A model generated the notes under the pieces. That model saw nothing but the letters and a program-made list of their open reading frames with translations, was not told the origin of the DNA and ran no database searches. This document shows, one piece after another, positions 1 through 64,000 of a stretch of DNA of 64,000 nucleotides (its first letter is position 1; the number at the start of each line of letters is the position of its first letter). This DNA comes from a virus. Position numbers and translations under genes: made by a program. The DNA lies in the IMG/VR virus record IMGVR_UViG_3300028581_000011, positions 62,001 to 126,000 of that record; one strand, given 5' to 3'.

Positions 1-38
1 GAACACCAGCAGCGCTGTGGTGACGAATGTGGCATCAT
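1..38 (-). CDS. Possible start of a gene cut by the window edge
   Basis: Two consecutive ATG codons overlap the stop of the upstream gene in an ATGA arrangement, as at other gene junctions here. The frame stays open to base 1, giving about 12 residues. No function can be inferred from so short a piece, and only the junction supports it. Confidence 0.3.
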   Translation of the reverse strand, partial: MMPHSSPQRCWC

Positions 39-550
39 CCGTCATAATTTTCCTGCGCACTGCCGTCAATGAGGCTGGGTTCATTTTTAGCTCCAGTTGG
101 ATACTTGTTCTTCACTAGCTCTCGAACACGCCAAACCAGAGCAGTAATATTGACAGTTAGCTTCGTCACGAAGTCAATATTCTGCGCATGGATGTGCCTG
201 CCGGTACTAAGATCAATCATGACGTCATGTTTGCCGCAGCGCAACTCAACAAATCGTCGATCATAGACATCGACGAACATGTGCGGCAAGGTACTACCAG
301 TGGCGTCGGGGCAGCTGTACAGCGCCTGTATGTCCGGCAGCAGCAAGTACTGTTCAGCCGCAGGTAGCGACAGTTGTCGGGCCAGATTAGCCACAGTAGC
401 CACCGCTGCCAACACACTGAGCGTCACTTCAGTTGTGCCGGTGTAGACACCGACGATATTCACTAGCCTACCGTAAGACAGCATCCTGATGTACTCAAAC
501 TCAGGAATGCCGAGTACAGAAACAAGTTGTTGGTTTGTGATTGCTGACAT
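35..550 (-). CDS. Hypothetical protein, 171 aa
   Basis: I do not recognise a family. The protein is mixed alpha/beta in composition. It has an Ala/Leu/Val-rich stretch near residues 45-65 that could be a buried helix, and no clear signal peptide or metal motif. The start ATG overlaps the stop of the preceding gene (ATGA), so the two are probably translationally coupled. It belongs to the group of small unknown genes after the glycosyltransferases. Confidence 0.7.
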   Translation of the reverse strand: MSAITNQQLVSVLGIPEFEYIRMLSYGRLVNIVGVYTGTTEVTLSVLAAVATVANLARQLSLPAAEQYLLLPDIQALYSCPDATGSTLPHMFVDVYDRRFVELRCGKHDVMIDLSTGRHIHAQNIDFVTKLTVNITALVWRVRELVKNKYPTGAKNEPSLIDGSAQENYDG

Positions 551-837
551 CAGAGCAACGGTCCCGTGACAGGAATATCAATGCGGAAACGACTGACGAC
601 TTGAGGACTGCCAAGCTTGACGAGTTCGCCTTCCTTGTCGATGGCATACGGATGGGGCACAGTATTGGACAGCCGAGGGTCCGGCAGCCCGCGAAGCTGT
701 GCGGTCTTCATGGCAAATCGTATCGTCTCTGAGTTCTGCAGTTCCGCAATGCCCTTCTGGCCGGGCAGGTCACTTTCCAGAACAACAATACCACGGCCCA
801 ACTCAATAATCGTCTGGTCTTCAACTACGCTAATCAT
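550..837 (-). CDS. Hypothetical protein, 95 aa
   Basis: A small soluble protein of unknown family. The start follows a good ribosome site (CGGAG, then about seven bases to ATG), and a TTTCTTTA tract lies just before it. Its stop overlaps the next gene. The sequence begins with beta-rich residues and contains a Pro-rich middle (PDPRLSNTVPHP). No catalytic motif is visible. It may be the first gene of a short two- or three-gene unit. Confidence 0.7.
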   Translation of the reverse strand: MISVVEDQTIIELGRGIVVLESDLPGQKGIAELQNSETIRFAMKTAQLRGLPDPRLSNTVPHPYAIDKEGELVKLGSPQVVSRFRIDIPVTGPLL

Positions 838-895
838 GATTTTCTCCGGTTAAAGAAATGAACACGCTCATTGTAGTGCTGCATTGAACATGCAG

Positions 896-1174
896 CTAGT
901 CGATTTGTTCTACGCGTCGAATGGACGGCAGTATCTCTTCAGAGCCCCGTATGACACCACGTTCAAGCAGCTGTTCAATGGTGCCTTCTGGTAGCTCACA
1001 ATCAGCTACAGAAAAACCATAGCTGTCTGCAACCTCTACATAGTCCAAGGTAGGATCGTCGTTTGAGTCATAGTCTCCATTGAGAATCTTTTCTATGGCC
1101 TCGGCAGCATCGATAGCTGTCACATGGTGCCTAGCCACATACAACTCATACTGCTCTATCGCGTAAACCGGCAT
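896..1174 (-). CDS. Hypothetical acidic protein, 92 aa
   Basis: An acidic small protein. Its N-terminus (YAIEQYELYVARHHVTAIDA) has the pattern of small beta-strand/helix proteins in which a strand is followed by 'A-x-x-A-x-A' helix residues. This faintly resembles DpnD/PcfM-like accessory proteins, but I would not assign that family. It starts inside the last 29 bases of the upstream gene in another frame. A hairpin without a T-run lies after the stop, near 879-899. Confidence 0.65.
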   Translation of the reverse strand: MPVYAIEQYELYVARHHVTAIDAAEAIEKILNGDYDSNDDPTLDYVEVADSYGFSVADCELPEGTIEQLLERGVIRGSEEILPSIRRVEQID

Positions 1175-1706
1175 AGTATTTCTCGTTGCTCTTTTTCAGG
1201 TTTTCGTCAGCCACCATAGCCCCCACATGACAGACCAGCCAGTCTGCCAGATTTTCTGTCAGCTCATCAAACTTATGCATCATGGCCGGCAGATACTGTT
1301 CCTCAAACACACGCGCTAGCTCCTTTTTCAACGGCTTGAGTACGACCTCTTTGGAATTCTTACGCAATGCCTTATTTAACAGAGCGCACACAGCCTCGTC
1401 CTTCTGCGCCATGTGCATGAACCACACAGGATCCATCCAGCTGGGCGGATGTTCACTCCAGTGCCAGTTGTACTCAGGGCTATGCAGCTCACATAGAAAG
1501 GCAGCAACGAACTGCCCGACGGTATTCTCTGTGAGCATGTTCATGATTGGCCACGGACAGTCCTTGTGCGCCAGCAATGGTGTCCTGTGGTTGGGCACAT
1601 ACATGACCGCGCACTCTTCGCCTGCAACTAGTGGTCGCTCTTGCACGGTCTTGGGCTTAGTCTTGTGTTGCCCGTACGGTGGCAGCACTTTTGCTTTTCT
1701 TGCCAT
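1146..1706 (-). CDS. Hypothetical basic protein, 186 aa
   Basis: Unknown function. The N-terminus is strongly basic (MARKAKVLPPYGQHKTKPK). The middle contains several Trp residues (YNWHWSEHPPSWMDPVWF), and a Lys-rich helix lies near residues 115-135. There is a clear ribosome site (AGGAG, then about six bases). The gene lies directly downstream of a hairpin terminator and a structured non-coding region, so it probably has its own promoter or depends on read-through. Confidence 0.7.
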   Translation of the reverse strand: MARKAKVLPPYGQHKTKPKTVQERPLVAGEECAVMYVPNHRTPLLAHKDCPWPIMNMLTENTVGQFVAAFLCELHSPEYNWHWSEHPPSWMDPVWFMHMAQKDEAVCALLNKALRKNSKEVVLKPLKKELARVFEEQYLPAMMHKFDELTENLADWLVCHVGAMVADENLKKSNEKYYAGLRDRAV

Positions 1707-1735
1707 CCAGTTCTCCTAGATTTGTGATACCTAAA

Positions 1736-1774
1736 GAAACGGGAATCGATCGTCAAAATTCCCGTTTCTCTTTT
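1736..1774 (-). terminator. Intergenic hairpin terminator, possibly bidirectional
   Basis: An 11-bp perfect stem (1736-1746 with 1758-1768) is followed on the minus strand by TTTAGG and on the plus strand by TCTTTT. In the direction of the genes it would end transcripts of the structured region just upstream. Confidence 0.65.
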
Positions 1775-1780
1775 GGTGTT

Positions 1781-1852
1781 CTGCGATCTTAGAGTGTCTA
1801 CATGTTTTCGGAGTGGTAGGGACTCCTGTAACACGCAACTCTAAGATCGCAG
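1781..1852 (-). ncRNA. Long hairpin in a non-coding stretch, possible small RNA
   Basis: A 15-bp perfect inverted repeat (1781-1795 with 1838-1852) encloses a 42-base loop, which holds a second small stem (GGAGT with ACTCC) and a TGTT/AACA pair. No credible reading frame covers it. It lies between a promoter-like site near 2005 and the terminator at 1736-1774. A tRNA was considered, but the stem continues uninterrupted past seven pairs. Confidence 0.45.
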
Positions 1853-1857
1853 CCCCG

Positions 1858-1896
1858 GCTGACACCTTTCAGTGTCATCGGCTGAAAGATGTCAGC
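1858..1896 (-). repeat. Inverted repeat, 15-bp arms with one mismatch
   Basis: The arms at 1858-1872 and 1882-1896 pair except at one position. This is the second hairpin in the same 323-base non-coding gap, adjacent to the long hairpin at 1781-1852. Confidence 0.6.
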
Positions 1897-1931
1897 GAGG
1901 CAAGATCACGGTGTCGGCGGATACCGTGCGC

Positions 1932-1969
1932 TAGTTATAGAGGCGCCCAATAGTTATAGAGGCGCCCAA
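1932..1969 (-). repeat. Two tandem copies of a 19-bp unit
   Basis: The unit TAGTTATAGAGGCGCCCAA occurs twice back to back (1932-1950, 1951-1969). Each copy contains the palindrome GGCGCC. Its placement in an otherwise non-coding gap suggests a protein-binding site pair or part of a structured RNA. Confidence 0.75.
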
Positions 1970-2004
1970 AGGCGGTCGCAGATGCTAGCGTACACCTGCA
2001 TAAG

Positions 2005-2014
2005 ATTATGCCAC
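2005..2014 (-). promoter_or_regulatory. Candidate extended -10 element (GTGGCATAAT)
   Basis: This 10-mer lies 16 bases after the stop of the upstream gene. The same 10-mer occurs in two other gene gaps (47598-47607 and 51966-51975). It resembles an extended -10 (TGnCATAAT). No convincing -35 box is seen, so the promoter call is inference. Confidence 0.4.
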
Positions 2015-2029
2015 ATAGTTCAGCAGAAT

Positions 2030-2338
2030 TTAGCTGAAGAACTGCTTCCTGGTTCTTCCTGCTCGATCTACAAATGTGACAAGCACACGGTCAACACCCA
2101 GCATCTTCTTAAGACTAAGCTTCTGGGCATTCGTGAATTCGCCTATGGCCGTACGGGCAGAGTCATAGACAGACTTGTTGATACGCGCCTTCTTACGACC
2201 ACAACAACGTGTCTTGGTCTTCTTGACGGCAGCTTGCTGTAGCTTCAGCGCCAATGTCTTGAGAGCTGGAAATGCTTTCTGTATATCGGCTCGCTTGATC
2301 AGCTGATCAACAATCGGATCTGTTAGTTCGTAGGCCAT
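2030..2338 (-). CDS. Hypothetical basic protein, 102 aa
   Basis: A small, strongly basic protein with a Lys/Arg cluster and paired cysteines in the middle (KKTKTRCCGRKKARINK). It could bind nucleic acid, but no named domain is recognised. The start follows GGAGG at good spacing. It sits two bases downstream of the preceding gene, so the two form a unit that ends at the non-coding gap. Confidence 0.7.
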   Translation of the reverse strand: MAYELTDPIVDQLIKRADIQKAFPALKTLALKLQQAAVKKTKTRCCGRKKARINKSVYDSARTAIGEFTNAQKLSLKKMLGVDRVLVTFVDRAGRTRKQFFS

Positions 2339-2340
2339 GC

Positions 2341-2793
2341 TCAGCCCTCCACAGAATCACTAGCTGACTCTGAACTTTCAGACGGCTCACCGCAACGGAC
2401 ATCCTCTGTCTCTTGCAGCTGCTCCATCCTGTTCATAGCCTCTACAAGCCCGTTCACTTCCTCGTAGATGAGCTGCCATACGTCGTCAGCCTGCGCTTGC
2501 GTAGGCAGGATGCCGTCGATAAGACTCTTCCTGAAGTAGGCAGGAATTTGTGTGTCATCCGGAGTGTTTGCCGGAAAGACAACAAGATCGAACGGCGAGG
2601 CAACACCAACGAATCTGTCCGTGGTTGTGCCCGTATACGGATCAATGAGACGCTTCTCAAACAAGAAGATCTCGGCAGGCATATTGAGCGGGTCGTAGGC
2701 CTCGACAATGAAGCGAAAGCCATCGCCGCGATTGGCAACGAACAGCCGCGTTTGCGCGTGACGTCGAAGGTTGATTCCTCGTGCTGTAGCCAT
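2341..2793 (-). CDS. Hypothetical protein, 150 aa
   Basis: Unknown family. The N-terminal part is basic with strand-like segments (RLFVANRGDGFRFIVEAYD). The last 20 residues are a Ser/Glu/Asp-rich acidic tail (SESSESASDS), which looks disordered. It starts after GAGGT. Upstream lies an 86-base gap to the glycosyltransferase gene with no other gene I can support. Confidence 0.7.
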   Translation of the reverse strand: MATARGINLRRHAQTRLFVANRGDGFRFIVEAYDPLNMPAEIFLFEKRLIDPYTGTTTDRFVGVASPFDLVVFPANTPDDTQIPAYFRKSLIDGILPTQAQADDVWQLIYEEVNGLVEAMNRMEQLQETEDVRCGEPSESSESASDSVEG

Positions 2794-2879
2794 TTAACGT
2801 ACCTCGTGAACGACATATACGTCAGCTTTTCTGCTGGCGGTATATCTCATCCTAACAGCCATTACAGCGACAAGACAGA

Positions 2880-4913
2880 TCAAGAATACCAGTTGTACGA
2901 AGTTGTCACATGGGCCGCATTGACAGGCAATACGTGCAGTAGCTTACGTTGCGTATCAATGGATCTGAGCTCATAGCCACCCTGCCACAGCTGCTCACCA
3001 ATGCAGATTTCAAGGCTATCATCCGAGACACGAACGTCCGGTACTAGGCAGTCAGCAATCGCGCTCTTGGCTATGACCCAGACACCGCGCGTAGGGTAGT
3101 GAATGGTGTTTCCGTTAGGCGCCTCTGTGCCTAGCTTCGTGCGAAAGCCACGACCTTTGAACCATGGTGAGTTCCTAAACCAGTCTCTTGGATCTTTGAC
3201 GCCATCAGTCTGCAGTATGTGCATTTGCTTATGGCACAGCATACCGAGCGGGGCTTTACCGGGTCTCGCTATTTCCTCGGACAACATCTGTAACCATCTA
3301 CTGCCAGCTGGCACATAACAATCATCATCAAACCAAGCTAGCCAGGGCGTGCCTATTGGCAAGCTAGCGTCTGAGAATGCGCTTCGCATTAACGCGGCTT
3401 TAGAATCACCACCACTGGCCACGTACACCTTGCTGACAGGCAGGGTGTCCAAGTACTTCATAGTGTGTGTAGATACGTTTCGGCACAGTACACGCAGATC
3501 TAACTTGGACGGAGGCAGACTGCTGACAATCGAGTGCAGGCATCTTCGATGCTTATCAATGTGATTGTCGTTGCAATACACGCACACTGTGAGTCGACCA
3601 CCTACAGCAGGATTCTCCAATGCAGTAAGCTGCACATGCTGCGGATGCACGATAGCTGGGCCAGTTTGTTTATCCGACATAATCGACGGTGGTCGAACTA
3701 GCTCTGGTTCTCTGACTATCTCTGGAAGATACGACTCGTTAATGGACATAGACTCGTCAGGAATAAAGAACTCGTCAGGATCCGTTGTCGGCCCCCGCAA
3801 CGCAGCTTGTACGGCTGCATTAAAGACGGCTTCGTCAGCATAAGTATTCTTTGGTTTGCCTATTGGAGGCATGGCGATATCTCCTGCAACTCGTGCCGGC
3901 GGGGGCAGCAGGCCTTGTTCGTAATACCACATGACAGCTTCGATCACATGGTCTGTTGTTATCATGTCCATACAGCGTGGTGTAAAGCCGCCGTATATAG
4001 GCACAGGTTGATGGCATAGGCTGCCATCCATGAGCTTGCCTTCTGGGCTTTTACGTCGATCATTTAGCGGCACCGTGCGCCGCCGCCAGCAGCCTTTACG
4101 GCAGCATGGTAGTAAGCCTTGTGTATGTAGGTACTGGTGCGGCATCTGCACAGCACTTGCTGCAGGCCCAAACTGTTTGAAGTTATCAAACTCGTTGTAG
4201 GCTTCCCACCAAACATCTTCACGACCGCCACCCAACACAACGCAAGGCTTATCAAGAGCTGCAGCGAGATGCATCATGAACGTTATACCGCATACAACGC
4301 CTTCAGCATGATACACATTGACGATCAAGTCTCGCACACTAGTTTGTCCAAGAAGGCACAGCGCGTTATCTAGCTGTGTGTGCATATGTTCGCTTTTGTG
4401 TGTAGCGCCCTCCTGCACAAATCTAAGACCCAGGGGTCGTAACCTATTCACGACCTCCTGATAGCGATGCTGCGGCCAGATCTTCGTGGTCATATCCGAT
4501 TTTCCACCGGGCACGATAACCCAGTAGCGTCCGGAGACCATTGGTGACTTCTTCTCTTCCTCGCTGATATGTATGTCCGGCTTTGGTGCAGTGCACGGTA
4601 CACGTATGCCTGTGAGTCTTGCGAATTCTCTATGAAAGGCTGTAACGAAGTGCTCGTGATAACCACGCCGAGCTCGGCCTAGGCTGCTTCGGTAAGTACC
4701 ACGGCTATTGAAATCTAGTGACACAAGCCCAACAGTGTTACGGGCCATTTTCGTCAGATACGGATTGTTGTGCCACAGCGCCGGATAGTTGGTGTCGACA
4801 TCAATCAGGTACTTGTCGCCATATGTAAGCTTTATATCCCGAACCAGGGCTGTGAGCATAGTCACATCACCGGCAGCCATGCGGAAACGTAGCATGAACT
4901 TTTTCTGGCTCAT
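2880..4913 (-). CDS. Bifunctional glycosyltransferase: GT9-like plus GT2-like
   Basis: This 677-aa protein has two sugar-transfer modules. The first resembles GT9 heptosyltransferases: a VIVPGGKSD-x-TTKIWPQ loop lies near residues 132-148, and a G-x-x-x-x-x-HLAAAL-x-x-P-x-VVLGGG segment near 209-230. A Cys-rich patch (CCRKGC near 270) and a low-complexity linker (about 335-440) follow. The C-terminal module has a strand (LTVCVYCNDN near 441) and an acidic triplet in WLAWFDDDCYV near 525-534, as in GT-A enzymes that bind a nucleotide-sugar and a metal ion. The start overlaps the stop of the next glycosyltransferase (ATGA). Acceptors could be virion proteins or host surface glycans. The sequence does not decide between them. 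Confidence 0.8.
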   Translation of the reverse strand: MSQKKFMLRFRMAAGDVTMLTALVRDIKLTYGDKYLIDVDTNYPALWHNNPYLTKMARNTVGLVSLDFNSRGTYRSSLGRARRGYHEHFVTAFHREFARLTGIRVPCTAPKPDIHISEEEKKSPMVSGRYWVIVPGGKSDMTTKIWPQHRYQEVVNRLRPLGLRFVQEGATHKSEHMHTQLDNALCLLGQTSVRDLIVNVYHAEGVVCGITFMMHLAAALDKPCVVLGGGREDVWWEAYNEFDNFKQFGPAASAVQMPHQYLHTQGLLPCCRKGCWRRRTVPLNDRRKSPEGKLMDGSLCHQPVPIYGGFTPRCMDMITTDHVIEAVMWYYEQGLLPPPARVAGDIAMPPIGKPKNTYADEAVFNAAVQAALRGPTTDPDEFFIPDESMSINESYLPEIVREPELVRPPSIMSDKQTGPAIVHPQHVQLTALENPAVGGRLTVCVYCNDNHIDKHRRCLHSIVSSLPPSKLDLRVLCRNVSTHTMKYLDTLPVSKVYVASGGDSKAALMRSAFSDASLPIGTPWLAWFDDDCYVPAGSRWLQMLSEEIARPGKAPLGMLCHKQMHILQTDGVKDPRDWFRNSPWFKGRGFRTKLGTEAPNGNTIHYPTRGVWVIAKSAIADCLVPDVRVSDDSLEICIGEQLWQGGYELRSIDTQRKLLHVLPVNAAHVTTSYNWYS

Positions 4914-6973
4914 TGCAGTGCCCTGATAAGCGATGCTCGACTAACTAGCTCGTTTCTAAAGCTTAGTTCCAGCATGTTGAGTCGTTGTTTGTTGGCCAGG
5001 GCAGTTCTTGCAACTGTGTCAGTGTGCAGCTTCGTTATTAGCTCGGCCGCCGATGCAGGCTGCTCATGAGCTACAATACCATCTTGCAGATTTTCCACAC
5101 ACGGGACTGCCGATGACGTTATAGCCGGCGTGCCGCAAAGTATAGACTCTGCAGCAGAATAACACCAGGTTTCTGAGTGGCTCATGTGCATAGTGCAGGT
5201 TAAGCCAGCGAATACGTCGTATGACTTTTGCTTATCTCTTACGTGCACATCGTGTGCAACAGGCTGCAGTTGCAGCGCGGCTATAAGCGCCTTGTAGCCG
5301 GCATGCTGCAACATTCGATCAAATACATGCGGCGTAGCCTTGGCCAGTGCGCAGGCTGCTAGTGCGTTGGCGTGATTCTTTCTACCTACCCCTGCCGCCA
5401 GTAAACCTACAGCAGGTCGTTCGCCAGGACTGTAGCTTTCTGGAACACTTACAAGGCCGGGTGCCACAACATTTGGTAACCAATAGCAACGTACGTGTTG
5501 TGCTTGTAGCAGATCAGCCAAAGGCTTAGATGAGGCAAACAGACACCACAGCTTGCCCTTACGTACGGCGTTAATAGCCTCATTGAGCCTTACAAGTTCA
5601 TCGCCTAGCTCGCTTTGTGCTAGCGCTGATTGCCACCATACGCCGACACGACCACGAGCAGACAGGCTTTGAAGCCTGCCCATGACGTCATTATTCCAGG
5701 CTGACACTATGAGCAGCTTGAACTTGGCTGGTGCACATTCAACAGTGCGAACATTGTGAACAGACGAGAAATGTTCAACAGCTGTACGACAGCCTGGATG
5801 AGGCGGTAGCAGCAAGTCGACATCCAGCCCGCAGGGGTTCGCATTAACCGCCGAAGTAGCTGCGTGCTCTAAGGCTAACGCCCAATCGTCGTGTTCTGTT
5901 ATCCAGGCCGCACGTTGTAGGGCTGCAGGATTGCCGTTACAGCCTGTCTTAATTGCTCTACGCACAGCTGTAAGCCATTCGTCGGTCGTAGCGGTCAACG
6001 GCAGGCCAATGCCGGCAGAGTCGCCCACAAGCCGTGCAGGGTGTCCTAGTGCCGTATAGACAATACTGCAGCCTGCAGACATTGCCTCAGCCATAACCCT
6101 GGAGTACGACTCTGACAGAAAGGTAGGATGGGCTAGTACAGCAGCCTGCCTAAACTTGGCCAACATCACGTCAGGTGCTAGATGATCGGACTCTGGTGAG
6201 TCGTAAGCCAGGACCTCTGTATCAAACTCGCGCTGCAAAGCTTGCACTATGTCCTTGCGCATCTTGTTATAGCCGACAATCAACACTTTGCTGCGCGCTG
6301 TATCGTTAGGTTCTGTACTCATATGGTGTGGTGGTCTGGCGATGGCAATACGCTGTGCCGGCACGCCTAGTCTGGCCAGCAGATCACGAGAAAATGTGGA
6401 GTTCGTCAGTACGCCATCGAAGTTGGCAAGTACTTCGAAGTGTTCACTAGGGCGCAGATCGCAATGCACTGCTGACGCAAGAGGCACTAGTCCTCGCCAG
6501 TAGGCCACACGGGCTAGCTTATGCCCTGGCCATTTGGCTGCTGCCTCCCAGAAGCCATTGCTGCCCGTGATCAACAGGTTTGGTTTGCACTCTGTGGCAG
6601 CGGCAACGACTTCAGCCGGGGTGGCGTTCTCACAGAATATGTAGCGCACACCGTTGATTACTTCGGCGGGAGGCGGTGTGCCGCCAGAATAGTAGGCCAC
6701 AACACAGTGCCCACTTGCAGCCAGGCTAGTGAGGTAGGCGTCTAAAGACCAGGCAGCACCGCCTGTATGAGGCCACAGCAGACTAGAAGCAGATGCGATA
6801 AGAAACTTGCCATGCTCTCGGGCATCCTCACAGCCCTCTATTTCGCCTGTGTCGGGCGGCTGCTCAGCTCGGCATGTGGCGACAATCGAACGTCCTCTGT
6901 ACGTAGCTTTGCGGCCACAATACCTACAAAAGACAGTTTCGCCGTAGGCCCCTAGCTTAAACTTACACTGCAT
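4910..6973 (-). CDS. Large glycosyltransferase with two GT-B-like units and an N-terminal zinc motif
   Basis: This 687-aa protein begins with a short Cys motif (CRYCGRKATYRG...C, residues 17-34) that could bind zinc. Two Rossmann-type halves follow. The first ends in the GT4 signature AHPTFLSESYSRVMAEAMSAG, with two glutamates seven residues apart (E-x7-E). The second carries a parallel signature, MSHSETWCYSAAESILCGTP. Such glutamates bind the nucleotide-sugar in retaining GT-B enzymes. One polypeptide may therefore add two sugars, or one half may be inactive. It is translationally coupled to the GT9/GT2 fusion and follows the fibre genes, which favours a role in virion glycosylation. Confidence 0.8.
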   Translation of the reverse strand: MQCKFKLGAYGETVFCRYCGRKATYRGRSIVATCRAEQPPDTGEIEGCEDAREHGKFLIASASSLLWPHTGGAAWSLDAYLTSLAASGHCVVAYYSGGTPPPAEVINGVRYIFCENATPAEVVAAATECKPNLLITGSNGFWEAAAKWPGHKLARVAYWRGLVPLASAVHCDLRPSEHFEVLANFDGVLTNSTFSRDLLARLGVPAQRIAIARPPHHMSTEPNDTARSKVLIVGYNKMRKDIVQALQREFDTEVLAYDSPESDHLAPDVMLAKFRQAAVLAHPTFLSESYSRVMAEAMSAGCSIVYTALGHPARLVGDSAGIGLPLTATTDEWLTAVRRAIKTGCNGNPAALQRAAWITEHDDWALALEHAATSAVNANPCGLDVDLLLPPHPGCRTAVEHFSSVHNVRTVECAPAKFKLLIVSAWNNDVMGRLQSLSARGRVGVWWQSALAQSELGDELVRLNEAINAVRKGKLWCLFASSKPLADLLQAQHVRCYWLPNVVAPGLVSVPESYSPGERPAVGLLAAGVGRKNHANALAACALAKATPHVFDRMLQHAGYKALIAALQLQPVAHDVHVRDKQKSYDVFAGLTCTMHMSHSETWCYSAAESILCGTPAITSSAVPCVENLQDGIVAHEQPASAAELITKLHTDTVARTALANKQRLNMLELSFRNELVSRASLIRALQ

Positions 6974-6975
6974 GA

Positions 6976-7557
6976 TTAGGCCGTGATATCTAACGTCACG
7001 CCAGTATGATCACACCAGGCACCTGGTTTCGGATCAATTGGATCGACCGTTAGACTAACATTTAAGCTGCTTAGCTCATAGGGATCCACGTCAGAATCTT
7101 CGTCATACGCCGTGATAGTCCACTCAGCTCCATCTTGAGGGCCTATGGTGAGTGTTACGTCAATGCGCCTTGTACGTGTCGAAGGTGTATACGATATAGT
7201 CACAAAGAAAGACACATAGCCATACTCGTAGTTCTCAGAACCAGGGCAGCCGACTTTTGCCACTTGATCGACACTGTATGTTGTGTAGCAAGTGCTAGCA
7301 GACCCTACGTTGTCGTCGACAAGGTCAACGACGTAGTCGGCATCAAACCTACTGCAGGTAGGCGTTATAGGATCTTCGGACGTTCCGCAGTTGTCGATGT
7401 TGTTTGTAGAGCCGCTTATACGAAGTGTCAGACTATCCGGGGCGCTCTCATCTGAATATGACTTGCAATCGCCGGGATCTTCACCACAGCAACAATCCTC
7501 GGACATGGCGATCTGTCCATCTACGAACAGTATCGCGCCCTCGTAGAACACAACCAT
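6976..7557 (-). CDS. Cys-rich predicted virion protein, 193 aa
   Basis: I place the start at ATG 7557, which follows GGAG overlapping the stop of the upstream collagen-like gene. The protein has a short N-terminal strand and then a CCCGEDPGDC cluster near residue 20. A Thr/Ser/Asp-rich beta-sandwich-like body follows, with scattered cysteines. Many residues match what is seen in extracellular or virion beta domains. No family is recognised. It is the last of the fibre genes before the glycosyltransferases and may be a fibre tip or an accessory adhesin. Confidence 0.65.
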   Translation of the reverse strand: MVVFYEGAILFVDGQIAMSEDCCCGEDPGDCKSYSDESAPDSLTLRISGSTNNIDNCGTSEDPITPTCSRFDADYVVDLVDDNVGSASTCYTTYSVDQVAKVGCPGSENYEYGYVSFFVTISYTPSTRTRRIDVTLTIGPQDGAEWTITAYDEDSDVDPYELSSLNVSLTVDPIDPKPGAWCDHTGVTLDITA

Positions 7558-7561
7558 GGCA

Positions 7562-8704
7562 TTACTCCGGTGGTTCTGGACACTCGGTACCTTCGTGCCA
7601 TGTTTCTGTTGTTTCTGGCTCTTCGGCAGACGACAATGCCGATACGAAACACTCAAGCTTAGTGAGTGTCAGATCCGTACCATCAACTGCAATCTCCGTA
7701 ACAGCCTCAATCGAGCTTGGCGCCCACGACATGACCTTTCCGTCGTCACTTACAAAGATCGGAGTACCGCTTGCTAGCTTTGCACCAGAAGGTATTATCC
7801 AGCCGTCGACAGTAATGCTGCTTCCGCCAGTTACACTTGCACTGGCAGTTCCACCGCCTGTTAAGTCTTGAGTTAGTGTTGCGGCAGTTACTGCTTTGAA
7901 AGAGTTAGTTCTGAATTCGAAAGAGTTGTGATCGGCAGTCTTCCAATTGCTTAACGCTGTGCCGTTGACCTTATCACCTTGGGCGTAGCCGGCTTTATTC
8001 CAGTCCTCACCAGCACCATCTACAGTGAATCGAACAGTACCTGGAACAGTAGGCACGTAGTGAAAATTGTTGGTCACACCTGTGCCTGATCCGGTTCCGA
8101 CCGGGGGGTCACCAGTAGGGACGACGGCTATCGTGATGGGCATAGCCGGAACTACCGATACTTCGACCTCAACAAGATATCTAGTGACGTTGTTAGACGT
8201 CATGACACCAAGGATCACGCCAATAGCCCACACGTTCATATTTTGAACGCCTAGATTGTTTGCCGAGGGCGCGTGTTTCACATAACAATCTAGGACGTCT
8301 TGTGTCCAGGTTGATCCGTCGTAATGCGTAAGGTACAACGTGCCATTGTAGTATTCGCCGCCTATAAGCGTTGTGACATGCACCACAACGGCAGCGCCAT
8401 TTATACCGACAGCGCCAGAGGCGCCTTGAGCCCCTTGCGGACCGGCGACACCGTTCAGGCCGTTTAAGCCAGGCACGCCCTGTGAACCTTGCGGGCCGGC
8501 TGCACCAGAAACAGCAGCAGCTAGATCCACAGGAGGTATGGCGCTCAGACCGCTGGCGTCGCAGTCAAAGATGGCTTCTGGCGGATCGGGCAGTTCGCAA
8601 TTGGTGATATCGGGAATCACCTCGATTGGCTGTACGGCAGGAACCTCACAGTCAGCCGGGTCAAACACGGGATCAAAATTGTATGGTCCGCCTGTATAGC
8701 CCAT
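7562..8704 (-). CDS. Collagen-like tail fibre protein
   Basis: This 380-aa protein has a Pro/Asp-rich N-terminus. A Gly-x-y repeat tract follows near residues 75-112 (GPQGSQGVPGLNGLNG and GPQGAQGASG), and the C-terminus is a beta-rich domain. Short collagen-like tracts form trimeric stalks in phage fibres and are usually followed by a trimerising or receptor-binding head. Its stop is five bases before the next start, so it sits in a tightly packed fibre operon. Confidence 0.8.
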   Translation of the reverse strand: MGYTGGPYNFDPVFDPADCEVPAVQPIEVIPDITNCELPDPPEAIFDCDASGLSAIPPVDLAAAVSGAAGPQGSQGVPGLNGLNGVAGPQGAQGASGAVGINGAAVVVHVTTLIGGEYYNGTLYLTHYDGSTWTQDVLDCYVKHAPSANNLGVQNMNVWAIGVILGVMTSNNVTRYLVEVEVSVVPAMPITIAVVPTGDPPVGTGSGTGVTNNFHYVPTVPGTVRFTVDGAGEDWNKAGYAQGDKVNGTALSNWKTADHNSFEFRTNSFKAVTAATLTQDLTGGGTASASVTGGSSITVDGWIIPSGAKLASGTPIFVSDDGKVMSWAPSSIEAVTEIAVDGTDLTLTKLECFVSALSSAEEPETTETWHEGTECPEPPE

Positions 8705-8705
8705 A

Positions 8706-9665
8706 TCAGTTCTCGCCGTAACACACTGCCATGCCCTGCATATTCACAGCCACGGTTATCGTAGCCGTTACAGGGTCGAACTCTATCTGTACACCGTCGC
8801 CGCCTACCAATGAGATAGTCCTGCCGCCCACACCATTGACGGTACGCAGGACTTCGTTACACATAGGACTACCATCGAGTGTAGAGGCAAACTCTGGAGC
8901 CTGTTCTAGCTGAAATACAGGCTGTTGCTCACACGGGCTTACCTTATCGTTGTCTACGTCAGCGCTGACCGTGATGCTGTTATCAACAGAGTTCAGCTCT
9001 AGCCTGCAATAGATGCCCTCCTGCAGTCGAAGATCACCACACATGCCTATCTGTCGTGGCCATATGTCTTGAGGCGTTACTGGCCATACGACAGCAGAGC
9101 AATCTTCATCAGTTTCAAATCGTGTCCTATCCTCGTTAGCTATGCTGACACTGCGAGCGTAACTTGCCACAAGATTCTGAACTACACCAGGCTCTATGAT
9201 CATGGTGCCTGTCAGGCTGTTACCGTCTGTCAGCAGCGCTGCCAACTCGGCAAGATTACCAAAGACAACGAACCCTTCCCAGCGTACGTCGTCTATCGTA
9301 TCGCCGGTCGATAGGACAGATTCTGAGATCTCTAGCGGCACAACCTCAGAGACAGGCTCTTCTTCGTCAGTGTCAGCTTCGACAAATACAGGCACGTACA
9401 CTGGATCAGAAAGACTTCGGCTAACTTGGAACACACCTTCGTTGAGCCCAGGTGCGTCCGAGTAGAAGCTGAATACAAACGTATCACCGGTGCGTGCTAC
9501 GCTTGCCAGCCATATGCTATGAACAGCGCTGTCAAATTCCGATAAGACACCAGCTATAAAGCCTGCGTCCACTATCGTTGAATCCGGCACGAAACATGAC
9601 GACACTTCTGTGAAAGGCCATGTTCGATTTGCGTTGGTGTTATACCAGCCGGCTTGTGCTTGCAT
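8706..9665 (-). CDS. Fibre/baseplate paralogue with N-x-x-R-x-W-P-F motif
   Basis: This 319-aa protein opens with GWYNTNANRTWPF, the same N-terminal signature (N-x-x-R-x-(Y/W)-P-(F/L)) as the genes at 10997 and 19354. Near the C-terminus it has RTVNGVGGRTISLVGGDGVQ, which matches RNVNGIRPDANGRLTLLGS in the 19354 protein. These shared ends argue for a duplicated family of virion proteins, with the N-terminus docking to a common site and the C-terminus forming a beta-structured tip. No published family name is assigned. Confidence 0.7.
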   Translation of the reverse strand: MQAQAGWYNTNANRTWPFTEVSSCFVPDSTIVDAGFIAGVLSEFDSAVHSIWLASVARTGDTFVFSFYSDAPGLNEGVFQVSRSLSDPVYVPVFVEADTDEEEPVSEVVPLEISESVLSTGDTIDDVRWEGFVVFGNLAELAALLTDGNSLTGTMIIEPGVVQNLVASYARSVSIANEDRTRFETDEDCSAVVWPVTPQDIWPRQIGMCGDLRLQEGIYCRLELNSVDNSITVSADVDNDKVSPCEQQPVFQLEQAPEFASTLDGSPMCNEVLRTVNGVGGRTISLVGGDGVQIEFDPVTATITVAVNMQGMAVCYGEN

Positions 9666-9675
9666 TGCAGAAGTC

Positions 9676-10503
9676 TCACCGAATGCTGTTTAGCTTTTCG
9701 CCCACAACCTCAATAAGTAACCCCTGCGCTGTAGAGCGGATACGCAGGATGCTATCTTCAGCGTCCTGATTGCCTACAGTGAGCTTGAAGTCGCCGTATT
9801 GATCCGGAGAACATACAAGGCTTCTCGACGCATCTTTGACAGTGATGGTCTTGATATGCCTAGGTGCAACAAATAGCCCTGTACCTAGTCGCCTGTTGAA
9901 TAACGGATCACCAACAACGTCTATACGAATCGCGCTCAACACCTGTCGGGCCGTACCACCCACACCTGCAGGTATTACAGCCTCCTGCGCAGACAATACA
10001 ATCCCAGCGCCGCCAACAAACCAGACATCGCCTGTTACCAACGTACCGTCATCCAGTAAGAAACCACGCAGGCCTATTTCTGGTGTAGGTATGCAGCAGC
10101 TGGCAACGAACTCAGTTTGATCTTGCTCAAAGCTGAATGCACCAGTACCCCAGGTCTGGAAAATGGCTAGCCTGTTGGCCTCAGATACTAGCACACCTGC
10201 AGCTCGTCCGTAGTAGTCGAACAATGGCAATACGTCAGGCGGGCTCAACAGTGTGAAGCTGCCGTAGGCTCTAGTGGCTGTAGTTGAATCACCAATAACG
10301 ATGCGAACTTCCTGCTGCGTCACAACCACCTGCGATAAATACAAACCGACAGTTCCGCCTACTGGATGCAGTGCAGCATCCAGAAACGTTGTCTCTGGTA
10401 TAAAGACACCGCCGTCATTAACCAATGTGGCCTTATCAGAGAACGGGTACTTGGTGTTCTCTAACGACGGACGGAACTCGGGTTGTAGTATGCGCTCACT
10501 CAT
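9676..10503 (-). CDS. Fibre/baseplate paralogue with Y-P-F motif
   Basis: This 275-aa protein starts with PSLENTKYPFSDKATL followed by G-V-F-I-P, which aligns with the N-terminal motif of the neighbouring 'N-x-x-R-x-YPF' proteins although the arginine is replaced by lysine. The rest is a beta-rich chain with a Cys pair (SCC) in the middle. It overlaps the upstream acidic gene by four bases. I infer a structural role in the tail tip from family and position. Confidence 0.65.
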   Translation of the reverse strand: MSERILQPEFRPSLENTKYPFSDKATLVNDGGVFIPETTFLDAALHPVGGTVGLYLSQVVVTQQEVRIVIGDSTTATRAYGSFTLLSPPDVLPLFDYYGRAAGVLVSEANRLAIFQTWGTGAFSFEQDQTEFVASCCIPTPEIGLRGFLLDDGTLVTGDVWFVGGAGIVLSAQEAVIPAGVGGTARQVLSAIRIDVVGDPLFNRRLGTGLFVAPRHIKTITVKDASRSLVCSPDQYGDFKLTVGNQDAEDSILRIRSTAQGLLIEVVGEKLNSIR

Positions 10504-10988
10504 GCAAATCGCAGGCGTTTGCGAATCTGGGCAGACCTAGCGGCCCTGGTAGTGTCCACAACAGCAACCGCAGGCTTGAAACACAGCCCGTACCTGGCAG
10601 CCCAGACCTCAATGTCTTTGACATTGTCGGCAGTAAGCGGCCCGTGCGGTTTGATGAGCTTGGCAGGATCAGTGGCCAATAGAGCCGATATGGACTCAAT
10701 GCCAGTCTCCCAGACTGCATTACGAGTTGCAGCCGTCACCGTTCGAAGCATATCGTCCCACAGCTTGTTGATGTCGCCCGGCGGCACAGGCTCACCCGGT
10801 TCATCTTCGACATCGTATGCATCCTCTTCCTCAGCCGGCTCATCATCAGCCTCATCAGCCTCTTCGTCCGCAGCAGCTTGTAGCTCGTTTCGCAACGAGT
10901 CTATAGCGTTGGCAGCGGCCTCAGCTTGATCTTCGTCAACGGGCTGTTCAGGATAGCCTTCTTCAAAATCATCTTCTTCAATTGGCAT
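10500..10988 (-). CDS. Acidic protein with helical C-terminal domain, 162 aa
   Basis: The first 75 residues are extremely acidic and low in complexity (many Asp, Glu and Ala). The C-terminal half is a compact helical segment with an SAxLxTDPAKLIKPHG-x-x-T stretch. That stretch resembles helix-hairpin-helix or SAP-like small folds used for DNA or protein contact. An acidic tail fused to such a fold may be an assembly chaperone. It overlaps its downstream neighbour by four bases, consistent with co-assembly with the fibre proteins. Confidence 0.6.
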   Translation of the reverse strand: MPIEEDDFEEGYPEQPVDEDQAEAAANAIDSLRNELQAAADEEADEADDEPAEEEDAYDVEDEPGEPVPPGDINKLWDDMLRTVTAATRNAVWETGIESISALLATDPAKLIKPHGPLTADNVKDIEVWAARYGLCFKPAVAVVDTTRAARSAQIRKRLRFA

Positions 10989-10996
10989 ATGTACCT

Positions 10997-12664
10997 CTAC
11001 GTGTAAACAAGGTCGCCGCTGTTGGTGAAGACAAATCTGTCAAATATTGTGGTGGCCTTGTAACTCTCTACACCAAAGCGGCTAAGACTACCGTCCCAGG
11101 CTACAGCTGTCGGATCTACGCTACAAAGCAAAGCGCCAGTTCCTGCATTACGCACATAAGCCACCACCCAGCTGTAATTGGGATCTTCTGAAGGATAGCA
11201 GGCAACGACAACTCTGTACAGCGTATCCAGCGCCATCGCGGGCAACGCCGTGAAGTTCAAAACCGATAACTGGCCTTGGCTACGTACCATCAAAACCAGT
11301 CCACGGGTTCCAACATAAAACCCGTCCCAATCCATTGTCACTTGTATCCAGCGATAGTCATCATCGACAGACTGTATGCCGAATACAACACTGCCGTTGT
11401 TTAGCGTGTTGTTGATGTCATTGGTAAGCCGCATGTCCACAACAACTTTGCGGTAATAGGCCGTATCTAGCGGCAGATTCCTGTAGGCCAGATTACGGAC
11501 GCTAAGCTGTGTTGCTTGTATCGTGCCGCTTACGACAGAGTAACCTCCTAGCAGCGTTGTCCAGCCCACCAGGGAGGAAAGGTTATCAACCAAGGGCAGC
11601 GCCGGGTCTTCCTCTGTCTCCTCCACCTCTGAGTCAATGACGAAGGGATCTAGCTCTTCTTCATCGATGATAGTGATGGACTCGTCGGATATGGACACAC
11701 ACAGGTCTTCGTACTCGTTGGGCAGCGTGCCGTCGTCGGTAGGTAGACGAGCAGCTGTAACACACATGTCGCCAAGCCCTAGGCCGCAGTCAACAATGAC
11801 GCCGCACACATCTTCCGTGCTGACAAGTTCGCCATCGTTGTCCAGAAAGGCCTCCCGGTGTACGTCAGTGATAACACCACAGCCTGTGAACTCGATGGTA
11901 ATATTGCCGCTGCAGTCTGGTGTGACGGTGCCAATAGCTTCAACAGGTATCGGATCGCCGCATGTGTTGCTCTCAGGCCTGTCACCGCACGGACCTTTGT
12001 AGATATCAAAGACATTACGCTGCTGGCTGTTGTCGGTATTCTTGAGCCTAATGACAATAGCCTCACGCGTTGCAGGGCTCTCGCTGTCACATAGATCGCT
12101 AGCAACCGGCACATGCCCAGGTATCTCGACACACTCGCGAACTATCTCTATGTCATCGCCGCCTATGAGTTTGACAATACCGGTCAAAGCTGTTGATACA
12201 CCTAGCTTGCCAAACGACTGAATTGGCAAGTCACGGTAGGCTTTGGCAATTCTAGGCAGCAGTTGTGCCTGGCCTACAGAGGAGCAACGCCATGTACGCA
12301 GACCGGACTCTGTTATGTTGTCGCCAAACACTATCCAGCCGCCGACACCGGCAGCCAGTGGTGTGAGCGCATACTGCTTGTCCTGCATAAACGGACGCAG
12401 TATCCGTATAGCAGCCAACGGCACTGGTGTTGAGGGCGCAGTCAGACTATCTACGCCCAGTATCACTGCGCTTACAACAGAGGCGCCAACGGTTATGCCA
12501 CTGACATAGGCGTATCTTGCCAACGACCGTGGAAAGCAGATATGCAGATCAGAGATGATATTGGTAGGAATGCTGACGCCGGCATCGTCCACTAGCGACG
12601 CTAGTTCATCAAACGGATAGCACCGTTGCTGATTAAGCGAGTACCATGCCACATTTCTAGACAT
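10997..12664 (-). CDS. Fibre protein: YPF-type N-terminus, lectin-like C-terminus
   Basis: This 555-aa protein begins WYSLNQQRCYPFDELASLVDD, the fullest form of the shared N-terminal motif. The middle has Cys-containing beta segments, then an acidic linker (about residues 330-350). The last 200 residues (from about LVGWTTLLGGYSVVSG) have the strand pattern of concanavalin A/LamG-like jelly rolls and end in a FDRFVFTNSG strand. I read it as a baseplate-attached fibre with a glycan-binding tip. Confidence 0.7.
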   Translation of the reverse strand: MSRNVAWYSLNQQRCYPFDELASLVDDAGVSIPTNIISDLHICFPRSLARYAYVSGITVGASVVSAVILGVDSLTAPSTPVPLAAIRILRPFMQDKQYALTPLAAGVGGWIVFGDNITESGLRTWRCSSVGQAQLLPRIAKAYRDLPIQSFGKLGVSTALTGIVKLIGGDDIEIVRECVEIPGHVPVASDLCDSESPATREAIVIRLKNTDNSQQRNVFDIYKGPCGDRPESNTCGDPIPVEAIGTVTPDCSGNITIEFTGCGVITDVHREAFLDNDGELVSTEDVCGVIVDCGLGLGDMCVTAARLPTDDGTLPNEYEDLCVSISDESITIIDEEELDPFVIDSEVEETEEDPALPLVDNLSSLVGWTTLLGGYSVVSGTIQATQLSVRNLAYRNLPLDTAYYRKVVVDMRLTNDINNTLNNGSVVFGIQSVDDDYRWIQVTMDWDGFYVGTRGLVLMVRSQGQLSVLNFTALPAMALDTLYRVVVACYPSEDPNYSWVVAYVRNAGTGALLCSVDPTAVAWDGSLSRFGVESYKATTIFDRFVFTNSGDLVYT

Positions 12665-12672
12665 CAGCGCAC

Positions 12673-14181
12673 CTAACCTGTCAGATAGCCTTGAGCTGTA
12701 GCCGGTTCAGTTACAAGCCGATACTGTAGCGATTCTGCACCCGGCCCGACCCCAGGCTGATAGCCAGGAACAAGTGAGCCATACGCATTGATGACAGGGT
12801 TAGGCACAGCGTAAGCATCTACAGATATGCCAACCGTGGCTGGAAACGAGCCTGCAGCCGGTATAAGACCTAGGTTGATGTAAGGCATGCTATAGGGATC
12901 AACACGAGCTGCCACAAATCTGAAGTACGGCCACGAACCCTCCGGCGTTGCCATAGAATACTGTGACACACGTTCTATGCTGGCCCAGTCATCACCGTAA
13001 TCTCCGGCGTACCAGATGTGATAGTCCGTGAGCGCGAAGCTGCAGCCAGACAGATCAATCTCAAACACCAAGTTGCGTATGCACTGCTGCGTATTGTTGC
13101 AGTAGGCTGCTGATAGCCACGCGTAGTTTGGTTGCTGCAGCTTGATCTCGGCTCGTAGTCGACGGTTATTTCGGCATGATAGCTGTGCATTCCAGCGAGC
13201 TACGTTAGTTGCATAGATGTCTCGCACTGATTGCGCTCGGGCTACCATGTCTGCATAACGATCACGTAGCTTCCTGATGGCCTCGTAGCAGGCCAGGAAG
13301 TCATCGCACTCGCAACACGGCCCACAGTCGTTGTACAGCTGCAGCGTCGCCCCTCTGATTTCAACTTGCCTAGGGTCAGCTGAAAGCAGCGTGCGTATAG
13401 GCTGCTGCGCACGATAACAAGGATCCAAGTCTATTTTGAAGTTACCTCGTGCATCGCCTTCCGCTGAGTTGAGCTGCCGCAGGTAAACACTGTCTTCGCT
13501 GCAGTCGGCTGGATAACGTCCAGCACCCGCACCGGGTGTTGCGTGCAGCGTCAGTTTATTGCTGACTCGCAACGGCTGTGAGGCATAGCCAAATTCATTC
13601 GGCGGTGTATCAACAAGATCTACGGAGCTGGCTGTTAGGTCCAGCTTAGTGTTGTAGCCGCCACGCAGGACAACATTGCCAAAGACTGCCGTGCTGCCGA
13701 TCTTAATGCTTCTGAGATCTGGCAGTACTTCTGAGCAAACACGCTCGTCTAACTGGCCTGTAGTGGGCTCGATGTATTGGTCATACGTTATGACAGTCTC
13801 GTCATCGGCCCACTCAAGGAAGACAACAAGCCTAAGAATGGTCTGACCAAGGCTCCACTGCAAGATACGAAAGCGTGTACCCCAGTCGTTACTGCTGAAC
13901 TCATCAGCTAGCAAGCTATTGAATACAACAACACCATTGGCGTCACTTATCTGGACGTCATACGTGTGCACCGGTGTAATGGGCACTGTGACGACCTGAT
14001 CGCCAAAGCCGTACAGCCAATCGATCTTGAAGGGACGTTGTAACTGATGCCCATCATCACTGTAGGCTAGATAGGCGTCTGCTATAAGCTGCTTGATATC
14101 GGCCGACGGCGCTACAAACGGGTAGTCGCTGCCGCTGAACGGCTGAATAACACCGATGCCCTGTCTGCCGAGTGTTGTCAT
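12673..14181 (-). CDS. Predicted baseplate/fibre protein, 502 aa
   Basis: The N-terminus (GVIQPFSGSDYPFVAPSADI) is a divergent relative of the Y-P-F motif in the neighbouring fibre genes. A beta-rich part follows, then a helical segment with a CGPCCECDDFLACYEAIRKLRD cluster near residues 290-312 and a coiled-coil-like stretch. A second beta region closes the chain. The Cys cluster may bind metal or form disulfides. It lies four bases downstream of the glycosyltransferase-methyltransferase fusion. The exact role is unknown. Confidence 0.6.
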   Translation of the reverse strand: MTTLGRQGIGVIQPFSGSDYPFVAPSADIKQLIADAYLAYSDDGHQLQRPFKIDWLYGFGDQVVTVPITPVHTYDVQISDANGVVVFNSLLADEFSSNDWGTRFRILQWSLGQTILRLVVFLEWADDETVITYDQYIEPTTGQLDERVCSEVLPDLRSIKIGSTAVFGNVVLRGGYNTKLDLTASSVDLVDTPPNEFGYASQPLRVSNKLTLHATPGAGAGRYPADCSEDSVYLRQLNSAEGDARGNFKIDLDPCYRAQQPIRTLLSADPRQVEIRGATLQLYNDCGPCCECDDFLACYEAIRKLRDRYADMVARAQSVRDIYATNVARWNAQLSCRNNRRLRAEIKLQQPNYAWLSAAYCNNTQQCIRNLVFEIDLSGCSFALTDYHIWYAGDYGDDWASIERVSQYSMATPEGSWPYFRFVAARVDPYSMPYINLGLIPAAGSFPATVGISVDAYAVPNPVINAYGSLVPGYQPGVGPGAESLQYRLVTEPATAQGYLTG

Positions 14182-14185
14182 ATAG

Positions 14186-15442
14186 CTATATGGTTACTAG
14201 GCCTGGTGTACGTCCTGAGAACTTCAGAAGATTGGCACGCACATACGGGATGTTGTTGAGCTCGTGCCATGGAGACGGGAAGTAGTTGTACTTACGCACC
14301 TCTTGGAACTTCACTGGAGTGCCTATGAAGCGTGCCTGCTCGGCATGAGTCCAATACAGAAACGAATTGGCATTCCAGAAGCTGCAATGTGTCGGATCTT
14401 GAAACGCACCACGACCATCCGTGCTCGGTGTATCGCTTAACAACCAGCCGTTGGGCGCTAGACAGCGATAGATCTCTCGCATGGTGACCAGTGGATCGCG
14501 CAGGTGCTCAAGAGCGTCACTGGCACGGAATACACCAACAGACCCATCAGGGAATGGCCACGGTGCGCAATTAAGGTCACGCTGTATGACACCCGGCGCT
14601 GGAAGTAGATCGATGCCCGTGAATTGCGCAGCCGGCAAGGGACCACTGCACAGGTCAATAGCTTCCAACGAATTGTCCCGACACCAGCGCATAACCAATT
14701 CTGGCAGGTAGTGATCGCACATACCTACCGTGCCCTTCTGTATCCAATCATTCAGCTCCAGCCCTGCTGAGCTATTCTCGTCATGGTGATGCTGTATGTA
14801 CAGACACTTGTCGATGTGGCGTACGTTACCAGACACGTATGTGCGGCATAGAAGGTCTTGATCATCTAGCGCCGGCAGCAGCGGATCGTGTCCCATTATC
14901 GTGTTGTAAAACGAGCTACGCCAAGCTCTGACATGGTTGGGCGCATACCATATGCGCGAGAAAGACGCAGGCGATGGTGGAAACGCAACAGCCTCCGCAA
15001 GCGCACGGCCTTCCCACTCAAACTGACGATACTGCCAGCCATGCTCGCTAGGGTACAACACAGGGCTGCCATCTTGATTGACGTCACACCAGTTCGAATA
15101 GACAAAATCGATGCCAGGTTCAAACGCCGCGTACAGCTCTGCCAGTGCATTTGGTGTCAGCTCATCATCGTGGTCGACTTCAACCAGGAATTCGCCAGAA
15201 GCTAGCTTACAGCAGAACTTCTTTAGCGAGCCTATACCTGTGTTTCCTGCCGCGTCAAAATCAATGCACTTTATGTGTTGACAACCGCTGGTCGCCAACA
15301 AGTTTCGAACATCGATTGCCTTGGCATCTTTGTTAGCAACGACAACCCACTCAAAGTCCTTGAATGTCTGTCGCGACAAGCTCTGCGCTAATCGCCGAAT
15401 ATTGGCAGGATTATGCGTAGGCGTAAAGATACTGAATCGCAT
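14186..15442 (-). CDS. Glycosyltransferase (GT2) fused to SAM-dependent methyltransferase
   Basis: The 418-aa chain starts as a GT-A family 2 enzyme: FSIFTPTHN near residue 3, then FLVEVDHDDELTPNALAELY near residues 84-103 with the acidic metal-binding DHDD. From about residue 255 it becomes a class I methyltransferase of the type 11 kind: IDLCSGP in the SAM-binding position, then FRASDALEHLRDPLVTMREIYRCLAPNGWLL. The fusion suggests a sugar is added and then methylated, capping the glycan. It sits between fibre genes and a radical SAM gene, so I infer virion protein decoration. Confidence 0.8.
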   Translation of the reverse strand: MRFSIFTPTHNPANIRRLAQSLSRQTFKDFEWVVVANKDAKAIDVRNLLATSGCQHIKCIDFDAAGNTGIGSLKKFCCKLASGEFLVEVDHDDELTPNALAELYAAFEPGIDFVYSNWCDVNQDGSPVLYPSEHGWQYRQFEWEGRALAEAVAFPPSPASFSRIWYAPNHVRAWRSSFYNTIMGHDPLLPALDDQDLLCRTYVSGNVRHIDKCLYIQHHHDENSSAGLELNDWIQKGTVGMCDHYLPELVMRWCRDNSLEAIDLCSGPLPAAQFTGIDLLPAPGVIQRDLNCAPWPFPDGSVGVFRASDALEHLRDPLVTMREIYRCLAPNGWLLSDTPSTDGRGAFQDPTHCSFWNANSFLYWTHAEQARFIGTPVKFQEVRKYNYFPSPWHELNNIPYVRANLLKFSGRTPGLVTI

Positions 15443-15469
15443 GATTTAACCCCTCAATGTTGTTGTCGG

Positions 15470-15904
15470 TCAGTCAGGATTGACTGATTCTTCCACACCT
15501 AGCGCAGCCTCAAGACCTGCGATAGTTGCTTCTGTAGCTGCGATAGCTGCAACGTCAGGCGTTGACGCCGCCTGCAGCTTAGCAAGAACAGCAGTGTAGT
15601 AGCTGTGATAGTAGATTTTGGCAGCAAGCTCGGTCACTGTCTGAAGCATAGCCGCGACAGCAGGAAACTTGATAGCCTCGGCGAAGATGTCATGAATAAG
15701 AACCTTCTTGGTCAGCTCGGAGTCCCAGGCAATTTCCTTGCTGGCAAAGTTATACGGCTGGAACATCAGGGACATCCGCTGTGTCAGTGGGTCTCGTTTC
15801 GACACACTTACAAGCATCGCCGTCAGATACAGCTCGTTGAACGTCTTGCTTTCGACCGCAGGCAGTACAGTCGCTTCGGCGCTCGGTATCGGCGTTAGGT
15901 CCAT
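15470..15904 (-). CDS. Hypothetical helical protein, 144 aa
   Basis: I choose ATG 15904 because GGAG lies six bases upstream. ATG 15916 is an alternative in the same frame. The protein is Ala-rich and helical, without cysteine. It contains a YYHSYYTAVLAKLQAA helix and an Ala/Thr-rich C-terminus. It overlaps the end of the radical SAM gene by 155 bases in another frame, which is unusual. It could be a partner or scaffold of that enzyme or an unrelated virion protein. Confidence 0.6.
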   Translation of the reverse strand: MDLTPIPSAEATVLPAVESKTFNELYLTAMLVSVSKRDPLTQRMSLMFQPYNFASKEIAWDSELTKKVLIHDIFAEAIKFPAVAAMLQTVTELAAKIYYHSYYTAVLAKLQAASTPDVAAIAATEATIAGLEAALGVEESVNPD

Positions 15905-17063
15905 TAGTGGCTCCATTCTTGTTTCTAGGCTTACGTTTAGGCACGTCACGATTTGGTCTTGAATCTAGGCTTGCTTGCCACCAGTTAGGATTCAACTCAC
16001 GAAGCTGTAGATCAATCCAATGTACAATCTTAGCCGACTCTTGCTTGAATCGACAGTATACAGGGTTGGGCTTTGACATGTCGCCCGTAGTCTTATAGTT
16101 GATATGATAGCAGCCGGAATCGCAACTACGTACAGCAACGCAGCCGGCACACATGGCTGGGCGTTCTAGGCTTACGACTTTGTGTAATCCACACTTTGCA
16201 ATGTTACCATAGCCTCTATCTTTGTAATCGAGTATCTCTCTTAGCGTTCCACGGCAGAACGGCCCATCAGCCGGTTCGCTGCTAAACCGATGACAAAGAT
16301 AGACATTGCCTTCGCAAGATACACAAGCCATGTTACGGCCAGCGCCGCAACCCATGCGGTGTATAAAATCATGCTGTTTTGACTTGAATGTAGCGCAAGC
16401 CCTATCAATCCAGAACAGGCGAAAGCCCTTACCGGTCTTTTTGAAGTCCTCTACAAACTCAATGCCCAGCTGCCACAGCTGTTGACAGAATATCTCTATG
16501 TTTTCAGCTGACCAGTCCGGATAGTAGTCGGGCTGTGGCGACATGCCTTTGACAAAGCCCAAGGACTGAAAGTAGTGCATAGACTCGATAATGTACTTGG
16601 CAGCCTGCGGTGCGATCGTACTGCGACGAGTCTTGCCATAGTCTTTCCACAACAGGGTGGCTTTGTTGTAGCGTTCTAGGGCTTTGACTCCTCGCCCATC
16701 TGCCACGGCAGCAGGACAGCCGTCCACAGACCGCTGCACACTCAGCTTATTACGTTTGCAGTATTCGAAGATCTCTACGTCGTCAGATAGGCCGTTACTC
16801 ATAACAGAAAAATGAGTTCCAGCCCCTCTTGATTTCAATGTGTCGACAAGATACTTAAGACTGTCAAACGCCAGCAAAGGTTCCCCGCCGTACAGCTGCA
16901 ACTTACCTAGACGACCGCGCATGGTTATCTCGATCACGTCGTCCAACACAGCCTTCGACATGTCTACATTGGTTTTATGCTGTCCGAGATAGCAATAAGG
17001 GCAGTCAAGATTGCATCGCCTGGTGAGCTCGATGTCTAGTGAACGAATGCCGGAAAAACCCAT
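15750..17063 (-). CDS. Radical SAM enzyme with SPASM-type C-terminal cluster domain
   Basis: This 437-aa protein has the radical SAM motif CNLDCPYC (C17, C21, C24) for a 4Fe-4S cluster, then GGEP near residue 59, which contacts SAM. From about residue 239 come cysteines at 239, 247, 250, 257, 270, 291, 305, 308, 314, 318 and 337, spaced as in SPASM domains of peptide- and protein-modifying enzymes (anSME, sactisynthases, PqqE). A basic, non-conserved-looking tail after 365 runs over the next gene. It lies 48 bases downstream of a Cys-rich collagen-like gene, with a palindrome between them. Substrate unknown. I infer that it modifies a virion protein. Confidence 0.85.
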   Translation of the reverse strand: MGFSGIRSLDIELTRRCNLDCPYCYLGQHKTNVDMSKAVLDDVIEITMRGRLGKLQLYGGEPLLAFDSLKYLVDTLKSRGAGTHFSVMSNGLSDDVEIFEYCKRNKLSVQRSVDGCPAAVADGRGVKALERYNKATLLWKDYGKTRRSTIAPQAAKYIIESMHYFQSLGFVKGMSPQPDYYPDWSAENIEIFCQQLWQLGIEFVEDFKKTGKGFRLFWIDRACATFKSKQHDFIHRMGCGAGRNMACVSCEGNVYLCHRFSSEPADGPFCRGTLREILDYKDRGYGNIAKCGLHKVVSLERPAMCAGCVAVRSCDSGCYHINYKTTGDMSKPNPVYCRFKQESAKIVHWIDLQLRELNPNWWQASLDSRPNRDVPKRKPRNKNGATNGPNADTERRSDCTACGRKQDVQRAVSDGDACKCVETRPTDTADVPDVPAV

Positions 17064-17074
17064 AAAACCCCTCC

Positions 17075-17100
17075 AGATTTAATTAGCGCTAATTACATCT
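17075..17100. promoter_or_regulatory. 26-bp palindrome, copy 1 (one mismatch)
   Basis: Core TAATTAGCGCTAATTA with near-complete flanking symmetry (AGAT...ATCT, mismatch at 17079/17096). It lies in the 48-base gap just before the radical SAM start. Other copies are at 28212, 42106 and 56846. There is no loop or T-run, so it looks like an operator for a dimeric protein rather than a terminator. Confidence 0.75.
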
Positions 17101-17111
17101 CCGCCGGGTCA

Positions 17112-18821
17112 CTAGTCGTCTGGATCGCAAGTGCACGCAGGATCCCTGCCGCAGCCTTCATCCTCAGGACATGGTATGTCTGCACAGTCGGGATCACAAC
17201 CCTCACATGTGCAGTCTACGCAATTAGGCTCACAGCCTGTCTGTTCGCACACGCAATCAGTACAGTTAGGCTCACATTCCTCGCAATGGCAATCTTCCGG
17301 AGATCCGCATTCGTCACCATCGCAGTCACAGTTACAGTCACCAGTACTGCAATTAGGCGAGCAGCTGCCGCCAGATTCATTGCTACAATCAGCTGCGGCG
17401 CAGTTAGGCCAACAGGCCTCCTCGTGATCGCAGTCAACCGGATCGTCTTCAGGACAGCCATCATCTGTGTCACACTGGCACGTAGGGTCAGATCCACAGT
17501 GCTGAAATGTTTGAGAGATCTCGGTAACAGAAATGCTTGCACTCCATGAATAGCGTGCAGCAGCCAAACCCTGGCACCATATCGTCAGATACGGCCCTTC
17601 TTCAGGAGTTGCTGAAGGATTAACCGGTGAGACAGTTACCTCCATCCCAAGACTTGCAACAGAGCTATCATCGGTGAACAATACTTCGTTAGTAGGCGAG
17701 CCAACAAGCTCAGCCACACCGTCACTAGCCATCTTAACCACGCCACGCATTTCCCATACGGTTGAGTATCGACTATAGTCGATAGCACCAGCGTGAATTA
17801 CAAAAGCCCACAGCTTGTCAGCCGTCATCTGTAGTCTACTACCGTTTAGGGTTATTTCTGTCCAGTTATCATCTTCCGTCTGTGCATAGCCTACGGCTGT
17901 AAAGCGACGCACATACGGACCAATTCCCTGAGCAACTGAGGCAAAAATATCGTTTTTTGTGAATAACCCTGATGTTATCCCGTACGGTGCAGTGACATTA
18001 TTGGTATAGCCGGAGACTGCAGCGTAGCGGGCCTCGCCGGCTATACTGTTAGCAAAGCCGCCCAAAACAGCACTGTAATCGCCTAGGTTTAAGTTGCTGA
18101 CGCCGCCCAGGATAGCCGCATTTTCACCACTTAAGATATTTGATTGGCCTCCGAGAATTGCAGCACTTGTTCCAGTGTTCTCGTTATAATATCCGCCCAG
18201 CAGTGCCGAATATTCGCCGCGAGCTCTTTGATTGTCGTTACCGCTTAGAAGTTGCAGATCTACTGATCGATGACCTAGATTTGTGGTTCCGCCTGTTCTA
18301 ATGCTGCCTGTGCCGTTGGGGGTTAAGATTATGTCTTTGTTGCCCGTTGTAGTGACAATAGCGTATCCGGCTGTATTCAAGTTAGCCGTCAACGTGCTTG
18401 TCACGCCGCCTTGCGGTCCTTGTGCGCCCTGCGCACCTTGTGCGCCCTGCGCACCTTGTGCGCCGTTATTTCCCTGATTGCCTTTAAGACCCTGCACACC
18501 CTGTGTACCTTGCGTACCTTGGCTGCCCGCAGCCCCGGTAGCGCCCTGGACGCCTTGTGTGCCTGCGCCAGTGGCCCCTTGAGCCCCTTGGCTGCCTTGA
18601 GCGCCCTGTACACCTTGTGTGCCTTGAACACCCTGACTTCCAGCAGCACCACCTGCACCCTGAGCCCCCTGCGGACCTTGCGTACCTTCGCCACCGCCAC
18701 CGGACTCTAGTGCGTCAGCAATGGCTATGAAGTTGTCATTCAACGCCGAGCCGGCAGCGCCAGTGGGCGTTGGCGAGACAATGAGCAGTCCTTTGTAGTA
18801 TTGCAGCGTCGGTGTAGACAT
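17112..18821 (-). CDS. Collagen-like fibre with YadA-like repeats and a Cys-rich tail
   Basis: 569 aa. Residues 1-38 form a short attachment segment. About 40-140 is a long Gly-x-y tract (GTQGPQGAQGAGGAAG and similar). About 205-290 carries repeats such as SALLGGYYN, AAILGGQSN, AAILGGVSN and SAVLGGFAN, as in YadA-type left-handed beta rolls. A beta domain follows. The last 130 residues hold about 30 cysteines with Asp, Glu, Pro and Asn, including ECEPNCTDCVCEQTGCEPNC. The tail is like a metallothionein or a heavily cross-linked cap. The gene follows a CACGGAGG ribosome site and precedes the radical SAM gene. Confidence 0.8.
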   Translation of the reverse strand: MSTPTLQYYKGLLIVSPTPTGAAGSALNDNFIAIADALESGGGGEGTQGPQGAQGAGGAAGSQGVQGTQGVQGAQGSQGAQGATGAGTQGVQGATGAAGSQGTQGTQGVQGLKGNQGNNGAQGAQGAQGAQGAQGPQGGVTSTLTANLNTAGYAIVTTTGNKDIILTPNGTGSIRTGGTTNLGHRSVDLQLLSGNDNQRARGEYSALLGGYYNENTGTSAAILGGQSNILSGENAAILGGVSNLNLGDYSAVLGGFANSIAGEARYAAVSGYTNNVTAPYGITSGLFTKNDIFASVAQGIGPYVRRFTAVGYAQTEDDNWTEITLNGSRLQMTADKLWAFVIHAGAIDYSRYSTVWEMRGVVKMASDGVAELVGSPTNEVLFTDDSSVASLGMEVTVSPVNPSATPEEGPYLTIWCQGLAAARYSWSASISVTEISQTFQHCGSDPTCQCDTDDGCPEDDPVDCDHEEACWPNCAAADCSNESGGSCSPNCSTGDCNCDCDGDECGSPEDCHCEECEPNCTDCVCEQTGCEPNCVDCTCEGCDPDCADIPCPEDEGCGRDPACTCDPDD

Positions 18822-18842
18822 CTATCAACCTCCGTGTTTAGT

Positions 18843-19127
18843 TCAAGCCAACAACTGACACCGCAAACAAGGCGGGTGCACTTTTGCACCACATCCGGGA
18901 CAACGCACAGGATCTTTGGTCGCATCAGGATAATGAATCATAACCGACGTGTCGTCAATGACAACAACGTCCTCAACTGTGCCCAATACATCGTAGATGT
19001 CAGAGAGGTCACACAACAATTTACGCTGAATACGCACCGGCGTATAGCCTTGAGCACTCAGGTCAACAATTGTGTACGCCATCTCCTTAGTTAAGCATTT
19101 GACGATTGCGCCGGCGGATGGGGCCAT
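18843..19127 (-). CDS. Small protein with possible HTH and a zinc ribbon, 94 aa
   Basis: The middle (YTIVDLSAQGYTPVRIQRKLL) has the spacing of a helix-turn-helix. The C-terminus carries CPGCGAKVHPPCLRC, a four-cysteine zinc ribbon. Together these suggest a nucleic-acid-binding regulator. The start is uncertain: ATG 19127 overlaps the upstream gene by 37 bases, while an AAGGAG lies directly against a later in-frame ATG (MAYTIVD) with no spacer. It might act on the palindromic sites of this genome, but nothing shows that directly. Confidence 0.6.
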   Translation of the reverse strand: MAPSAGAIVKCLTKEMAYTIVDLSAQGYTPVRIQRKLLCDLSDIYDVLGTVEDVVVIDDTSVMIHYPDATKDPVRCPGCGAKVHPPCLRCQLLA

Positions 19128-19351
19128 GTCTGTGTTTGTCCTCTGTCTGGCGGCGGCGTGCCGTCAATGTATTCTTGTAACGTAGGCGACGGTAGTGGAG
19201 TTACTAGTGGCTGTGTGTTGAGTCGTGCCGCACCCACTTGTCGTCTAGGCTCAGGATTTATCCACTGCGGCATAAGCCCGCGACGTTGCATGTAGTGATC
19301 CATTGCGGCAACAGACGACAAATCTAATGGAAACTCATGCACGTTGGCCAT
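19091..19351 (-). CDS. Hypothetical Pro-rich protein, 86 aa
   Basis: Short, Pro/Gln-rich and probably partly disordered after residue 35 (PLVTPLPSPTLQEY, TPPPDRGQTQTWPHPP). Coding is supported by a start after AGGT and by tight packing, two bases after the upstream stop. No known domain. It may be a small linker or assembly factor for the fibre proteins around it. Confidence 0.55.
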   Translation of the reverse strand: MANVHEFPLDLSSVAAMDHYMQRRGLMPQWINPEPRRQVGAARLNTQPLVTPLPSPTLQEYIDGTPPPDRGQTQTWPHPPAQSSNA

Positions 19352-19353
19352 TA

Positions 19354-20304
19354 TCAGCTACCTGTTATACAGCCTCTATCTTGCAGCTTAGATCCAAGTA
19401 CGACTTGATCCATCTGAGCCACACGAGCTTCCAAACTAACCAAGAAATTCTCTAACGTGGTGGCCTGTCTGCCAAACTGTTCCATTGCCTGAGTCAACGT
19501 CTCTAGTTCACTGCAACCGCAGCAAGGTGTTGAGCACGGGTTTGTCAGCTTGAGACCATTGATCATTGTCTCAACCTGCAAGCACTCAGAACCTAGCAGT
19601 GTTAGTCTACCGTTGGCATCAGGCCTGATACCGTTGACGTTTCTGATCGGCGGCGATAATGCGTTACCAATGCATACGCAATCGTCATTCAGGCCTTCAC
19701 CGTCTATTGCGTCTACAACTATCTCAGGATCTGCACCCTCGGCCTGTACAACAGTGAATCGTATGTTTCTACCGGCGCTCAACACCACGGTGCCAGTCAG
19801 AACTTCACTACGCTCCTGACCATTCTGTACGATCACGCCACTGACACCACGAATACTCGGACGAACACAATCAGGCTCTATGATCGTGGCGGTAGGATTG
19901 AACGTGAATATGCCAGCAGGCTGCTGCACAATATTAGAAAGATCACCCACAACGATATGGCCTGTGGCGTCATAGAAGTCACCTTGGCCTAGTAGTCTGT
20001 ATGACTGCCCATAGGTGTGTGTCGTAGCCGCAAGCATTGCCGACGCTACAGTGGTTGTGGTCGAGCCGTTGTAGTAACCGATGACAATGTTGTAACCTGT
20101 CGTAAACGCACCAAGAGTGGATACGTAGAATCCGGCAGGATTTACAGAGACACCGGCATTAAGCGACAGATGCAACGATAGGAGAAAGTCGTTAGGAATG
20201 CTAAACGCACCACTTTGGTCTACACCGGCAGCATCAGCCGTCAACGGATAGCGCCGGCTGGCGTTGTGATTCAACCATTCAAGATTGCGTAAACCAATGG
20301 CCAT
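19354..20304 (-). CDS. Fibre/baseplate paralogue with N-x-x-R-R-Y-P-L motif
   Basis: 316 aa. The opening WLNHNASRRYPLTADAAG followed by G-A-F-S-I-P matches the family at 8706, 9676 and 10997. A beta-rich body follows. RNVNGIRPDANGRLTLLGS is shared with the 8706 protein. Then CSTPCCGCSELE leads into a C-terminal coiled coil (ETLTQAMEQFGRQATTLENF). The coiled coil could trimerise the protein. Its distance from the other members, with fibre genes between, suggests an old duplication. Confidence 0.7.
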   Translation of the reverse strand: MAIGLRNLEWLNHNASRRYPLTADAAGVDQSGAFSIPNDFLLSLHLSLNAGVSVNPAGFYVSTLGAFTTGYNIVIGYYNGSTTTTVASAMLAATTHTYGQSYRLLGQGDFYDATGHIVVGDLSNIVQQPAGIFTFNPTATIIEPDCVRPSIRGVSGVIVQNGQERSEVLTGTVVLSAGRNIRFTVVQAEGADPEIVVDAIDGEGLNDDCVCIGNALSPPIRNVNGIRPDANGRLTLLGSECLQVETMINGLKLTNPCSTPCCGCSELETLTQAMEQFGRQATTLENFLVSLEARVAQMDQVVLGSKLQDRGCITGS

Positions 20305-20312
20305 AAAGCTAC

Positions 20313-22106
20313 CTATTGGGAAATGCTCAGCACACCGGCCTGACGAATCACATGCAGTTCACCGCTGTAGGCATCTGTCGATAATCGCTGCAGCGTAAAG
20401 AACACGGTGTCGCCAGCCACAACAGAAATTGCAGCAGACTCAGCAGTAAACACCTGATTGGACGAGGCAAGCGTAATGCCGGCATCAATCGACGACGCTG
20501 AGTCAGCCGTTGGCAGCGCAGCAGCAGTGAGCAGGGCGCTGTCCCTAGACAATACACGATATGTGAGACTGAACACATCGTCTGGAACAGTGCCTGTCGT
20601 ACGCCCAAGCAATTGAAGCCTGAGCTTGAGTACAGTGCCTTCTGGCAAGGTCTGTTTGGCAGGCACCGATATACGACCACGATAGGCAGCTTGTCTTCCG
20701 GCAGGGAAGCCAAGACCCATCACCTCTTCGTAGTACTCGTCTGTGACACCATCAAGGCGCACCGTGTCCACCTGCAGCTCAGTATTCGTCAGATCGTTAT
20801 CGACGAATATGCTGACCTTACCCTGGACCGATCCATCTTCGTTAGTGACGTCACCAGTTAGAGTCACGTTGTCACTACCAGCCACGACAGATTCAACCAT
20901 CGGGCCTTTAATGAACGTGCCGGCATCGGTCAGACCTTTGAGCGCCGTGTAGCCTGCAGTGTCCTCTGTCTGCACTGTCAGGGCCAGCTGCAGACCTATC
21001 ACAAGATGGCCAGTTCCAGCCGTATCGTCAGTGCCGGCGCAAGTGATAGTCAGCGGACTACCGTCTTTTACGGTTAGACTGAGTACCGCCGTCTGCAGAC
21101 TGTAGAACAGCGGCAAGCTGAACCACAGCGTCATGCTAGATTGCAGCGCACGCGGGCATTCACAGACTTCCGACACACCCTCACTGATGCTGTCAGGCAC
21201 TGTAGGCCACGGCACGTCACCAAAGCAGTTGCTCATCCACCATATGCCGTTGCGATCAATGACAACAAGCTCGTCAGCGCCTGTGGGAACTAGCGTACCG
21301 AGTACAGCAAAGTCCTCACCACGATTCCACAGCAGCACAGCGCTTTCGACAGGCAGCGGCGGCCACAGGGCACTGAACGATGAGGCTGCGATGTTGTAAC
21401 CAAACTGCGCACCCAGCGGGGCCAGTCCACCAAAGCTTGGATCATCAGCAGGCAGCCAACCTTCAATGTCCGTGTCTGCGGTTACAGACCATCGTGAATC
21501 AGCAAGCACGCTTTCACCAGCAGGCACACACTGCAGAGAGAACTTATGGTGCTTATGGCCATCCAGCAGTGCACGCGGCAGAGGGTTAACGTATATCAAC
21601 CACGTGCTTGTTGTGGCTGACTCCATCACAGTTAGTACGGGCACGCTAACGCCGGGTTCTTGCCGTACAAGCTTGCCGGCCTGCATAGGCGACAAGTAGT
21701 AGTCGCCAGGCACTACCGTATCGTCAATCGCCAGAGACATGTCAACAATGTACATGCCAAACAAAAGAACATCACCGTTCTCGCTGCTGTTTTTGGTGAT
21801 GCACACTCCGCGCACCTTGGCAGACTCGGCCAAGCTAAGCACCCCTGTAGCTGCGTCAACCGCCACAGACGCCAATGCCGGTTCGTAGCGATGGTTGGTT
21901 GTGTTGTAGTACACAGGCCGACCAACGGCTACGGCAGACGACATATTTTTGGCTCGATCAATTACGGTGGAGCCTGCTGAAATCGTGTCTAGCAACGACT
22001 TCAGATGGTCTATGTTGCCTTTCAGCTCCAACGTGGGTCGATTTGTAACACCGCCACGTACGGCCTCACCGTCGCGAACCGTTCTGATTAGCGTCTGATA
22101 GCTCAT
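20313..22106 (-). CDS. Predicted large tail/baseplate adhesin, 597 aa
   Basis: I choose ATG 22106, seven bases after a CACGGACG leader that matches the virion-gene consensus. ATG 22112 is possible but too close. The N-terminal 200 residues include a DHLKSLLDTISAGSTVIDRA helix and then a strand-rich domain containing GRPVYYNTTNHRYEPA. This is the style of phage capsid or tail spike domains in which a post-translational 'value' repeat is seen. The rest is beta-sandwich-like with many Thr/Val/Asp. No catalytic motif. A structural role is inferred. Confidence 0.65.
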   Translation of the reverse strand: MSYQTLIRTVRDGEAVRGGVTNRPTLELKGNIDHLKSLLDTISAGSTVIDRAKNMSSAVAVGRPVYYNTTNHRYEPALASVAVDAATGVLSLAESAKVRGVCITKNSSENGDVLLFGMYIVDMSLAIDDTVVPGDYYLSPMQAGKLVRQEPGVSVPVLTVMESATTSTWLIYVNPLPRALLDGHKHHKFSLQCVPAGESVLADSRWSVTADTDIEGWLPADDPSFGGLAPLGAQFGYNIAASSFSALWPPLPVESAVLLWNRGEDFAVLGTLVPTGADELVVIDRNGIWWMSNCFGDVPWPTVPDSISEGVSEVCECPRALQSSMTLWFSLPLFYSLQTAVLSLTVKDGSPLTITCAGTDDTAGTGHLVIGLQLALTVQTEDTAGYTALKGLTDAGTFIKGPMVESVVAGSDNVTLTGDVTNEDGSVQGKVSIFVDNDLTNTELQVDTVRLDGVTDEYYEEVMGLGFPAGRQAAYRGRISVPAKQTLPEGTVLKLRLQLLGRTTGTVPDDVFSLTYRVLSRDSALLTAAALPTADSASSIDAGITLASSNQVFTAESAAISVVAGDTVFFTLQRLSTDAYSGELHVIRQAGVLSISQ

Positions 22107-22122
22107 GGGCATCCGTCCGTGT

Positions 22123-22740
22123 TTAACCGAAGGTTAGCGGCCAGTCTATTCCGATTTGCAGGCTGGGCAACTTGGTCAGTTGACTAGCAGCCTCGTAGTA
22201 CCACCGACAATAGATGAGGTCTTGTGAATCGTCGGCGTAGTCAGGTGTGACAACCAATGCACCACCATACACGCGACTCTGCTGTGTGCTGGAGAACTCC
22301 AGACCGTTGATACCAACAGTACCCGTAGTCTGCGCAAAACATGTCAGCTTATTACCGCGCGGGAATATAAGCTCATTGGTTGACTCTTTGACAGCTGCCA
22401 CAAGGGGCACGCGCAAATAGTCACGCAGCCCTGACAAGTTGCGATAGTAAGACAGAGCATCGTCTCGATTGACGGTAGGCGGCGATACTTCAGCGCCGGC
22501 GTTATTCTCAAACTCAATGTACATGGCCGAGATGTTGTACGACTTGCCATCAACAGAGCCGCGAAGCAGTTCGCATTGAACTGTCGCCCAGTCGTACATT
22601 ATGTCGTTGTGGTTGAACTTGCCACCAGGAAACCACAAACCTGAAACACGCAGTTGCGGACGGATGTATGTAAAACCGTTCGCTGAAAATTGTTGCCACA
22701 ACCGTGCAGCGCCGGCTGCATATGTACCAGGCTTAAGCAT
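22123..22740 (-). CDS. Predicted tail-tip protein, 205 aa
   Basis: A soluble, aromatic-rich protein with a good ribosome site (AAGGAG, then about six bases). It looks like one compact alpha/beta or beta domain, rich in Tyr/Trp/Phe (RLWQQFSANGFTYIRPQLRV, CRWYYEAASQL). No family recognised. It lies between the large adhesin and the 547-aa baseplate-like protein, each separated by about ten bases, so it is probably part of the same tail substructure. Confidence 0.65.
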   Translation of the reverse strand: MLKPGTYAAGAARLWQQFSANGFTYIRPQLRVSGLWFPGGKFNHNDIMYDWATVQCELLRGSVDGKSYNISAMYIEFENNAGAEVSPPTVNRDDALSYYRNLSGLRDYLRVPLVAAVKESTNELIFPRGNKLTCFAQTTGTVGINGLEFSSTQQSRVYGGALVVTPDYADDSQDLIYCRWYYEAASQLTKLPSLQIGIDWPLTFG

Positions 22741-22750
22741 AAAGGCTCCT

Positions 22751-24394
22751 TCAAGGGCAGTAGCAGTCTATATATCGAAGTCTTGGTTGTTCGACTATAC
22801 GCTCAGTGACCACCGTCTCGCCTGTAGGCTCCGCAGCGTAGTAAGTGCTAGCCGATTCTAGTATGTTGCCGGCGGGCGTAATTGTGTCGCCTACGCCACT
22901 AAGCCTGAACACTAGCAACAAGGAACTAAACGACGGCAGTATGTGTCTAAGCATTCGTAGCAATGCGTAGTCTAGCCTGTTAGGCCCCAAATAGGCTGTC
23001 TTTGCCTGGATCACCAGCGCATGTCGACGTAGAACATTGGCTGCCAAGAATTCAAGAGGATTGACGGTAGCTGGCAGATTGCCTGCTCTGGGCGGATCCT
23101 CTTTGATTGTTCGCGTATCCAGCAAGTCTGCCAAGGTCTGTCCAGCGGCTAATCCACGAGAATGTACCTCGTCCCAGAACTTGGCAATGTCCAGTGGCCA
23201 GCCACCGACTTCGAATGACACCTTGGCGATGCCTTCAACGTCAGTAACAGTTAGAGGTACGTCGGCATTACGAAACGTTATGCCGTCTAGGTAGCCTGGA
23301 GCCAGATACTCCTTGCCCAGCGTCACGGCAAATAGCGAGTCAGGCACATTTCCACGATTAAGGTCAATCGCCTGAAAGGCTTCACCTAGCGTTTGACCTC
23401 TGTACAGCACATCGCCAATTGCGACGGTTGCTGTATCGTCGATATGCAGCTTGTAAACGTTGTCAGACGTTATGACGAGCAGATTGCGTGAGTCTGTGAC
23501 AACATCCTCAACCACTTCACCGTCCGTCTCTGCTATAGGCACATCGACAACTGCTGACAACAGTTGCCGTATGACGTACTCGGAGCCGCCGTTGGTCAGC
23601 CCATTCCAATAGGCCTGCAGAAACCGTCGATAATTCTCACTAGTGGCTTGGCGAAGACCTAGCTGATACCCAAGGTGATACCATGGTAAGTCTCTGTCTT
23701 CCACAGGCTGAAACATCCACAGCGTTATCTCTGTGTCTGTTACTTCGCTGCCTGTGTAAACAAGTTCACTGCTGATTCGGCTGTCATCAAACGGCTGGGT
23801 GTAGAAAACCAACTGGCCGTTAGCCGCGTCATATTCGTAATCCAGGCCAGCCACCAGTGTGATGCTAGGCGAGAAAATACGATCAGTCAGCAATAGCGGT
23901 GCTGCTGTCAGAGCCAGCGGGCATGGGAAGCTGTATGTGTGTCTGTCCAGCAGTTGGCCATAATACTTGATGTTACTTACAGCCGGGGAGCCGCCGCCGG
24001 ATAGTACAAGCTCGTTCCAGTCGTCTTCTGTCAGCTCAAACCAGTCTTCAGGGTTGAACTCAAGCCAGTCCTGCGTGATCTCAGACGGTATACCGGCATA
24101 CGTGACATTCTCACCGTACCGCAGAGCGCTTATGGCGGCAGAATTGCACTCAGAGCGGCGTAGCTTGATTTGATACCATCTGTGACGTTGCCCGAGCGGC
24201 AGTGTCTCCCTGGAAAGCGAGTCCTGCAGATGTCGCAGGTTTGCCTGCGTCTGTCTATGCAGAAGCGCCTGGCCTTCTAGTATGTCCTGTAGAAGGAAGC
24301 GGCCAGAATACTGCTCAGACCAGAAAGAGCCCAGATAAGTCAACAGGGCTTCTGGCTGGTCTAGTTCGCCAGCGGGATAGATGGTAGGGGCCAT
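22751..24394 (-). CDS. Predicted baseplate-tip protein, 547 aa
   Basis: The N-terminus is helical with LLTYLGSFWSEQY and HRQTQANLRHLQDSLSRETLP, followed by an acidic Trp repeat (EDWFELTEDDWNELVLSG near residues 115-131). The C-terminal half contains a long segment (PLEFLAANVLRRHALVIQ and LRMLRHILPSFSSLLLVFRL) that could line an interface. Location next to fibre genes suggests a baseplate wedge or fibre-connector role. I do not recognise a named family. Confidence 0.6.
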   Translation of the reverse strand: MAPTIYPAGELDQPEALLTYLGSFWSEQYSGRFLLQDILEGQALLHRQTQANLRHLQDSLSRETLPLGQRHRWYQIKLRRSECNSAAISALRYGENVTYAGIPSEITQDWLEFNPEDWFELTEDDWNELVLSGGGSPAVSNIKYYGQLLDRHTYSFPCPLALTAAPLLLTDRIFSPSITLVAGLDYEYDAANGQLVFYTQPFDDSRISSELVYTGSEVTDTEITLWMFQPVEDRDLPWYHLGYQLGLRQATSENYRRFLQAYWNGLTNGGSEYVIRQLLSAVVDVPIAETDGEVVEDVVTDSRNLLVITSDNVYKLHIDDTATVAIGDVLYRGQTLGEAFQAIDLNRGNVPDSLFAVTLGKEYLAPGYLDGITFRNADVPLTVTDVEGIAKVSFEVGGWPLDIAKFWDEVHSRGLAAGQTLADLLDTRTIKEDPPRAGNLPATVNPLEFLAANVLRRHALVIQAKTAYLGPNRLDYALLRMLRHILPSFSSLLLVFRLSGVGDTITPAGNILESASTYYAAEPTGETVVTERIVEQPRLRYIDCYCP

Positions 24395-24423
24395 AGGCCT
24401 ATTCTACCAGGAAACCTGATAGC

Positions 24424-24759
24424 CTAAGAACGCCACTTCCGCAGCGTGTCAGGCATGGGAAAGGGGTTGTCCATCCGTAGAGGACGATAGGCGAATATCC
24501 GAAGCACCAGGATTACCGCACCGTTGATGACGAACAACACACGAGACATCAAGGGGGAACAGTGGTCCGATATGATCGGCATCAGATAGTCAGAGACCCC
24601 CAGGAACATGATGAAGACGCCGTACCAGAAGCCTGCGCTACAGTACCACGGCAGATTGCTTTGTGTGGGCTGCGTACGTTCGGCCAGAGGGCCTAGATCA
24701 GCTTGCGTCAGCTGAGGCTCTGTAGTCTCGCACGATTTGTTCTGTGTCGGCTCGGTCAC
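24424..24759 (-). CDS. Two-helix membrane protein, holin candidate, 111 aa
   Basis: Begins with GTG at 24759, inside the end of the upstream gene (62-base overlap in another frame). The N-terminal 40 residues are polar. Two hydrophobic segments follow: FWYGVFIMFLGVSDYLMPII (about 44-63) and SRVLFVINGAVILVLRIFAY (about 72-91), then a basic C-terminus. This is the size and layout of class II holins, which open the inner membrane for lysis. The adjacent lipoprotein, membrane protein and peptidase support a lysis-related setting, but the function is inferred. Confidence 0.55.
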   Translation of the reverse strand: MTEPTQNKSCETTEPQLTQADLGPLAERTQPTQSNLPWYCSAGFWYGVFIMFLGVSDYLMPIISDHCSPLMSRVLFVINGAVILVLRIFAYRPLRMDNPFPMPDTLRKWRS

Positions 24760-25000
24760 GATTCAGCCACCATTTGAACAGCAGATTGATGACTATGGAC
24801 AACGCCCACAACACAAGTATTGGACTACCGTAGGTTTCCCTGTAGTCCGCTATAGCCTGCGTCCGTATACGCTTGTCGTCGAAGCCGTTTGTGTCCCACT
24901 TGGCAACTATAAGCTTGAGCCATCGTCTGGCAGGCTTGCGTCCAGCTCGAAGTCGAATAGATTGGCTGAATAGGGCCTCTTCGAATTCTTCAGGACGCAT
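24698..25000 (-). CDS. Membrane-anchored protein, 100 aa
   Basis: ATG 25000 is chosen because GGAGG lies five bases upstream. The N-terminal 55 residues are charged and basic (RLRAGRKPARRWLKL). One membrane segment follows (SPILVLWALSIVINLLFKWW, about 60-79), then a polar tail. It lies between the lipoprotein and the holin-like gene, and its end overlaps the latter. It may be part of a lysis or inner-membrane complex. No family assigned. Confidence 0.6.
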   Translation of the reverse strand: MRPEEFEEALFSQSIRLRAGRKPARRWLKLIVAKWDTNGFDDKRIRTQAIADYRETYGSPILVLWALSIVINLLFKWWLNRDRADTEQIVRDYRASADAS

Positions 25001-25002
25001 GG

Positions 25003-25563
25003 CTACCTCCGACGGAAAAATAGACCTCTCGGCGCATAGCCAGTGCTCTGTTGCGGAGTGCCGCAACTGCCTGACGGGCACGAGCCAGAGGTCTGACCAC
25101 CGATCGTGCAGGCTCCGTTTGCACAGTCGCTCTGCTGAAAAGGTGTCCAGGCCTTAGGCGTTTTGTTGGTCTGTACGGTGATAGACAGGCCGTTGTTCTG
25201 CACGTTGTCGAGCAGCGTGTTGATCTTCTGCGCAGTTTGCTTGGCTGTATCCGTCAGATCCGAAATGCCTAGCCAGCTGCTGGGAGATCCAGCAGAACCG
25301 GAGCTACAATCTGGGCACGGCGTCTGGTGTCCGTCACCGTGTGTAATGTAGCCCGTGTTGTTGCAGCTAGGGCATACACCTGGAACAGGCGGCGTAGGAA
25401 TAACTGGTTCGAATGAGGTCAGGCTGACCACGGTCACAGACGCTGCAGCAACATCTAGTGATATTGCGTCATGACCTCGCCAGTCGTAACGAACACCAGG
25501 CACAGTGGTCTGGCAGCCCGACAGACACAGACCAACACAGGCGGCTAACAACAATGATCGCAT
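25003..25563 (-). CDS. Predicted lipoprotein with DnaJ-type Cys motif, 186 aa
   Basis: A short signal sequence ends in a lipobox (CLSGC, cysteine at about residue 17), so the protein is probably lipidated and held in a membrane facing outward. Near residues 64-85 it has CPSCNNTGYITHGDGHQTPCPDC, a CxxCxxTG...CxxC arrangement as in DnaJ zinc fingers. The C-terminal part has further Cys/Gly repeats (CANGACTIGG, CPSGSCG). Position beside a holin candidate suggests a spanin-like role, but the zinc motif is unusual for spanins. Confidence 0.7.
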   Translation of the reverse strand: MRSLLLAACVGLCLSGCQTTVPGVRYDWRGHDAISLDVAAASVTVVSLTSFEPVIPTPPVPGVCPSCNNTGYITHGDGHQTPCPDCSSGSAGSPSSWLGISDLTDTAKQTAQKINTLLDNVQNNGLSITVQTNKTPKAWTPFQQSDCANGACTIGGQTSGSCPSGSCGTPQQSTGYAPRGLFFRRR

Positions 25564-25567
25564 AGTG

Positions 25568-26518
25568 TTACCCTAACACGTCTGAGGGGGTGCCGTAGTT
25601 CGGCAGCTTCTTAGCGGGTATGCCAACGACGTCGCAGTAGAAGAACATTGAGCGTGACCTTAGGAAATATTGAGCCCACATTTCTTCGCTCAACAGGAAC
25701 GAACCCACAGGCCACGGCCCGTACAGTTCGTCAGGCCACACGCGCGGCTTGTTATTCCATTTGCCCCAGGAATTTGCGACCAGGAACACGCAGCAGGGGT
25801 AAACCTGCTTGGTGTCGTCCATGCCAATGGTGGCCATGTCATGATTCCACGACTTACCACGCACAGCCAAGCCGCGAGCATCTGAGCTGGCCTGCACGCC
25901 GAATTGCTGGCCTGAGTGGCAGGCGTAGCCAGCTGCGAACAGGGCCTTAGCTTCGGCTATATCGCCAGGTGCCACGTAGCGTCCGACATGATGCTTCTTG
26001 CACTCGGCTATCATTTCAGCCGGCATGCCTCGGAGCCAGTTGTCACATATCCATTCGTTGAGCTTAGACAAGTCAGCGAACGGGTACTTCTCACGAAACA
26101 GGAAACCGGTGTCCACTTCGAAACGTGTAGCTACAGCCGGATCCATACCCTCGCCGCGCGAGCCACGCGCACCGTACGTAGGCTCGGTGGCTCCACGTTT
26201 GTAGTATTCCTCGGCTTCACCCTTGATGTCGATTTCTACCGAGCGAGTAGTGTCTCGGCAGTTACGAGATCCGTGGCTGACACAGCTACCTCTGACCTGG
26301 GCCTCAAGTCCAAATGCTCCTGGGTCATACTTTTCACGAGACTTCCACAGTAACGCCAAGGCCTTATCACCTATGCCACGAAGATGCGGGCAGGCCGCAC
26401 CAAATGTCGTGGCCTTGCCATCGGCAAACAGCCGCTCCATCGTGGCCTTGTTGTACTGCCAACCAAGCAAGCCGCATTCGTAAGCAGACACAATGTCTTG
26501 CGGAGTCCGGAAAAGCAT
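25568..26518 (-). CDS. Papain-like (C1-type) cysteine peptidase
   Basis: The 316-aa protein shows the papain catalytic set in order. Q74 and C79 lie in EAQVRGSCVSHGSRNC (oxyanion Gln, nucleophile Cys). H226 lies in KSWNHDMATIGMDD. N249 lies in VANSWGKWNN, the hallmark NSWG motif. There is no visible signal peptide or pro-region. C1 peptidases are uncommon in phages. Possible jobs are cleavage of host envelope or cytoplasmic proteins, maturation of virion proteins, or lysis, given the membrane proteins next to it. Ribosome site GAGGTG. Confidence 0.8.
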   Translation of the reverse strand: MLFRTPQDIVSAYECGLLGWQYNKATMERLFADGKATTFGAACPHLRGIGDKALALLWKSREKYDPGAFGLEAQVRGSCVSHGSRNCRDTTRSVEIDIKGEAEEYYKRGATEPTYGARGSRGEGMDPAVATRFEVDTGFLFREKYPFADLSKLNEWICDNWLRGMPAEMIAECKKHHVGRYVAPGDIAEAKALFAAGYACHSGQQFGVQASSDARGLAVRGKSWNHDMATIGMDDTKQVYPCCVFLVANSWGKWNNKPRVWPDELYGPWPVGSFLLSEEMWAQYFLRSRSMFFYCDVVGIPAKKLPNYGTPSDVLG

Positions 26519-26526
26519 ATATCACC

Positions 26527-26994
26527 TCACTTGGCTTGCAGACAGGCCCAAGCAACTGCGTTCAAGGCACTAACCAGAGATGCCCGCAACGTAGTGCCAT
26601 CGGTACGGGGCTTATTGAGGTCAGCCACCTCTAGACCAATTTGCTGCTGCAACACTTGATCAATAGCAGCAGCAAGCCCTGGTACTTTCGGTGTCAGGAT
26701 TCCTGCAAAGCGTAGCGTTACAAAACGTGTATTGGCCTCTTTGAAGTCCCTAGTCGTTTTTATAACGCCGGCATCACGCTGCACAGTATCAGCCAAGGCA
26801 GCGTAGGCATAGCCAAGCTCGGCAGCCTGAGCATGACCTTTGAGCAACGTCGTTACAGGCTTAACCGCGTCTTGCAGACCAGCTGCCGGCGCAGTAATTA
26901 CCGATGGCGTAACCGTCTCCTGCGGCCCAATCACTCGCGGAGCCACAACCAGAACGAGCGCCAAAGCAAGTAAGATCCCTCGTAGCTTAGTCAC
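26527..26994 (-). CDS. Exported or membrane-anchored protein, 155 aa
   Basis: The start is GTG 26994, set by AAGGAGG about six bases upstream. ATG codons further upstream lie inside the neighbouring gene. A basic N-terminus (TKLR) and hydrophobic stretch (GILLALALVLVVAPRVIG) form a signal peptide or anchor. The mature part is Ala-rich and helical (LKGHAQAAELGYAYAALADTV). Function unknown. It is probably periplasmic and part of the envelope-directed group around the cysteine peptidase. Confidence 0.65.
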   Translation of the reverse strand: MTKLRGILLALALVLVVAPRVIGPQETVTPSVITAPAAGLQDAVKPVTTLLKGHAQAAELGYAYAALADTVQRDAGVIKTTRDFKEANTRFVTLRFAGILTPKVPGLAAAIDQVLQQQIGLEVADLNKPRTDGTTLRASLVSALNAVAWACLQAK

Positions 26995-27025
26995 GGCAAA
27001 CCTCCTTGCCTGCACGGTTTGACCG

Positions 27026-27391
27026 TTATTCAGGCTTAGGAATGACAACGTCCGGAGCCTTTGTCCAATCAACGCGATAATGCGGCGGATCAGCGCCGAC
27101 AATAAGCGCAGGTAGTACGATGTATCGCAGAGCCTCTGTGGCATTAGCACAGCCCTCGACACGGGCCATGAGCGCACGGAAGCAGCGATACAGCTCGTAG
27201 TCTTCGCCCTGCAGCTTACTGACCTTTGCAGTTTCTGCCGTAGGCACGATCCACGCCTGCTGCTCAGGCGTCGCAGCTGTGCCACTGGGCTTAATCTTGA
27301 ATTTCAGCTTGCTGACTACTGCCGGAAGCCATGACGCAACCAGCAACACAACAACAGCTGCCGCTAACCAATCAGTCAGACTTAGATTCAT
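27026..27391 (-). CDS. Small anchored protein, 121 aa
   Basis: ATG 27391 follows AGGGGTGG and overlaps the end of the upstream gene by 20 bases. An N-terminal membrane segment (WLAAAVVVLLVASWLPAVV, about residues 8-26) is followed by a basic stretch and a soluble domain of about 85 residues. No recognised family. The gene order (anchored protein, then exported protein, then peptidase) suggests a common envelope role. Confidence 0.65.
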   Translation of the reverse strand: MNLSLTDWLAAAVVVLLVASWLPAVVSKLKFKIKPSGTAATPEQQAWIVPTAETAKVSKLQGEDYELYRCFRALMARVEGCANATEALRYIVLPALIVGADPPHYRVDWTKAPDVVIPKPE

Positions 27392-27749
27392 CTGGCCACC
27401 CCTCAGTGTTGAATTTGGTGACAAGCTTGTCGATCAGTCGACCTGCAACAGACAACATCGTCTGTTTGATCATCGGGTCGATGACCGAAGTTTCCAGGTA
27501 GGCGGGCACCAATGGGATATCGAGAGGCTCAATGACCTCGTCGTAGAACTTCTCGAGCGTGGCGAGGACAAGCTCTTTCTTGATACGGCCAATGACTTCC
27601 CACTGCTGCGCAATGAGAACGGCCTTCTCGACCAGCTTGCAGAAGGTATCCCAGATATGCCCGATGGCAATCTCGCCGGTCAGCTGGCCTTGAGCGTTGG
27701 TCAAAGCACCTTGTAGCTGTTCGGCGATTTTGGTGTAGAGCTGACTCAT
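27372..27749 (-). CDS. Hypothetical helical protein, 125 aa
   Basis: Start at ATG 27749 after GGGAG. The first part is helical (MSQLYTKIAEQLQGALTNAQ) and the remainder is amphipathic. No signal peptide is seen. It is the first gene after a strong sigma-70-like promoter (27800-27829) and so probably the leader of the envelope/lysis unit that runs down to 24.4 kb. No family recognised. Confidence 0.7.
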   Translation of the reverse strand: MSQLYTKIAEQLQGALTNAQGQLTGEIAIGHIWDTFCKLVEKAVLIAQQWEVIGRIKKELVLATLEKFYDEVIEPLDIPLVPAYLETSVIDPMIKQTMLSVAGRLIDKLVTKFNTEGWPDESKSD

Positions 27750-27799
27750 CTCTGTGTTCTCCCTCAAAAGTCAAGTCATTGCATGCAATCACTGCTTGT

Positions 27800-27829
27800 A
27801 TTGTACTTTTGAGTTACAGTCAGCGTCAA
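27800..27829 (-). promoter_or_regulatory. Sigma-70-like promoter
   Basis: Minus strand reads TTGACG, 18 bases, TACAAT. It lies just after a terminator hairpin and about 50 bases before the start of the 125-aa gene. It matches the host vegetative consensus well enough to be used early or throughout infection. Confidence 0.6.
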
Positions 27830-27830
27830 C

Positions 27831-27862
27831 AGAAACGGCCAGGGGGAAAAACCCCTGGCCGT
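27831..27862 (-). terminator. Rho-independent-like terminator
   Basis: An 11-bp GC-rich stem (27835-27845 with 27852-27862) around a short loop is followed on the minus strand by TTCT. It ends the unit containing the exported Cys-containing protein. Confidence 0.7.
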
Positions 27863-27890
27863 CGCTGCCACATCCAACCACACTCCCACA

Positions 27891-28193
27891 CTACCGGCAG
27901 CAGCGCGTCCTGCGCTCGTGCCGGGCACATCCACGCTTCACAACATGAACAATGGCCGCGCCAGTCCTGCCAACCACCTTGGCGGTTTTGACGCACAGCT
28001 CACGGCTCTCAGCCTTGATTTTGGCTACGACCGGGGCCCGACAAGCCGCAGCAGGCTCAGCCTGGGCTGCCTCCGGTGCGACAAGCCTGCAGCCGTTGGG
28101 CCCACAGACCTTGCCAGGAGCCATCGCATGGCTGTCAGTAACGAAGCTCAAAGCCAGCGACAGCAGCACAACAAGCAGTAACAGATACTTCAT
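27891..28193 (-). CDS. Exported Cys-containing basic protein, 100 aa
   Basis: A clear signal peptide (MKYLLLLVVLLSLALSFVTDSHA, predicted cut near residue 23) is followed by a mature chain of about 77 residues. That chain has a CGPNGC motif, more cysteines and a basic C-terminal end (KRGCARHERRTRCCR). This looks like a small secreted or periplasmic protein held by disulfides. It has its own unit: palindrome upstream (28212-28229), GAGGAGG ribosome site, terminator downstream. Function unknown. An effect on the host envelope is plausible. Confidence 0.7.
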   Translation of the reverse strand: MKYLLLLVVLLSLALSFVTDSHAMAPGKVCGPNGCRLVAPEAAQAEPAAACRAPVVAKIKAESRELCVKTAKVVGRTGAAIVHVVKRGCARHERRTRCCR

Positions 28194-28211
28194 CGGTTTT
28201 CCTCCTCGAAT

Positions 28212-28229
28212 GTAATTAGCGCTAATTAC
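28212..28229. promoter_or_regulatory. Palindrome, copy 2 (18 bp)
   Basis: The core TAATTAGCGCTAATTA plus one base pair on each side, immediately upstream of the exported Cys-containing protein and just after the J-like baseplate gene. The outer flanks of the 26-bp form are not conserved here. A second short palindrome (GAGCGCTC) adjoins it. Confidence 0.75.
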
Positions 28230-28235
28230 GAGCGC

Positions 28236-29897
28236 TCAAACTTCAATCATATTAGCCGTACGGACAGAAATTGCAATATCGTCTTCGCTGATGAACAGGG
28301 CAATGGTCCGACCACTGGACATATTGTCGTCGTCGGCAGGCAATTCCAGCACATCCGTAGTGGCCGTGTACTGCAGTTCTCCGTTAGGCTTACGAATCAC
28401 TGCCAATAGCTCTAGCGCCCGAACATGGGCTGGAGAGGACAGATAGGCGTGTATGACATCGGTCAGAGCCGATGTAGACAGCACATTGGTGAAACCAAGG
28501 TTGTGGATGTATGCCGCCAGATCGCTACGGATCGCTGCAACGTCTGGCGTTGTTTGCCCTGGCGACAGTTCTATGGTGAACGACATGTGCAGGAAGCACG
28601 GTATCGGGGCTTTGATCAATATGTCGCCAGCGCCATTCAAAAAGCTGCGACGTGAAGCCCAATCCTGAATGGCAGCAATATCCGGCATACGCTCCACAGT
28701 TACATCGTAGTCCTGCGTCGACACGTATGGCGTTAGTGACGCTGTCGGTGTGGTCGAATCAACGAACTGGATAACGGCGGTCTGGAATCGACTGTACGTT
28801 GACTCTAGGGCTGTAGCAATGTCGGGAAGTAACCCACCGGATTCAAGTGCGCTTATATCAGTGCCGCGCACGTCGCTGTAGACTGCGAACGTACCGCTAT
28901 CTGTGCTGCCAGAAGCCACAATACGTGAGGCATAGTAGAAGCCTGGGGCCTCTTCACGATCAATCGAAAACTGCCACAGGCCGCCGCTTCCGTCGCTAGC
29001 ACGTCCAACATATGTGGCTGTCTTGGCTAGCATAGTGCTGAGTGGTCGGATACGTGTACGTACGTACCAGTCTGTGCAGCCACCAACAGAGCACGGCATA
29101 AGGCTATGCTGATCTCGCAGCATTCCAGCATCGCCCATTCCAAGTATCGAGTCCGACAGTATCTGCGGAAAGGCAGAAGCATCCCTGATCGCGGCACTCA
29201 TATGGGCGCGACCACCACAGGTCTTAACTGTCAGACCATCGGACAGTCGAGCGATAAGATCCGTATTGGTCTCCTCGTCGCGGCCATCAGAAAAGTCTGA
29301 AGTGACGTAGGCTTTGACAAAGTACGACGGCTGCGGAATGACACTCAACTCAGTGCCACGCAACAGCATGTAGCTACTGCCGACTGAGGCAGCCACAAGC
29401 TCAATAGTAAAGCTGTAGTTGCCGTCACTCAACTCCTGCAACACGCGGTCCTGATCAGACACAACATTATCAACAGATGTGCGCGCAGAGAAACTAGCGG
29501 CAGTGGTAAACTGCAGACCATTGGCCTCAAAGAGCGTACCCGCCGCTATTGTTACTGGCTGCAATGCATTGAGCTGAATGGTGACTGTGCCGCCAGCGAA
29601 GCTACCTGCACTTCTTACAACGCCGTGGTTGTAGAGTACGGCATCCACCAGATCGTCTGAGACGAGTGAAGGATTCTCCACCAGGCGTTGCAGGCTCAGA
29701 GCATCAGACATGTTTGTCAGCTCGGTCTGGTGCTTAGCTGCAAACATAGCCCCAGGAACCAGTAGAAGGCTGCGCAATACGCCTGACCGTAGATCCAGAC
29801 TAGGATTGTATTCAGCCAGTAGCGCTGTCAGCAATTCAAGCTGCTGCTCAACTAGCGTAGGATCAAGATCAGAAAAGCTGGCAACATCAGTACCCAT
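28236..29897 (-). CDS. Baseplate J-like protein
   Basis: This 553-aa protein fits the baseplate wedge family of phage Mu gp47 and P2 gpJ. It has an N-terminal helical part (LLTALLAEYNPSLDLRSGV, LRSLLLVPGAMFAAKHQTE) and a characteristic beta segment, GGTVTIQLNA...TIAAGTLFEANGLQFTT, near residues 105-135. A wedge built of such subunits surrounds the hub and triggers sheath contraction. It is next to a gp25-like gene, the normal neighbour of J proteins. Start ATG follows GAGGT. Confidence 0.8.
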   Translation of the reverse strand: MGTDVASFSDLDPTLVEQQLELLTALLAEYNPSLDLRSGVLRSLLLVPGAMFAAKHQTELTNMSDALSLQRLVENPSLVSDDLVDAVLYNHGVVRSAGSFAGGTVTIQLNALQPVTIAAGTLFEANGLQFTTAASFSARTSVDNVVSDQDRVLQELSDGNYSFTIELVAASVGSSYMLLRGTELSVIPQPSYFVKAYVTSDFSDGRDEETNTDLIARLSDGLTVKTCGGRAHMSAAIRDASAFPQILSDSILGMGDAGMLRDQHSLMPCSVGGCTDWYVRTRIRPLSTMLAKTATYVGRASDGSGGLWQFSIDREEAPGFYYASRIVASGSTDSGTFAVYSDVRGTDISALESGGLLPDIATALESTYSRFQTAVIQFVDSTTPTASLTPYVSTQDYDVTVERMPDIAAIQDWASRRSFLNGAGDILIKAPIPCFLHMSFTIELSPGQTTPDVAAIRSDLAAYIHNLGFTNVLSTSALTDVIHAYLSSPAHVRALELLAVIRKPNGELQYTATTDVLELPADDDNMSSGRTIALFISEDDIAISVRTANMIEV

Positions 29898-29906
29898 GGC
29901 TTTACC

Positions 29907-30377
29907 TCAAACCGTAACCGGAATAGGCAGTAGAATTCGTTGATCGCTGCCGGCTTTACTAATGAGCCGAATCACAATGATCAGTCGACCGTGCTGTAGC
30001 GTTGTTGATAGAAGTTCAGCAGATTCGAAGCATTCGTCAGCAGGATCGGTGTCGGTCTCTTCTTTTTGAAACAGTATAGCTATGTCTGATACGGCTGCAG
30101 CAAACGCCGTTTCAACGTCACCTTCTGTTTGCAGATAGCCGCCTTCAGCCTCAGTCATGAAGTACGAGCCATCCTGCATATCGAATGGGCAGGAGCCACG
30201 CTTCTGAAACAAGCGGATCAGAAACTTCTGCGCCAGCTTTTGAGGCCCAGCACAGATCTTGCCAGAGTTGCCTTGGCTAGCCAACGTCATCACCAACGGA
30301 GTTTCGCCGTACGGTTTGACGTCATCAAAGGCAAACAGGTCCACAGTCCTGCCGGCATAGTCTGCTATTGTTGTCAT
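29907..30377 (-). CDS. gp25-like baseplate wedge protein
   Basis: 156 aa. The middle segment (KLAQKFLIRLFQKRGSCPF...GSYF) has the spacing of the gp25/W family, in which 'L...L...RG' is followed by a Gly-aromatic end. That family forms the inner baseplate with J. The N- and C-terminal parts (IVIRLISKAGSDQRILLPIPV) are strand-rich as expected. It lies directly upstream of the J-like gene. Assignment rests on pattern and position. Confidence 0.6.
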   Translation of the reverse strand: MTTIADYAGRTVDLFAFDDVKPYGETPLVMTLASQGNSGKICAGPQKLAQKFLIRLFQKRGSCPFDMQDGSYFMTEAEGGYLQTEGDVETAFAAAVSDIAILFQKEETDTDPADECFESAELLSTTLQHGRLIIVIRLISKAGSDQRILLPIPVTV

Positions 30378-30817
30378 TCAGAGCTATCCTTGTTAGCTTT
30401 CTCAATACGCTCTAGATAGCCTCGCAGCAGCATCTGGATAGGCCCGCCACTATTACCATGACCTGCGGCCCGCCCTGCTGACATAGCCATACAGCGACAG
30501 AAGGAACTGTGTCGCAATCTATAGGCTCGCTCCAGCACAGCTATGAAGTCGTGTTGAAGCTGTACAAGTGCATAATCTCCATCCACACCGATGCTGGACT
30601 TACTCTCCAGAATAGACGCCATATCCTGCACTAGCGCGGTTCTGTCGAAGCTGTCGCTAAGCGACTCCCAGTCCTGCAGATCCGGGGCCTCCCCAGGCGG
30701 AACATACCAATCCGACTGACCATTATTGGTCGTCTCTTTACCAAAGGCAGTAGACCATTCGCATAAACGGTCTATCTGCTTCAGAAATTCATCTCGCAGT
30801 TTGCCTTTGGCCGTCAT
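30374..30817 (-). CDS. Hypothetical baseplate-associated protein, 147 aa
   Basis: Mixed helical protein with an acidic first half and a C-terminal helix. Residues 113-130 (AAGHGNSGGPIQMLLRGYL) include a Gly-rich turn. It overlaps its neighbours on both sides by four bases (ATGA junctions), so it is strictly co-translated with the sigma-like gene and the gp25-like gene. No family recognised. Possibly a small assembly protein. Confidence 0.65.
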   Translation of the reverse strand: MTAKGKLRDEFLKQIDRLCEWSTAFGKETTNNGQSDWYVPPGEAPDLQDWESLSDSFDRTALVQDMASILESKSSIGVDGDYALVQLQHDFIAVLERAYRLRHSSFCRCMAMSAGRAAGHGNSGGPIQMLLRGYLERIEKANKDSSE

Positions 30818-31557
30818 TGGAATAGTCCAAGCTGTTCTTGTTGATCTAGCATGGCCTGAATCTTAGCACGCCGCTGACTAATAGCGCCAGGAGACAGCTT
30901 AAGCTTAGTTGCAATCTGTTGTGTAGATAGCGGCCTATGCCCGTACATACCTAGCGAGTGTTCCAGTATCAGTTTGTCTTGATCCGGCAGGCTGGAATAC
31001 ACAGCTTCCAACCAAGGCTGGTCGCTGCTGGCTATAGTGGGCGAATGACCAGCTCCGCTTCCGGACTCATCGCGCTCTATGAAGTACCCCTCAGACACCG
31101 GAGGCTTGTACTGTCTTACACGAGCAATACGGGCAACAGACAAGCCGGTACTGTCAGCTAGTTCTTCGGTAGTAGGGTCGCGACCATACCTGTCACGAAG
31201 ATCATTCTCTGCAGAGCTCAGATGGGCCTGATCTAGAGACACACGCTCAGGTGTTCGAATTATCTGCTGCTGTTCTCTAGACACTCGACGCAGGCCTTGC
31301 AGCGAATTGATAACAAACGTGCTCAGCTTAGACTCGGCAGGATCGTATCGTTGCAGTGACTGCAGAAGGATGCGCTTTGCGTGGCCTTGTATGGTCGGCC
31401 CGGCGTCTGATCCGACATGGGCCTGTATGCCCTTATCAATACTAGGCTGTATGGCCCGCAGCATTCTATTGGCGCTCTCAGGCGTCGGCATTTTACGCCA
31501 CTCAGAGAACTCAGCCGGCGTATCGGTCTTTGTGCTGAACTGCTGTCTAGTAGGCAT
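30814..31557 (-). CDS. Sigma-70-family RNA polymerase factor
   Basis: Start ATG 31557 follows GGAGG at ten bases. The 247-aa chain shows sigma region 2 (SLQRYDPAESKLSTFVINSL then LRRVSREQQQIIRTPE, about residues 72-106). It also has region 3-like sequence (RDRYGRDPTTEELADSTGLS, about 120-139) and region 4 (LPDQDKLILE, PLSTQQIATKLKLSPGAISQ, about 190-235). The aspartate-rich region 1.1 is absent. Phage-encoded sigma factors (such as T4 gp55) direct late transcription. Its position inside the baseplate operon is unusual. The palindromic sites or ACTAGCC leaders could be linked to it, but nothing proves that. Confidence 0.85.
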   Translation of the reverse strand: MPTRQQFSTKTDTPAEFSEWRKMPTPESANRMLRAIQPSIDKGIQAHVGSDAGPTIQGHAKRILLQSLQRYDPAESKLSTFVINSLQGLRRVSREQQQIIRTPERVSLDQAHLSSAENDLRDRYGRDPTTEELADSTGLSVARIARVRQYKPPVSEGYFIERDESGSGAGHSPTIASSDQPWLEAVYSSLPDQDKLILEHSLGMYGHRPLSTQQIATKLKLSPGAISQRRAKIQAMLDQQEQLGLFQ

Positions 31558-31561
31558 GAGC

Positions 31562-33214
31562 CTAGCCTCCAAAATGATACGCATCGACAAGCGGAGCACC
31601 TACAAAGGCTGACTTGTACAGCGGGTGGTCTGCTGTTGATGTTCTATCACTACTATTCTCGTCAATTGTGCGAAGCTGTGATAGCTGCATTGTTGTTCCG
31701 GCATACAGCGGCGCTGCATTGATCTGTGTAGAGACACGAGCCACGGTGCCAATAAGATCACCCGCAAGCACGTCGGATTCACCGATATGCACGTCACCAG
31801 TATTCTCTACTTTTATGTTGGATCCAGGCGCTATGTCGAATCGCAGCTTACCCTGCACTATGCCAGACCTGCCACGCAATGCCTCTTCAACATAGATAGC
31901 TTTTGCCAATTTCTCGTACAGCTCAGGCAATGACTTATAGATCTCTGCGGCTGTAATACCGTCGTCATTTCCGGTTGTTGACTGTCGTGCACTTGCAGGT
32001 GTTGTGGCTGTAGCGATGGTGACATCGCCAAAGCCTACTGTTCGTCTGAAGTCACTCGTATACCCTGGTGCTGTGCCCATCCAAGACGGAACACGTTTGA
32101 CCAGCAGCATTCCTTTGGCGGCAGGGTCAGGGCAGTAACACCCGCCGTCGTCCCAGGCAATCTCGTGAAATGCACCTGTGTCGTCGGTAGTCGGCGATAT
32201 GAGCTGCACGCCGCGAACAGGTCGATTTATCATCCCCGATATCTTGATATCGTCTACATCACGAGAATATATCTGTTTGTCGAATAGCTTTCGCATACCG
32301 GCAAGTCTAGGCACGATCATGACTGTACTAGCGCGTGGCACGACTGACAGCATGAAAGCCGGGCATATGTTGTTGATCAACACATCCCATAGCGTAGTGC
32401 TCCACATGGACTGCACTGTCATGCTCTTTATGGCACCGCCAATGGCCTCTGCCAGCGGCATACGCGAGTTACCAACAGCCAAAGCTGCTGGCACATGCCA
32501 TTTGCTTTTCTTTACGCTGCCGGCATCACCCTCTATATGATCCAACGCAGCCAACGACTGTGAGTTCTTCTTCTCAGTGCCAAAGCAACCACTGTCACCG
32601 CTGGTGCCAAGCTGCAAGATGTCGAAGTTGGCAACTGATCTAAAGAATGGAGCCAGGCACTTACCCCACAGGTCGTCCTGTATGTTATCTTCCGAGAACA
32701 CCTCGGCATCACCGGCAATACTGAGCAACGTCATCTGGTTGGCCTTCAGAGAGGCCATTGTCGCTATGCCGCCAGCGAACCCTGCACTAAACCTATAGTT
32801 GAAGGGATTACTGGGATGACTCTGATTGCTGAACACAGATGAGAATGCCAGGTTGGACAACCAATGGATCACAGGTATCTGTAGCTGGATCTCTCCATGC
32901 CGTTTGTGAAACATTGCGCCAGTCATGTAGCCTTCAAACAATGTTTGTCGACCGGCATCTGACCAATCATCACTGCTGCCAGGCTCCCAGGGACCTTCAG
33001 CCTGCATACGAATAATAACAGGCAGCATGAAGCCAAACTTACCTGAATGCACTTTCGAAGCTACGGTGGATCTTATGTCTCGACCAACGGCTAATGACAC
33101 TGCAGCTTCAGGTACCGCATTGAGCCCGTAGTGCATCGCTACATTGCTGCAGGTGTACTCGGTACCGCCTATAGACACTGTAGTTTTGAGCTTAACCCTG
33201 TTAGATCTAGCCAT
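31562..33214 (-). CDS. Baseplate hub-like protein, 550 aa
   Basis: ATG 33214 overlaps the stop of the upstream gene (TAATG) and follows AGAGGG. The N-terminal part is strand-rich (VKLKTTVSIGGTEYTCSNV), and a beta-rich middle is followed by a C-terminal segment that begins near DVHIGESDVLAGDLIGTV. Size and order (tape measure, tube-like protein, this, gp25, J) match hub proteins of the gp27/gpD type, which cap the tube and hold the spike. No catalytic motif is seen. Assignment is from synteny. Confidence 0.6.
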   Translation of the reverse strand: MARSNRVKLKTTVSIGGTEYTCSNVAMHYGLNAVPEAAVSLAVGRDIRSTVASKVHSGKFGFMLPVIIRMQAEGPWEPGSSDDWSDAGRQTLFEGYMTGAMFHKRHGEIQLQIPVIHWLSNLAFSSVFSNQSHPSNPFNYRFSAGFAGGIATMASLKANQMTLLSIAGDAEVFSEDNIQDDLWGKCLAPFFRSVANFDILQLGTSGDSGCFGTEKKNSQSLAALDHIEGDAGSVKKSKWHVPAALAVGNSRMPLAEAIGGAIKSMTVQSMWSTTLWDVLINNICPAFMLSVVPRASTVMIVPRLAGMRKLFDKQIYSRDVDDIKISGMINRPVRGVQLISPTTDDTGAFHEIAWDDGGCYCPDPAAKGMLLVKRVPSWMGTAPGYTSDFRRTVGFGDVTIATATTPASARQSTTGNDDGITAAEIYKSLPELYEKLAKAIYVEEALRGRSGIVQGKLRFDIAPGSNIKVENTGDVHIGESDVLAGDLIGTVARVSTQINAAPLYAGTTMQLSQLRTIDENSSDRTSTADHPLYKSAFVGAPLVDAYHFGG

Positions 33215-34005
33215 TAGTGAGCCCTCTGATAGAGCGCCCACAGGCGATACAACAGTGCTAACAAGAAGCCGCTGAATCGATACGGAAATTCAGCATGACT
33301 TGTCCACAGCTGATAGAAAGTTCTATACGGCTCGGACTTAATGTCATTGTCTGCTAGGCCGAATAGCGGCATTGTCATGTTACTGCCCACGGACTGCAGC
33401 TGTGCAGCAATATCACCCAATGATCGTGTCGGCTTGGCGTACGCCTCAACACGCCATGAATCCCCAGGGTCTGCACTAAACACCGCACGAAGTTCATCGC
33501 CGGATATGTCAAATACAGAGCTAAGGTCATCAGTGTAGCTGTAATCATAAGTGACGCTTGCGATAGGGGCCGTCTGTCTGGATACGGCTACTCGCGACTC
33601 GTCTATAACGCTGACCAACCAACGATGATAAATGCCTATGTCGTCAGCGGCAGGCATACTGCCCAGCAGTGTCAACGTACCAGTGCCTTCTCTGGCTGCC
33701 ACGTATGTGCCAAACAGACCGGCAAAATCTGAATCAGCTAGCCCAGGTGAATATGTGAACCTGTGATCGAGATCGGTCACATACTCCACAAACTCTGTCG
33801 AGTGTAACACGGTCAAAAGCTGTCGTACCCGATAGAACTTCAGCATGTCGTCAGGTCTGGGGCCGTACAAATAGCCAAAGATTGACGATATGTAGCTAGG
33901 CAACACAAGCGGCTGGAAGTCCGGCGGCATATACTCTTCGCCAGGACGGCCAGTAGCTTTCTGCGAAGGCATATTGAGCAGAAGTTGTCGTGCTACATTT
34001 ATCAT
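33214..34005 (-). CDS. Predicted baseplate/tail protein, 263 aa
   Basis: A compact alpha/beta protein with a helical, aromatic-rich C-terminus (FSGFLLALLYRLWALYQRAH). That end could be amphipathic and packing, not membrane-spanning. Between the tube-like protein and the hub-like protein, it probably belongs to the tail-tube/baseplate junction. No family recognised. Its stop overlaps the start of the hub-like gene. Confidence 0.65.
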   Translation of the reverse strand: MINVARQLLLNMPSQKATGRPGEEYMPPDFQPLVLPSYISSIFGYLYGPRPDDMLKFYRVRQLLTVLHSTEFVEYVTDLDHRFTYSPGLADSDFAGLFGTYVAAREGTGTLTLLGSMPAADDIGIYHRWLVSVIDESRVAVSRQTAPIASVTYDYSYTDDLSSVFDISGDELRAVFSADPGDSWRVEAYAKPTRSLGDIAAQLQSVGSNMTMPLFGLADNDIKSEPYRTFYQLWTSHAEFPYRFSGFLLALLYRLWALYQRAH

Positions 34006-34014
34006 CGGGCTATC

Positions 34015-34485
34015 TCACGGTACTAGCATGAAGCTCAGCTGAAACTGAAACATCCTGGTTGCTGGATCTACAAGCTCACCGCGCAGACCTATTAAGTAGC
34101 CCCGCAGTATTGATGATGGGCTGATGCGTATCTGTAGTGGTTCCGCGCGAGCAACAATTCGATTGGCTTTGTAAAACTCCAATACACGTCCAAAGCCACT
34201 TCCTGAGCCATTGCAGTCGTTAGCAACGCTTATACCCTCAACGGCAACTTCGCCAACCTTGTCGCCTGTGACGTAGACGTAGATATCGTTGCCAATAGTG
34301 TGTTGTACGAATACATTGCACGACGCAGACATCACCAGTCGCTGAAACATGCTGCGCATGGATTCAAAACCACCCCATCCATCCACAGACACGATGCTTC
34401 CAGACACTAGTGGACCTGCCAAGGCTTTGACGACGCCCATGTTAGATGAGCCGCGTCCACCGTTGGTGTATAGAACTACGCTCAT
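34015..34485 (-). CDS. Tail-tube-fold-like protein, 156 aa
   Basis: ATG 34485 follows GAGGTG. The segment RSMFQRLVMSASCNVFVQHT...VYVTGDKVGEVAVEGI resembles the tube protein at 41593 (LLVQRLQLSYQQQITRLYEV...YYVGGRTAGEVSIERV) in both spacing and composition. Tube-fold relatives often initiate the tube at the baseplate (T4 gp48/gp54 type). Its place directly after the tape measure fits that role. The similarity is by eye only. Confidence 0.5.
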   Translation of the reverse strand: MSVVLYTNGGRGSSNMGVVKALAGPLVSGSIVSVDGWGGFESMRSMFQRLVMSASCNVFVQHTIGNDIYVYVTGDKVGEVAVEGISVANDCNGSGSGFGRVLEFYKANRIVARAEPLQIRISPSSILRGYLIGLRGELVDPATRMFQFQLSFMLVP

Positions 34486-34492
34486 AGGCACC

Positions 34493-37198
34493 TCACGTCG
34501 CGCTTGGCGAACTGTCCATTTGTGCACCGCCGCTGACTTCGTTCTTGCCGTCGGACTTCAACTCTAGCGTGCCCGATAACACCAGCTTACCACCACCGCC
34601 TACGCCACCAGCGGATTGCGCAGCGGCGGCTGATTCTGCCTGCCTTCCGGCTGCTTCGAGTCTTGGTATCAATTCACCATAGAAGTCATTAGGCGATCTG
34701 GCGCTGTCTGCCAGCCTACCAAAGTCAGAATCGGCGCCGGCGTCACGAAGAGCATCGCGATCACCCTGGGACAGCTTATCAACGACTTGTGCGTAAGTGG
34801 CATTATCATCAACACCGGTTCTGGACCGCATGCTCTGATAAAGCTGCATCCGCCTAGATACGTCATTCAGGTATTTAAGCTGGCCTGTACGAGAGGCCCC
34901 CTTCTTCATGACGGCGTCTATGGACGACTTGCCCTTGGCATCAGCGCTGACACCAAACGCACCTAGAGCTTTGTCGCGTGCAGTTTCGTTGGCTTTAACA
35001 GCGTCCAAGAAACTATCCGAGGCCGGGCCACCTACGTCTAGATTGGCGGAATGAGATATGTCATTCAATGCGGCTACAGCATCGTCAAAGCCCTTGGCCG
35101 AAGCTGCGGTATCACCGCCAGCTCGCATGGCTGACGCCTGTGTTCGTAGGTTGGTAAGCGTAGACTCAAGCCTCGCCTTATCACCCTCGCTTACAGTGAC
35201 ACCACCCAGTGCGCGAGCCACCAGATCTGGAATTGATGTCGAAGGATCTGAGCTAATCACAGCCTCGGCCAGATTTCTGGTTATGCTGTTGCTGCCTAAT
35301 GGCGCTAGCGCACTCTCTAGCTTGGCACCGGCACTGGCAGCGGCATACGCCCGACGACCGCCGTCGCGAACACGGCCATTTGTTAAAGCCCAAGCATCAA
35401 CTAGGCTGCTGTTGAATTGTGAGCCTTGCAATGAGTTGTTCATGCTGCCAGTGACAACACTGGACAGACCCATCAATCCTTCCTCTAGCTTGTCCCTACC
35501 GCCGTACCTGTTAATCATCTGACGAGCTGCAGCGGCATTTGGCCCGTTGCCATCAGCGATTGCAGTCAGGTTAGCGGCCATGGAGCTGGCCATGTACTTG
35601 TCTCGGTCAGCATCGCCTAACTTAGCATTGTCACTCAACGCTGAGGCAGCTTGTCGGGATGATAGTTCAGCGGCCAATGCACCTCGCTGCTGGGCGCTAC
35701 CACCGACACCGGCAGAGTCCAGGGCACCGGCAATAGCCGTACGACCAGCACCGCCAATCTGTTTAAGCACAGCCTGTTTCTGCAGTGTGCCCTGCACATA
35801 GCCTTGGACATTGTTCTCGTGAACGTACTGTTGATTGCTAGACCGCTGGCTGTACATGCGGTCTATATCACCAGCAGCTAGCCCGAGTGTATTGCCGCTG
35901 GCTAGAATGGATGTCATTCGGTCAGAACCAATGTCGCTGATATTAACGTCCCTACCACCAAGCCGCACTGTTCCCTGTCCGGCCTGTACAGCCTGCATAA
36001 GCTTGGCCGCGTCAGAGCCTGCAGTAAATGTTCCAGCGCCGCCCAGGGACTGCATACGATACATTACACCCAGCCTATTGCTTATGCCGGATGCCGCCGC
36101 ATTAGCTGACAGGGCCTGGGCAGACTGTGTAAGCTGGCTTAGACCAGACATACCCCACGCCTGCATACCGCCGAGACCAGCAGAGCTATATCCCGCCATG
36201 AATTGCATGCCTGACATCGCTGTGCTGGCCGAGAAGGCTGGGTTTAGGCCTAATGAGCCTGTCATCTGTATGGCTGACTGCTGTAACGCCACAGCGCCTT
36301 CTAGGCCTATGCCTACGTGCTGTGCCATTCTGTTTGTGGTTCGAACTAGCATCTCAGCGCTGCCAGTCGACATCTGCTGCATGCCACCACCGGTCAGGCC
36401 GTCCAGAGCTTTCAGCAGCTGCCCCATAGGTGCGTTGGGCTTGCCGGCCTCGCCAAAAATCTCGGACATAGCCGAGACGACTTTCTCGTAACCCTTCAAC
36501 GTTCGAATGACTTTACCGGAATCAATCGATCCAGCCTTGTCTCCACCTACCCCGCCAGACAAGTCGCCAAATACACCTCGCTGCTGCTGTGCGCCAAACA
36601 GGGCACCCTGCTGACCCATACTTAACGTACGGTCCCTGTAGTTGTCTCCAGCATACATGCTCTGCTGGATTTGGTTGCCTAACGTCGTAACAGTCTCGAC
36701 GCCTAGCCCCAATCGTCCGGTCATCGGATCTATCATGTTCTGACCGGCTGTCATCAGATGACTAGCCAGCACAGTACGACTACCGCGACGACCACCAAAG
36801 CTATCAAGGAAGTTAGGCGACATTCGCGCCATCATTGGCGCTGCGCCGGCAGCTGTATCTGCCAGCGTGTTGGCTGCTGCTTCTGTCTGGTCATTCCAGG
36901 CAATGCCGGCGATATTGGCACTACCGCGCAACCAGCCCCTGAACATCGCACGTTCGTCAGGAGCAGCCGCACGCATGGCAGCGTCGTGCATCAGCGAGAA
37001 GCGCTGCTGCTCCATACGCCGATACGGATTCCGACCAGTTAGCCCGCCAAGGAATAGACCGTGGTTGTTGGCGTAGCCTGATAACAGCGCGCCACCAATG
37101 GCCTGTATGCCCATGGCCATAGGGTCACCACCGCCATCAAGGCCTTCAAGACCGTTGTATGACGGGCTCATGCTGAACGGCCAGTTATCGCTTGCCAT
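34493..37198 (-). CDS. Tape-measure protein
   Basis: This 901-aa chain is rich in Ala, Gly, Met and Ser. Long helical stretches (for example VVSAMSEIFGEAGKP, MSGLSQLTQSAQALSANAAA) and small-residue repeats suggest a fibre that fills the tail tube. It follows the tail-assembly-chaperone pair, which is the usual order. If about 0.15 nm per residue applies, the tail would be near 135 nm, an inference only. No lytic domain is seen in it. Start ATG 37198. Confidence 0.75.
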   Translation of the reverse strand: MASDNWPFSMSPSYNGLEGLDGGGDPMAMGIQAIGGALLSGYANNHGLFLGGLTGRNPYRRMEQQRFSLMHDAAMRAAAPDERAMFRGWLRGSANIAGIAWNDQTEAAANTLADTAAGAAPMMARMSPNFLDSFGGRRGSRTVLASHLMTAGQNMIDPMTGRLGLGVETVTTLGNQIQQSMYAGDNYRDRTLSMGQQGALFGAQQQRGVFGDLSGGVGGDKAGSIDSGKVIRTLKGYEKVVSAMSEIFGEAGKPNAPMGQLLKALDGLTGGGMQQMSTGSAEMLVRTTNRMAQHVGIGLEGAVALQQSAIQMTGSLGLNPAFSASTAMSGMQFMAGYSSAGLGGMQAWGMSGLSQLTQSAQALSANAAASGISNRLGVMYRMQSLGGAGTFTAGSDAAKLMQAVQAGQGTVRLGGRDVNISDIGSDRMTSILASGNTLGLAAGDIDRMYSQRSSNQQYVHENNVQGYVQGTLQKQAVLKQIGGAGRTAIAGALDSAGVGGSAQQRGALAAELSSRQAASALSDNAKLGDADRDKYMASSMAANLTAIADGNGPNAAAARQMINRYGGRDKLEEGLMGLSSVVTGSMNNSLQGSQFNSSLVDAWALTNGRVRDGGRRAYAAASAGAKLESALAPLGSNSITRNLAEAVISSDPSTSIPDLVARALGGVTVSEGDKARLESTLTNLRTQASAMRAGGDTAASAKGFDDAVAALNDISHSANLDVGGPASDSFLDAVKANETARDKALGAFGVSADAKGKSSIDAVMKKGASRTGQLKYLNDVSRRMQLYQSMRSRTGVDDNATYAQVVDKLSQGDRDALRDAGADSDFGRLADSARSPNDFYGELIPRLEAAGRQAESAAAAQSAGGVGGGGKLVLSGTLELKSDGKNEVSGGAQMDSSPSAT

Positions 37199-37670
37199 AT
37201 CGGCGCTTCCTTGCTGGTGTCACAGGCCTGCTAACCGGCCGACGCTGCTTACTCTCTCTGGCCTCTTTATGTCGGGCCAACATGGCAGCGGCAGCTGCTT
37301 CGATCTTTTTGCGAACTTCAGGATCGTTGCTATCACCGAAGCGTTTGTTCCAGCCACCGACCATGGCCTTAACTGAACGCCTATTAGCATCTTCCCTGTT
37401 TTTGGTTGTTTCAGGGAAGTACATATTCTGCAGTTCATTCAACAGATCGAATGATCCGTCTCGCGCATAGTTGAAATAGCTGTCCTCCAGGTGATTGATT
37501 TGTAGAAACGCTAGATTATGCTGCAGCAGCAGTTTCAGCATTTCTACCTTTTGCTGCCTATCGAATTCGCGCAACACTAGCGATTTATGAAGCCCCCACT
37601 GTTGATCAAACGGCTTGCATTTGCTGACATCTAAGCGCCCGGCTACGGCGGCCCTTACAAGTAGGCTCAA
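37185..37670 (-). CDS. Tail assembly chaperone, frameshift extension candidate, 161 aa
   Basis: This reading frame has no good start of its own. Its first candidate codon is TTG 37670, directly abutting AGGG and overlapping the stop of the previous gene. The frame is, however, open for 17 codons before that TTG and is reached by a -1 shift at the heptamer 37688-37694. The protein is basic at its C-terminus (KQRRPVSRPVTPARKRRYGKR) and helical. I infer it is made mainly as a C-terminal extension of the 353-aa protein. Confidence 0.6.
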   Translation of the reverse strand: MSLLVRAAVAGRLDVSKCKPFDQQWGLHKSLVLREFDRQQKVEMLKLLLQHNLAFLQINHLEDSYFNYARDGSFDLLNELQNMYFPETTKNREDANRRSVKAMVGGWNKRFGDSNDPEVRKKIEAAAAAMLARHKEARESKQRRPVSRPVTPARKRRYGKR

Positions 37671-38728
37671 CCCTGGCCGGGTTTCCAGAAATTTGCGTTT
37701 CTGACATTCTCCTCCATGCGCTTAGCAAGCAGTTCGAAGTCATTGATCAGCTGACCGACAATACGATGTAGACCCTCAGACTTGAAAATCCGGTCATACA
37801 CGTATTGCTGTATGGCAACCAACGGGGACTCAACGTCGCCAATCTTCTGTTTCCAAGCCTCGATAGACTGAGGGAAGTCGGCGCTCCACTCAGTAGTGCG
37901 AATGTCTACAAGCTGCATACAGGCTTTGTAGCGTGTTAGCTGCTCGTAGGGGTCCATTGTCTTGTTAGCACGTTGTTCGCTGTGCACCTGATTGAAGCAC
38001 AGGTCGAGTTCCGCCGGTGACACCTGCCGAATGGTTACCTGCAGCTTACCACCAAGACATGAGTAGCATTTCTGCCACGGTGTCAGCGCCAGTGTCGATT
38101 CAACAAACGACTCAAGATCCTCGGCTGACGGCTTAATAGGGTCGGCAGCCAAGTCGCTGAATCCGCAATTCCGACACTTGGTTACCTTATCTAACGCGCC
38201 GGTCTGATCTTTCTCTTCAGTAGTGCCTTCAGCAATCTCCGCAGCAAGCTTGTTAGGCTCAACATCCATGTCGACTTCTATGTTGGGCTGCGAAGATGCC
38301 TGGATAGCTGCCATCACACCTGGGGCGATAGGCCCTTGTGCAGGCCTAATCGGATCCTCGGCTACTGTGCTTGTCTGTGCTGCTTCTGCAAACAGGGAAC
38401 GAACACGACGCATTCGTTCAGGCGTAGCTTGCTCAAGCGGAACAGACGGCGGCTGTCGTAGTGGTGGCTGATCTGGCGACACAGGCAAAGGCATTTGGCC
38501 GATATCGTACGCCGATGTCTGCGCTTCGGCCATGGCTTCGGCTAGCAGCTGTGGCAGGTTCTCAGGAATAGGCTCTCCATCGCGCCAGCCCAGCTCCTCC
38601 AGCTGCTCTCGTTCGGTATCAGTCAAACGCTGCACACGCATAGGCCGTCCTGGCGGCAACGGCAGATTAGAGCCCGACAGTTCCTTCAGTGACGGCATTG
38701 GACGATTTCTAACTGGTTTATCTTGCAT
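37667..38728 (-). CDS. Tail assembly chaperone-like protein, 353 aa
   Basis: The first 150 residues are Pro/Glu-rich and probably flexible. A four-cysteine metal motif, CRNCGF followed by CYSC, lies near residues 187-230. The C-terminal half is helical (DPYEQLTRYKACMQLVDIRT). It lies between the tail tube/spike genes and the tape measure, the usual place of chaperones that wrap the tape measure during tail assembly. A -1 shift near its end would fuse it to the 161-aa downstream frame. Confidence 0.6.
   Translation of the reverse strand: MQDKPVRNRPMPSLKELSGSNLPLPPGRPMRVQRLTDTEREQLEELGWRDGEPIPENLPQLLAEAMAEAQTSAYDIGQMPLPVSPDQPPLRQPPSVPLEQATPERMRRVRSLFAEAAQTSTVAEDPIRPAQGPIAPGVMAAIQASSQPNIEVDMDVEPNKLAAEIAEGTTEEKDQTGALDKVTKCRNCGFSDLAADPIKPSAEDLESFVESTLALTPWQKCYSCLGGKLQVTIRQVSPAELDLCFNQVHSEQRANKTMDPYEQLTRYKACMQLVDIRTTEWSADFPQSIEAWKQKIGDVESPLVAIQQYVYDRIFKSEGLHRIVGQLINDFELLAKRMEENVRNANFWKPGQG
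37688..37694 (-). promoter_or_regulatory. Candidate -1 ribosomal frameshift heptamer (A AAT TTC)
   Basis: The zero frame reads GCA AAT TTC TGG, so the heptamer A AAU UUC fits the X-XXY-YYZ rule. Slippage by one base enters the frame of the 161-aa downstream reading frame (AAA TTT CTG GAA ...). The site lies six codons before the zero-frame stop. Confidence 0.5.
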
Positions 38729-38738
38729 CGCTTTCCCC

Positions 38739-41492
38739 TCAAGAGTTAACTGACTTGGCTATTACCTTGTAGCCCGAGTCAAATGACTTCGGATCCCAGC
38801 CTTCCCATTGCGGGTCCGTATAAGCGTCATCGGCACGTGACTTGTCGTAGCCTTCTTTGACGATGTAATACTTGTGCTGAAGCTGTAGAAAAGAACTGTC
38901 GTCAGTCCAGGCCTCACGGCCAGGATGTGGCTGCATCTTCTCTCCGTGATACTCGACGTCCTGCTCTTTCCAGGCCGTTCCACCAGACGAGGCGTCAGCA
39001 ATACACTGCCACCAAGCCTGAGGTAGCTTGAAGCTGGCCGTATTCATTTGATCTGCTGTACGCAGACTGAACTGCAGCTTCTCTTGCAAAATGCTACTAC
39101 CAATGCCGTTGTCCGAATAGAGCTCGTCTGTGAACGTAGCAGCGAATATGTCGCTCATCGTGGTCTTTATACGCGACATGTAGTCATCTTGTGTCGCCAT
39201 GTCGCTTGTATAGTCCCGGCCCTTCTCCATCTCACCGATACGACCTTCGTAGATTCTGGATTTGGCCGAGGCATAGTGGCCATCAACGGACAACGAATAA
39301 CCACGGAATAGATGACCGCCTCGTAGGTTGCACAGCATGCCATTGATGATTAGCGGTGAGCCTATGCGACAGCAAGCAGGATGCCACGAATTAACAGCTG
39401 TCGGAGTGCCCTTCTGTTTCTGTGAGGCTCCGCTCCAGAAAGCATCGGCTGCATACGAGCTAATGAACCTGAATACCTTGTCGGCAACAACGTTTACAGT
39501 CTGTTGACCTTGATCGGCATCTATAGTGATAGGACCTGCATCTATCTTGCCATCCGTGCTGCCTGTGCGTAGATATAGCTCTTTGCCCATCAGCGCTACC
39601 TTACTGTGCGCTGCTTTGAACAAAATGCCTGATCCTCGTATCTCTTCGCCGGCAGCGTCTGTCCATTCTTGCAGATCGGACGCTGCCCTGTTCTCAAACA
39701 GCATGCGTCCTTGTTTTCCACCGTTACCGGCCAGGAATTCTGTGTTGTACTGAGCTTTAATGCGTACATCGGCATTAGAGCTCGTCACATCAACAGAATT
39801 CTGAGCACGAAGCACAATATCGTCGCCGCTCCAGACTATCAGGCTCTTGCCAGGCATAAGCATGACGTCACCGGCTGGTCGCAGCAGTATATTGCCGCCG
39901 GTCATCAAGATTTCGCTGCCGTAGGCATCTCTGAACACCAAACCGCCGTCAGGTGTCTGCCAGAAGCCTGAAGTAGACTCGAAATACTCTGTTTCTCCGT
40001 ATCGACCGTCAATACGCACAGATTTCTTGTCTGGTGGAGGCAGCCAAGTGTCAGATTCTAGTGAAGAGAACTCTGGAGGGGACGCTAGAACGCTAAGAGG
40101 CGAGTCTCCAGACTCAGAATGCTCTTCAGGCAGCGAAAAGTCCTTGTTGTGGTAGTGAAAAGGATGCAACATCTTCCAATTGAAGTTATGTGCGTCCGAA
40201 TCAGCCACATGCTGCGCCTGCAAGACGTGCGGTAGCTCGTCGTCAGGCATAGGCATAGCTTTGACTTTATGTTCTTCATCGCCAATGCCAGAGAAAGAAT
40301 AGCCACCGGTATCTGTGTATCTATCTCCTTGCGGATCTTCAGGTAGCCTGAGTTGCTTAGCTATGGGTATCAGCGCACGCTTTGTAATCGAGATACTGTG
40401 CGCGCTGGTAAGCGAATACGACCCATCAAGGCCCACGCTCTCTCGAAATAGACCTATAGGCGTGCTTTCCGTGTCGGAAAACGTCCACGGACCCTTGGCA
40501 TTAGCCGGCGGGGCCATCAATTCACGCAAATAGCCCTGCCCTAGGTAGCCACGCCACTCACGCCAGCGGAAGAATGGGCTCTGATCGTCCTCTTTTGGCT
40601 CGTACGCAGCCCATATAGCCTGCTTATGTACGTCATCAGCAGACTTTTCGTCGATAGACCGTTCGTCTTGTTCGAAATACCCTGCGGCTTCCCACGGATA
40701 CACCGCCGAAGCATAGCAGTTGTAGGCTTCACCACTGTCGTTTCGTACCTGCCACTGACTGTTTGCAGTGTTCCAGTCCAGGTTGTAGGTCGACAGGCGG
40801 GCAAAACGGTCTGCGTAGAACAAAAACAGGCCACAGATCTCGTCGATGCTTAGCTGGATGTGTGCATCGTCAATGAAAACGCTGCCACCAAGGTCACTAA
40901 TGCGTCCCCACTCGCCAGCAACAGTGGCATCTAGCGGTCGTGAGTCAGAATAGTCACGCACACCACAGTTTTTGGACAGCATCGAGAACAGCTGCTTGTA
41001 CAAGCCACCCTCAGCCACGAGGCATGATCCACCACCCTGGACAATCCAGTCAGGTTGAGACAGATCGCCACACTGCACAAGCCCAGGCACAGCACAAAGT
41101 ATGATGCCAGTGGTGGACTCAGCGGGTCGATGGACAAGTACGAACTGCCCAGGCCCTAGTGGAGATGTTTCGCGTACTGAGAACGGGTAGAGACCCGTTT
41201 CAGAGCCCTTGCTACAGCCTATATCGCCTCCACCGTCAGATAACTGCACTTTGTACCAGTTGCAGTACGGTATGGCTATGACGATACGGCCCAGACACAG
41301 TAAGCCTTGCTTGCCCAGGCTCATCTGGTGCAAGCCAGCAGACTCACGTGTGTTACTGGCCAAAGTAGCCTGCGAAGCCATCTCAGGGGCCGTAGACGAG
41401 TCTATTCGAAGCTCGTTGGCTCTGAGTCTGGCTTGCAGGTTTTGAATTTGGTCAGTTGTAAGGGCACGCTCAGAAAAAGGAGGCTCGGGCAT
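38739..41492 (-). CDS. Baseplate/spike-complex protein, 917 aa
   Basis: I use ATG 41492, with AGG nine bases upstream. An in-frame TTG at 41552 lacks a usable ribosome site. The N-terminal region is a coiled-coil-like stretch, then an OB-like segment (GRIVIAIPYCNWYKVQLSDGGG near residues 68-89). The rest is long and strand-rich, including a repeat-like middle (EILMTGGNILLRPAGDVMLMP) typical of gpV/VgrG-type spike beta-helices. Gene order (tube, then this, then chaperones) fits a spike or hub-attached protein. Not all of the 917 residues can be explained by a spike alone. Confidence 0.6.
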   Translation of the reverse strand: MPEPPFSERALTTDQIQNLQARLRANELRIDSSTAPEMASQATLASNTRESAGLHQMSLGKQGLLCLGRIVIAIPYCNWYKVQLSDGGGDIGCSKGSETGLYPFSVRETSPLGPGQFVLVHRPAESTTGIILCAVPGLVQCGDLSQPDWIVQGGGSCLVAEGGLYKQLFSMLSKNCGVRDYSDSRPLDATVAGEWGRISDLGGSVFIDDAHIQLSIDEICGLFLFYADRFARLSTYNLDWNTANSQWQVRNDSGEAYNCYASAVYPWEAAGYFEQDERSIDEKSADDVHKQAIWAAYEPKEDDQSPFFRWREWRGYLGQGYLRELMAPPANAKGPWTFSDTESTPIGLFRESVGLDGSYSLTSAHSISITKRALIPIAKQLRLPEDPQGDRYTDTGGYSFSGIGDEEHKVKAMPMPDDELPHVLQAQHVADSDAHNFNWKMLHPFHYHNKDFSLPEEHSESGDSPLSVLASPPEFSSLESDTWLPPPDKKSVRIDGRYGETEYFESTSGFWQTPDGGLVFRDAYGSEILMTGGNILLRPAGDVMLMPGKSLIVWSGDDIVLRAQNSVDVTSSNADVRIKAQYNTEFLAGNGGKQGRMLFENRAASDLQEWTDAAGEEIRGSGILFKAAHSKVALMGKELYLRTGSTDGKIDAGPITIDADQGQQTVNVVADKVFRFISSYAADAFWSGASQKQKGTPTAVNSWHPACCRIGSPLIINGMLCNLRGGHLFRGYSLSVDGHYASAKSRIYEGRIGEMEKGRDYTSDMATQDDYMSRIKTTMSDIFAATFTDELYSDNGIGSSILQEKLQFSLRTADQMNTASFKLPQAWWQCIADASSGGTAWKEQDVEYHGEKMQPHPGREAWTDDSSFLQLQHKYYIVKEGYDKSRADDAYTDPQWEGWDPKSFDSGYKVIAKSVNS

Positions 41493-41528
41493 TAGTAATG
41501 GCCTATTGGTATGGGCTCTAGGTCCCTC

Positions 41529-41583
41529 GGGTGGCAGTCCGCTGTCACCCAAGCCTTAACCGCGCTGTGGGCCAGTCAGCGCG
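41529..41583 (-). terminator. Two hairpins after the tail tube gene
   Basis: An 8-bp stem (41560-41567 with 41576-41583) and a 5-bp stem (41529-41533 with 41546-41550) lie between the tube stop and the spike start. Neither has a T-run, so they may reduce read-through or stabilise tube mRNA rather than end transcription. Confidence 0.4.
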
Positions 41584-41592
41584 GCAATGTCA

Positions 41593-42084
41593 TCAGGTGC
41601 TGTAAATCAGCGAACTGAACATGAGTCGCAACGACTCATTGATCAACATGTCCGCTGAAGTAACACCGACGCCGACAGTCGTAATGACGCAGAAGTAGCA
41701 TTCATACGACACCGTGGACATCGACGTGGTATCACAGCCGCTGGTAAGTTCCATGTGCACAGTGTTTCCATCCGCAGCGCAGATGTCGCCGTACGTCTGG
41801 TAGAAGGCTGCCGTGATGGTCTTCGGGCCGATAACGCGCTCGATAGACACCTCGCCAGCCGTTCGGCCGCCCACGTAGTATATGCGCGGCTGTCCGACCT
41901 CGTAAAGCCTGGTGATCTGCTGTTGATAGCTCAGCTGCAGGCGCTGAACAAGCAGTCCAACATCGGCACCAAGCTGAATGTCGGCAGACCCGTCGGTAAT
42001 ACGAGGAAACGTCAGTGTGGCCTGCTCTGCAGAGAAAGCACCACCGAACGTATCAGAGTTGCGATTGAAGACGTCTCTACTCAT
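41593..42084 (-). CDS. Tail tube protein
   Basis: 163 aa, the usual length for gp19-like tube proteins. It is strand-rich, with a helical QRLQLSYQQQITRLYEVG segment and a GRTAGEVSIERVIGP strand-turn. The tube is a stack of hexamers inside the sheath and conducts DNA. It directly follows the sheath gene and precedes the spike. The CACGGAGG ribosome site matches the highly expressed virion genes. The palindrome copy 3 lies just upstream. Confidence 0.8.
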   Translation of the reverse strand: MSRDVFNRNSDTFGGAFSAEQATLTFPRITDGSADIQLGADVGLLVQRLQLSYQQQITRLYEVGQPRIYYVGGRTAGEVSIERVIGPKTITAAFYQTYGDICAADGNTVHMELTSGCDTTSMSTVSYECYFCVITTVGVGVTSADMLINESLRLMFSSLIYST

Positions 42085-42105
42085 TTTTTGCCTCCGTGCT
42101 GGGTT

Positions 42106-42133
42106 GAGATGTAATTAGCGCTAATTACATCTC
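42106..42133. promoter_or_regulatory. Palindrome, copy 3 (28 bp, perfect)
   Basis: The longest perfect copy. Its core is TAATTAGCGCTAATTA, with flanks reading GAGATG on one side and CATCTC on the other. It sits in the gap between sheath and tube genes, 21 bases before the tube start. Confidence 0.8.
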
Positions 42134-42140
42134 GTCCCGG

Positions 42141-44942
42141 TTAGCCGACAACCAAGTGCGATTCGATATTGTTCAAGGCATGCGGCAGTGACAGCGTAGT
42201 GTCGATCACGATACGGTTGGCCAGCGTGCTGTGCCGACGGATATCGTCAATCGTGCCTTCGATAAGCTGCGCACCAAGATGTCGGACGTAATTACGTCCA
42301 GTCAACACCTTGAACGCGGCCTTGAGCTCGCTGCGTATCTTGGTGATCAGCGAGTCGGAAACATTCGAGATACCGACGTACGGATTGTACACTTCGTCCA
42401 AGAAGTACGAGATGGAGTCCAAGTTACGGGTGATGGACTCTTCTCGCTCGTTGTCGTCGTCCGTACTGCCGGTAGTGACAGCATGTCGCGTGTAGACCGC
42501 GCCACTACGCGGATTGGCAGTCACAAGCCACACACCGTTTCCAGCCATCGAGTTCAACTGCGTGTAACTGAACGCAGTCGTACGCGACATGTCGTCGAAT
42601 CCAGCCAACGAGACACGCGTCATCGGTTGGTGCGGCAAGATACCGCCGGACTGTGCGGACAAGGCCGCGCACAAATGGTATCCGGCAAACGTGTAACCGC
42701 TGCCACCAACAGAATCAGGCCACACAGCGCGGACACGGCGAGTGCTGAATCCGTGCTGCAGAGGAATCTCGATAGCCCGCTGCGTGTTGTTAAGTGAGCG
42801 CCAAATCTCAATCTTCTGCGGCGTGTTCACTGCAACGGTATTGCCGGAATACAGACGAATGGTGTCCTCGTTGATGACGGCATCAACAATGAACTCCGTG
42901 TAGCTGACGTTGTCCCAGCCGTCCGTCGTATACAGGTAACGGACCACATCGCCGGCAGTGACGTTATTGGCAACAAAGTTACCGTTGCCCGCAGGCACTT
43001 CCAGCCACGTGTATTGCGTGCTGGTTGTGTACGGGTCATCACTGAGCTTGGCCAAGACCTCTTCGCCATCCTCAGAGGTGGCAGTGCTGACCACAGCCTT
43101 CTCAGCCACATCGTCCAGATTGATCCACAACACGCGCCAGCGGGCGTATTCAGGAGTGGACATTGTGGCCACGTGAGCGGCAAACAAGCCCCACACGGTG
43201 GCGTTACGGGTCAGAGGGACGAGGCCATACAGCCTGTCTTCTCCACCGATCACGTCCAGCGCCTGAGCCCAGCTGTCGACATCGGACGGGTCACTGACAG
43301 CCGTGAAATAGACCGGCACGCCGTTGTTGTTCTGCAGGCCCATGTACAAGGCCCACTTCAACTCGTTGTCAGGGTGAGTAGCGCCGGAAACAGCGGTGTC
43401 CAGATCTTCAGGATCTGCCACGTTGTACACAGCGTCCACCAGATCGGCCAGCCATGCACGATACTCCACAAACAGCTGACCGTAGCCCTTGCTGGACTCA
43501 GAGATGACGTCCAAGGCCATAGCCGTTCCGCCATCCGTCCAGGTCTCGTCGTAAGCCACGAGAGAGTCGTTGACGGTAAGCTGCGTCGCAGACTGCTCCC
43601 AATTGACCAGAGGGGCAAATCCAGTTCGTTGTTCACCGATCTGGATGTCCTTCATGATGTACAACGACAGATCAAGTTCGACTGCCGTGCCAGAGCTGGC
43701 AATTGCGCTGGGCAGGTTATGCCCGAGCACCAGGGTCCTGTAGGCCCCATTGCTTTCAGCTGTGGCTTCGATGGAATAGCGGTCACCCTTGCGCAGACCA
43801 GCTTGGCTGAACGCAACGGTGATGCCCTTCGTTCCAACAACAACAGCAGAACCAGCCGCCGTGACATTGGTCGGACCACTGATATCAACACCACGGTCGG
43901 TGGTGACAGTAATCTGCGGAACATCGACCCACAGGCCACCCTTCGTGACTTCGATGATGTAAGTCACGTCTTGCGTACCTGTGTAGTTTCCACCCGACGT
44001 AGCCACAGGTGCCGTCCAGGCTTGTCCAACGACAACTTCCCACTCCTGGCCGACAACAAAGTCTGAAGGCGACACGCCATCGACGTCAGCCGACAACGAG
44101 CACTCTTCACTGCCGGTGTTGTCCCAGGTGACGGTGACACCACGGTCACCAATCGTTGTCGGAACACCAAAGGCCGACGGAGTAACGTCGGAGTCATTGT
44201 CACGGCCAGACAGCGAGGTCACGCGAAGCTTGGCAGTCGTGGCGTCACCATCAATCGAGCCTTCAATGACACGAATCGTGTAAGTCTCGTTGATGTCGCC
44301 ATCGGCAAGACCATCGTAAGCTGCCGAAGACGTAGCCGTAACGGTGACACAGTTCTCTGCGCCATCTTCCTGGGTGGTAGCGGCAACAGGGGCAGACTGC
44401 GTGCTAACATTACTGGCGTCTGCAACTGCAGAGCCGATAACATCGGCAACAGTCTCGGCCACAAAGTCCTTGACGTACGTCCACAGCTCGTAATCGACAT
44501 CGGCAACCACGGCACGAACCTTGACGATATCGCCAGGCGTGACATCGCGGTCGTAGAAGTCGGCAGAACGAGGATAGGACACGCCATTCGACTTGAAGCT
44601 CAGCGTCGGGCTGGTGATACGGCTGGCTCGCGACGGCACGGATTCAATGGTATCGCCGCCACCGATGGTGTCGGTGAAGTAGCGCAGCAAGGCATTGTCC
44701 ATGTACAGCTTGGTATAGGCCGCATCAATCACACCGCCGGCAGGGCGGTTAGGCCAAGCGTAATCCGTATCGGTCAACGGATCGTAGTAGCCAAGATAAC
44801 CCTCTTGCTTCTCATCACTCTCAGCATAGCGAACGAGCTTGGCATGCCCGCCCGTGTAGTGTGCGGGTAGTTCCGGCGTGGTCGCCGAGACAGACTTGTT
44901 GAAGTCCTGGTAAATCAGATTGCCGGGGACGATGTACGCCAT
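42141..44942 (-). CDS. Tail sheath protein
   Basis: A 933-aa protein, long for a sheath (T4 gp18 has about 660 residues). It starts with the sheath-type MAYIVPGNLIYQDFNKSV. A large strand-rich insertion follows with repeated ITV/VTV motifs (about residues 190-400), and the C-terminal region (RVSLAGFDDMSRTTAFSYTQ, GNGVWLVTANPRSGAVYTRH) matches the conserved sheath core. The final IESHLVVG is the C-terminal arm expected to link neighbours. The insertion may form extra surface domains. CACGGAGG ribosome site. Confidence 0.8.
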   Translation of the reverse strand: MAYIVPGNLIYQDFNKSVSATTPELPAHYTGGHAKLVRYAESDEKQEGYLGYYDPLTDTDYAWPNRPAGGVIDAAYTKLYMDNALLRYFTDTIGGGDTIESVPSRASRITSPTLSFKSNGVSYPRSADFYDRDVTPGDIVKVRAVVADVDYELWTYVKDFVAETVADVIGSAVADASNVSTQSAPVAATTQEDGAENCVTVTATSSAAYDGLADGDINETYTIRVIEGSIDGDATTAKLRVTSLSGRDNDSDVTPSAFGVPTTIGDRGVTVTWDNTGSEECSLSADVDGVSPSDFVVGQEWEVVVGQAWTAPVATSGGNYTGTQDVTYIIEVTKGGLWVDVPQITVTTDRGVDISGPTNVTAAGSAVVVGTKGITVAFSQAGLRKGDRYSIEATAESNGAYRTLVLGHNLPSAIASSGTAVELDLSLYIMKDIQIGEQRTGFAPLVNWEQSATQLTVNDSLVAYDETWTDGGTAMALDVISESSKGYGQLFVEYRAWLADLVDAVYNVADPEDLDTAVSGATHPDNELKWALYMGLQNNNGVPVYFTAVSDPSDVDSWAQALDVIGGEDRLYGLVPLTRNATVWGLFAAHVATMSTPEYARWRVLWINLDDVAEKAVVSTATSEDGEEVLAKLSDDPYTTSTQYTWLEVPAGNGNFVANNVTAGDVVRYLYTTDGWDNVSYTEFIVDAVINEDTIRLYSGNTVAVNTPQKIEIWRSLNNTQRAIEIPLQHGFSTRRVRAVWPDSVGGSGYTFAGYHLCAALSAQSGGILPHQPMTRVSLAGFDDMSRTTAFSYTQLNSMAGNGVWLVTANPRSGAVYTRHAVTTGSTDDDNEREESITRNLDSISYFLDEVYNPYVGISNVSDSLITKIRSELKAAFKVLTGRNYVRHLGAQLIEGTIDDIRRHSTLANRIVIDTTLSLPHALNNIESHLVVG

Positions 44943-44975
44943 GGATTGTGCCTCCGTGCGACAGGCAGAAAGGTT

Positions 44976-45602
44976 TTAAGGATTCAGCAGTACGTTGAGC
45001 GAGACGCGCTTCAGGCGAGGTGCCTGCTGTCTAAGTGACCAGCGCTCTGAGAACGCATAGCCTACATTGACAGGAACAACAAAGTTTTCAGTAGACTCCT
45101 CGAGTTTAGCTACGGCTCCAACCTCAAGTACTGCGAACCGGTATAGACCAAGTTCTTTGCTGATCTGCTGGCCAAATTCGTGAATTTGTCGACTGACTTC
45201 CGTTGCCAGTAGGTCAGCCTGCGATCCTGTGCCGCCTATGCAAAACAACGAATGGCTACCAATCCAAAACGTCTCGAAATGGGTGAAGCCAAACTTGTCC
45301 GAGGCAGGTCCTTGGCGCTTATCCCCAATACCAACACGGTGATTGGTGTAAGCGTTACGTTTGATTAAAACCGCTGGACGCTTGCCAGTCGTGGCAGGAT
45401 TCCAGCGCCAAACACTCTCTATCAGTATATTTGTTCGCTCACCGTCACGCCATACAAGGTGACGTAGGTCTGGGTTCTCTATAAGGTCTTCGGCGGCAAA
45501 ATGCCTGGTAAGTTCGTCTCTGAAGCAGCCAGTTAGCGTCTGTGCCGCTGAGTACAGCGAACAGATGGAACTAAGGGTAATTGGATCAAAGTCAGTGCTC
45601 AT
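44976..45602 (-). CDS. Tail terminator / neck protein candidate, 208 aa
   Basis: Alpha/beta protein just upstream of the sheath gene. N-terminal helices (SICSLYSAAQTLTGCFRDEL) are followed by strands (TNILIESVWRWNPA, HFETFWIGSHSLFCIGG). Size and position fit proteins that end the tail or join it to the neck, such as gp15/gpU types. The next gene's ATG follows a short gap. Assignment is by synteny. Confidence 0.5.
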   Translation of the reverse strand: MSTDFDPITLSSICSLYSAAQTLTGCFRDELTRHFAAEDLIENPDLRHLVWRDGERTNILIESVWRWNPATTGKRPAVLIKRNAYTNHRVGIGDKRQGPASDKFGFTHFETFWIGSHSLFCIGGTGSQADLLATEVSRQIHEFGQQISKELGLYRFAVLEVGAVAKLEESTENFVVPVNVGYAFSERWSLRQQAPRLKRVSLNVLLNP

Positions 45603-45610
45603 GGCTAATC

Positions 45611-45763
45611 CTACAGGCCCAGTAGACGCCGGATACGCTTATGATTTGGCTCATAGTCCGTGACACTAAGCGTTCGGATCATCTGCCGTTCCTTCGGCTT
45701 ATCTTTACGCTCAGGCTTTTGCACAGGGGCGCCTGAACCCTTTTTGGGTGGAATATAGGGCAT
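45611..45763 (-). CDS. Small basic protein, 50 aa
   Basis: A short, strongly basic peptide rich in Lys, Arg and Pro (MPYIPPKKGSGAPVQKPERK start, ending RIRRLLGL). It has a ribosome site AGGA and fits exactly between its neighbours, one base after the stop of the next-upstream gene. It could be a tail or neck accessory that contacts DNA. No family recognised. Confidence 0.6.
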   Translation of the reverse strand: MPYIPPKKGSGAPVQKPERKDKPKERQMIRTLSVTDYEPNHKRIRRLLGL

Positions 45764-45764
45764 A

Positions 45765-46604
45765 CTAGGTCCTATCTATTGCCAGACCGTAGATGGTGTG
45801 ACTGAACGGGGCGTGTCGAAGCTCAGCCTCAACAATAACCGGTACACCGCGATACTCGGCAACATGCTTGATGCTCTGTATGAACCAGCGCATGTCCGAT
45901 TCGTCCTGCACCCACACGTCCTCTGTATCTAATTGCGGTACGGACAGAAACTTACCGGAGATGACGATGTTGTTTGTTGTAGCTGTGGGCTCCTGCACCT
46001 GCTCTCTACGCACTTTCTGGGACAGCTCGGCCCATATGCAAGGTGTGGCTGCAAAGTAGCCGCCCTCGAAGCCTGTTCCAAAACACAGCGGACAGTCTGG
46101 GTTAAGGTTCTCGCCAGTTTGGTAGTCTATATGGCCGGCAGAACATGCAGCACCGTATAGCTTACGTTTGAGCAGATAGCCACGACAACCGGCATGAGTA
46201 GCCTGATAGCGAACACGCCACTGGCGCTGAATCTCACGCACTAGCCTGTTGTCACGAACATCTAGACCACCGTAGCAAGAGGCAGGCTGTGAGTAGTACG
46301 TGCCAAGGCTGGTTACAAGCTTAACACGATAGTGTGTCCACTGTGTTTGGCCAAAAACTCGTTGCGTGTCATCGACAAGATAGAAAGTGTCTTGGGCCGT
46401 TGCGCCCACATTTGTCCAATCATCGGCAGTAGACGTGCCTGTACGGCCAATCTGTAATTGGAACGTATGAGGGGCCGGGTCATGAAACGTAGGGACCAAT
46501 GCCCATTCAACGACAGTGCCGCCCTGTATGACCACAGATACGCGTACATACTGGAACACTGCCTCGCAGACATTTCCGCAAGACGCTGTGCAGGATTCAG
46601 GCAT
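45765..46604 (-). CDS. Neck-region protein with zinc motif, 279 aa
   Basis: I use ATG 46604, because a terminator hairpin occupies 46624-46660 ahead of it. The N-terminal half is strand-rich (VRVSVVIQGGTVVEWALVP). The second half has CRGYLLKRKLYGAAC followed by NPDCPLCFGTGFEGGYF, a CPxCxGTGxxGGY element probably folding around zinc. The C-terminus is helix-strand mixed. It lies among neck and tail-completion genes and is probably structural. Confidence 0.6.
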   Translation of the reverse strand: MPESCTASCGNVCEAVFQYVRVSVVIQGGTVVEWALVPTFHDPAPHTFQLQIGRTGTSTADDWTNVGATAQDTFYLVDDTQRVFGQTQWTHYRVKLVTSLGTYYSQPASCYGGLDVRDNRLVREIQRQWRVRYQATHAGCRGYLLKRKLYGAACSAGHIDYQTGENLNPDCPLCFGTGFEGGYFAATPCIWAELSQKVRREQVQEPTATTNNIVISGKFLSVPQLDTEDVWVQDESDMRWFIQSIKHVAEYRGVPVIVEAELRHAPFSHTIYGLAIDRT

Positions 46605-46623
46605 ATTGCGACCTGTGATAGCT

Positions 46624-46660
46624 AAAAGAAACGACAGGGGCCGAAGGCACCCCTGTCGTT
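46624..46660 (-). terminator. Strong hairpin terminator with CTTCGG loop
   Basis: An 11-bp stem (46630-46640 with 46650-46660) with a CTTCGG-containing loop, followed on the minus strand by TTTCTTTT. It closes the unit of the small zinc-finger gene. Confidence 0.8.
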
Positions 46661-46683
46661 CATTGTACATCTACCTACGGCCC

Positions 46684-46968
46684 TCAGCGAGGGCTAGCGA
46701 CGCCAACGAGCGTCCGCGTTGCATAACTGGGCTCCGCCGGGAGCCTGTCAACTTTCGGCAACACACGTGGCAACACACGAAACCTGCACCTGTCTTGGGC
46801 GATCACCCTACAGACAGCCAGGCTGTTCATGTGTCGACACCGTTCACAAAAGTTCAGTCGCCCGACGCGACTGCGCAAGATCCGGATCGGTTCCCCACAA
46901 ACACCACATGTGTCTGCGAAGAACTGAGAGTCATGACCAACCCTACGCGGAACTTGACTGACGATCAT
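46684..46968 (-). CDS. Small zinc-finger protein, 94 aa
   Basis: Start ATG 46968 after AAGGAAACC. A four-Cys motif, CGVCGEPIRILRSRVGRLNF followed by CERC, spans about residues 19-42 and should bind zinc. The C-terminal region is Arg-rich (RVIAQDRCRFRVLPRV) and could contact nucleic acid. It is enclosed by terminators on both sides (46624-46660 and 46996-47025), so it forms its own unit. A regulatory role is plausible. Confidence 0.65.
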   Translation of the reverse strand: MIVSQVPRRVGHDSQFFADTCGVCGEPIRILRSRVGRLNFCERCRHMNSLAVCRVIAQDRCRFRVLPRVLPKVDRLPAEPSYATRTLVGVASPR

Positions 46969-46995
46969 CACGGTTTCCTTTACATCCCTGAGAAA

Positions 46996-47025
46996 CAAAA
47001 AACGCCAAGACAAACAGCTTGGCGT
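46996..47025 (-). terminator. Terminator after the repeat protein gene
   Basis: An 8-bp stem (47002-47009 with 47018-47025) is followed on the minus strand by TTTTTTG, a classical intrinsic terminator. Confidence 0.8.
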
Positions 47026-47049
47026 ATCCTACCGACGCTAATCACGCAA

Positions 47050-47538
47050 CTATCTACCGTTTGGGGTTGTGGAGTACCTCAGTCCACCTCCATTTCCAAA
47101 GACATTGGTGCTTCCAAACGGATTTGGCACTGTATAAGTGCCGCCGCTGGTCGTCTGACCGCCAAACGAATTTGGCGTTGTCCGGCCTTGGTACATACCG
47201 GAGCTACTATGGAAATTCTGACCCCCAGAGAAGTTGGGAGTGCTGCTGCCCTGGTACATTCCAGAGCTGCCATAGAAGTTTTGCCCGCCGGAGGAGTTGG
47301 GCGTGCTGCGACCTTGGTACATTCCTGAACTTCCGTAGAAGTTCTGGCCCCCGGCCGAGTTGGTTGTTGTCTGGCCCTGGTACATCCCAGAACTTCCGTA
47401 GAAGTTCTGCCCGAAGGACCCACTGTTTCCGAACGCGCTTTGCTGCCCGTTCGCCGTCGGCAGCAGGACCGTGACCGCAGCCACAACTAATGCAAAGATC
47501 GCCAACACACACACCATTCTCAAAACAGAGCCAACCAT
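47050..47538 (-). CDS. Exported repeat protein, 162 aa
   Basis: ATG 47538 follows AGGAGG. A signal peptide (SVLRMVCVLAIFALVVAAVT) leads into a mature chain with four imperfect repeats of about 22 residues built on QNFYGSSGMYQG, with T-T-x-N and Gly-rich spacers. Such aromatic/Gly/Ser/Gln repeats resemble curli- or silk-like chains that self-associate or stick to surfaces. No transmembrane anchor follows the signal, so it may be secreted. The gene has its own terminator and a promoter-like 10-mer (47598-47607) upstream. Confidence 0.65.
   Translation of the reverse strand: MVGSVLRMVCVLAIFALVVAAVTVLLPTANGQQSAFGNSGSFGQNFYGSSGMYQGQTTTNSAGGQNFYGSSGMYQGRSTPNSSGGQNFYGSSGMYQGSSTPNFSGGQNFHSSSGMYQGRTTPNSFGGQTTSGGTYTVPNPFGSTNVFGNGGGLRYSTTPNGR
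47140..47440 (-). repeat. Coding tandem repeats of about 66 bp
   Basis: Repeated DNA units encode QNFYGSSGMYQG segments separated by variable Ser/Thr/Asn/Gly sections. The repeats are diverged, so they probably arose by old duplications rather than recent slippage. Confidence 0.7.
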
Positions 47539-47597
47539 GACAAACCCTCCTGAGTTAAAGAAATAGTGGCCCACCAAAACTAAGCACTACCTATAGG

Positions 47598-47607
47598 ATT
47601 ATGCCAC
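47598..47607 (-). promoter_or_regulatory. Candidate extended -10 element (GTGGCATAAT)
   Basis: Identical to the 10-mers at 2005-2014 and 51966-51975. It lies 20 bases after the stop of the neck-protein gene and about 60 bases before the start of the exported repeat protein. Confidence 0.4.
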
Positions 47608-47627
47608 GGTAAGCCACAATCTTTTAC

Positions 47628-48539
47628 TCAGGCATAGCCAGATCCAAGAGATCCTCGGAATAGCTTGGCATTAAGCTCGACCTTTTTGTAGCGAACAAAG
47701 TCGTGCCATTCTGACTTGAGGGCAGAGGCCAGCTGAATATACTCTCCGTTCTTGTCCTTGTCATTGATGACAACACCGGAGGCACTGGCACCAAGCTTAT
47801 TGCGCATATAGTGGTGTACGGCAATCATCAGAAGCTCAGCAACAATGGCCTTAAGCCAATGTTCTCTGAACGGAAAGTTCTTGCAGTTGTAACGGGCAAT
47901 CGGCGGGGGCTCTTCATTCCAATATCGAATAGGTCCTAGAATAGCCGACACGATCTCGTTGTCATCGAACTCAACGTCTTGCAGAAGATCGTTCTCAACA
48001 CCTGTGTCCCGCATCCGTATACGAATCTCTGACAATGACGGCGGTCCTACTCGTTGTTGAATATCACCGAAGAGTGACTCTTCAATCGACAGCAAACCAC
48101 TGTTCAAGACAACAATATCACCGGCAGCATTCTTGACGGCCACATTGACCCTATAAATACCAGCGATGTCGTAGATGGCCCTAGGTATGGCAAAACTGAT
48201 CTGTCCGGAAGAAGCAGCTGAGAACTCACCAGTTGCAGCGATTATGCGACCACCTGCGCAATCGGCAATTCGCACATCAACACTTGCCGTATCGGCATCT
48301 TCCGATTCGCTAATAGAATCGGACACTGTAATCAAGCTAGACAGATCGACAGGTGCACCGCTCTTGTCACGTACTAGCCAGGTAACAGTGCTAGCTACGC
48401 CTTTATCACCAAGGACAACGGGCCGTTTTGTGTTGATAGGGCAGCCTTCGTGCGTTGGCACATTAGGCTGTATCGTAGACGACAGCGGAAGACCTGCATC
48501 ATCAGACGGCTGCGTTACCTGTGTACCTGTGACGGGCAT
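47628..48539 (-). CDS. Head-tail connector-like protein with an Ig-like N-terminal part, 303 aa
   Basis: The first 170 residues form a strand-rich domain (VTWLVRDKSGAPVDLSSL, YRVNVAVKNAAGDIVVLNSG) resembling Ig-like domains in phage adhesins. From about 165 a second domain (RIRMRDTGVENDLLQDVEFD then ILGPIRYWNEEPPPI) is helical, with a tightly packed Trp/Pro loop. This could be the neck or connector part. The order relative to the capsid and tail genes supports a neck role, but no named family is certain. Confidence 0.6.
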   Translation of the reverse strand: MPVTGTQVTQPSDDAGLPLSSTIQPNVPTHEGCPINTKRPVVLGDKGVASTVTWLVRDKSGAPVDLSSLITVSDSISESEDADTASVDVRIADCAGGRIIAATGEFSAASSGQISFAIPRAIYDIAGIYRVNVAVKNAAGDIVVLNSGLLSIEESLFGDIQQRVGPPSLSEIRIRMRDTGVENDLLQDVEFDDNEIVSAILGPIRYWNEEPPPIARYNCKNFPFREHWLKAIVAELLMIAVHHYMRNKLGASASGVVINDKDKNGEYIQLASALKSEWHDFVRYKKVELNAKLFRGSLGSGYA

Positions 48540-48548
48540 GCTGTGTTC

Positions 48549-50669
48549 CTAGCTGACAGTGAGTGACTTGTAATCAGGCCCGTAATAACCCTGTTTGAAA
48601 TACAGCAGGACATAGTTGCCTGGATCAAGCATCATGGGCGTTACCCATCGACCAAGCAGGGTTGTAACGCTGCGCGCGACGGCGTATGCCGCTGTTCGAT
48701 TTCCAGCTTCCCAGTCGGACTGTGTAAATGCCCATATTGTCGCGTTATCAATTCCAGCGCCATTAGCAGCGGCATAAGCCAATGCGTCATCGCTGCCATA
48801 GTTGTGATCAACAGATACAGCATCATCGCTGGAAGTATCTACAACAATCGTATCAGTCTTGGCCTGAATGTCTTCCAGGTACTTGTCGATACTGCCGTCT
48901 GCCGAGGTGGTGCCTGTGGCTGCAAGCTGTAGGGCGTTACGGAAGTCCTGAGGATCAAATGACACAGAGACAGAGCTAATTGCCTCTGGCAAAGTTGTGC
49001 CTGTGTCTTCGCTGATCTGCGCTAGCAACGAGCCCTCAGCCTCCATAGCTGTTTTCACATCTGAGGCTGAATGAGTAGAAAATCCAGCGGCAGTTACCCA
49101 GTGTATGTCGCCATAAGCTGCCAGCGCAGTTATTGCTGCATCCATCTCAGCCTTGGTTGGTCCGGCATAAGTGCTAAATGCCGCAGTCAGGTCGTTAGTT
49201 GTCAGTGTGCTGGTGCCTATGGTGGGCGGATTAGATACGTCTGCAGCCCAATTTAGCGTTGCTGGCGATTTGGCAACTGCCGCGCCGGCAGCGTGTCGAC
49301 TTGTTATCGTCGTATCCAAGTATCCGGCCTTGGTGTTTGTCCATACAGCTGTACTGAGCGCTGTAGACGCCAGGGCCAGCGGGCTAACCGCTGAATCCAA
49401 CTCGGCCTTCGTAGGCGGGCGGTAGGCCGTAATCGCGGCGGCGCAGGCGGCTTGCGTTTCGGCCTGGTTCAACCCGCTTTCGACGGCCGTTTCCAATTGC
49501 ACAAGTACCGGCTGCGCGGAGTAGGTTGCCGTCTTAACTAATGCGACGATGAGACTCTTAGCGCCGGCTATAGCTGCGATAGTAGGATGCAGGCTGATTG
49601 AGTACGCGCCAGGGTGATTGGTATGCTCGATTTCAGTAATGCGACACCGCGAGTTGTCCACTGATGCGTTGTATTGGACGGCTGCGCCGACAACGAGCGT
49701 GTCATTGGTTGTGGCATACGTCCATGAATCGCCGGTTTCTGGGCACAGAATGTGTATTTCAGCGTTAGCGTCAAGAGCGCTGGCACCTGTCTGCTCCTCG
49801 CTGAATGCAAATGATCCTTCACCCTGAATCATGGTCACGGTCATTAGTGGTTGTGGCATACCAGCTAGCGCCCCCGTGAATTCCACCAACACATCGGATT
49901 GATCCATTGAGCAAGACACATCTCCAACGCCGATGTTTGGCAGCGCCTCTAAGGCTATTTGCATCGACGCACTGTCACGGCCATAAAGCGAAACGGTAGT
50001 CTCGCCGTCAAAAGTGACCGTAAATTCCTGCGGTTCGCCAGGGTCGGATACCTCGTAAAGTCGCTGGATGGCATTGGCTTGCACGCCGGTCATCAGCGTC
50101 GTGGCGTCCCCGGCCGGATCGACCACAAACAACGGCACCATCGGCTCCGTCTCACCGTGCGGCATCACAATCGTGATCATGTCGCCTGTCGGTCTAGCTA
50201 CGGAACTCGCCGCCAAGACCGCGTCTAGTTGGGTGTCCAGATCATCGTCGGCCATGCCCAACGCCGTGCGGATGTCGGCGGAACTGAGCGTCGATGCAGC
50301 GGCATCGAACCAATCGACCTGCCATGAGGCGTTGGTGTCGCTGGCGTTGCTGCTCAGGACTTGGATCGTGTAATCGGTGGCCGTAGCCGAACCGCCGGCC
50401 AGGTAGTACGGGCCGAGGTGCAACGTCACGCCCGTATCGGTCGCAACATCCTTCGCCACCGCGAACTGATCGAGCGTTCGGCTGTCGGTCGTGTTGCGGA
50501 TCTTGACCGTGATCGTCGCCGCCGTGTTGGTCAGTCCGGTCAGCATGACCTTCGCCGCCACCCGCAGCGTCGTGGCTGCACTGACCGTTAGTTTGGCTGT
50601 TGCCAGGGACTGCAACGTGGTCACGTTCAACGCGCTGCCGGTCGTGCTCTGTAGTGCTGTTACTGCCAT
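48549..50669 (-). CDS. Large adhesin-like protein, 706 aa
   Basis: Long, strand-rich, Ala/Thr/Ser-rich chain with little aromatic content. The N-terminal half contains several beta-sandwich-like segments, including SSADIRTALGMADDDLDTQL. The C-terminal half has repeat-like helices (YRPPTKAELDSAVSPLALAS, AGPTKAEMDAAITALAAYGD) and a final domain with QSDWEAGNRTAAYAVA. Parts resemble proteins in Planctomycetota and their phages, a weak hint to the host. The 5' half of the gene is GC-richer than the 3' half. Probably a decoration or adhesion fibre. Confidence 0.65.
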   Translation of the reverse strand: MAVTALQSTTGSALNVTTLQSLATAKLTVSAATTLRVAAKVMLTGLTNTAATITVKIRNTTDSRTLDQFAVAKDVATDTGVTLHLGPYYLAGGSATATDYTIQVLSSNASDTNASWQVDWFDAAASTLSSADIRTALGMADDDLDTQLDAVLAASSVARPTGDMITIVMPHGETEPMVPLFVVDPAGDATTLMTGVQANAIQRLYEVSDPGEPQEFTVTFDGETTVSLYGRDSASMQIALEALPNIGVGDVSCSMDQSDVLVEFTGALAGMPQPLMTVTMIQGEGSFAFSEEQTGASALDANAEIHILCPETGDSWTYATTNDTLVVGAAVQYNASVDNSRCRITEIEHTNHPGAYSISLHPTIAAIAGAKSLIVALVKTATYSAQPVLVQLETAVESGLNQAETQAACAAAITAYRPPTKAELDSAVSPLALASTALSTAVWTNTKAGYLDTTITSRHAAGAAVAKSPATLNWAADVSNPPTIGTSTLTTNDLTAAFSTYAGPTKAEMDAAITALAAYGDIHWVTAAGFSTHSASDVKTAMEAEGSLLAQISEDTGTTLPEAISSVSVSFDPQDFRNALQLAATGTTSADGSIDKYLEDIQAKTDTIVVDTSSDDAVSVDHNYGSDDALAYAAANGAGIDNATIWAFTQSDWEAGNRTAAYAVARSVTTLLGRWVTPMMLDPGNYVLLYFKQGYYGPDYKSLTVS

Positions 50670-50675
50670 GCTGGC

Positions 50676-51011
50676 TTACTCCTGGCTCGGCTGCGGTTCG
50701 GGCTCGACGGCCTCGGGCTGTTCTGGCATCGGCGGGAACTGATACGGGCTGTTCGCCTCCCAGAACGCTTGCGTACTGTCGAACGTCGCGGACAGTGCGG
50801 CGGCCACTTCGACCGGCAGCGCAGCCAGGATGTTGGCCTTGCCGTGCGCCTTGCAGCGATCGGAAATCATGGAACACTGATAGGCCATCTCGCTCCAGGT
50901 CCGTTCGATACCCTGGAGGATGTCGGCCACCGCCGTTGCGATCTCGCTGGTCGTCTGCGCCTGCCGCGCGAACTCGACGAGCACCGCCGCGGGTTTGGCT
51001 TCTTCGGGCAT
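50676..51011 (-). CDS. Hypothetical helical protein, 111 aa
   Basis: Pro/Glu-rich helical protein. The middle has AVLVEFARQAQTTSEIATAV and a DRCKAHGKANILAALPVEVA stretch, and the C-terminus is rich in Pro and Glu (EQPEAVEPEPQPSQE). Small partner-type proteins like this often sit beside adhesin genes. Its base composition is GC-rich, like its neighbours, so the three genes may share an origin. Confidence 0.6.
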   Translation of the reverse strand: MPEEAKPAAVLVEFARQAQTTSEIATAVADILQGIERTWSEMAYQCSMISDRCKAHGKANILAALPVEVAAALSATFDSTQAFWEANSPYQFPPMPEQPEAVEPEPQPSQE

Positions 51012-51012
51012 G

Positions 51013-51774
51013 TTAGCACCTCGTATGGGCTAGGCCGTTTTTTCCGGCCAGGTAGTGGTATTGGATGCGGGCCGCGGCCAGGGCGTAGGTGTAGAGGGCC
51101 ACGCCGAAGATCCGGCCATCGTAATAGGACGTGGCCCCGGCGCCATTGGCCGCAGCGCCGATTTTCAGCGGACACGTCGCGTTGTAGATCGCGGCGATCG
51201 CACCAGCAGCAACCTTCGCGGGCGTTTGCAATACACCATTCACATAGAGCGCGAGGGTCGTACCGTTCCACGTAAACGCAACGTGGCTCCACTCGCCAAC
51301 CGTCAGGCTGGCGGTGCTGTTGTACCGCTTGACGTTACTCCCGTAGAGCCCATCAGCGGAAATGGTCACTTGAAGTTTCGGCGGATTCGACGTCTCGACC
51401 TGCATCAGCCAGGACCGCTGATTGATGCTTGAATCGTATTGTCCGCAGATCGACCGATTGAAGGTGCTGCCCTGCCTCACCCAGGCTTCCACGGTCATCG
51501 CCGAGGATACAGCGATCGCGGCGGAATCGGCGATCGAGACGCATTGGCTCGACCCGTTGAACGTCGGTGCGCCGGAAGCACTACGGTTGATCGGTCCCGG
51601 CATGACGCCCAGAGTTGGCGAACCCACATATGTGCCAGCATTGTTGGTCCCGCGCGCGGCCAGCATCAGATCCGCAGCCGCTATTCCACTGACCTCGTCG
51701 AGCATCCATGCAGCGACCGGCAGACCGCCGTAGGCGGCCTCGCTCAAGATCACGTTGCGGTAGTCTAGATACAT
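51013..51774 (-). CDS. LamG/concanavalin-like lectin domain protein, 253 aa
   Basis: After a 30-residue N-terminal segment the protein is almost all one jelly-roll domain. Recognisable elements are CVSIADSAAIAVSSAMTVEA, WSHVAFTWNGTTLALYVNGV and YYDGRIFGVALYTYALAAAR, typical of LamG-type Laminin_G_3 domains, where a Trp-containing strand is followed by 'LYVNG'. These domains bind glycans or proteins. As a virion surface lectin it could help the phage attach to polysaccharide. The gene has a close promoter and a GC-rich composition. Confidence 0.8.
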   Translation of the reverse strand: MYLDYRNVILSEAAYGGLPVAAWMLDEVSGIAAADLMLAARGTNNAGTYVGSPTLGVMPGPINRSASGAPTFNGSSQCVSIADSAAIAVSSAMTVEAWVRQGSTFNRSICGQYDSSINQRSWLMQVETSNPPKLQVTISADGLYGSNVKRYNSTASLTVGEWSHVAFTWNGTTLALYVNGVLQTPAKVAAGAIAAIYNATCPLKIGAAANGAGATSYYDGRIFGVALYTYALAAARIQYHYLAGKNGLAHTRC

Positions 51775-51805
51775 CTGCTGCCTCGTTGTGACGCTATCTC
51801 AACAC

Positions 51806-51833
51806 ATTATAAGCAATAACCCCTGATAGCTAA
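51806..51833 (-). promoter_or_regulatory. Sigma-70-like promoter for the lectin unit
   Basis: Minus strand: TTAGCT, 16 bases, perfect TATAAT. The -35 box overlaps the T-run of the terminator just upstream, so one transcript ends where the next begins. Confidence 0.65.
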
Positions 51834-51859
51834 AGAAAAGGCCATGCGACTGCATGGCC
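51832..51859 (-). terminator. Terminator upstream of the lectin unit
   Basis: Perfect 8-bp stem (51840-51847 with 51852-51859), four-base loop, then TTTTCTTT on the minus strand. It ends transcripts coming from the accessory island. Confidence 0.85.
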
Positions 51860-51918
51860 CCTTCTACACTTGTGACTCATCCATGAGACTAGCCTCCATG
51901 CTAAAACAAATGACGTAC

Positions 51919-51965
51919 AGGTAGGACAGGAGCGTATTAGGTTCCGTACGCCTAGTCTCCTACCT
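51919..51965 (-). repeat. Hairpin after the 86-aa gene
   Basis: Arms AGGTAGGA (51919-51926) and TCCTACCT (51958-51965) with an inner GCGTA/TACGC stem. It lies between the candidate -10 element and the terminator, in a 201-base gap without a gene. It may be part of a short non-coding transcript. Confidence 0.45.
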
Positions 51966-51975
51966 ATTATGCCAC
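51966..51975 (-). promoter_or_regulatory. Candidate extended -10 element (GTGGCATAAT)
   Basis: Third copy of the same 10-mer, directly after the stop of the 86-aa gene. A transcript from here would run about 115 bases to the terminator at 51832-51859 without a gene. Confidence 0.35.
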
Positions 51976-52236
51976 CTAAACGGTCTGCCGTTCAGGGGCC
52001 GTCGTGTGACCGTACTGCTCCAGCAGCGCGGTCAGCGCCTGTCGCGACGCAAGCTGCAGGCTCCGAGTCTCCTCGAAGACCTCCGGCTCGCTCATCGCCA
52101 GATCGGCCAGCTCGTCGATGTTGATGACAAGCTGAGTGACCTTCACGACGACGTCGTTCGGGACGTCGTCACAAAGTGCCACCTGCCAGTGCCTATGATC
52201 GGCGTCTGGCATTTCGCAGTAAACGTCGAGTAGCAT
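51976..52236 (-). CDS. Hypothetical acidic protein, 86 aa
   Basis: ATG 52236 follows TAGGAG, and ACTAGCC lies 23 bases before the start. An earlier in-frame start would cross the terminator and is rejected. The protein is helical, with a Val/Leu-rich middle (VVVKVTQLVINIDELADLAM) and an acidic/His-containing N-terminus (MPDADHRHWQ). No family. It is the last gene of the accessory island. Confidence 0.65.
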   Translation of the reverse strand: MLLDVYCEMPDADHRHWQVALCDDVPNDVVVKVTQLVINIDELADLAMSEPEVFEETRSLQLASRQALTALLEQYGHTTAPERQTV

Positions 52237-52273
52237 CGTGTTTTCTCCTATTACGAGGCTAGTTATGCGACAC

Positions 52274-52316
52274 GAAAACGCTGCGTCCCCCATATTCTTT
52301 CGGAGGACGCAGCGTA
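52274..52316 (-). terminator. Terminator before the 86-aa gene
   Basis: GC-rich stem (ACGCTGCGTCC with GGACGCAGCGT, allowing the loop in between) followed on the minus strand by TTTTCG. It closes the first membrane-protein unit. Confidence 0.75.
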
Positions 52317-52358
52317 TTGGAAGAGAATTTCGCCAGAAAAGTACACAATCTGACGAAA

Positions 52359-52829
52359 TTATTCTTTGCCAGCTGCCGATTTGGCCCGCTTTGTGATCAC
52401 GGACCACGCAAAATTGGACAATGCTTTTCCTATGTGCCAGCAAACGAATACCGACACCAGTAAGGCACCTAGAGTGCATAGCGAATCGTCACGATTCGAG
52501 CCCTCGTTACGCACTACGGCTCGCGTACGAAGGCCGTCCTCCTCTGTTAGAGCCTTGACGCTAGAGAAGCGTCCGTTCAGCTCTTGGTTGTTGCTGCTGA
52601 CGTCAGTAGACAAGTTGTCTAACTTGGCCGATAGGGTGACCAGTCGAGCATCTAGCCCGCTCATGCGGGCTGCCAAAACGTTGGCCTCATCGCTGATCTT
52701 GCCCATCAGCACGTTCTGACCGGACACGACTTGCCCGGTTGTGCGGCCAATGTAGCTTGCCAGCAGCACAGAGAACAACGCAACAACAACGAGAATTACG
52801 GTGGTGTGAATAGCGGACTTGTCATTCAT
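52359..52829 (-). CDS. Membrane protein A: TM - coiled coil - TM, 156 aa
   Basis: An N-terminal membrane segment (TTVILVVVALFSVLLASYIG, about 9-28) leads to a polar heptad-like stretch (LDARLVTLSAKLDNLSTDVS). A second membrane segment follows (LCTLGALLVSVFVCWHIG, about 117-134), then a basic tail (KRAKSAAGKE). The layout is the same as in the proteins at 52866 and 53484, so they probably share a job at the membrane. Leader ACTAGCC then AAGGGG. Confidence 0.7.
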   Translation of the reverse strand: MNDKSAIHTTVILVVVALFSVLLASYIGRTTGQVVSGQNVLMGKISDEANVLAARMSGLDARLVTLSAKLDNLSTDVSSNNQELNGRFSSVKALTEEDGLRTRAVVRNEGSNRDDSLCTLGALLVSVFVCWHIGKALSNFAWSVITKRAKSAAGKE

Positions 52830-52865
52830 CTTGAATCCCCTTGGCTAGTTAGGGCTAGAGCAAAC

Positions 52866-53441
52866 TCACGAACGTACGGTCAGCTTCTTAATAAGCTGCC
52901 ATATCTTACGCGACAAGAACTTTAGTGCGTGCCAGCTAACTAGCACGCCGATAAGCACGGCAACAGTGAACCATGGAATCTCTTCCGTGCAGGTAACGAC
53001 ATGGTATCTCAGATTGCTTATCGAATCCTTCTGAGACACCAGTCGGTCCAGAATCCGGTAGTCATGCTCATGAGCCTCCTTCGAAAGAGTCTCGACCGAT
53101 TTCTGCAGCTGCATGATCATGTCGACCGGAGGTCGTTGATCACGGAGAAGCTTTTTCATCTCCTCGTGATCCTCGGCGTATACGCGCGCCGAGTTCTTCA
53201 GAAGGTTCTCTAATGCCGTCAACCGGCCTAGGACACTGTACACCTCGTCCAGCACTTTTTGATTATCGCTGGTAGGTGCTTTGACCGTGTCCGACGGCGC
53301 AAACACAGCCGGTGTGATGCAGTCCACGGCGCGATGTTCGCTCTGCTTGAGCCTTTCAGGCTCACTAGGTGCCAGGGCGTAAAAGCCCACGGCCACCAGT
53401 GCCATGACCAACACGACGAACAAGATCTTTTGAGTCTTCAT
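52866..53441 (-). CDS. Membrane protein B: TM - coiled coil - TM, 191 aa
   Basis: ATG 53441 is chosen by the leader ACTAGCC-AAAAGGAA. Segment one is ILFVVLVMALVAVGFYAL. The middle is a long coiled coil (LTALENLLKNSARVYAEDHE then VDMIMQLQKSVETLSKEAHE). Segment two is VAVLIGVLVSWHALKFLS, with a basic end (IWQLIKKLTVRS). The size and topology match its two neighbours. Families like this include superinfection-exclusion and spanin-type proteins, but no specific match is claimed. Confidence 0.7.
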   Translation of the reverse strand: MKTQKILFVVLVMALVAVGFYALAPSEPERLKQSEHRAVDCITPAVFAPSDTVKAPTSDNQKVLDEVYSVLGRLTALENLLKNSARVYAEDHEEMKKLLRDQRPPVDMIMQLQKSVETLSKEAHEHDYRILDRLVSQKDSISNLRYHVVTCTEEIPWFTVAVLIGVLVSWHALKFLSRKIWQLIKKLTVRS

Positions 53442-53483
53442 GAAACATTCCTTTTGGCTAGTGACGTGATGACAAAACATACG

Positions 53484-53873
53484 TTACGCTGATTGCTTTG
53501 CTGCCAACTCTGCTCGTGCCGCCTTCCAGGCACGAATTATGTTGCGTATGCACAGGTATACGCCCATAGCAGATAGTATCAACACGGCCGTATTCCATGT
53601 CGATTCCTGTACGATCGTGCGTGTATACACATGATCCGATGTCGCCTCCTTAGAGGCATTGGATTGTATCTCGCGCCACTTGGCGGCTGTGCTGTGTGTA
53701 TCTGCCTGCAGCGTTGTAAGCTGCATTCGCACCTCGTTGATGACCTTGTCTCGCTGACGTTCAGCGGACATGATCGAATTCAGTGTACTGGTGTTCGACG
53801 ACACCAACAGCAGTGTACACAAACTCATGGAGACAGTTGCCGTCATGCAGACGGACATGTATTTGCTAATCAT
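53484..53873 (-). CDS. Membrane protein C: TM - coiled coil - TM, 129 aa
   Basis: N-terminal segment MTATVSMSLCTLLLVSSNTS, then a charged helix (SAERQRDKVINEVRMQLTTL then QADTHSTAAKWREIQSNA). The second hydrophobic segment is AVLILSAMGVYLCIRNII, with a basic tail (RAWKAARAELAAKQSA). Third of the three look-alike proteins. Leader ACTAGCC then AGGAG. No catalytic residues are evident. Confidence 0.7.
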   Translation of the reverse strand: MISKYMSVCMTATVSMSLCTLLLVSSNTSTLNSIMSAERQRDKVINEVRMQLTTLQADTHSTAAKWREIQSNASKEATSDHVYTRTIVQESTWNTAVLILSAMGVYLCIRNIIRAWKAARAELAAKQSA

Positions 53874-53906
53874 GACATCTCCTAAGGCTAGTTAGGTGGT
53901 GAAAAA

Positions 53907-54029
53907 CTACTGGCTGAGGGACAGCAGGGCCTGCGCCCCGCAGTAAACCGTCCCGGCCAGAATCAGAAGCTTGACCACCGACATGGCGATCACAGACACC
54001 ACGCTATCTACGTGAGCTGACTTACGCAT
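53907..54029 (-). CDS. Small membrane peptide, 40 aa
   Basis: Starts ATG 54029 after AAGGAG. The middle (VVSVIAMSVVKLLILAGTVY) is one hydrophobic helix, with a short polar N-terminus (RKSAHVD) and an Ala/Leu/Ser-rich end. It lies 33 bases before the third two-TM protein and just after the DHH-like gene. It may be a regulator of a membrane complex. Too short for family assignment. Confidence 0.6.
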   Translation of the reverse strand: MRKSAHVDSVVSVIAMSVVKLLILAGTVYCGAQALLSLSQ

Positions 54030-54031
54030 GT

Positions 54032-55021
54032 TTACTCCTTAAAGAGGGCGGGTAGTAACTGAACGGCTAGCTCCCGGCTGAGATGCAGCCGGAAGGGTTC
54101 GTTGCTGATGATCCCATGTTGAGGGCCGCGCCCAGGGATCTCAGCGACAGTTTCACGCAGGTCGATACCGTCGTGTAGGGCGGTGAATATGACCTGCTTG
54201 GTAGACAGTCGGGATGCAATTGCACCCTTTGTGCTGATGACGACCAGCACATCTGCATTCAGGTCGACAGCCGTGGCCTGTAGAATGTGGCTGTCGAACT
54301 TGTCGCTGACGTTGGATACGTCCAGCACGGCCCATCGGCGGTCGTACACCGTCGAGATGCGCATGCTGTCCAACACGTCTAACGTGTCCCGCACCACAAC
54401 GTCGTGGTTCAGCGCCATGACATTCAGACGCTTCTCAGCTTCGCGGCCAACCAACATGTCCACAAACAGCTGGTAGGCTTCCTGATGGCCGCGCGCATCT
54501 TCGCGCTGCAATACGGCCGTCGACCTAACGAATAGCTGGCCGATATCTGAGAAGAGATGCAGCTTGGCCGCATAAGACGGCCCGTCCAGCCGCATCGCAT
54601 CCTCAACCAAATCGACGTAGGTGAGGCCTACGGCGCGCAGTGCTGCAAACAGTCCATCGCCGTCGGCGTGAGCGATGATCACATCTTTGTCGCCGATGCA
54701 GCCGATATCGATCAGCTGGGCACAGGCTAGAGCGTTCTTACGGGTGACACACAACGCGTCTACTAACGGCCGTGCCCGTATTAGCTCGTATACGTCATCG
54801 TACAACTCGCTGCCGGTATCTGGTTTGTGATGGTCACGTACCATCACCTTGTGCTTCATCGCTAGGTCTGAAATCAGATCATGGCACACCACTGGCGACA
54901 GATCGGCTATCAGAACCTTGGAGGCACCCTGGCAGCATCGGATCAGTACCGACGATATCTGTTCGATTTCAGACGGCTGGACGAACATCGCCAGCGTCTT
55001 ACGAAGCATTAACGAAAACAT
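54032..55021 (-). CDS. DHH-family phosphoesterase-like protein with permuted motifs
   Basis: 329 aa. A strand ending in VLIADLSP (D40) and then VRDHHKPDTG (DHH at 63-65) match motifs II and III of DHH enzymes. The usual motif I (H-x-D-x-D-G), normally upstream, appears instead at IIAHADGDGLFAALRAVG (H118, D120, D122). The C-terminal 120 residues end with GRGPQHGIISNEPF, resembling DHHA1 Gly-rich ends. DHH/DHHA1 enzymes cleave short RNAs or cyclic dinucleotides with metal ions. In an accessory island an anti-defence role (degrading signal nucleotides) is possible, but not shown. Leader ACTAGCC-TAGGAG. Confidence 0.7.
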   Translation of the reverse strand: MFSLMLRKTLAMFVQPSEIEQISSVLIRCCQGASKVLIADLSPVVCHDLISDLAMKHKVMVRDHHKPDTGSELYDDVYELIRARPLVDALCVTRKNALACAQLIDIGCIGDKDVIIAHADGDGLFAALRAVGLTYVDLVEDAMRLDGPSYAAKLHLFSDIGQLFVRSTAVLQREDARGHQEAYQLFVDMLVGREAEKRLNVMALNHDVVVRDTLDVLDSMRISTVYDRRWAVLDVSNVSDKFDSHILQATAVDLNADVLVVISTKGAIASRLSTKQVIFTALHDGIDLRETVAEIPGRGPQHGIISNEPFRLHLSRELAVQLLPALFKE

Positions 55022-55052
55022 GAAAAACTCCTAGGCTAGTGTTGCGATACAT

Positions 55053-55093
55053 AAAAAAGAAAGACCGACCGGCGTTTGCCAAGTCGGTCTTTC
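55053..55093 (-). terminator. Terminator between two island genes
   Basis: A 10-bp stem (AAAGACCGAC with GTCGGTCTTT) followed on the minus strand by CTTTTTT. It separates the 277-aa gene from the DHH-like gene. Confidence 0.85.
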
Positions 55094-55114
55094 CGTGGCG
55101 ACCTCTGAGTCGGC

Positions 55115-55948
55115 CTACAAGTCGGAATACTTATAGTCGGCTAAGAACGCCAACGCCGCCTCGCGGCGTTGCGTAGTCGGTTCGTACAGGAACCGGTGCG
55201 CCGGACTATCCGACGAAGTATTATGGTTCGACCAGAACGTCCTCAGGTCGAATCCAGACTCGGCCATAATGGCTATGTAGTCGTCTAGCCACAAGCCTGC
55301 ACGCCAGCAGGCTAGCGCATGTGACGATACGCCGTCGCCGGTGTAAATGGCCGGCATCATGATGCCTCCATCTTGCTGACGAATAGCCAGCAAAGGGAAG
55401 GCCGAAAACGACGTCATGGCCGTCAGAAGAATCTGACAGAGCCCGGCTGCTGGCAATGTTGTAGACGCCGGCAGCTGCGCTCCAATGGCCCACAGATCGT
55501 TCTGAAGACGGGCCATTGGGTTGTCCTCGAACTTGACCTCGTCGGTTTCCGGGTCAAGTAGCATGGCATGGCCGTCCGTGACCACCGCATGTACCTGATT
55601 GCCAATCAGGCACACCTGTCGCTCTTCCGCCGTCATGGCAGCCAGCTTGGCCATCAGCTGCTCATGATCATCGAGCCTGTCATGCGACGGCACGGACCCC
55701 GTAAGGTCCGTCAGCGGAATGTCCAGACAGGACCAGTTGTTCTGATCCATTGTACGGACAACGTCCAGTGAACGACTGCGCATGACAGCCCTGGACAAAG
55801 CTGTCAGCGCTTTTGGCAGCATGGTCCTTGGCGCTTGCTGCTGGCTTCTTTCCAAGCCAACGAGCTTCTCCACCAGCACCGGCATATTGACGATGCTGAT
55901 GTTCCAGGGCCACCCAAACGGGCGTTCCTTCGCAAGCTTCATACTCAT
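55115..55948 (-). CDS. Hypothetical protein, 277 aa
   Basis: Soluble alpha/beta protein of unknown family. Starts at 55948 (MSMKLAKE, with a second ATG two codons later) after AAAGGA and the ACTAGCC leader. The middle contains QVCLIGNQVHAVVTDGHAML then a helical part with GLCQILLTAMTSFSAFPLLA, followed by strand-turn GDGVSSHALACWRAG. No recognised catalytic signature. Its neighbours (DHH-like protein, membrane proteins) suggest a host-interaction role. Confidence 0.65.
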   Translation of the reverse strand: MSMKLAKERPFGWPWNISIVNMPVLVEKLVGLERSQQQAPRTMLPKALTALSRAVMRSRSLDVVRTMDQNNWSCLDIPLTDLTGSVPSHDRLDDHEQLMAKLAAMTAEERQVCLIGNQVHAVVTDGHAMLLDPETDEVKFEDNPMARLQNDLWAIGAQLPASTTLPAAGLCQILLTAMTSFSAFPLLAIRQQDGGIMMPAIYTGDGVSSHALACWRAGLWLDDYIAIMAESGFDLRTFWSNHNTSSDSPAHRFLYEPTTQRREAALAFLADYKYSDL

Positions 55949-55971
55949 TCCTTTACACTAGTGAGGGCTAG

Positions 55972-56017
55972 TAAAAATGGCCTCCGGACGGATCACTAGC
56001 CTAATCCGCCGGAGGCC
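55972..56017 (-). terminator. Terminator before the 277-aa gene
   Basis: A 9-bp outer stem (GGCCTCCGG with CCGGAGGCC), inner pairs, then ATTTTTA on the minus strand. The ACTAGCC leader of the next gene begins in its T-run. Confidence 0.8.
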
Positions 56018-56018
56018 C

Positions 56019-56279
56019 CACACCACAAAACTCAATAATAGCGCCCTGTTCTGGCTCCTATGGCCAGCACTCAGGGTCTGTTACCACGGAGTAAAACTGC
56101 AAGTTAAGAACGAAGCTAACACACTGGATACCTGTAGGGCAGGCCGGTCAACCGCAAGCGGTCCACATTTATCGGCGTTCGTTGCCCTAACAGGCTCCAG
56201 TGCCAGCGGCAGGAGCCACCGCCGTTGCGACCCCTGTGTAACTTTTTTGCCGAATTACACAGAGGTAAGCGCTCCTGAA
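56019..56279 (-). ncRNA. 261-base non-coding stretch with hairpins
   Basis: No reading frame with a start and ribosome site is seen. Hairpins include GGCTCC/GGAGCC, CCGC/GCGG and, near the upstream gene, a stem of CCTCTGTGTAA with TTACACAGGGG. It precedes the terminator at 55972-56017, so a separate RNA or a long 3' end is likely. It shares the string GCAACGAAC with the other non-coding stretch at 56630-56845. Confidence 0.4.
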
Positions 56280-56576
56280 CTACACTCCGTCGTTCCACCA
56301 GGCCTGCTGGCTCGGTAGCCACGTGGCCTCCTCGCGCCACGTCCGTCCACCGTTGACGTTATCACCGCCCCTGGCCACAAAGTGCGCCGACTTTGACGGG
56401 TCGATCACGCGAACAAGGTCCGGACCCGAAACGAATCCGTTGTCGCGGACTCCTTCGGTGACGCAGTTGATGCAGCAGAACACTTGACCCCAGCAGGCAC
56501 CGCTGCCGAAGTAGGAGCGGCCGTAGATGTGCCCTAACTCCCGCGTCAGGACTACCTCTTGTACGTTCGTTGACAT
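56280..56576 (-). CDS. Hypothetical Cys/Trp-rich protein, 98 aa
   Basis: ATG 56576 is set by the leader ACTAGCC-AAAGGAA. An earlier in-frame start would cross a terminator. The chain has GACWGQVFCCINC near residues 26-38 and ends with many Trp (RTWREEATWLPSQQAWW). Unknown family. It could be a small secreted or virion-associated protein, though no signal peptide is seen. Confidence 0.6.
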   Translation of the reverse strand: MSTNVQEVVLTRELGHIYGRSYFGSGACWGQVFCCINCVTEGVRDNGFVSGPDLVRVIDPSKSAHFVARGGDNVNGGRTWREEATWLPSQQAWWNDGV

Positions 56577-56608
56577 CGCAAAATTCCTTTGGCTAGTGAC
56601 TATAAACA

Positions 56609-56629
56609 CAAAACAGACCGAAAGGTCTG
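56609..56629 (-). terminator. Terminator after the 56.6-56.8 kb non-coding stretch
   Basis: Stem CAGACC/GGTCTG with a TTTC loop and TTTTG after it on the minus strand (56614-56629 plus tail). Confidence 0.75.
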
Positions 56630-56845
56630 ATAATTGGCGCCTGCCGCAAGTAGGGAGACCTACGGCAGGTTCGTTGCACAGGTACCGTAGCAGGCCTGGA
56701 GTTATCCAAGCCTCCACAGCGTAAAAGCAACGAAGGACTGCAATGCCGGACTGCAGTCATAAGATGGCAGCGACCTCAGAACTATGTCCGGTCGCCGCGT
56801 ATTAAGGCGGTACTAAGCTAAAGTCGATATGCCAAGGAGATTGGA
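56630..56845 (-). ncRNA. Structured non-coding RNA candidate, about 215 bases
   Basis: The stretch lies between the 26-bp palindrome and a terminator. It has no convincing gene. The strongest hairpin is CCTGCCGTAGG...CCTA...CGGCAGG near the 3' end. Others include CAGGCCTG and repeats of GGACTGCA. The layout (operator-like palindrome, RNA, terminator) makes a discrete transcript plausible. A 58-codon frame runs through it but also through the terminator, so I do not call it. Confidence 0.45.
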
Positions 56846-56871
56846 AGATGTAATTAGCGCTAATTACATCT
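56846..56871. promoter_or_regulatory. Palindrome, copy 4 (26 bp, perfect)
   Basis: Core TAATTAGCGCTAATTA with AGATG/CATCT flanks, identical to copy 3 over 26 bases. It lies upstream of the structured non-coding stretch. Beyond it, up to 56948, there is only an ACTAGCT sequence and an AT-rich CATACTATATT that might be a -10 box. Confidence 0.8.
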
Positions 56872-56948
56872 CTGATCCGTGGCAGCGACGATAGCTAGTT
56901 AGCGCCTCCAATATAGTATGACGCGTTTTGGGCCTTTATTTACCAATG

Positions 56949-56986
56949 AAAAAAGCCGGCAGGTGCCTCATGCACCCACCGGCTTT
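56949..56986 (-). terminator. Strong terminator at the end of the head module
   Basis: Long stem (AAAGCCGG... with CCGGCTTT, two wobble or mismatched positions) followed on the minus strand by TTTTTT. It separates the head genes from the accessory island. Confidence 0.85.
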
Positions 56987-57004
56987 GCCAACCTTCCGTG
57001 GTTG

Positions 57005-57358
57005 TCAGACGCGGTATTCCATCTCCGAATCGGTCAGGCTCGTAAGCCAGCACGGTGCGGCGACAGCCAGCGTGTTGTTATTCAGCACGAGCATCTGGGA
57101 CTGATCCAGAGTAGCATCGTACAGAATAGGAGCAGGAGTCGACACAAGCTCAAGCCACCCAGCTTCGAGGGCCTCGAAGAACTTCTGCACGCCACGGGCG
57201 CCGAAGATCCGACCAATGGTATCGACGACATGGCCGCTAATCGAGACTTCCTCGTTGTTGTCCAGCTCAGCCCCGTGGGGCGGCACAATGCTAATCTTGC
57301 GCTTCGAGCCGGCAACATTGCGAATGGTGGACACCAAACAGCTGATATCAACAGCCAT
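57005..57358 (-). CDS. Small head protein candidate, 117 aa
   Basis: Compact alpha/beta protein (ISIVPPHGAELDNNEEVSIS, RGVQKFFEALEAGWLELV) with a CACGGAGG ribosome site, the class used by abundant virion proteins here. Two genes downstream of the capsid gene, it may be a head completion or decoration protein. No family recognised. Confidence 0.6.
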   Translation of the reverse strand: MAVDISCLVSTIRNVAGSKRKISIVPPHGAELDNNEEVSISGHVVDTIGRIFGARGVQKFFEALEAGWLELVSTPAPILYDATLDQSQMLVLNNNTLAVAAPCWLTSLTDSEMEYRV

Positions 57359-57423
57359 GGTTTTCCTCCGTGATCATCCACACTTGCTAACAGCCTCGCG
57401 GCCGTTCGAAAAAGCTGGCAATG

Positions 57424-57864
57424 TTACTGGCCAGCCGCCAAAAGTTCTTCCTGCGCAGTCTTGAGCAACAGTGCCGAATTGTAGATGGTCGGGTTCTGGG
57501 CGAGTTCCCAGGCAGCGGCCATCGCAGCATCCGTACGATTGGTCTCGTTAGCGCTCTTGATAGCGCCCGACACAGGGCTGTCTTGCAGCACATTGTGCAG
57601 AGCTTGCTCGGCCACGGCGAACGGGTCAGCCTGGGCCGGCGCTGTCTCAGCAGTCTTGGTCGCCAGCATCAACGTGGCGGCAGTATTCATCATGCGCTGA
57701 ACCTGCTCCTCGTTCTCCGGCTGGTACCCTCGACTGGCGAGTTTGGAAAAGAAGACGCGCTTGTGCACACCTTCCATGACGTTATGGAAAGCCACTTTGA
57801 TAAGCTCTTCGCTATTCGGAGCTTCCTTCGGAGTGACTTCCGTATTGCTGTTCGCAGTCGACAT
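57424..57864 (-). CDS. Helical head-module protein, 146 aa
   Basis: ATG 57864 follows CGGAG. Mostly helical and Ala/Glu-rich (ELIKVAFHNVMEGVHKRVFF, RMMNTAATLMLATKTAETAP, AQEELLAAGQ). Between the capsid gene and the next small head gene, it may be an assembly or connector protein. No known motif. Confidence 0.65.
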   Translation of the reverse strand: MSTANSNTEVTPKEAPNSEELIKVAFHNVMEGVHKRVFFSKLASRGYQPENEEQVQRMMNTAATLMLATKTAETAPAQADPFAVAEQALHNVLQDSPVSGAIKSANETNRTDAAMAAAWELAQNPTIYNSALLLKTAQEELLAAGQ

Positions 57865-57896
57865 GAGTTTCTCCGCAGTCGATAGCACAACGAGAT

Positions 57897-57928
57897 CCGC
57901 CAAGGCTGATTTACATCAGCCAAGGCGG
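57897..57928 (-). terminator. Long hairpin after the capsid gene
   Basis: CCGCC..GGCTGAT..ATCAGCC..GGCGG, 12 paired positions with a two-base internal mismatch and a four-base loop. There is no T-run, so it may stabilise or process the capsid mRNA rather than terminate. Confidence 0.5.
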
Positions 57929-57945
57929 ACTCGCGAGGGGTGTCA

Positions 57946-58887
57946 TCAGATGAACTCGGCTCGGGCCACGGCGTTGGTATTGCCGATGGTGCAGCCGTTC
58001 TCTTCGTACGCAAAGAACTCAATCATGAAGGCTTTGCGCTCGATGAACATCGTGACCGGTTCCAACTCAAAATGCTTGCCAAGGAACTTCGGGTCGGCAA
58101 ACAGGTAGATGTTGTTCGTCTCGACGATGTCCTTCTTGATCGTGACGATCCAGTCGATGCCCATGAAACGCTGCAGCGACCAACCATCACGCATCACATC
58201 CATCGACAAGTCGCCGCCCATTTCGTCTCGGCGGAACTTACCAACTTCCTTGATGGTCAGCATATTGCAGACCGCCAACTTGGTCTCAAGGCAGCTGGGC
58301 GTCGAAGGCAGAATCTTCAGCATGTCCCAGAGGCTGTCGCGGTTGATCCCGCCGCCGATCTGTTCGTACTGAGCCACACCGGACGTGGGCAAAATGACAC
58401 CAGGGCCAACAATAGCGTTGTTGACGGCCCGGAACCATTTGGCGTCCTCTTCCGCCAACATGTCCTTGATAGCATTATCAGAGAACACCTGGCGAATATC
58501 CATGACCCAAGTACGCAACTCGGACACGTCCTTGGTGAAGCGGGTCGTCATGATCCGCTCGAAACCAACGGGGTAGCGAGGTCCCTTGATGTACATGTTG
58601 CTGGGCAACATGGCGAAAGGAACGCTGACAGCCGCCGGAGAATCCGGTTCCTTGTCGATGATCTTGATCGGCTTGTCGTCTTCGATCATGCGGTCAAGGT
58701 CGTCGGTGATAGTCACCGGCGGGAGAATCTTTCGGAGGACGCCATCTTCACGCATCTTGTAACGCGTGTAGTCGTTGGCGGCATCCACAGCTTCTTTGCG
58801 CTGTTGCCAATCGGTAGAACCGAGCTTTTCGCAAAGCACCCGGTTGACCACCTTCGGGTCCAGGCCTTCTTCCAAAAGGGCGCTCAT
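57946..58887 (-). CDS. Major capsid protein
   Basis: ATG 58887 follows CACGGAGG at five bases (a GTG two codons earlier is less likely). The 313 residues show the HK97-type layout. An N-terminal helical arm is followed by strands (RKILPPVTITDDLDRMIEDD, FAMLPSNMYIKGPRYPVGFE) and a spine-helix region near VSELRTWVMDIRQVFSDNAI. The gene follows protease, scaffold and decoration-like genes, the standard head order. A 313-residue chain is short for a large head, so accessory proteins probably reinforce it. Confidence 0.75.
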   Translation of the reverse strand: MSALLEEGLDPKVVNRVLCEKLGSTDWQQRKEAVDAANDYTRYKMREDGVLRKILPPVTITDDLDRMIEDDKPIKIIDKEPDSPAAVSVPFAMLPSNMYIKGPRYPVGFERIMTTRFTKDVSELRTWVMDIRQVFSDNAIKDMLAEEDAKWFRAVNNAIVGPGVILPTSGVAQYEQIGGGINRDSLWDMLKILPSTPSCLETKLAVCNMLTIKEVGKFRRDEMGGDLSMDVMRDGWSLQRFMGIDWIVTIKKDIVETNNIYLFADPKFLGKHFELEPVTMFIERKAFMIEFFAYEENGCTIGNTNAVARAEFI

Positions 58888-58932
58888 ATGCACCTCCGTG
58901 TTAGCTAAGTTTCAGTGGTGTCCGTACCAATA

Positions 58933-59523
58933 TCAGCTTTCGAGACCGCTGACGCTAGTCGTCAGCTTCGGCAGCCAGACAGGCCAGAAGGCCAGGACAT
59001 TGCGACGGAAAGTGTTCGCACGAACGGCGCGGCTGACCACACCGCAAATCGGCTTCTCGTAAGCAGCGGCCCTGGTAATACGGCCACCAGTAGCGGCATC
59101 CGTGTTGCTAGCAACGGCCGTGAGGCAGTCACCAGGAGCATAGGTGTCGCCAAGAGACGACTCGGGTTCGAACTCCGTGGTCTCCAGCTCCATGGCCGCA
59201 GCGGCGGCAAAGCCACCGATGTTGCCAGAGGGCGTGGCCGCCACGTAGACGTCGGCCTCGGTGGCCGGATCGCCGCCACCGACGGTGACGTCGTTGTCGG
59301 TCGAGGTCTGGAAGAGGAAGATCGCCATGTGACCAGCCTGCACAACGTCAGGCAGCCCCATCTCGTAGTCCCCGTCCGCATTCAAGTGAGCCACGCGACC
59401 GCCCCACACTTGGTCGATGGTCACAACAGACGCAAGCTTCGCCACGAAGTCCACCGCTTGCTGGCTCGGCCAGCCCTTCAGCGGGTTCAGACCGTGGACA
59501 GTCATTTGGGTAGGAGTCTTCAT
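58933..59523 (-). CDS. Capsid decoration / head structural protein, 196 aa
   Basis: Strand-rich protein with a CACGGAGG ribosome site. It contains AGHMAIFLFQTSTDNDVTVG and a Gly/Ala/Thr loop region (DVYVAATPSGNIGGFAAAAA). Directly upstream of the capsid gene, which suggests a head-coating or cement protein. The fold cannot be fixed from sequence alone. Confidence 0.65.
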   Translation of the reverse strand: MKTPTQMTVHGLNPLKGWPSQQAVDFVAKLASVVTIDQVWGGRVAHLNADGDYEMGLPDVVQAGHMAIFLFQTSTDNDVTVGGGDPATEADVYVAATPSGNIGGFAAAAAMELETTEFEPESSLGDTYAPGDCLTAVASNTDAATGGRITRAAAYEKPICGVVSRAVRANTFRRNVLAFWPVWLPKLTTSVSGLES

Positions 59524-59566
59524 ACTGCTGTTCCTCCGTGAAAAGAAATCGTCGGTGGACGAAAGG

Positions 59567-60013
59567 TCAGCTCGTCAGACCAAGCTTAGACAGGAAAGCT
59601 TGATCAGCCGCGCTGGGAGCTCCACGCTCACCGATGTAGTTAGGGTTGGTTCGACCAACAGCTGAGGCGCTCTTTTCGGGAACGCCACGGCCCTGCTGAA
59701 GCATGGCCACTTTTTGCTGCAGCTCAGTAATCTGAGCGGCGTGTGCCGTACGTTCGGCTGCCAACTTTTGGCAAATACGGCGAATGACACGTAGCGTCCC
59801 AGGATGCTGGTTCAGGGTCTCTTCGGCCAGCTTCGATTCCTTCTCAGGGTCGAACAACTGCACGGAGACCATCGCCTTGAGCGCCTCAGGGATGGCCGAG
59901 GTAACTTCCGCAGCTTGCTTCTCTTGTTGAGCAACAAGGTCCGAAGCCGCAGCAGCAATCTTTCCCGTAGTCTCGACATAGCCGAGCACTTGGGTAGTCA
60001 ATGCTTTATCCAT
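59567..60013 (-). CDS. Helical head-assembly protein, 148 aa
   Basis: Strongly helical with a heptad-like stretch (ERTAHAQITELQQKVAMLQQ), suited for a coiled coil. The C-terminus (RTNPNYIGERGAPSAADQAF) looks flexible. Small coiled-coil proteins between protease and capsid genes are often scaffold cores. Ribosome site GCGGAGG. No further motif. Confidence 0.6.
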   Translation of the reverse strand: MDKALTTQVLGYVETTGKIAAAASDLVAQQEKQAAEVTSAIPEALKAMVSVQLFDPEKESKLAEETLNQHPGTLRVIRRICQKLAAERTAHAAQITELQQKVAMLQQGRGVPEKSASAVGRTNPNYIGERGAPSAADQAFLSKLGLTS

Positions 60014-60036
60014 GGAATCCTCCGCAATATCGATGC

Positions 60037-61284
60037 TTACTTACCGCACAGGTCAGTAATAGACTTGAGAATGGCCTGAAACTGTTGAGCCTGTGCCGCA
60101 TTCTTCGGTTGCCACTTGGGCTTAGCCGAAGCCTGCTTGTTGGCCATTTGAACGAGTTTGGCAGCTGCCTTGGCCTGAACCGCAGCAGGATCAACGTTGG
60201 CCTGCGACAAGGCTTCCTGCAGCATTGCAAGCAGATCGGCTTGCTGACCTTCACCGCCGGCCATGCCGGCAAGAGCAGCGTCGCCACCTACGTCGCCCAT
60301 CGGGGGCATTCCCTCAGGGCCTGCGCCCATCGGAGGCTCTCCCATCGGAGGAGCGCCACCACCGCCGGCCCCGCCAGCGCCCTGCAGAAGCTGCAGCAGG
60401 AGCTCAGGAGGGATCTCGTCGCCGCCACCGGCCATTCCCGCAGGAGCAGCGCCTGGCATGTCGCCCATCGGGGCTTCCGCCGCAGGATCTTCCGTCATCG
60501 AAGGCTCAGACGACTCGGTCTCTTCCTTCGGAGGCTTCGGATCCTCTTCTTCGGAGTCTTCACACTCCTCGGCCTGCTTCTGCGCTTGTGCGAAAAAAGC
60601 ATCGTAGTAGTCTGCCAGCTTGGTAGCAGCTTCGTCGGCTATCAAGATGGTGTCGCGCAGAGACGTGACAACACCAGCCACTTCGGCTTGCTTGTCATTG
60701 GCCGCAGCACCAACAACGGCTTGAGCCAAGGCGGCACCGGCCTGAGAAGCAGCCTTGGAAGGCTGAGCCGGCTTCTGAGCTTCCTTGTTCGAGGAGTCAA
60801 ACGCCACAGCCAGCTTCGCAAGGATGCTTGTCCCCTGCGCATTGGCCTGATTGATAAGCGTTCGAAGCTCAGCAAACTTCTTCCCGTCTAACGAACTGTT
60901 GTCGGTACGGGCGGGGTGGCTGGATCCGGGATCGTCCTTCTCGGATTTGGCCGAGGAGGTTTCGTTGCTCGGATCTTCGCCAGTGGCCGCAACGGTAGCT
61001 CCGATATTCATCTGGAACTGATCCTGCGTACCAGGCGTGTTTTCCTTGGCGTTGTTGACGCCAATGGGTTGATCATCCTTGTTGTCCTTTTCGTTCTCCG
61101 AAGAACGAGCACCTTCTTGCGCAGGTGCAGTTCCATCATCGACGTTCTTGGACGGATGGGTCGTAGCGCCGCCAATGTTAGCGGGCTCACTGTTTGCCGA
61201 AGCCGACTTCTCCGGATTAACTTGCTGCAGCAAAGCAGCAATGCTGTTCCGAAGACTGGCTTGCTTATTGAACAAAGTAGTCAT
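60037..61284 (-). CDS. Acidic scaffold-like protein, 415 aa
   Basis: Acidic, low-complexity, largely helical or disordered protein with Ala/Gln/Asp/Gly runs (QANAQGTSILAKLAVAFDSS, SQAGAALAQAVVGAAANDKQ) and a Gly/Pro/Met-rich segment (GAAPAGMAGGGDEIPPELLL, AGPEGMPPMGDVGGDA). Internal scaffolds of large phages have this look and are removed by the head protease. Its place between protease and capsid genes supports that. The start follows CGGAG. Confidence 0.65.
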   Translation of the reverse strand: MTTLFNKQASLRNSIAALLQQVNPEKSASANSEPANIGGATTHPSKNVDDGTAPAQEGARSSENEKDNKDDQPIGVNNAKENTPGTQDQFQMNIGATVAATGEDPSNETSSAKSEKDDPGSSHPARTDNSSLDGKKFAELRTLINQANAQGTSILAKLAVAFDSSNKEAQKPAQPSKAASQAGAALAQAVVGAAANDKQAEVAGVVTSLRDTILIADEAATKLADYYDAFFAQAQKQAEECEDSEEEDPKPPKEETESSEPSMTEDPAAEAPMGDMPGAAPAGMAGGGDEIPPELLLQLLQGAGGAGGGGAPPMGEPPMGAGPEGMPPMGDVGGDAALAGMAGGEGQQADLLAMLQEALSQANVDPAAVQAKAAAKLVQMANKQASAKPKWQPKNAAQAQQFQAILKSITDLCGK

Positions 61285-61329
61285 CCTTGAAATCTCCGTA
61301 GGATGATGAATGTGCTGTCTCGCAAAGTG

Positions 61330-62853
61330 TTACGCGACAACCTTATTTTGCAGGACTACACATTCAAGTGTCAACGGTAATAGTTCTTCGGGCGTAGCCA
61401 TACTGGCCAGGGCAGACAACTGATACAGGGCATACTGCTCTGCAATCTTCTGCGCCAACTCTCCACATGCCCCTGATTTGATCAACGTACTTTTGGAGCG
61501 CAAACGTGTTTCTGCGTCCTTATACAAGGCAGCTCGTTGCGCACGATCTACGATTGAAGACAGCTCAAGCGAATGATCTCGGGTGAACTTATCAGCCCAG
61601 CTGCGCCGTTGTGCTGAGACCGGACCAACAGTAACGGCAAACGCACTTGAGGCAATCTTCGTGTAAACCACTGGATCCGAAGCCAGTCGGCCAAAAACAC
61701 CAGGCAGTTCGTCTTCCGACAGCGATAAAAGCTGTGCTGTCTTTTCACGGTTATCTCCGGTTAACAACCGGACAAAATCGCGGAACGGCAAAAGTACTCT
61801 CCGGCTAGCCATGGCTGCTAGCTTCAAGTTTACCTCACCGGTATCCAGCGGTCCCAATTCTCGAATCTCTATCGGGCGCTGCTTACTCTCAGCTAGACCC
61901 AGGGCAAGAGCCTTGTGTCGTTCCGTCGTGTTTCCTTCCATAGCCGTCTCAAGCTGCGCCAGTTTGTGCAGCAAGACAGCCTGCTTCTGCGATGCCTTCT
62001 GATCGTTAAGGCGCAGTATTGTTCCGTAGCCGTTCTGATTGGCGTATATCTCGGCCAGTTCGGCACCACCGATAACATGACCAGCGCTGGCTGCCTTTGT
62101 CATGTAGTCGGCTTTAGCACCCCAGGCACTAGGATCGGCAGGACGCCCGACCTTGGATATATCGAACCATCCGGGATTGGGATTGTCCACAAATTGCTGC
62201 AGACCGTCCCATGCCAATTTGGTGAGTCCGTCACGGCAGCCAAACATACGTCGGCCAGTTTCCGGACTGATGCACGTATCTTCAGTGCAGTACTCACTTC
62301 GATTGGCTGCCTTGTTATGGCAGTTTTGGCAGACATCGTAGTCGATTGTAGTGGCCATGCTCCACGGCAGGGCGTCACCACGGTTCAAGGCATGCAGGTC
62401 GTCGTCAGGCATCACAAGACCGCCGTTACGTTCGGCAGCTTCCTTGGTGCCATTGCCGACAACTAGCAGCTCAATCCTGCGCATTGGCTCGTTGTATGCG
62501 GATGCAGCAACCTTGCCATAGCTCTTGTCAGGATCTTTGTTTTTGTGATTTCGGTAGTAACGGGCCTTAGTAACAAAGCGACCATGATGCTCACGGCAAT
62601 CAGCTTCCTTGAAGCCATCGCCATTGCGATTAGATCCAAAGCCCTCGGTGGCACAGACAGCGATCAAATGTATAGGAATGTCGCCACGGGCAATCTTGAC
62701 GTTCTCAAGTGCCTTCGTCAGGGCATGATCAGCGCGCTTTAAGAATACGGCGCGGTCATGATTGGCAAGGCCACCGCTGGCCATCTTTACCAGTTGAGCG
62801 GGTTCTTCCGTCAACCTATCCCATGAGCCTACGCCTACAATTTTGTGCATCAT
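61330..62853 (-). CDS. Prohead-protease-like protein with Cys-rich insertion, 507 aa
   Basis: The N-terminal 170 residues fit a phage prohead protease: IHLIAVCATEGFGSNRNGDG, RYYRNHKNKDPDKSYGKVAA (candidate catalytic His) and ALPWSMATTIDYDVC (candidate Ser). After that comes CQNCHNKAANRSEYCTEDTC, a four-Cys metal-like cluster, and then about 300 extra helical residues (DKFTRDHSLELSSIVDRAQR). Such proteases cut the scaffold and capsid to allow expansion. The catalytic residues are tentative. Confidence 0.6.
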   Translation of the reverse strand: MMHKIVGVGSWDRLTEEPAQLVKMASGGLANHDRAVFLKRADHALTKALENVKIARGDIPIHLIAVCATEGFGSNRNGDGFKEADCREHHGRFVTKARYYRNHKNKDPDKSYGKVAASAYNEPMRRIELLVVGNGTKEAAERNGGLVMPDDDLHALNRGDALPWSMATTIDYDVCQNCHNKAANRSEYCTEDTCISPETGRRMFGCRDGLTKLAWDGLQQFVDNPNPGWFDISKVGRPADPSAWGAKADYMTKAASAGHVIGGAELAEIYANQNGYGTILRLNDQKASQKQAVLLHKLAQLETAMEGNTTERHKALALGLAESKQRPIEIRELGPLDTGEVNLKLAAMASRRVLLPFRDFVRLLTGDNREKTAQLLSLSEDELPGVFGRLASDPVVYTKIASSAFAVTVGPVSAQRRSWADKFTRDHSLELSSIVDRAQRAALYKDAETRLRSKSTLIKSGACGELAQKIAEQYALYQLSALASMATPEELLPLTLECVVLQNKVVA

Positions 62854-64000
62854 TTCGGTTGTACCTTATCCTTAAATCGCTGCGCAAAATTAGACGAACC
62901 GCCCCATATCGCCGGCAAAACGAGACCAAGCAAGCTGGGCAATTTCTTTACCATGCCGGCACGCCCGACCCTAGACAGGCCACGTACCTGGGAATTCGAA
63001 AGGGTCGGCATATATTTGTTGGGCAGTGAGGGATCGTGCTGATCGGCCACGGCAGACAGCTGCGCCCTTAGTCGCGTAAACCACGAGGCATTCGTTAGTT
63101 CTTGCTTGAGCAATGCCTGAGCTTCGGTTGCCAGTCGTTGTTCTTCTACTAGCGACTTGATCCTATCATTAACGTGCTTCACGTTATCAGAGACAGTCTT
63201 ACCCATACTGTGATAATCTGCCAAGATCTTAGGATCATTCACTTTGGCATCTTGCAGCTTCTTTATCAGGCCGTTGGTGTCCTTGTGCAGGGTCGAAAAA
63301 AGGCCTTCGTTTGTACTTGCTGCCGCTAGATCACTGGCAATTTCGGCAGACGACCGCAGGGGTATGCCTTCTGTAGGGTTAAACACGTCGAAACGATGTG
63401 TAGGCTGTGTTAACCAAGACTTGCCAAATTCAAAAGGCTTTTCGGCAGTACCTGTTATAACATTTGAAATATTACTTGGGTTGAATCTGCGAATCATCTC
63501 GGCCAAACCAAACAAGCCTGCACCGATTGGCATTTTTCTAGCCACATCGCCCACCAACGTAGGCTGTGCTTGTGCTGCCTCCTGGCTACGTCTAGTCAGC
63601 TCGTCAACCGCTGGATTGCCTGTGGTGGCATTTGGAGCCGCAGCAGGTGCAGCCGGTGTTACAGGTGCTGCTGGAGCTGCCGGGCCGCTAGAGGCAGCAG
63701 GAGCCGATGCTGACTCCTCAAGCTTCCTCTTGATAACCTCGTTCCAGTCCTTGCCTGTAGGCGTGCCAGGAAGCCCTTGGTAGGCCTTATACGCCAAACC
63801 AGCGCCACCACCAAGCAATCCACCGGACAGCGCCCCAGTCAGCATGGACTTGGGCATATTACGTTCTTCCTCGTCGCCCGCCAGGCCGGTGAGTCCACCA
63901 AGCAACGCCCCGCCACCAGCGCCCAGCAAAGCGCCGGCAATAGGCGTATGGTTTGTGGCAAACTCTTTGAGCTGTTCTATAGCATCAGCCTGCTTCTCTG
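62850..64000 (-). CDS. Glycine-zipper head protein, 5' end outside the window
   Basis: The frame is open to base 64000, so the start lies beyond. Visible sequence begins EKQADAIEQLKEFATNHTPI and then has glycine-zipper segments (GALLGAGGGALLGGLTGLAG and GALSGGLLGGGAGLAYKAYQ). An Ala/Pro-rich linker and a helical C-terminal half follow. Such zippers insert in membranes or pack tightly, so an internal or ejected virion protein is possible. Its stop overlaps the start of the protease gene. Confidence 0.65.
   Translation of the reverse strand, partial: EKQADAIEQLKEFATNHTPIAGALLGAGGGALLGGLTGLAGDEEERNMPKSMLTGALSGGLLGGGAGLAYKAYQGLPGTPTGKDWNEVIKRKLEESASAPAASSGPAAPAAPVTPAAPAAAPNATTGNPAVDELTRRSQEAAQAQPTLVGDVARKMPIGAGLFGLAEMIRRFNPSNISNVITGTAEKPFEFGKSWLTQPTHRFDVFNPTEGIPLRSSAEIASDLAAASTNEGLFSTLHKDTNGLIKKLQDAKVNDPKILADYHSMGKTVSDNVKHVNDRIKSLVEEQRLATEAQALLKQELTNASWFTRLRAQLSAVADQHDPSLPNKYMPTLSNSQVRGLSRVGRAGMVKKLPSLLGLVLPAIWGGSSNFAQRFKDKVQPK

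Follow-up and report, generated by a model that had tools for sequence, protein, structure and literature searches.

A SPASM radical SAM gene beside a collagen-like viral fibre gene with a cysteine-rich tail: a likely enzyme-substrate pair of a kind that recurs among phages

Results

Gene order at the locus

The window, as we call the whole 64,000-nucleotide stretch of viral DNA analysed, belongs to a virus record of 185,248 bases that holds one radical SAM gene only (Pfam PF04055). All features described here lie on the minus strand, where the order from 5’ to 3’ is a collagen-like fibre with a Cys-rich C-terminal tail (569 aa, 17112..18821), a SPASM radical SAM enzyme (437 aa, 15750..17063), a small ORF (about 15470..15904) and a GT2-methyltransferase fusion (14186..15442). 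The fibre gene and the downstream radical SAM gene are separated by 48 bases, and the first-pass annotation of a SPASM gene directly after a collagen-like fibre was borne out. That annotation had also placed a GT-methyltransferase fusion next after the enzyme; the fusion is real, but the small ORF, which has no family match and shares 155 nt with the 3’ end of the radical SAM gene, lies between them and is not shown to be part of the enzyme-fibre unit. We rejected the GT-methyltransferase as a member of this unit because its 80 relatives have no radical SAM neighbour. It is a neighbour from outside the unit, a common phage gene unlinked to the enzyme-fibre pair.

The fibre and its cysteine tail

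The fibre has PHROG tail-fibre matches on its collagen part, a Gly-x-x repeat at residues 43-139 (18405..18695) that matches Pfam Collagen (PF01391, 1e-11) and NCBIfam collagen-like adhesins. A beta-roll-like segment at residues 216-276 (17994..18176) gives a weak Pfam LbR_Ice_bind match, below the cut-off. The Asp/Glu-rich tail (17127..17498) holds 30 of the protein’s 31 Cys within 124 residues (442-565), and 24 Asp and 15 Glu fall within the final 139 residues. The tail carries five C-x-P-[ND]-C motifs (CWPNC, CSPNC, CDPDC and two copies of CEPNC), in agreement with the earlier description of a C-terminus packed with about 30 Cys and C-x-P-N-C patterns. The two CEPNC repeats are encoded by different synonymous codons, which points to selection at the protein level and to no recent DNA duplication. 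Spacings between the Cys residues are mixed (1, 2, 3, 4, 5 and 7) with no single repeat, and C-x3-[DE] occurs 12 times against 9.3 expected (p 0.14), so that no clear PapB-like CX3D excess is seen.

A tblastn search of named phages with the Cys tail gave no match, and none of the seven matches to a CEPNC DNA pattern was in coding frame. N-terminal ‘YPF’ motifs had raised the suspicion that the window holds a family of paralogous fibres, for which phmmer gave no support.

The radical SAM enzyme

The enzyme scores above the Pfam Radical_SAM cut-off (45.3 bits vs 29.5) and carries the CxxxCxxC motif as CNLDCPYC at residues 17-24 (16992..17015), which is invariant in the phage alignments. Alignments also define a SPASM region at residues 239-337 (16053..16349) with seven conserved Cys (C239, C257, C305, C308, C314, C318 and C337). 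All seven align with those of CteB and the phage relatives; they are invariant in our first phage alignment, and across 63 relatives each stays at 90% conservation or above. With a radical SAM core that starts as early as residue 8, this protein has no space for a peptide-recognition domain at its N-terminus, and thus none there for the recognition element found in RiPP enzymes. In the AlphaFold model the mean pLDDT over the core is 80, with most core blocks above 85. The last ~65 residues, including CxxC-like Cys of the enzyme’s own, are predicted to be disordered and are mostly overprinted by the next ORF, so a functional role for the enzyme’s own Cys-rich C-terminus is doubtful. Cys-repeat pieces are also borne by the enzymes of three other loci (L023, L031 and L053).

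IMG/VR searches that used single sequences as queries, those of the enzyme and of a baseplate protein, found no close relatives of the window phage. In the enzyme tree the window enzyme forms a long branch whose placement is unsure. Enzymes with a Cys-rich partner are spread over several lineages of this tree, with at least seven changes forced by well-supported branches.

Kinship to known maturases

The best PDB match of the window enzyme, both by sequence and by fold, is CteB (fold 3e-18), and the profile built from the phage enzymes gives 4e-80 with CteB vs 1e-35 with the anaerobic sulfatase maturase. Among NCBIfam families PapB ranks first, followed by the nif11, QhpD and SCIFF maturases, all below their cut-offs, and the window enzyme is in no curated family. 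Its scores are 133.6 vs 340 bits for the PapB family (NF047865), 67.6 vs 425 bits for the SCIFF maturase (TIGR03974) and 51.8 vs 350 for TIGR04115, the family with CXXX-repeat targets. One phage enzyme of our survey (L037) does pass the curated TIGR04115 cut-off, with 388.5 vs 350 bits, and a radical SAM enzyme with a Cys-repeat target is therefore an already known kind of system.

Each of these systems resembles the window pair in part. The CteB/SCIFF maturase (TIGR03974, PDB 5wgg) has the same fold and the same SPASM pattern and forms thioethers in a peptide that, like the window partner, is Cys-rich; however, CteB has ~90 N-terminal residues before its core whereas the window enzyme begins directly at the core, and the CteB substrate is a small dedicated peptide (six Cys in 45 residues in SCIFF precursors) whereas the window partner is a whole 569-aa fibre. 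QhpD (TIGR03906) makes Cys-Asp/Glu thioethers within a protein, its substrate being a protein and not only a small peptide, but the window score is far below its cut-off and the substrates are unrelated. In TIGR04115 systems, as in the window, a radical SAM gene adjoins a Cys-repeat protein, although NCBI names no viral fibre role for that family. PapB, the best NCBIfam match along the whole core, makes its links between Cys and Asp/Glu within Cys-Xn-Asp, where n can be 0-6 (PMC9413430). Such linking would be compatible with the acidic window tail, but neither a clear CX3D excess nor a leader-peptide precursor is found in the window and the score is far below the PapB cut-off. Taken by kinship, the enzyme class fits thioether formation best.

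Pairing with Cys-rich proteins across viruses

Generic radical SAM/SPASM motifs, run against 2.9 million viral contigs, gave at least 77 loci. As a partner we counted any ORF on the same strand and within 3 kb of the radical SAM gene that reaches 10 Cys or more per 50 aa. Among the matches listed, a Cys-rich partner was present in 55/77 viral loci, or in 46/66 after removal of near-duplicates. The remaining 20 of these 66 listed loci, some of them incomplete, have no Cys-rich partner within 3 kb. Bacterial and archaeal relatives of the enzyme had a partner in 3/80 cases, one of which (L226) sits within a viral enzyme clade. As a control we used 80 phage GT-methyltransferase loci (1.06 Mb), and these contained no same-strand partner (0/80) and one spurious ORF on the opposite strand. 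Fisher tests gave p of ~1e-18 to 2e-18 against the bacterial relatives (2e-18 for 46/66 vs 3/80) and ~1e-22 against the control phage loci. The 8-kb flanks served as an internal control, with the nearest Cys-rich ORF more than 3 kb away in just one further locus. The genes and the enzyme class are clear, and their specific pairing is repeated in many unrelated phages.

The layout of the window, with a C-terminal Cys tail and the enzyme directly downstream, recurs at L023 (51 bp), L034 (58) and L064 (12). Fibre or other partner genes located upstream of the enzyme have their Cys block at the C-terminal end in 19/19 cases, and those located downstream have it at the N-terminal end in 9/21 (p 0.0014), as if Cys block and enzyme often moved as one cassette. 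The check named with the first-pass annotation, whether other phages keep the two genes together, is thus passed for the kind of pair, but no close relative of the window pair itself was found, so that conservation is demonstrated for the kind and not for these two orthologues.

Reciprocal searches and partner proteins

Searches that began from the Cys repeats led back to the enzymes. With the CTCNCNYCTCNCNY DNA pattern, which detects CTCNCNY-repeat proteins, radical SAM enzymes were encoded by 27/27 viral contigs, often 8-11 of them; a radical SAM ORF lay within the fetched stretch in 21/27, and the remaining six stretches, which are short, are all on records with 3-11 radical SAM matches. 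The CQxxCExxCQxxCE pattern gave 51 Cys-repeat stretches, of which at least 32 were associated with radical SAM (18 have a radical SAM ORF within the stretch, and a further 14 are on records with radical SAM over the Pfam cut-off). Those without radical SAM are mostly short fragments or low-complexity repeats.

The Cys blocks are domains of differing proteins of virion type, among them tail-fibre, S74-chaperone and Hoc-like proteins. At L023 the block forms the C-terminus of a 959-aa structural-type protein whose gene ends 51 bp before the enzyme gene, at L057 it is N-terminal in a Hoc-like protein with Ig domains, and at L099 it occurs with RCC1 repeats; partners at other loci have tail-family matches. 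In two cases (L033 and L038) the Cys block directly precedes the Peptidase_S74 chaperone of tail fibres. S74 domains cleave themselves at their first Ser, and the Cys block would by this cleavage become the mature C-terminus, as in the window fibre. Acidic residues that could act as acceptors are missing from repeats such as CTCNCNY and SGCSGC, which suggests that the chemistry may vary between branches.

Discussion

A putative maturase for the fibre tail

We consider it likely that the radical SAM gene and the fibre form an enzyme-substrate pair, in which a phage maturase acts on the Cys-rich tail, with thioether formation as the leading candidate chemistry. Comparative genomics strongly favours the proposed link between the enzyme and the tail of the fibre. 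The GT-methyltransferase does not belong to the unit. The parts of this reading differ in strength. From the genomic association the fibre tail is very probably modified; if it is, the kinship of the enzyme makes it somewhat probable that the product consists mainly of thioether cross-links. Whether the modified tip would serve host recognition or stability is evenly balanced in our judgement.

In the mechanism that we propose, the SPASM protein would be the phage-encoded maturase for the C-terminal Cys tail. If it works as CteB, PapB and QhpD do, the enzyme would cleave SAM to give a 5’-deoxyadenosyl radical, which would abstract a hydrogen from a residue near one of the tail’s Cys. An auxiliary iron-sulfur cluster would handle the Cys thiolate and an S-C thioether would result. 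Thioethers repeated along the tail might then give a compact, redox-stable and protease-resistant fibre tip.

Alternative readings of the tail

The tail may instead be modified by another radical reaction, such as formylglycine formation at C-x-P, a Cys-alpha sactionine, C-C cyclophanes, epimerisation or hydroxylation, all of which are performed by related SPASM enzymes. The enzyme fold also matches anaerobic sulfatase-maturating enzymes, whose substrate motif starts C-x-P, and the five C-x-P-[ND]-C motifs of the tail could be read in that light. However, the YPCD of the sulfatase maturases (4k36/4k37), with an Asp directly after the SPASM Cys that we take to be catalytic, is YLCH in the window enzyme, and Asp is found at this position in 0/16 aligned phage enzymes. 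Most phage Cys repeats are also without Pro, and the nearest enzymes by profile and by fold form thioethers. Thus, of the thioether, C-C or formylglycine chemistry originally suggested, thioether fits best through CteB and PapB, formylglycine is disfavoured because the acidic residue after the SPASM Cys is replaced by His, and another chemistry as a whole appears unlikely.

It is less probable still that the tail carries no modification and relies on disulfides, bound metal or iron-sulfur, with some other task for the radical SAM gene. Cys-rich acidic sequences often bind metal, and the mixed spacings of the tail would suit such a role, but the pairing holds specifically and in both directions across diverse phages, and phage proteins mature in a reducing cytoplasm. 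Coincidence in a variable host-recognition island would account for the two genes being neighbours, and in pelagimyophages radical SAM cassettes are reported from the hypervariable cluster for host recognition (PMC7029224). The absence of Cys-rich partners from 80 loci of the GT-methyltransferase, another variable phage gene, and the strong contrast with bacterial radical SAM loci make coincidence very improbable.

Relation to earlier work

Each of the gene kinds described here has been met before. Campylobacter phages CP220 and CPt10 carry 11-12 radical SAM genes, which were left unexplained (PMC2853527); 15 radical SAM enzymes were described in one huge virus and, separately, Cys-rich tail spikes were remarked upon (PMC9723712); and host recognition islands of pelagimyophages contain the cassettes mentioned above. 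None of these three reports (PMC2853527, PMC9723712 and PMC7029224) names Cys-rich virion proteins as substrates of the enzymes. Our search of the open-access literature found no link of radical SAM enzymes to Cys-rich phage fibres. What appears to be new is radical SAM maturation directed at viral fibres and other virion-type proteins.

A more general reading is somewhat probable, in which phages of many hosts would devote between one and ~ten radical SAM enzymes to the maturation of Cys-repeat domains in their fibres and further virion proteins. The resulting cross-linked adhesin tips or surfaces would make up a general class of virion proteins, ribosomally made and radically modified, and would explain the abundance of radical SAM genes in some phages. 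If true, virion structural proteins would undergo radical SAM post-translational modification across marine, gut and jumbo phages, and an answer would be offered to a question open since 2010, namely why Campylobacter phages hold 11-12 radical SAM genes (PMC2853527). Fibre tips stitched in this way could bear on host recognition, on virion stability and on the design of stable binding scaffolds.

Cultured phages

Cultured phages would allow a direct test of the proposal. In Erwinia phages Asesino and Machina and in Salmonella phage SPN3US, two radical SAM genes lie among virion structural genes, next to the genes for two small CXXX-repeat proteins and for a third, short one. In the two small CXXX-repeat proteins of the three phages the Cys columns are invariant (41/41) vs 117/216 of the other ungapped columns, and synonymous codon changes are present in 27 of the 41 invariant Cys columns. 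Campylobacter phage CPt10 has 11 radical SAM matches. Its gp145, a protein of 534 aa with CTCDCNYCTCNCNY repeats, is encoded in the tail-gene region, and the gene for gp169, a CxxC-repeat protein, lies ~0.8 kb before another radical SAM gene.

Cysteine-repeat proteins and radical SAM genes in other loci

Among the phages whose stretches were matched by a DNA pattern for CTCNCNY-type repeat proteins (L180-L206), 2-4 tandem radical SAM genes often lie directly upstream of the CTCNCNY fibres, and the six whole records of such phages that were examined carry 3-11 radical SAM genes each. Repeats resembling those in marine phages are found in the cultured Campylobacter phage CPt10, where gp145 (L359:42087-43691) consists in part of seven-residue CTCDCNY repeats; a CxxC-repeat protein of the same phage, gp169 (L359:20921-21346), adjoins a radical SAM gene. 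The sole annotation of the gp145 and gp169 repeats is 'repeat region x' together with insect antifreeze/TNFR-like hits. In Salmonella phage SPN3US (NC_027402), two CXXX-repeat protein genes (L021:3097-3489 and L021:3500-3904) are absent from the annotation, and the annotated ORF gp100 is in the wrong frame, overlapping the second of them.

Some of the viral enzymes themselves carry a Cys-repeat piece at the N- or C-terminus (L023:8001-9275, L031:2347-3579 and L053:4955-6211). A contig of a Bathyarchaeota metagenome genome, kin of viral locus L031, has three consecutive Cys-repeat ORFs followed by a radical SAM gene (L262:3452-5912).

Neighborhood of the window pair

In the window, the radical SAM gene and the ORF that follows it share 155 nt (15750-15904), read in different frames, and the overprinted end of the enzyme is predicted to be disordered. 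The neighboring GT2-methyltransferase fusion (14186-15442, minus strand) has more than 460 relatives in viral contigs, with identity up to 55%, and one relative (37%) in cyanophage S-CRM01. Beyond the window, ORFs at G000:C1:172402-174374 and 153879-154811 resemble, by eye, dTDP-rhamnose pathway genes of the RmlA, RmlB and RmlD types.

Follow-up and report, generated by a model that had tools for sequence, protein, structure and literature searches.

The window, a stretch of 64,000 nucleotides corresponding to bases 62001–126000 of a 185,248-base virus record (G000), encodes a papain-like cysteine peptidase that carries no export signal and sits in a conserved cassette with genes for membrane and exported proteins. 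The family of this peptidase is found in uncultured phages and is linked to Planctomycetota. We put at about an even chance that the enzyme is a lysis-linked protease, which a holin would release and which would attack the protein-rich envelope of planctomycetes.

The peptidase and its relatives

The peptidase ORF runs on the minus strand from an ATG at 26518 to 25568; the plus strand of the same region contains many stops. Packing on this strand is tight, with the gene for partner A (Table 1) ending at 26527 and the ATG of the next gene downstream located at 25563. The earlier note, which left the strand unstated, had listed Q74, C79, H226 and N249 in this order together with an NSWG hallmark. 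These residues were confirmed where it had put them, within the sequences VRGSC79VSHGS, WNH226DMATIG and N249SWG.

Used alone as a query, the window protein had no match in Pfam and PHROGs, in INPHARED and IMG/VR, or among PDB sequences, and a search of INPHARED with a relative (L022) was likewise without a match. The family surfaced only via a DNA pattern on the His motif (HDM...G) and NSWG, which selected 67 IMG/VR stretches, 50 of them encoding relatives. A second scan, based on a 36-row alignment, gave at least 561 tblastn-confirmed IMG/VR matches. Because relatives were recovered by both routes, the ORF is not a chance one, and the earlier view of such an enzyme as rare in phages was not supported, the family being abundant in uncultured phages. 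Listed relatives were 37–70% identical to the window protein, which scored 437 bits against a profile built without it. IMG/VR records may be fragments; one (G009) looks complete, since the same subtilase was found near both of its ends, 58.9 kb apart. The family is unnamed and is missing from Pfam, from PHROGs and from the searched phage records.

Conservation of the catalytic residues was assessed in 80 loci. C79 was present in all 80, Q74 in 79, H226 in 79 (with one gap) and N249 in 77, the figures for H226 and NSWG being biased by the use of NSWG, HSGQ and HDM in the search patterns, in which Q74 and C79 had no part. All 13 distant relatives on planctomycete chromosomes retained Q, C and H, and 11 of them retained N. 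This conservation suggests an active enzyme, with an activity that would be proteolytic.

The AlphaFold2 model obtained from a 36-row alignment of relatives had a mean pLDDT of 91.5. Foldseek and VIA-align returned papain-fold enzymes throughout 50 rows, the first being xylellain (3ois; Z 20.6, rmsd 2.8 Å over 230 residues, 14% identity). In the model, C79 opens a long central helix (79–99), H226 lies in a strand (225–234) and N249 follows another (244–248). The structure prediction proposed earlier as a check thus yielded a papain fold in which C79, H226 and N249 are predicted to be placed, by secondary structure, as in papain. Sequence comparison stayed short of the Pfam cut-off for PF00112 (Peptidase_C1), for which the best of 36 family members had an E-value of 0.0026; the chromosomal relatives, used as a bridge to this Pfam family, also had no match. 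The designation as a C1 peptidase was therefore kept for the papain-like fold and residue order and dropped for Pfam-defined membership, and we refer to a papain-like family of its own.

Compared with papain (family C1, clan CA; nearest solved fold xylellain), the phage peptidase has the fold, the Q-C-H-N order and NSWG in common. It differs in having no significant sequence match and no signal peptide, in carrying GDCVSHG instead of the GSCW motif, and in a Q-to-C spacing of five residues, versus six in papain numbering. A papain fold also occurs in other phage proteins, namely papain-like peptidases of uncultured Caudovirales (for example A0A6J5TCZ4, A0A6J5MXS7, A0A8S5PQA2). Their identity was 12–17%, some of the annotated proteins are named peptidoglycan-binding or N-acetylmuramidase, and none in the phage collection joined the window family by sequence. 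Pfam and PHROG searches detected no peptidoglycan hydrolase domain in the peptidase, the fold of which is papain-like. Simple hydropathy windows found a TM or signal segment in none of the 80 inspected peptidases, in agreement with the absence of a signal peptide reported earlier.

Composition and conservation of the cassette

In the window, the cassette spans 27749 down to 24424 (Table 1). A baseplate J gene (Pfam E 1.9e-11) is found at 28236–29897.

Table 1. The peptidase gene and its neighbours in the window, from high to low coordinates.
Gene	Product	Position	Strand	Basis
E	Soluble, helical-looking protein, about 125 aa	27372..27749	-	Similarity to genes of relatives
F	N-terminal TM protein, 121 aa	27026..27391	-	TM call, similarity
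A	Partner A, N-terminal TM and soluble domain, 155 aa	26527..26994	-	Family alignment; GTG start after Shine-Dalgarno-like AAGGAGG
Peptidase	Papain-like cysteine peptidase, 316 aa; Q74, C79, H226, N249	25568..26518	-	ORF, alignment, model, fold matches
B	Partner B, lipoprotein-like (LSGC lipobox), 186 aa	25003..25563	-	Sequence; profile near peptidase in 33/60 loci
C	Protein of about 100 aa with C-terminal TM segment	24698..25000	-	ATG at 25000 after GGAGG
D	Protein with hydrophobic stretches, 111 aa	24424..24759	-	Resembles a holin in size and place only; uncertain start codon

F was 45% identical over 66 residues (E 4e-15) to the gene before A in a planctomycete MAG contig (L071), and E resembled genes that lie close to the peptidase in two relatives, L073 (E 2e-6) and L080 (E 8e-5). 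Gene C showed weak similarity to genes at the same position in relatives (E 0.01–0.15). No similarity was found for D, and all holin candidates in the window were without similarity support; a 57-aa neighbour of the peptidase in L137 gave a weak holin profile match (E 0.027).

We estimated the share of genes with a TM or signal segment at each position around the peptidase. It was 46, 59, 39, 62, 55 and 51% at positions -2, -1, +1, +2, +3 and +4, against a background of 8% beyond six genes from the peptidase; the earlier observation of membrane and exported neighbours was correct. These calls were made with simple hydropathy windows on ORFs called around relatives, and some ORF starts are wrong, chiefly in G+C-rich loci, because ORFs were chosen by length.

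Partners were counted in the 60 loci whose two flanks each contained five or more ORFs, "near" meaning within seven genes; relatives are grouped by similarity, so these loci are not independent. A was near the peptidase in 51 loci, B in 33 and both in 32. Eight loci had neither, and no locus had A or B farther than seven genes away. In six of the 60 loci, A and B formed a single protein, which suggests that the two act together; fusions were seen in L102, L103, L118, L119, L123, L124, L127 and L133. Members of the A family have one N-terminal TM segment and a soluble domain (FY..LADV ... GKYPGL ... AVAW). Members of the B family have a signal- or lipoprotein-like start and a Cys cluster around HGDGH, in the window protein CPSC...HGDGHQTPCPDC with a C-terminal RGLFFRRR. 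A basic R..F.R tail was present on 26 of 49 B proteins, and nine of the 49 passed a simple lipobox test. Neither A nor B gave a convincing match to a Pfam family or to a PHROG whose function is known.

Thioredoxin-like CGPC or CPPC motifs were noticed by eye in L108 and L145, on B proteins or neighbours of the same BLAST cluster, and in L119, L123 and L127 on separate proteins of that cluster. These motifs may serve to reduce disulfides in a wall rich in Cys. A further family (f17) had a gene nearby in 15 of the 60 loci. Its member at L116:9191-9775, a membrane protein that matches the PAS domain weakly (E 0.004), sits just upstream of a holin-sized gene and the peptidase.

The settings of the cassette vary: it is flanked by baseplate-region genes in the window, and lies close to nucleotide metabolism genes in L116 and, in prophages, close to terminase-like genes. 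Several other genes were noticed in these records. Outside the window (L151–L160), G000 encodes multi-subunit RNA polymerase domains (Rpb2 E 9e-44, Rpb1 E 1e-26), as well as an adenylosuccinate synthetase (E 2e-53). Among the apparent tail genes of the window are an ORF starting with a radical SAM-type CNLDCPYC motif (15750–17063) and a glycosyltransferase-like ORF (14186–15442), and Pfam matches to radical SAM and GT2 occur in the G000 record overall. One phage record, G007 or G022 (loci L189–L194), has matches to PrkA kinase and DUF444.

The planctomycete link

A search of the genome collection gave seven matches. Six were planctomycete MAGs, five of them 61–66% identical. At 1e-10, matches were found in 13 of 392 Planctomycetota genomes versus one of 386 genomes of the cyanobacterial phylum; after removal of two seed genomes, the counts were 12 of 391 versus 0 of 385 (about 3e-4). 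A cyanobacterial host, raised by one contig (L075), was rejected, as this contig is 3.6 kb long and the other 385 genomes of the phylum had no match. Judged by eye and by similarity, several chromosomal relatives adjoin terminase-, portal- and tape-measure-like genes together with TM genes, and A was present in six of the 13 chromosomal loci. The host clade of the family appears to be Planctomycetota, and G000 is probably a phage of planctomycetes, its own host being assigned through its relatives.

Proteins with DUF1501 were detected in the phage records G017, G021, G022, G024, G027, G031, G034 and G037, with up to three per record; none was detected in G000. A literature phrase search on phages of planctomycetes found no paper.

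A candidate role in lysis

Phages usually break the host envelope with wall-cutting enzymes of another kind. The arrangement in the window is similar to holin-endolysin-spanin cassettes in that a soluble, unexported enzyme is flanked by small TM, anchored and lipoprotein-like exported proteins. It differs in that the enzyme, with its protease fold, is not a known peptidoglycan hydrolase. Possible parallels to spanins (Rz/Rz1 or single-protein) are the predicted inner-membrane anchor of A, a window B that is likely a lipoprotein, and natural A-B fusions; the Cys cluster, the often basic tail and the scarcity of lipoboxes set B apart.

A second protease accompanies the peptidase in many relatives. 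A subtilase-family gene was near it in 20 of the 60 loci, and of 31 relative records 16 contained PF00082, which was absent from G000. At L090:7152-9392, a subtilase (E 9e-45) that adjoins the papain-like peptidase is split by an intein that contains a homing endonuclease. For G018 and G010, the full set of Pfam families matched by the scanned ORFs (E up to 1e-4) included no peptidoglycan hydrolase, and none was among the families, at most 25 per list, shown for G000, G007 and G022. Amidase_2 was absent from the 31 relative records, and lysozyme and M15_3 were absent from these records and from G000. These single-family tests carry little weight, since nine control records were likewise lysozyme-negative.

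Under the proposed mechanism, the peptidase would be made without a signal peptide and accumulate in the cytoplasm until a small hydrophobic, holin-like neighbour breaches the inner membrane at the time of lysis. Once released, it would cut envelope proteins, and the inner-membrane A and the exported, Cys-cluster B could jointly act on the outer layers in a spanin-like manner. In many relatives, the subtilisin-like protease may assist.

Several lines of evidence point to such a role, among them the papain fold with its conserved catalytic residues, the weak holin match in L137 and the link of the family to planctomycetes. A soluble enzyme with no predicted export signal lies among small TM, anchored and exported Cys-rich proteins; the cassette is kept in very different genomic settings; about half of the relative records have a subtilase, and the lists for G018 and G010 have no peptidoglycan hydrolase; and planctomycete cell walls contain Cys-rich YTV proteins, with peptidoglycan genes missing in most Planctomycetales species (PMC8567305) and many of them dispensable in P. 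limnophila (PMC10632474). Against it we count the weak holin assignment, the eight loci with neither A nor B, the reliance of the hydrolase absence in part on lists of 25 families, the lysozyme-negative controls and the fact that other planctomycetes have peptidoglycan in lysozyme-sensitive sacculi (PMC4432640). Given these sacculi, the protease may act alongside a wall hydrolase instead of replacing one. Proteolytic activity, holin-dependent release, the substrate and lysis itself are the parts of this account that we infer.

The same partners would suit any envelope task, including remodelling without lysis, in which the protease and its membrane partners would trim surface or inner proteins of the host during takeover or to block superinfection. 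A missing export signal suits a cytoplasmic target equally well, and the f17 genes, with the weak PAS match in L116, could mean sensing. We nevertheless consider remodelling unlikely, as lysis genes usually combine an unexported soluble enzyme with small TM proteins next to it, and no early-gene context was seen. The position of the window gene, between the baseplate J gene and other apparent tail-region genes, would fit a tail-associated protease that digests a protein envelope at entry; this is distinctly unlikely, given that the cassettes of relatives lie away from tail genes and that the partners are TM and exported proteins. Head maturation by a protease is common in phages and the peptidase gene lies within the structural region of the window, yet a head or virion maturation protease is highly improbable here, the family being steadily associated with membrane-protein genes and not with head genes, and the L180 prophage having a separate ClpP-like gene (by eye) between portal-like and capsid-like genes. 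Among the sites of action offered in the earlier note, the envelope or lysis is favoured, and a role on virion proteins is less likely in view of the membrane and exported partners.

Whether the wall of planctomycetes is made of protein or of peptidoglycan has been disputed since the 1980s. A bolder form of the lysis proposal is that lysis of planctomycetes by their phages is proteolytic, the holin-released papain-like enzyme, often with a subtilase, replacing the endolysin where the wall is largely protein. We advance it tentatively, as a possibility; no lysis system with a protease in place of the endolysin was found in the searchable literature. If the peptidase is the lytic enzyme, it would tell what holds planctomycete envelopes together, which is testable with one purified enzyme. 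The cassette could also be a marker by which phages of planctomycetes are recognised.
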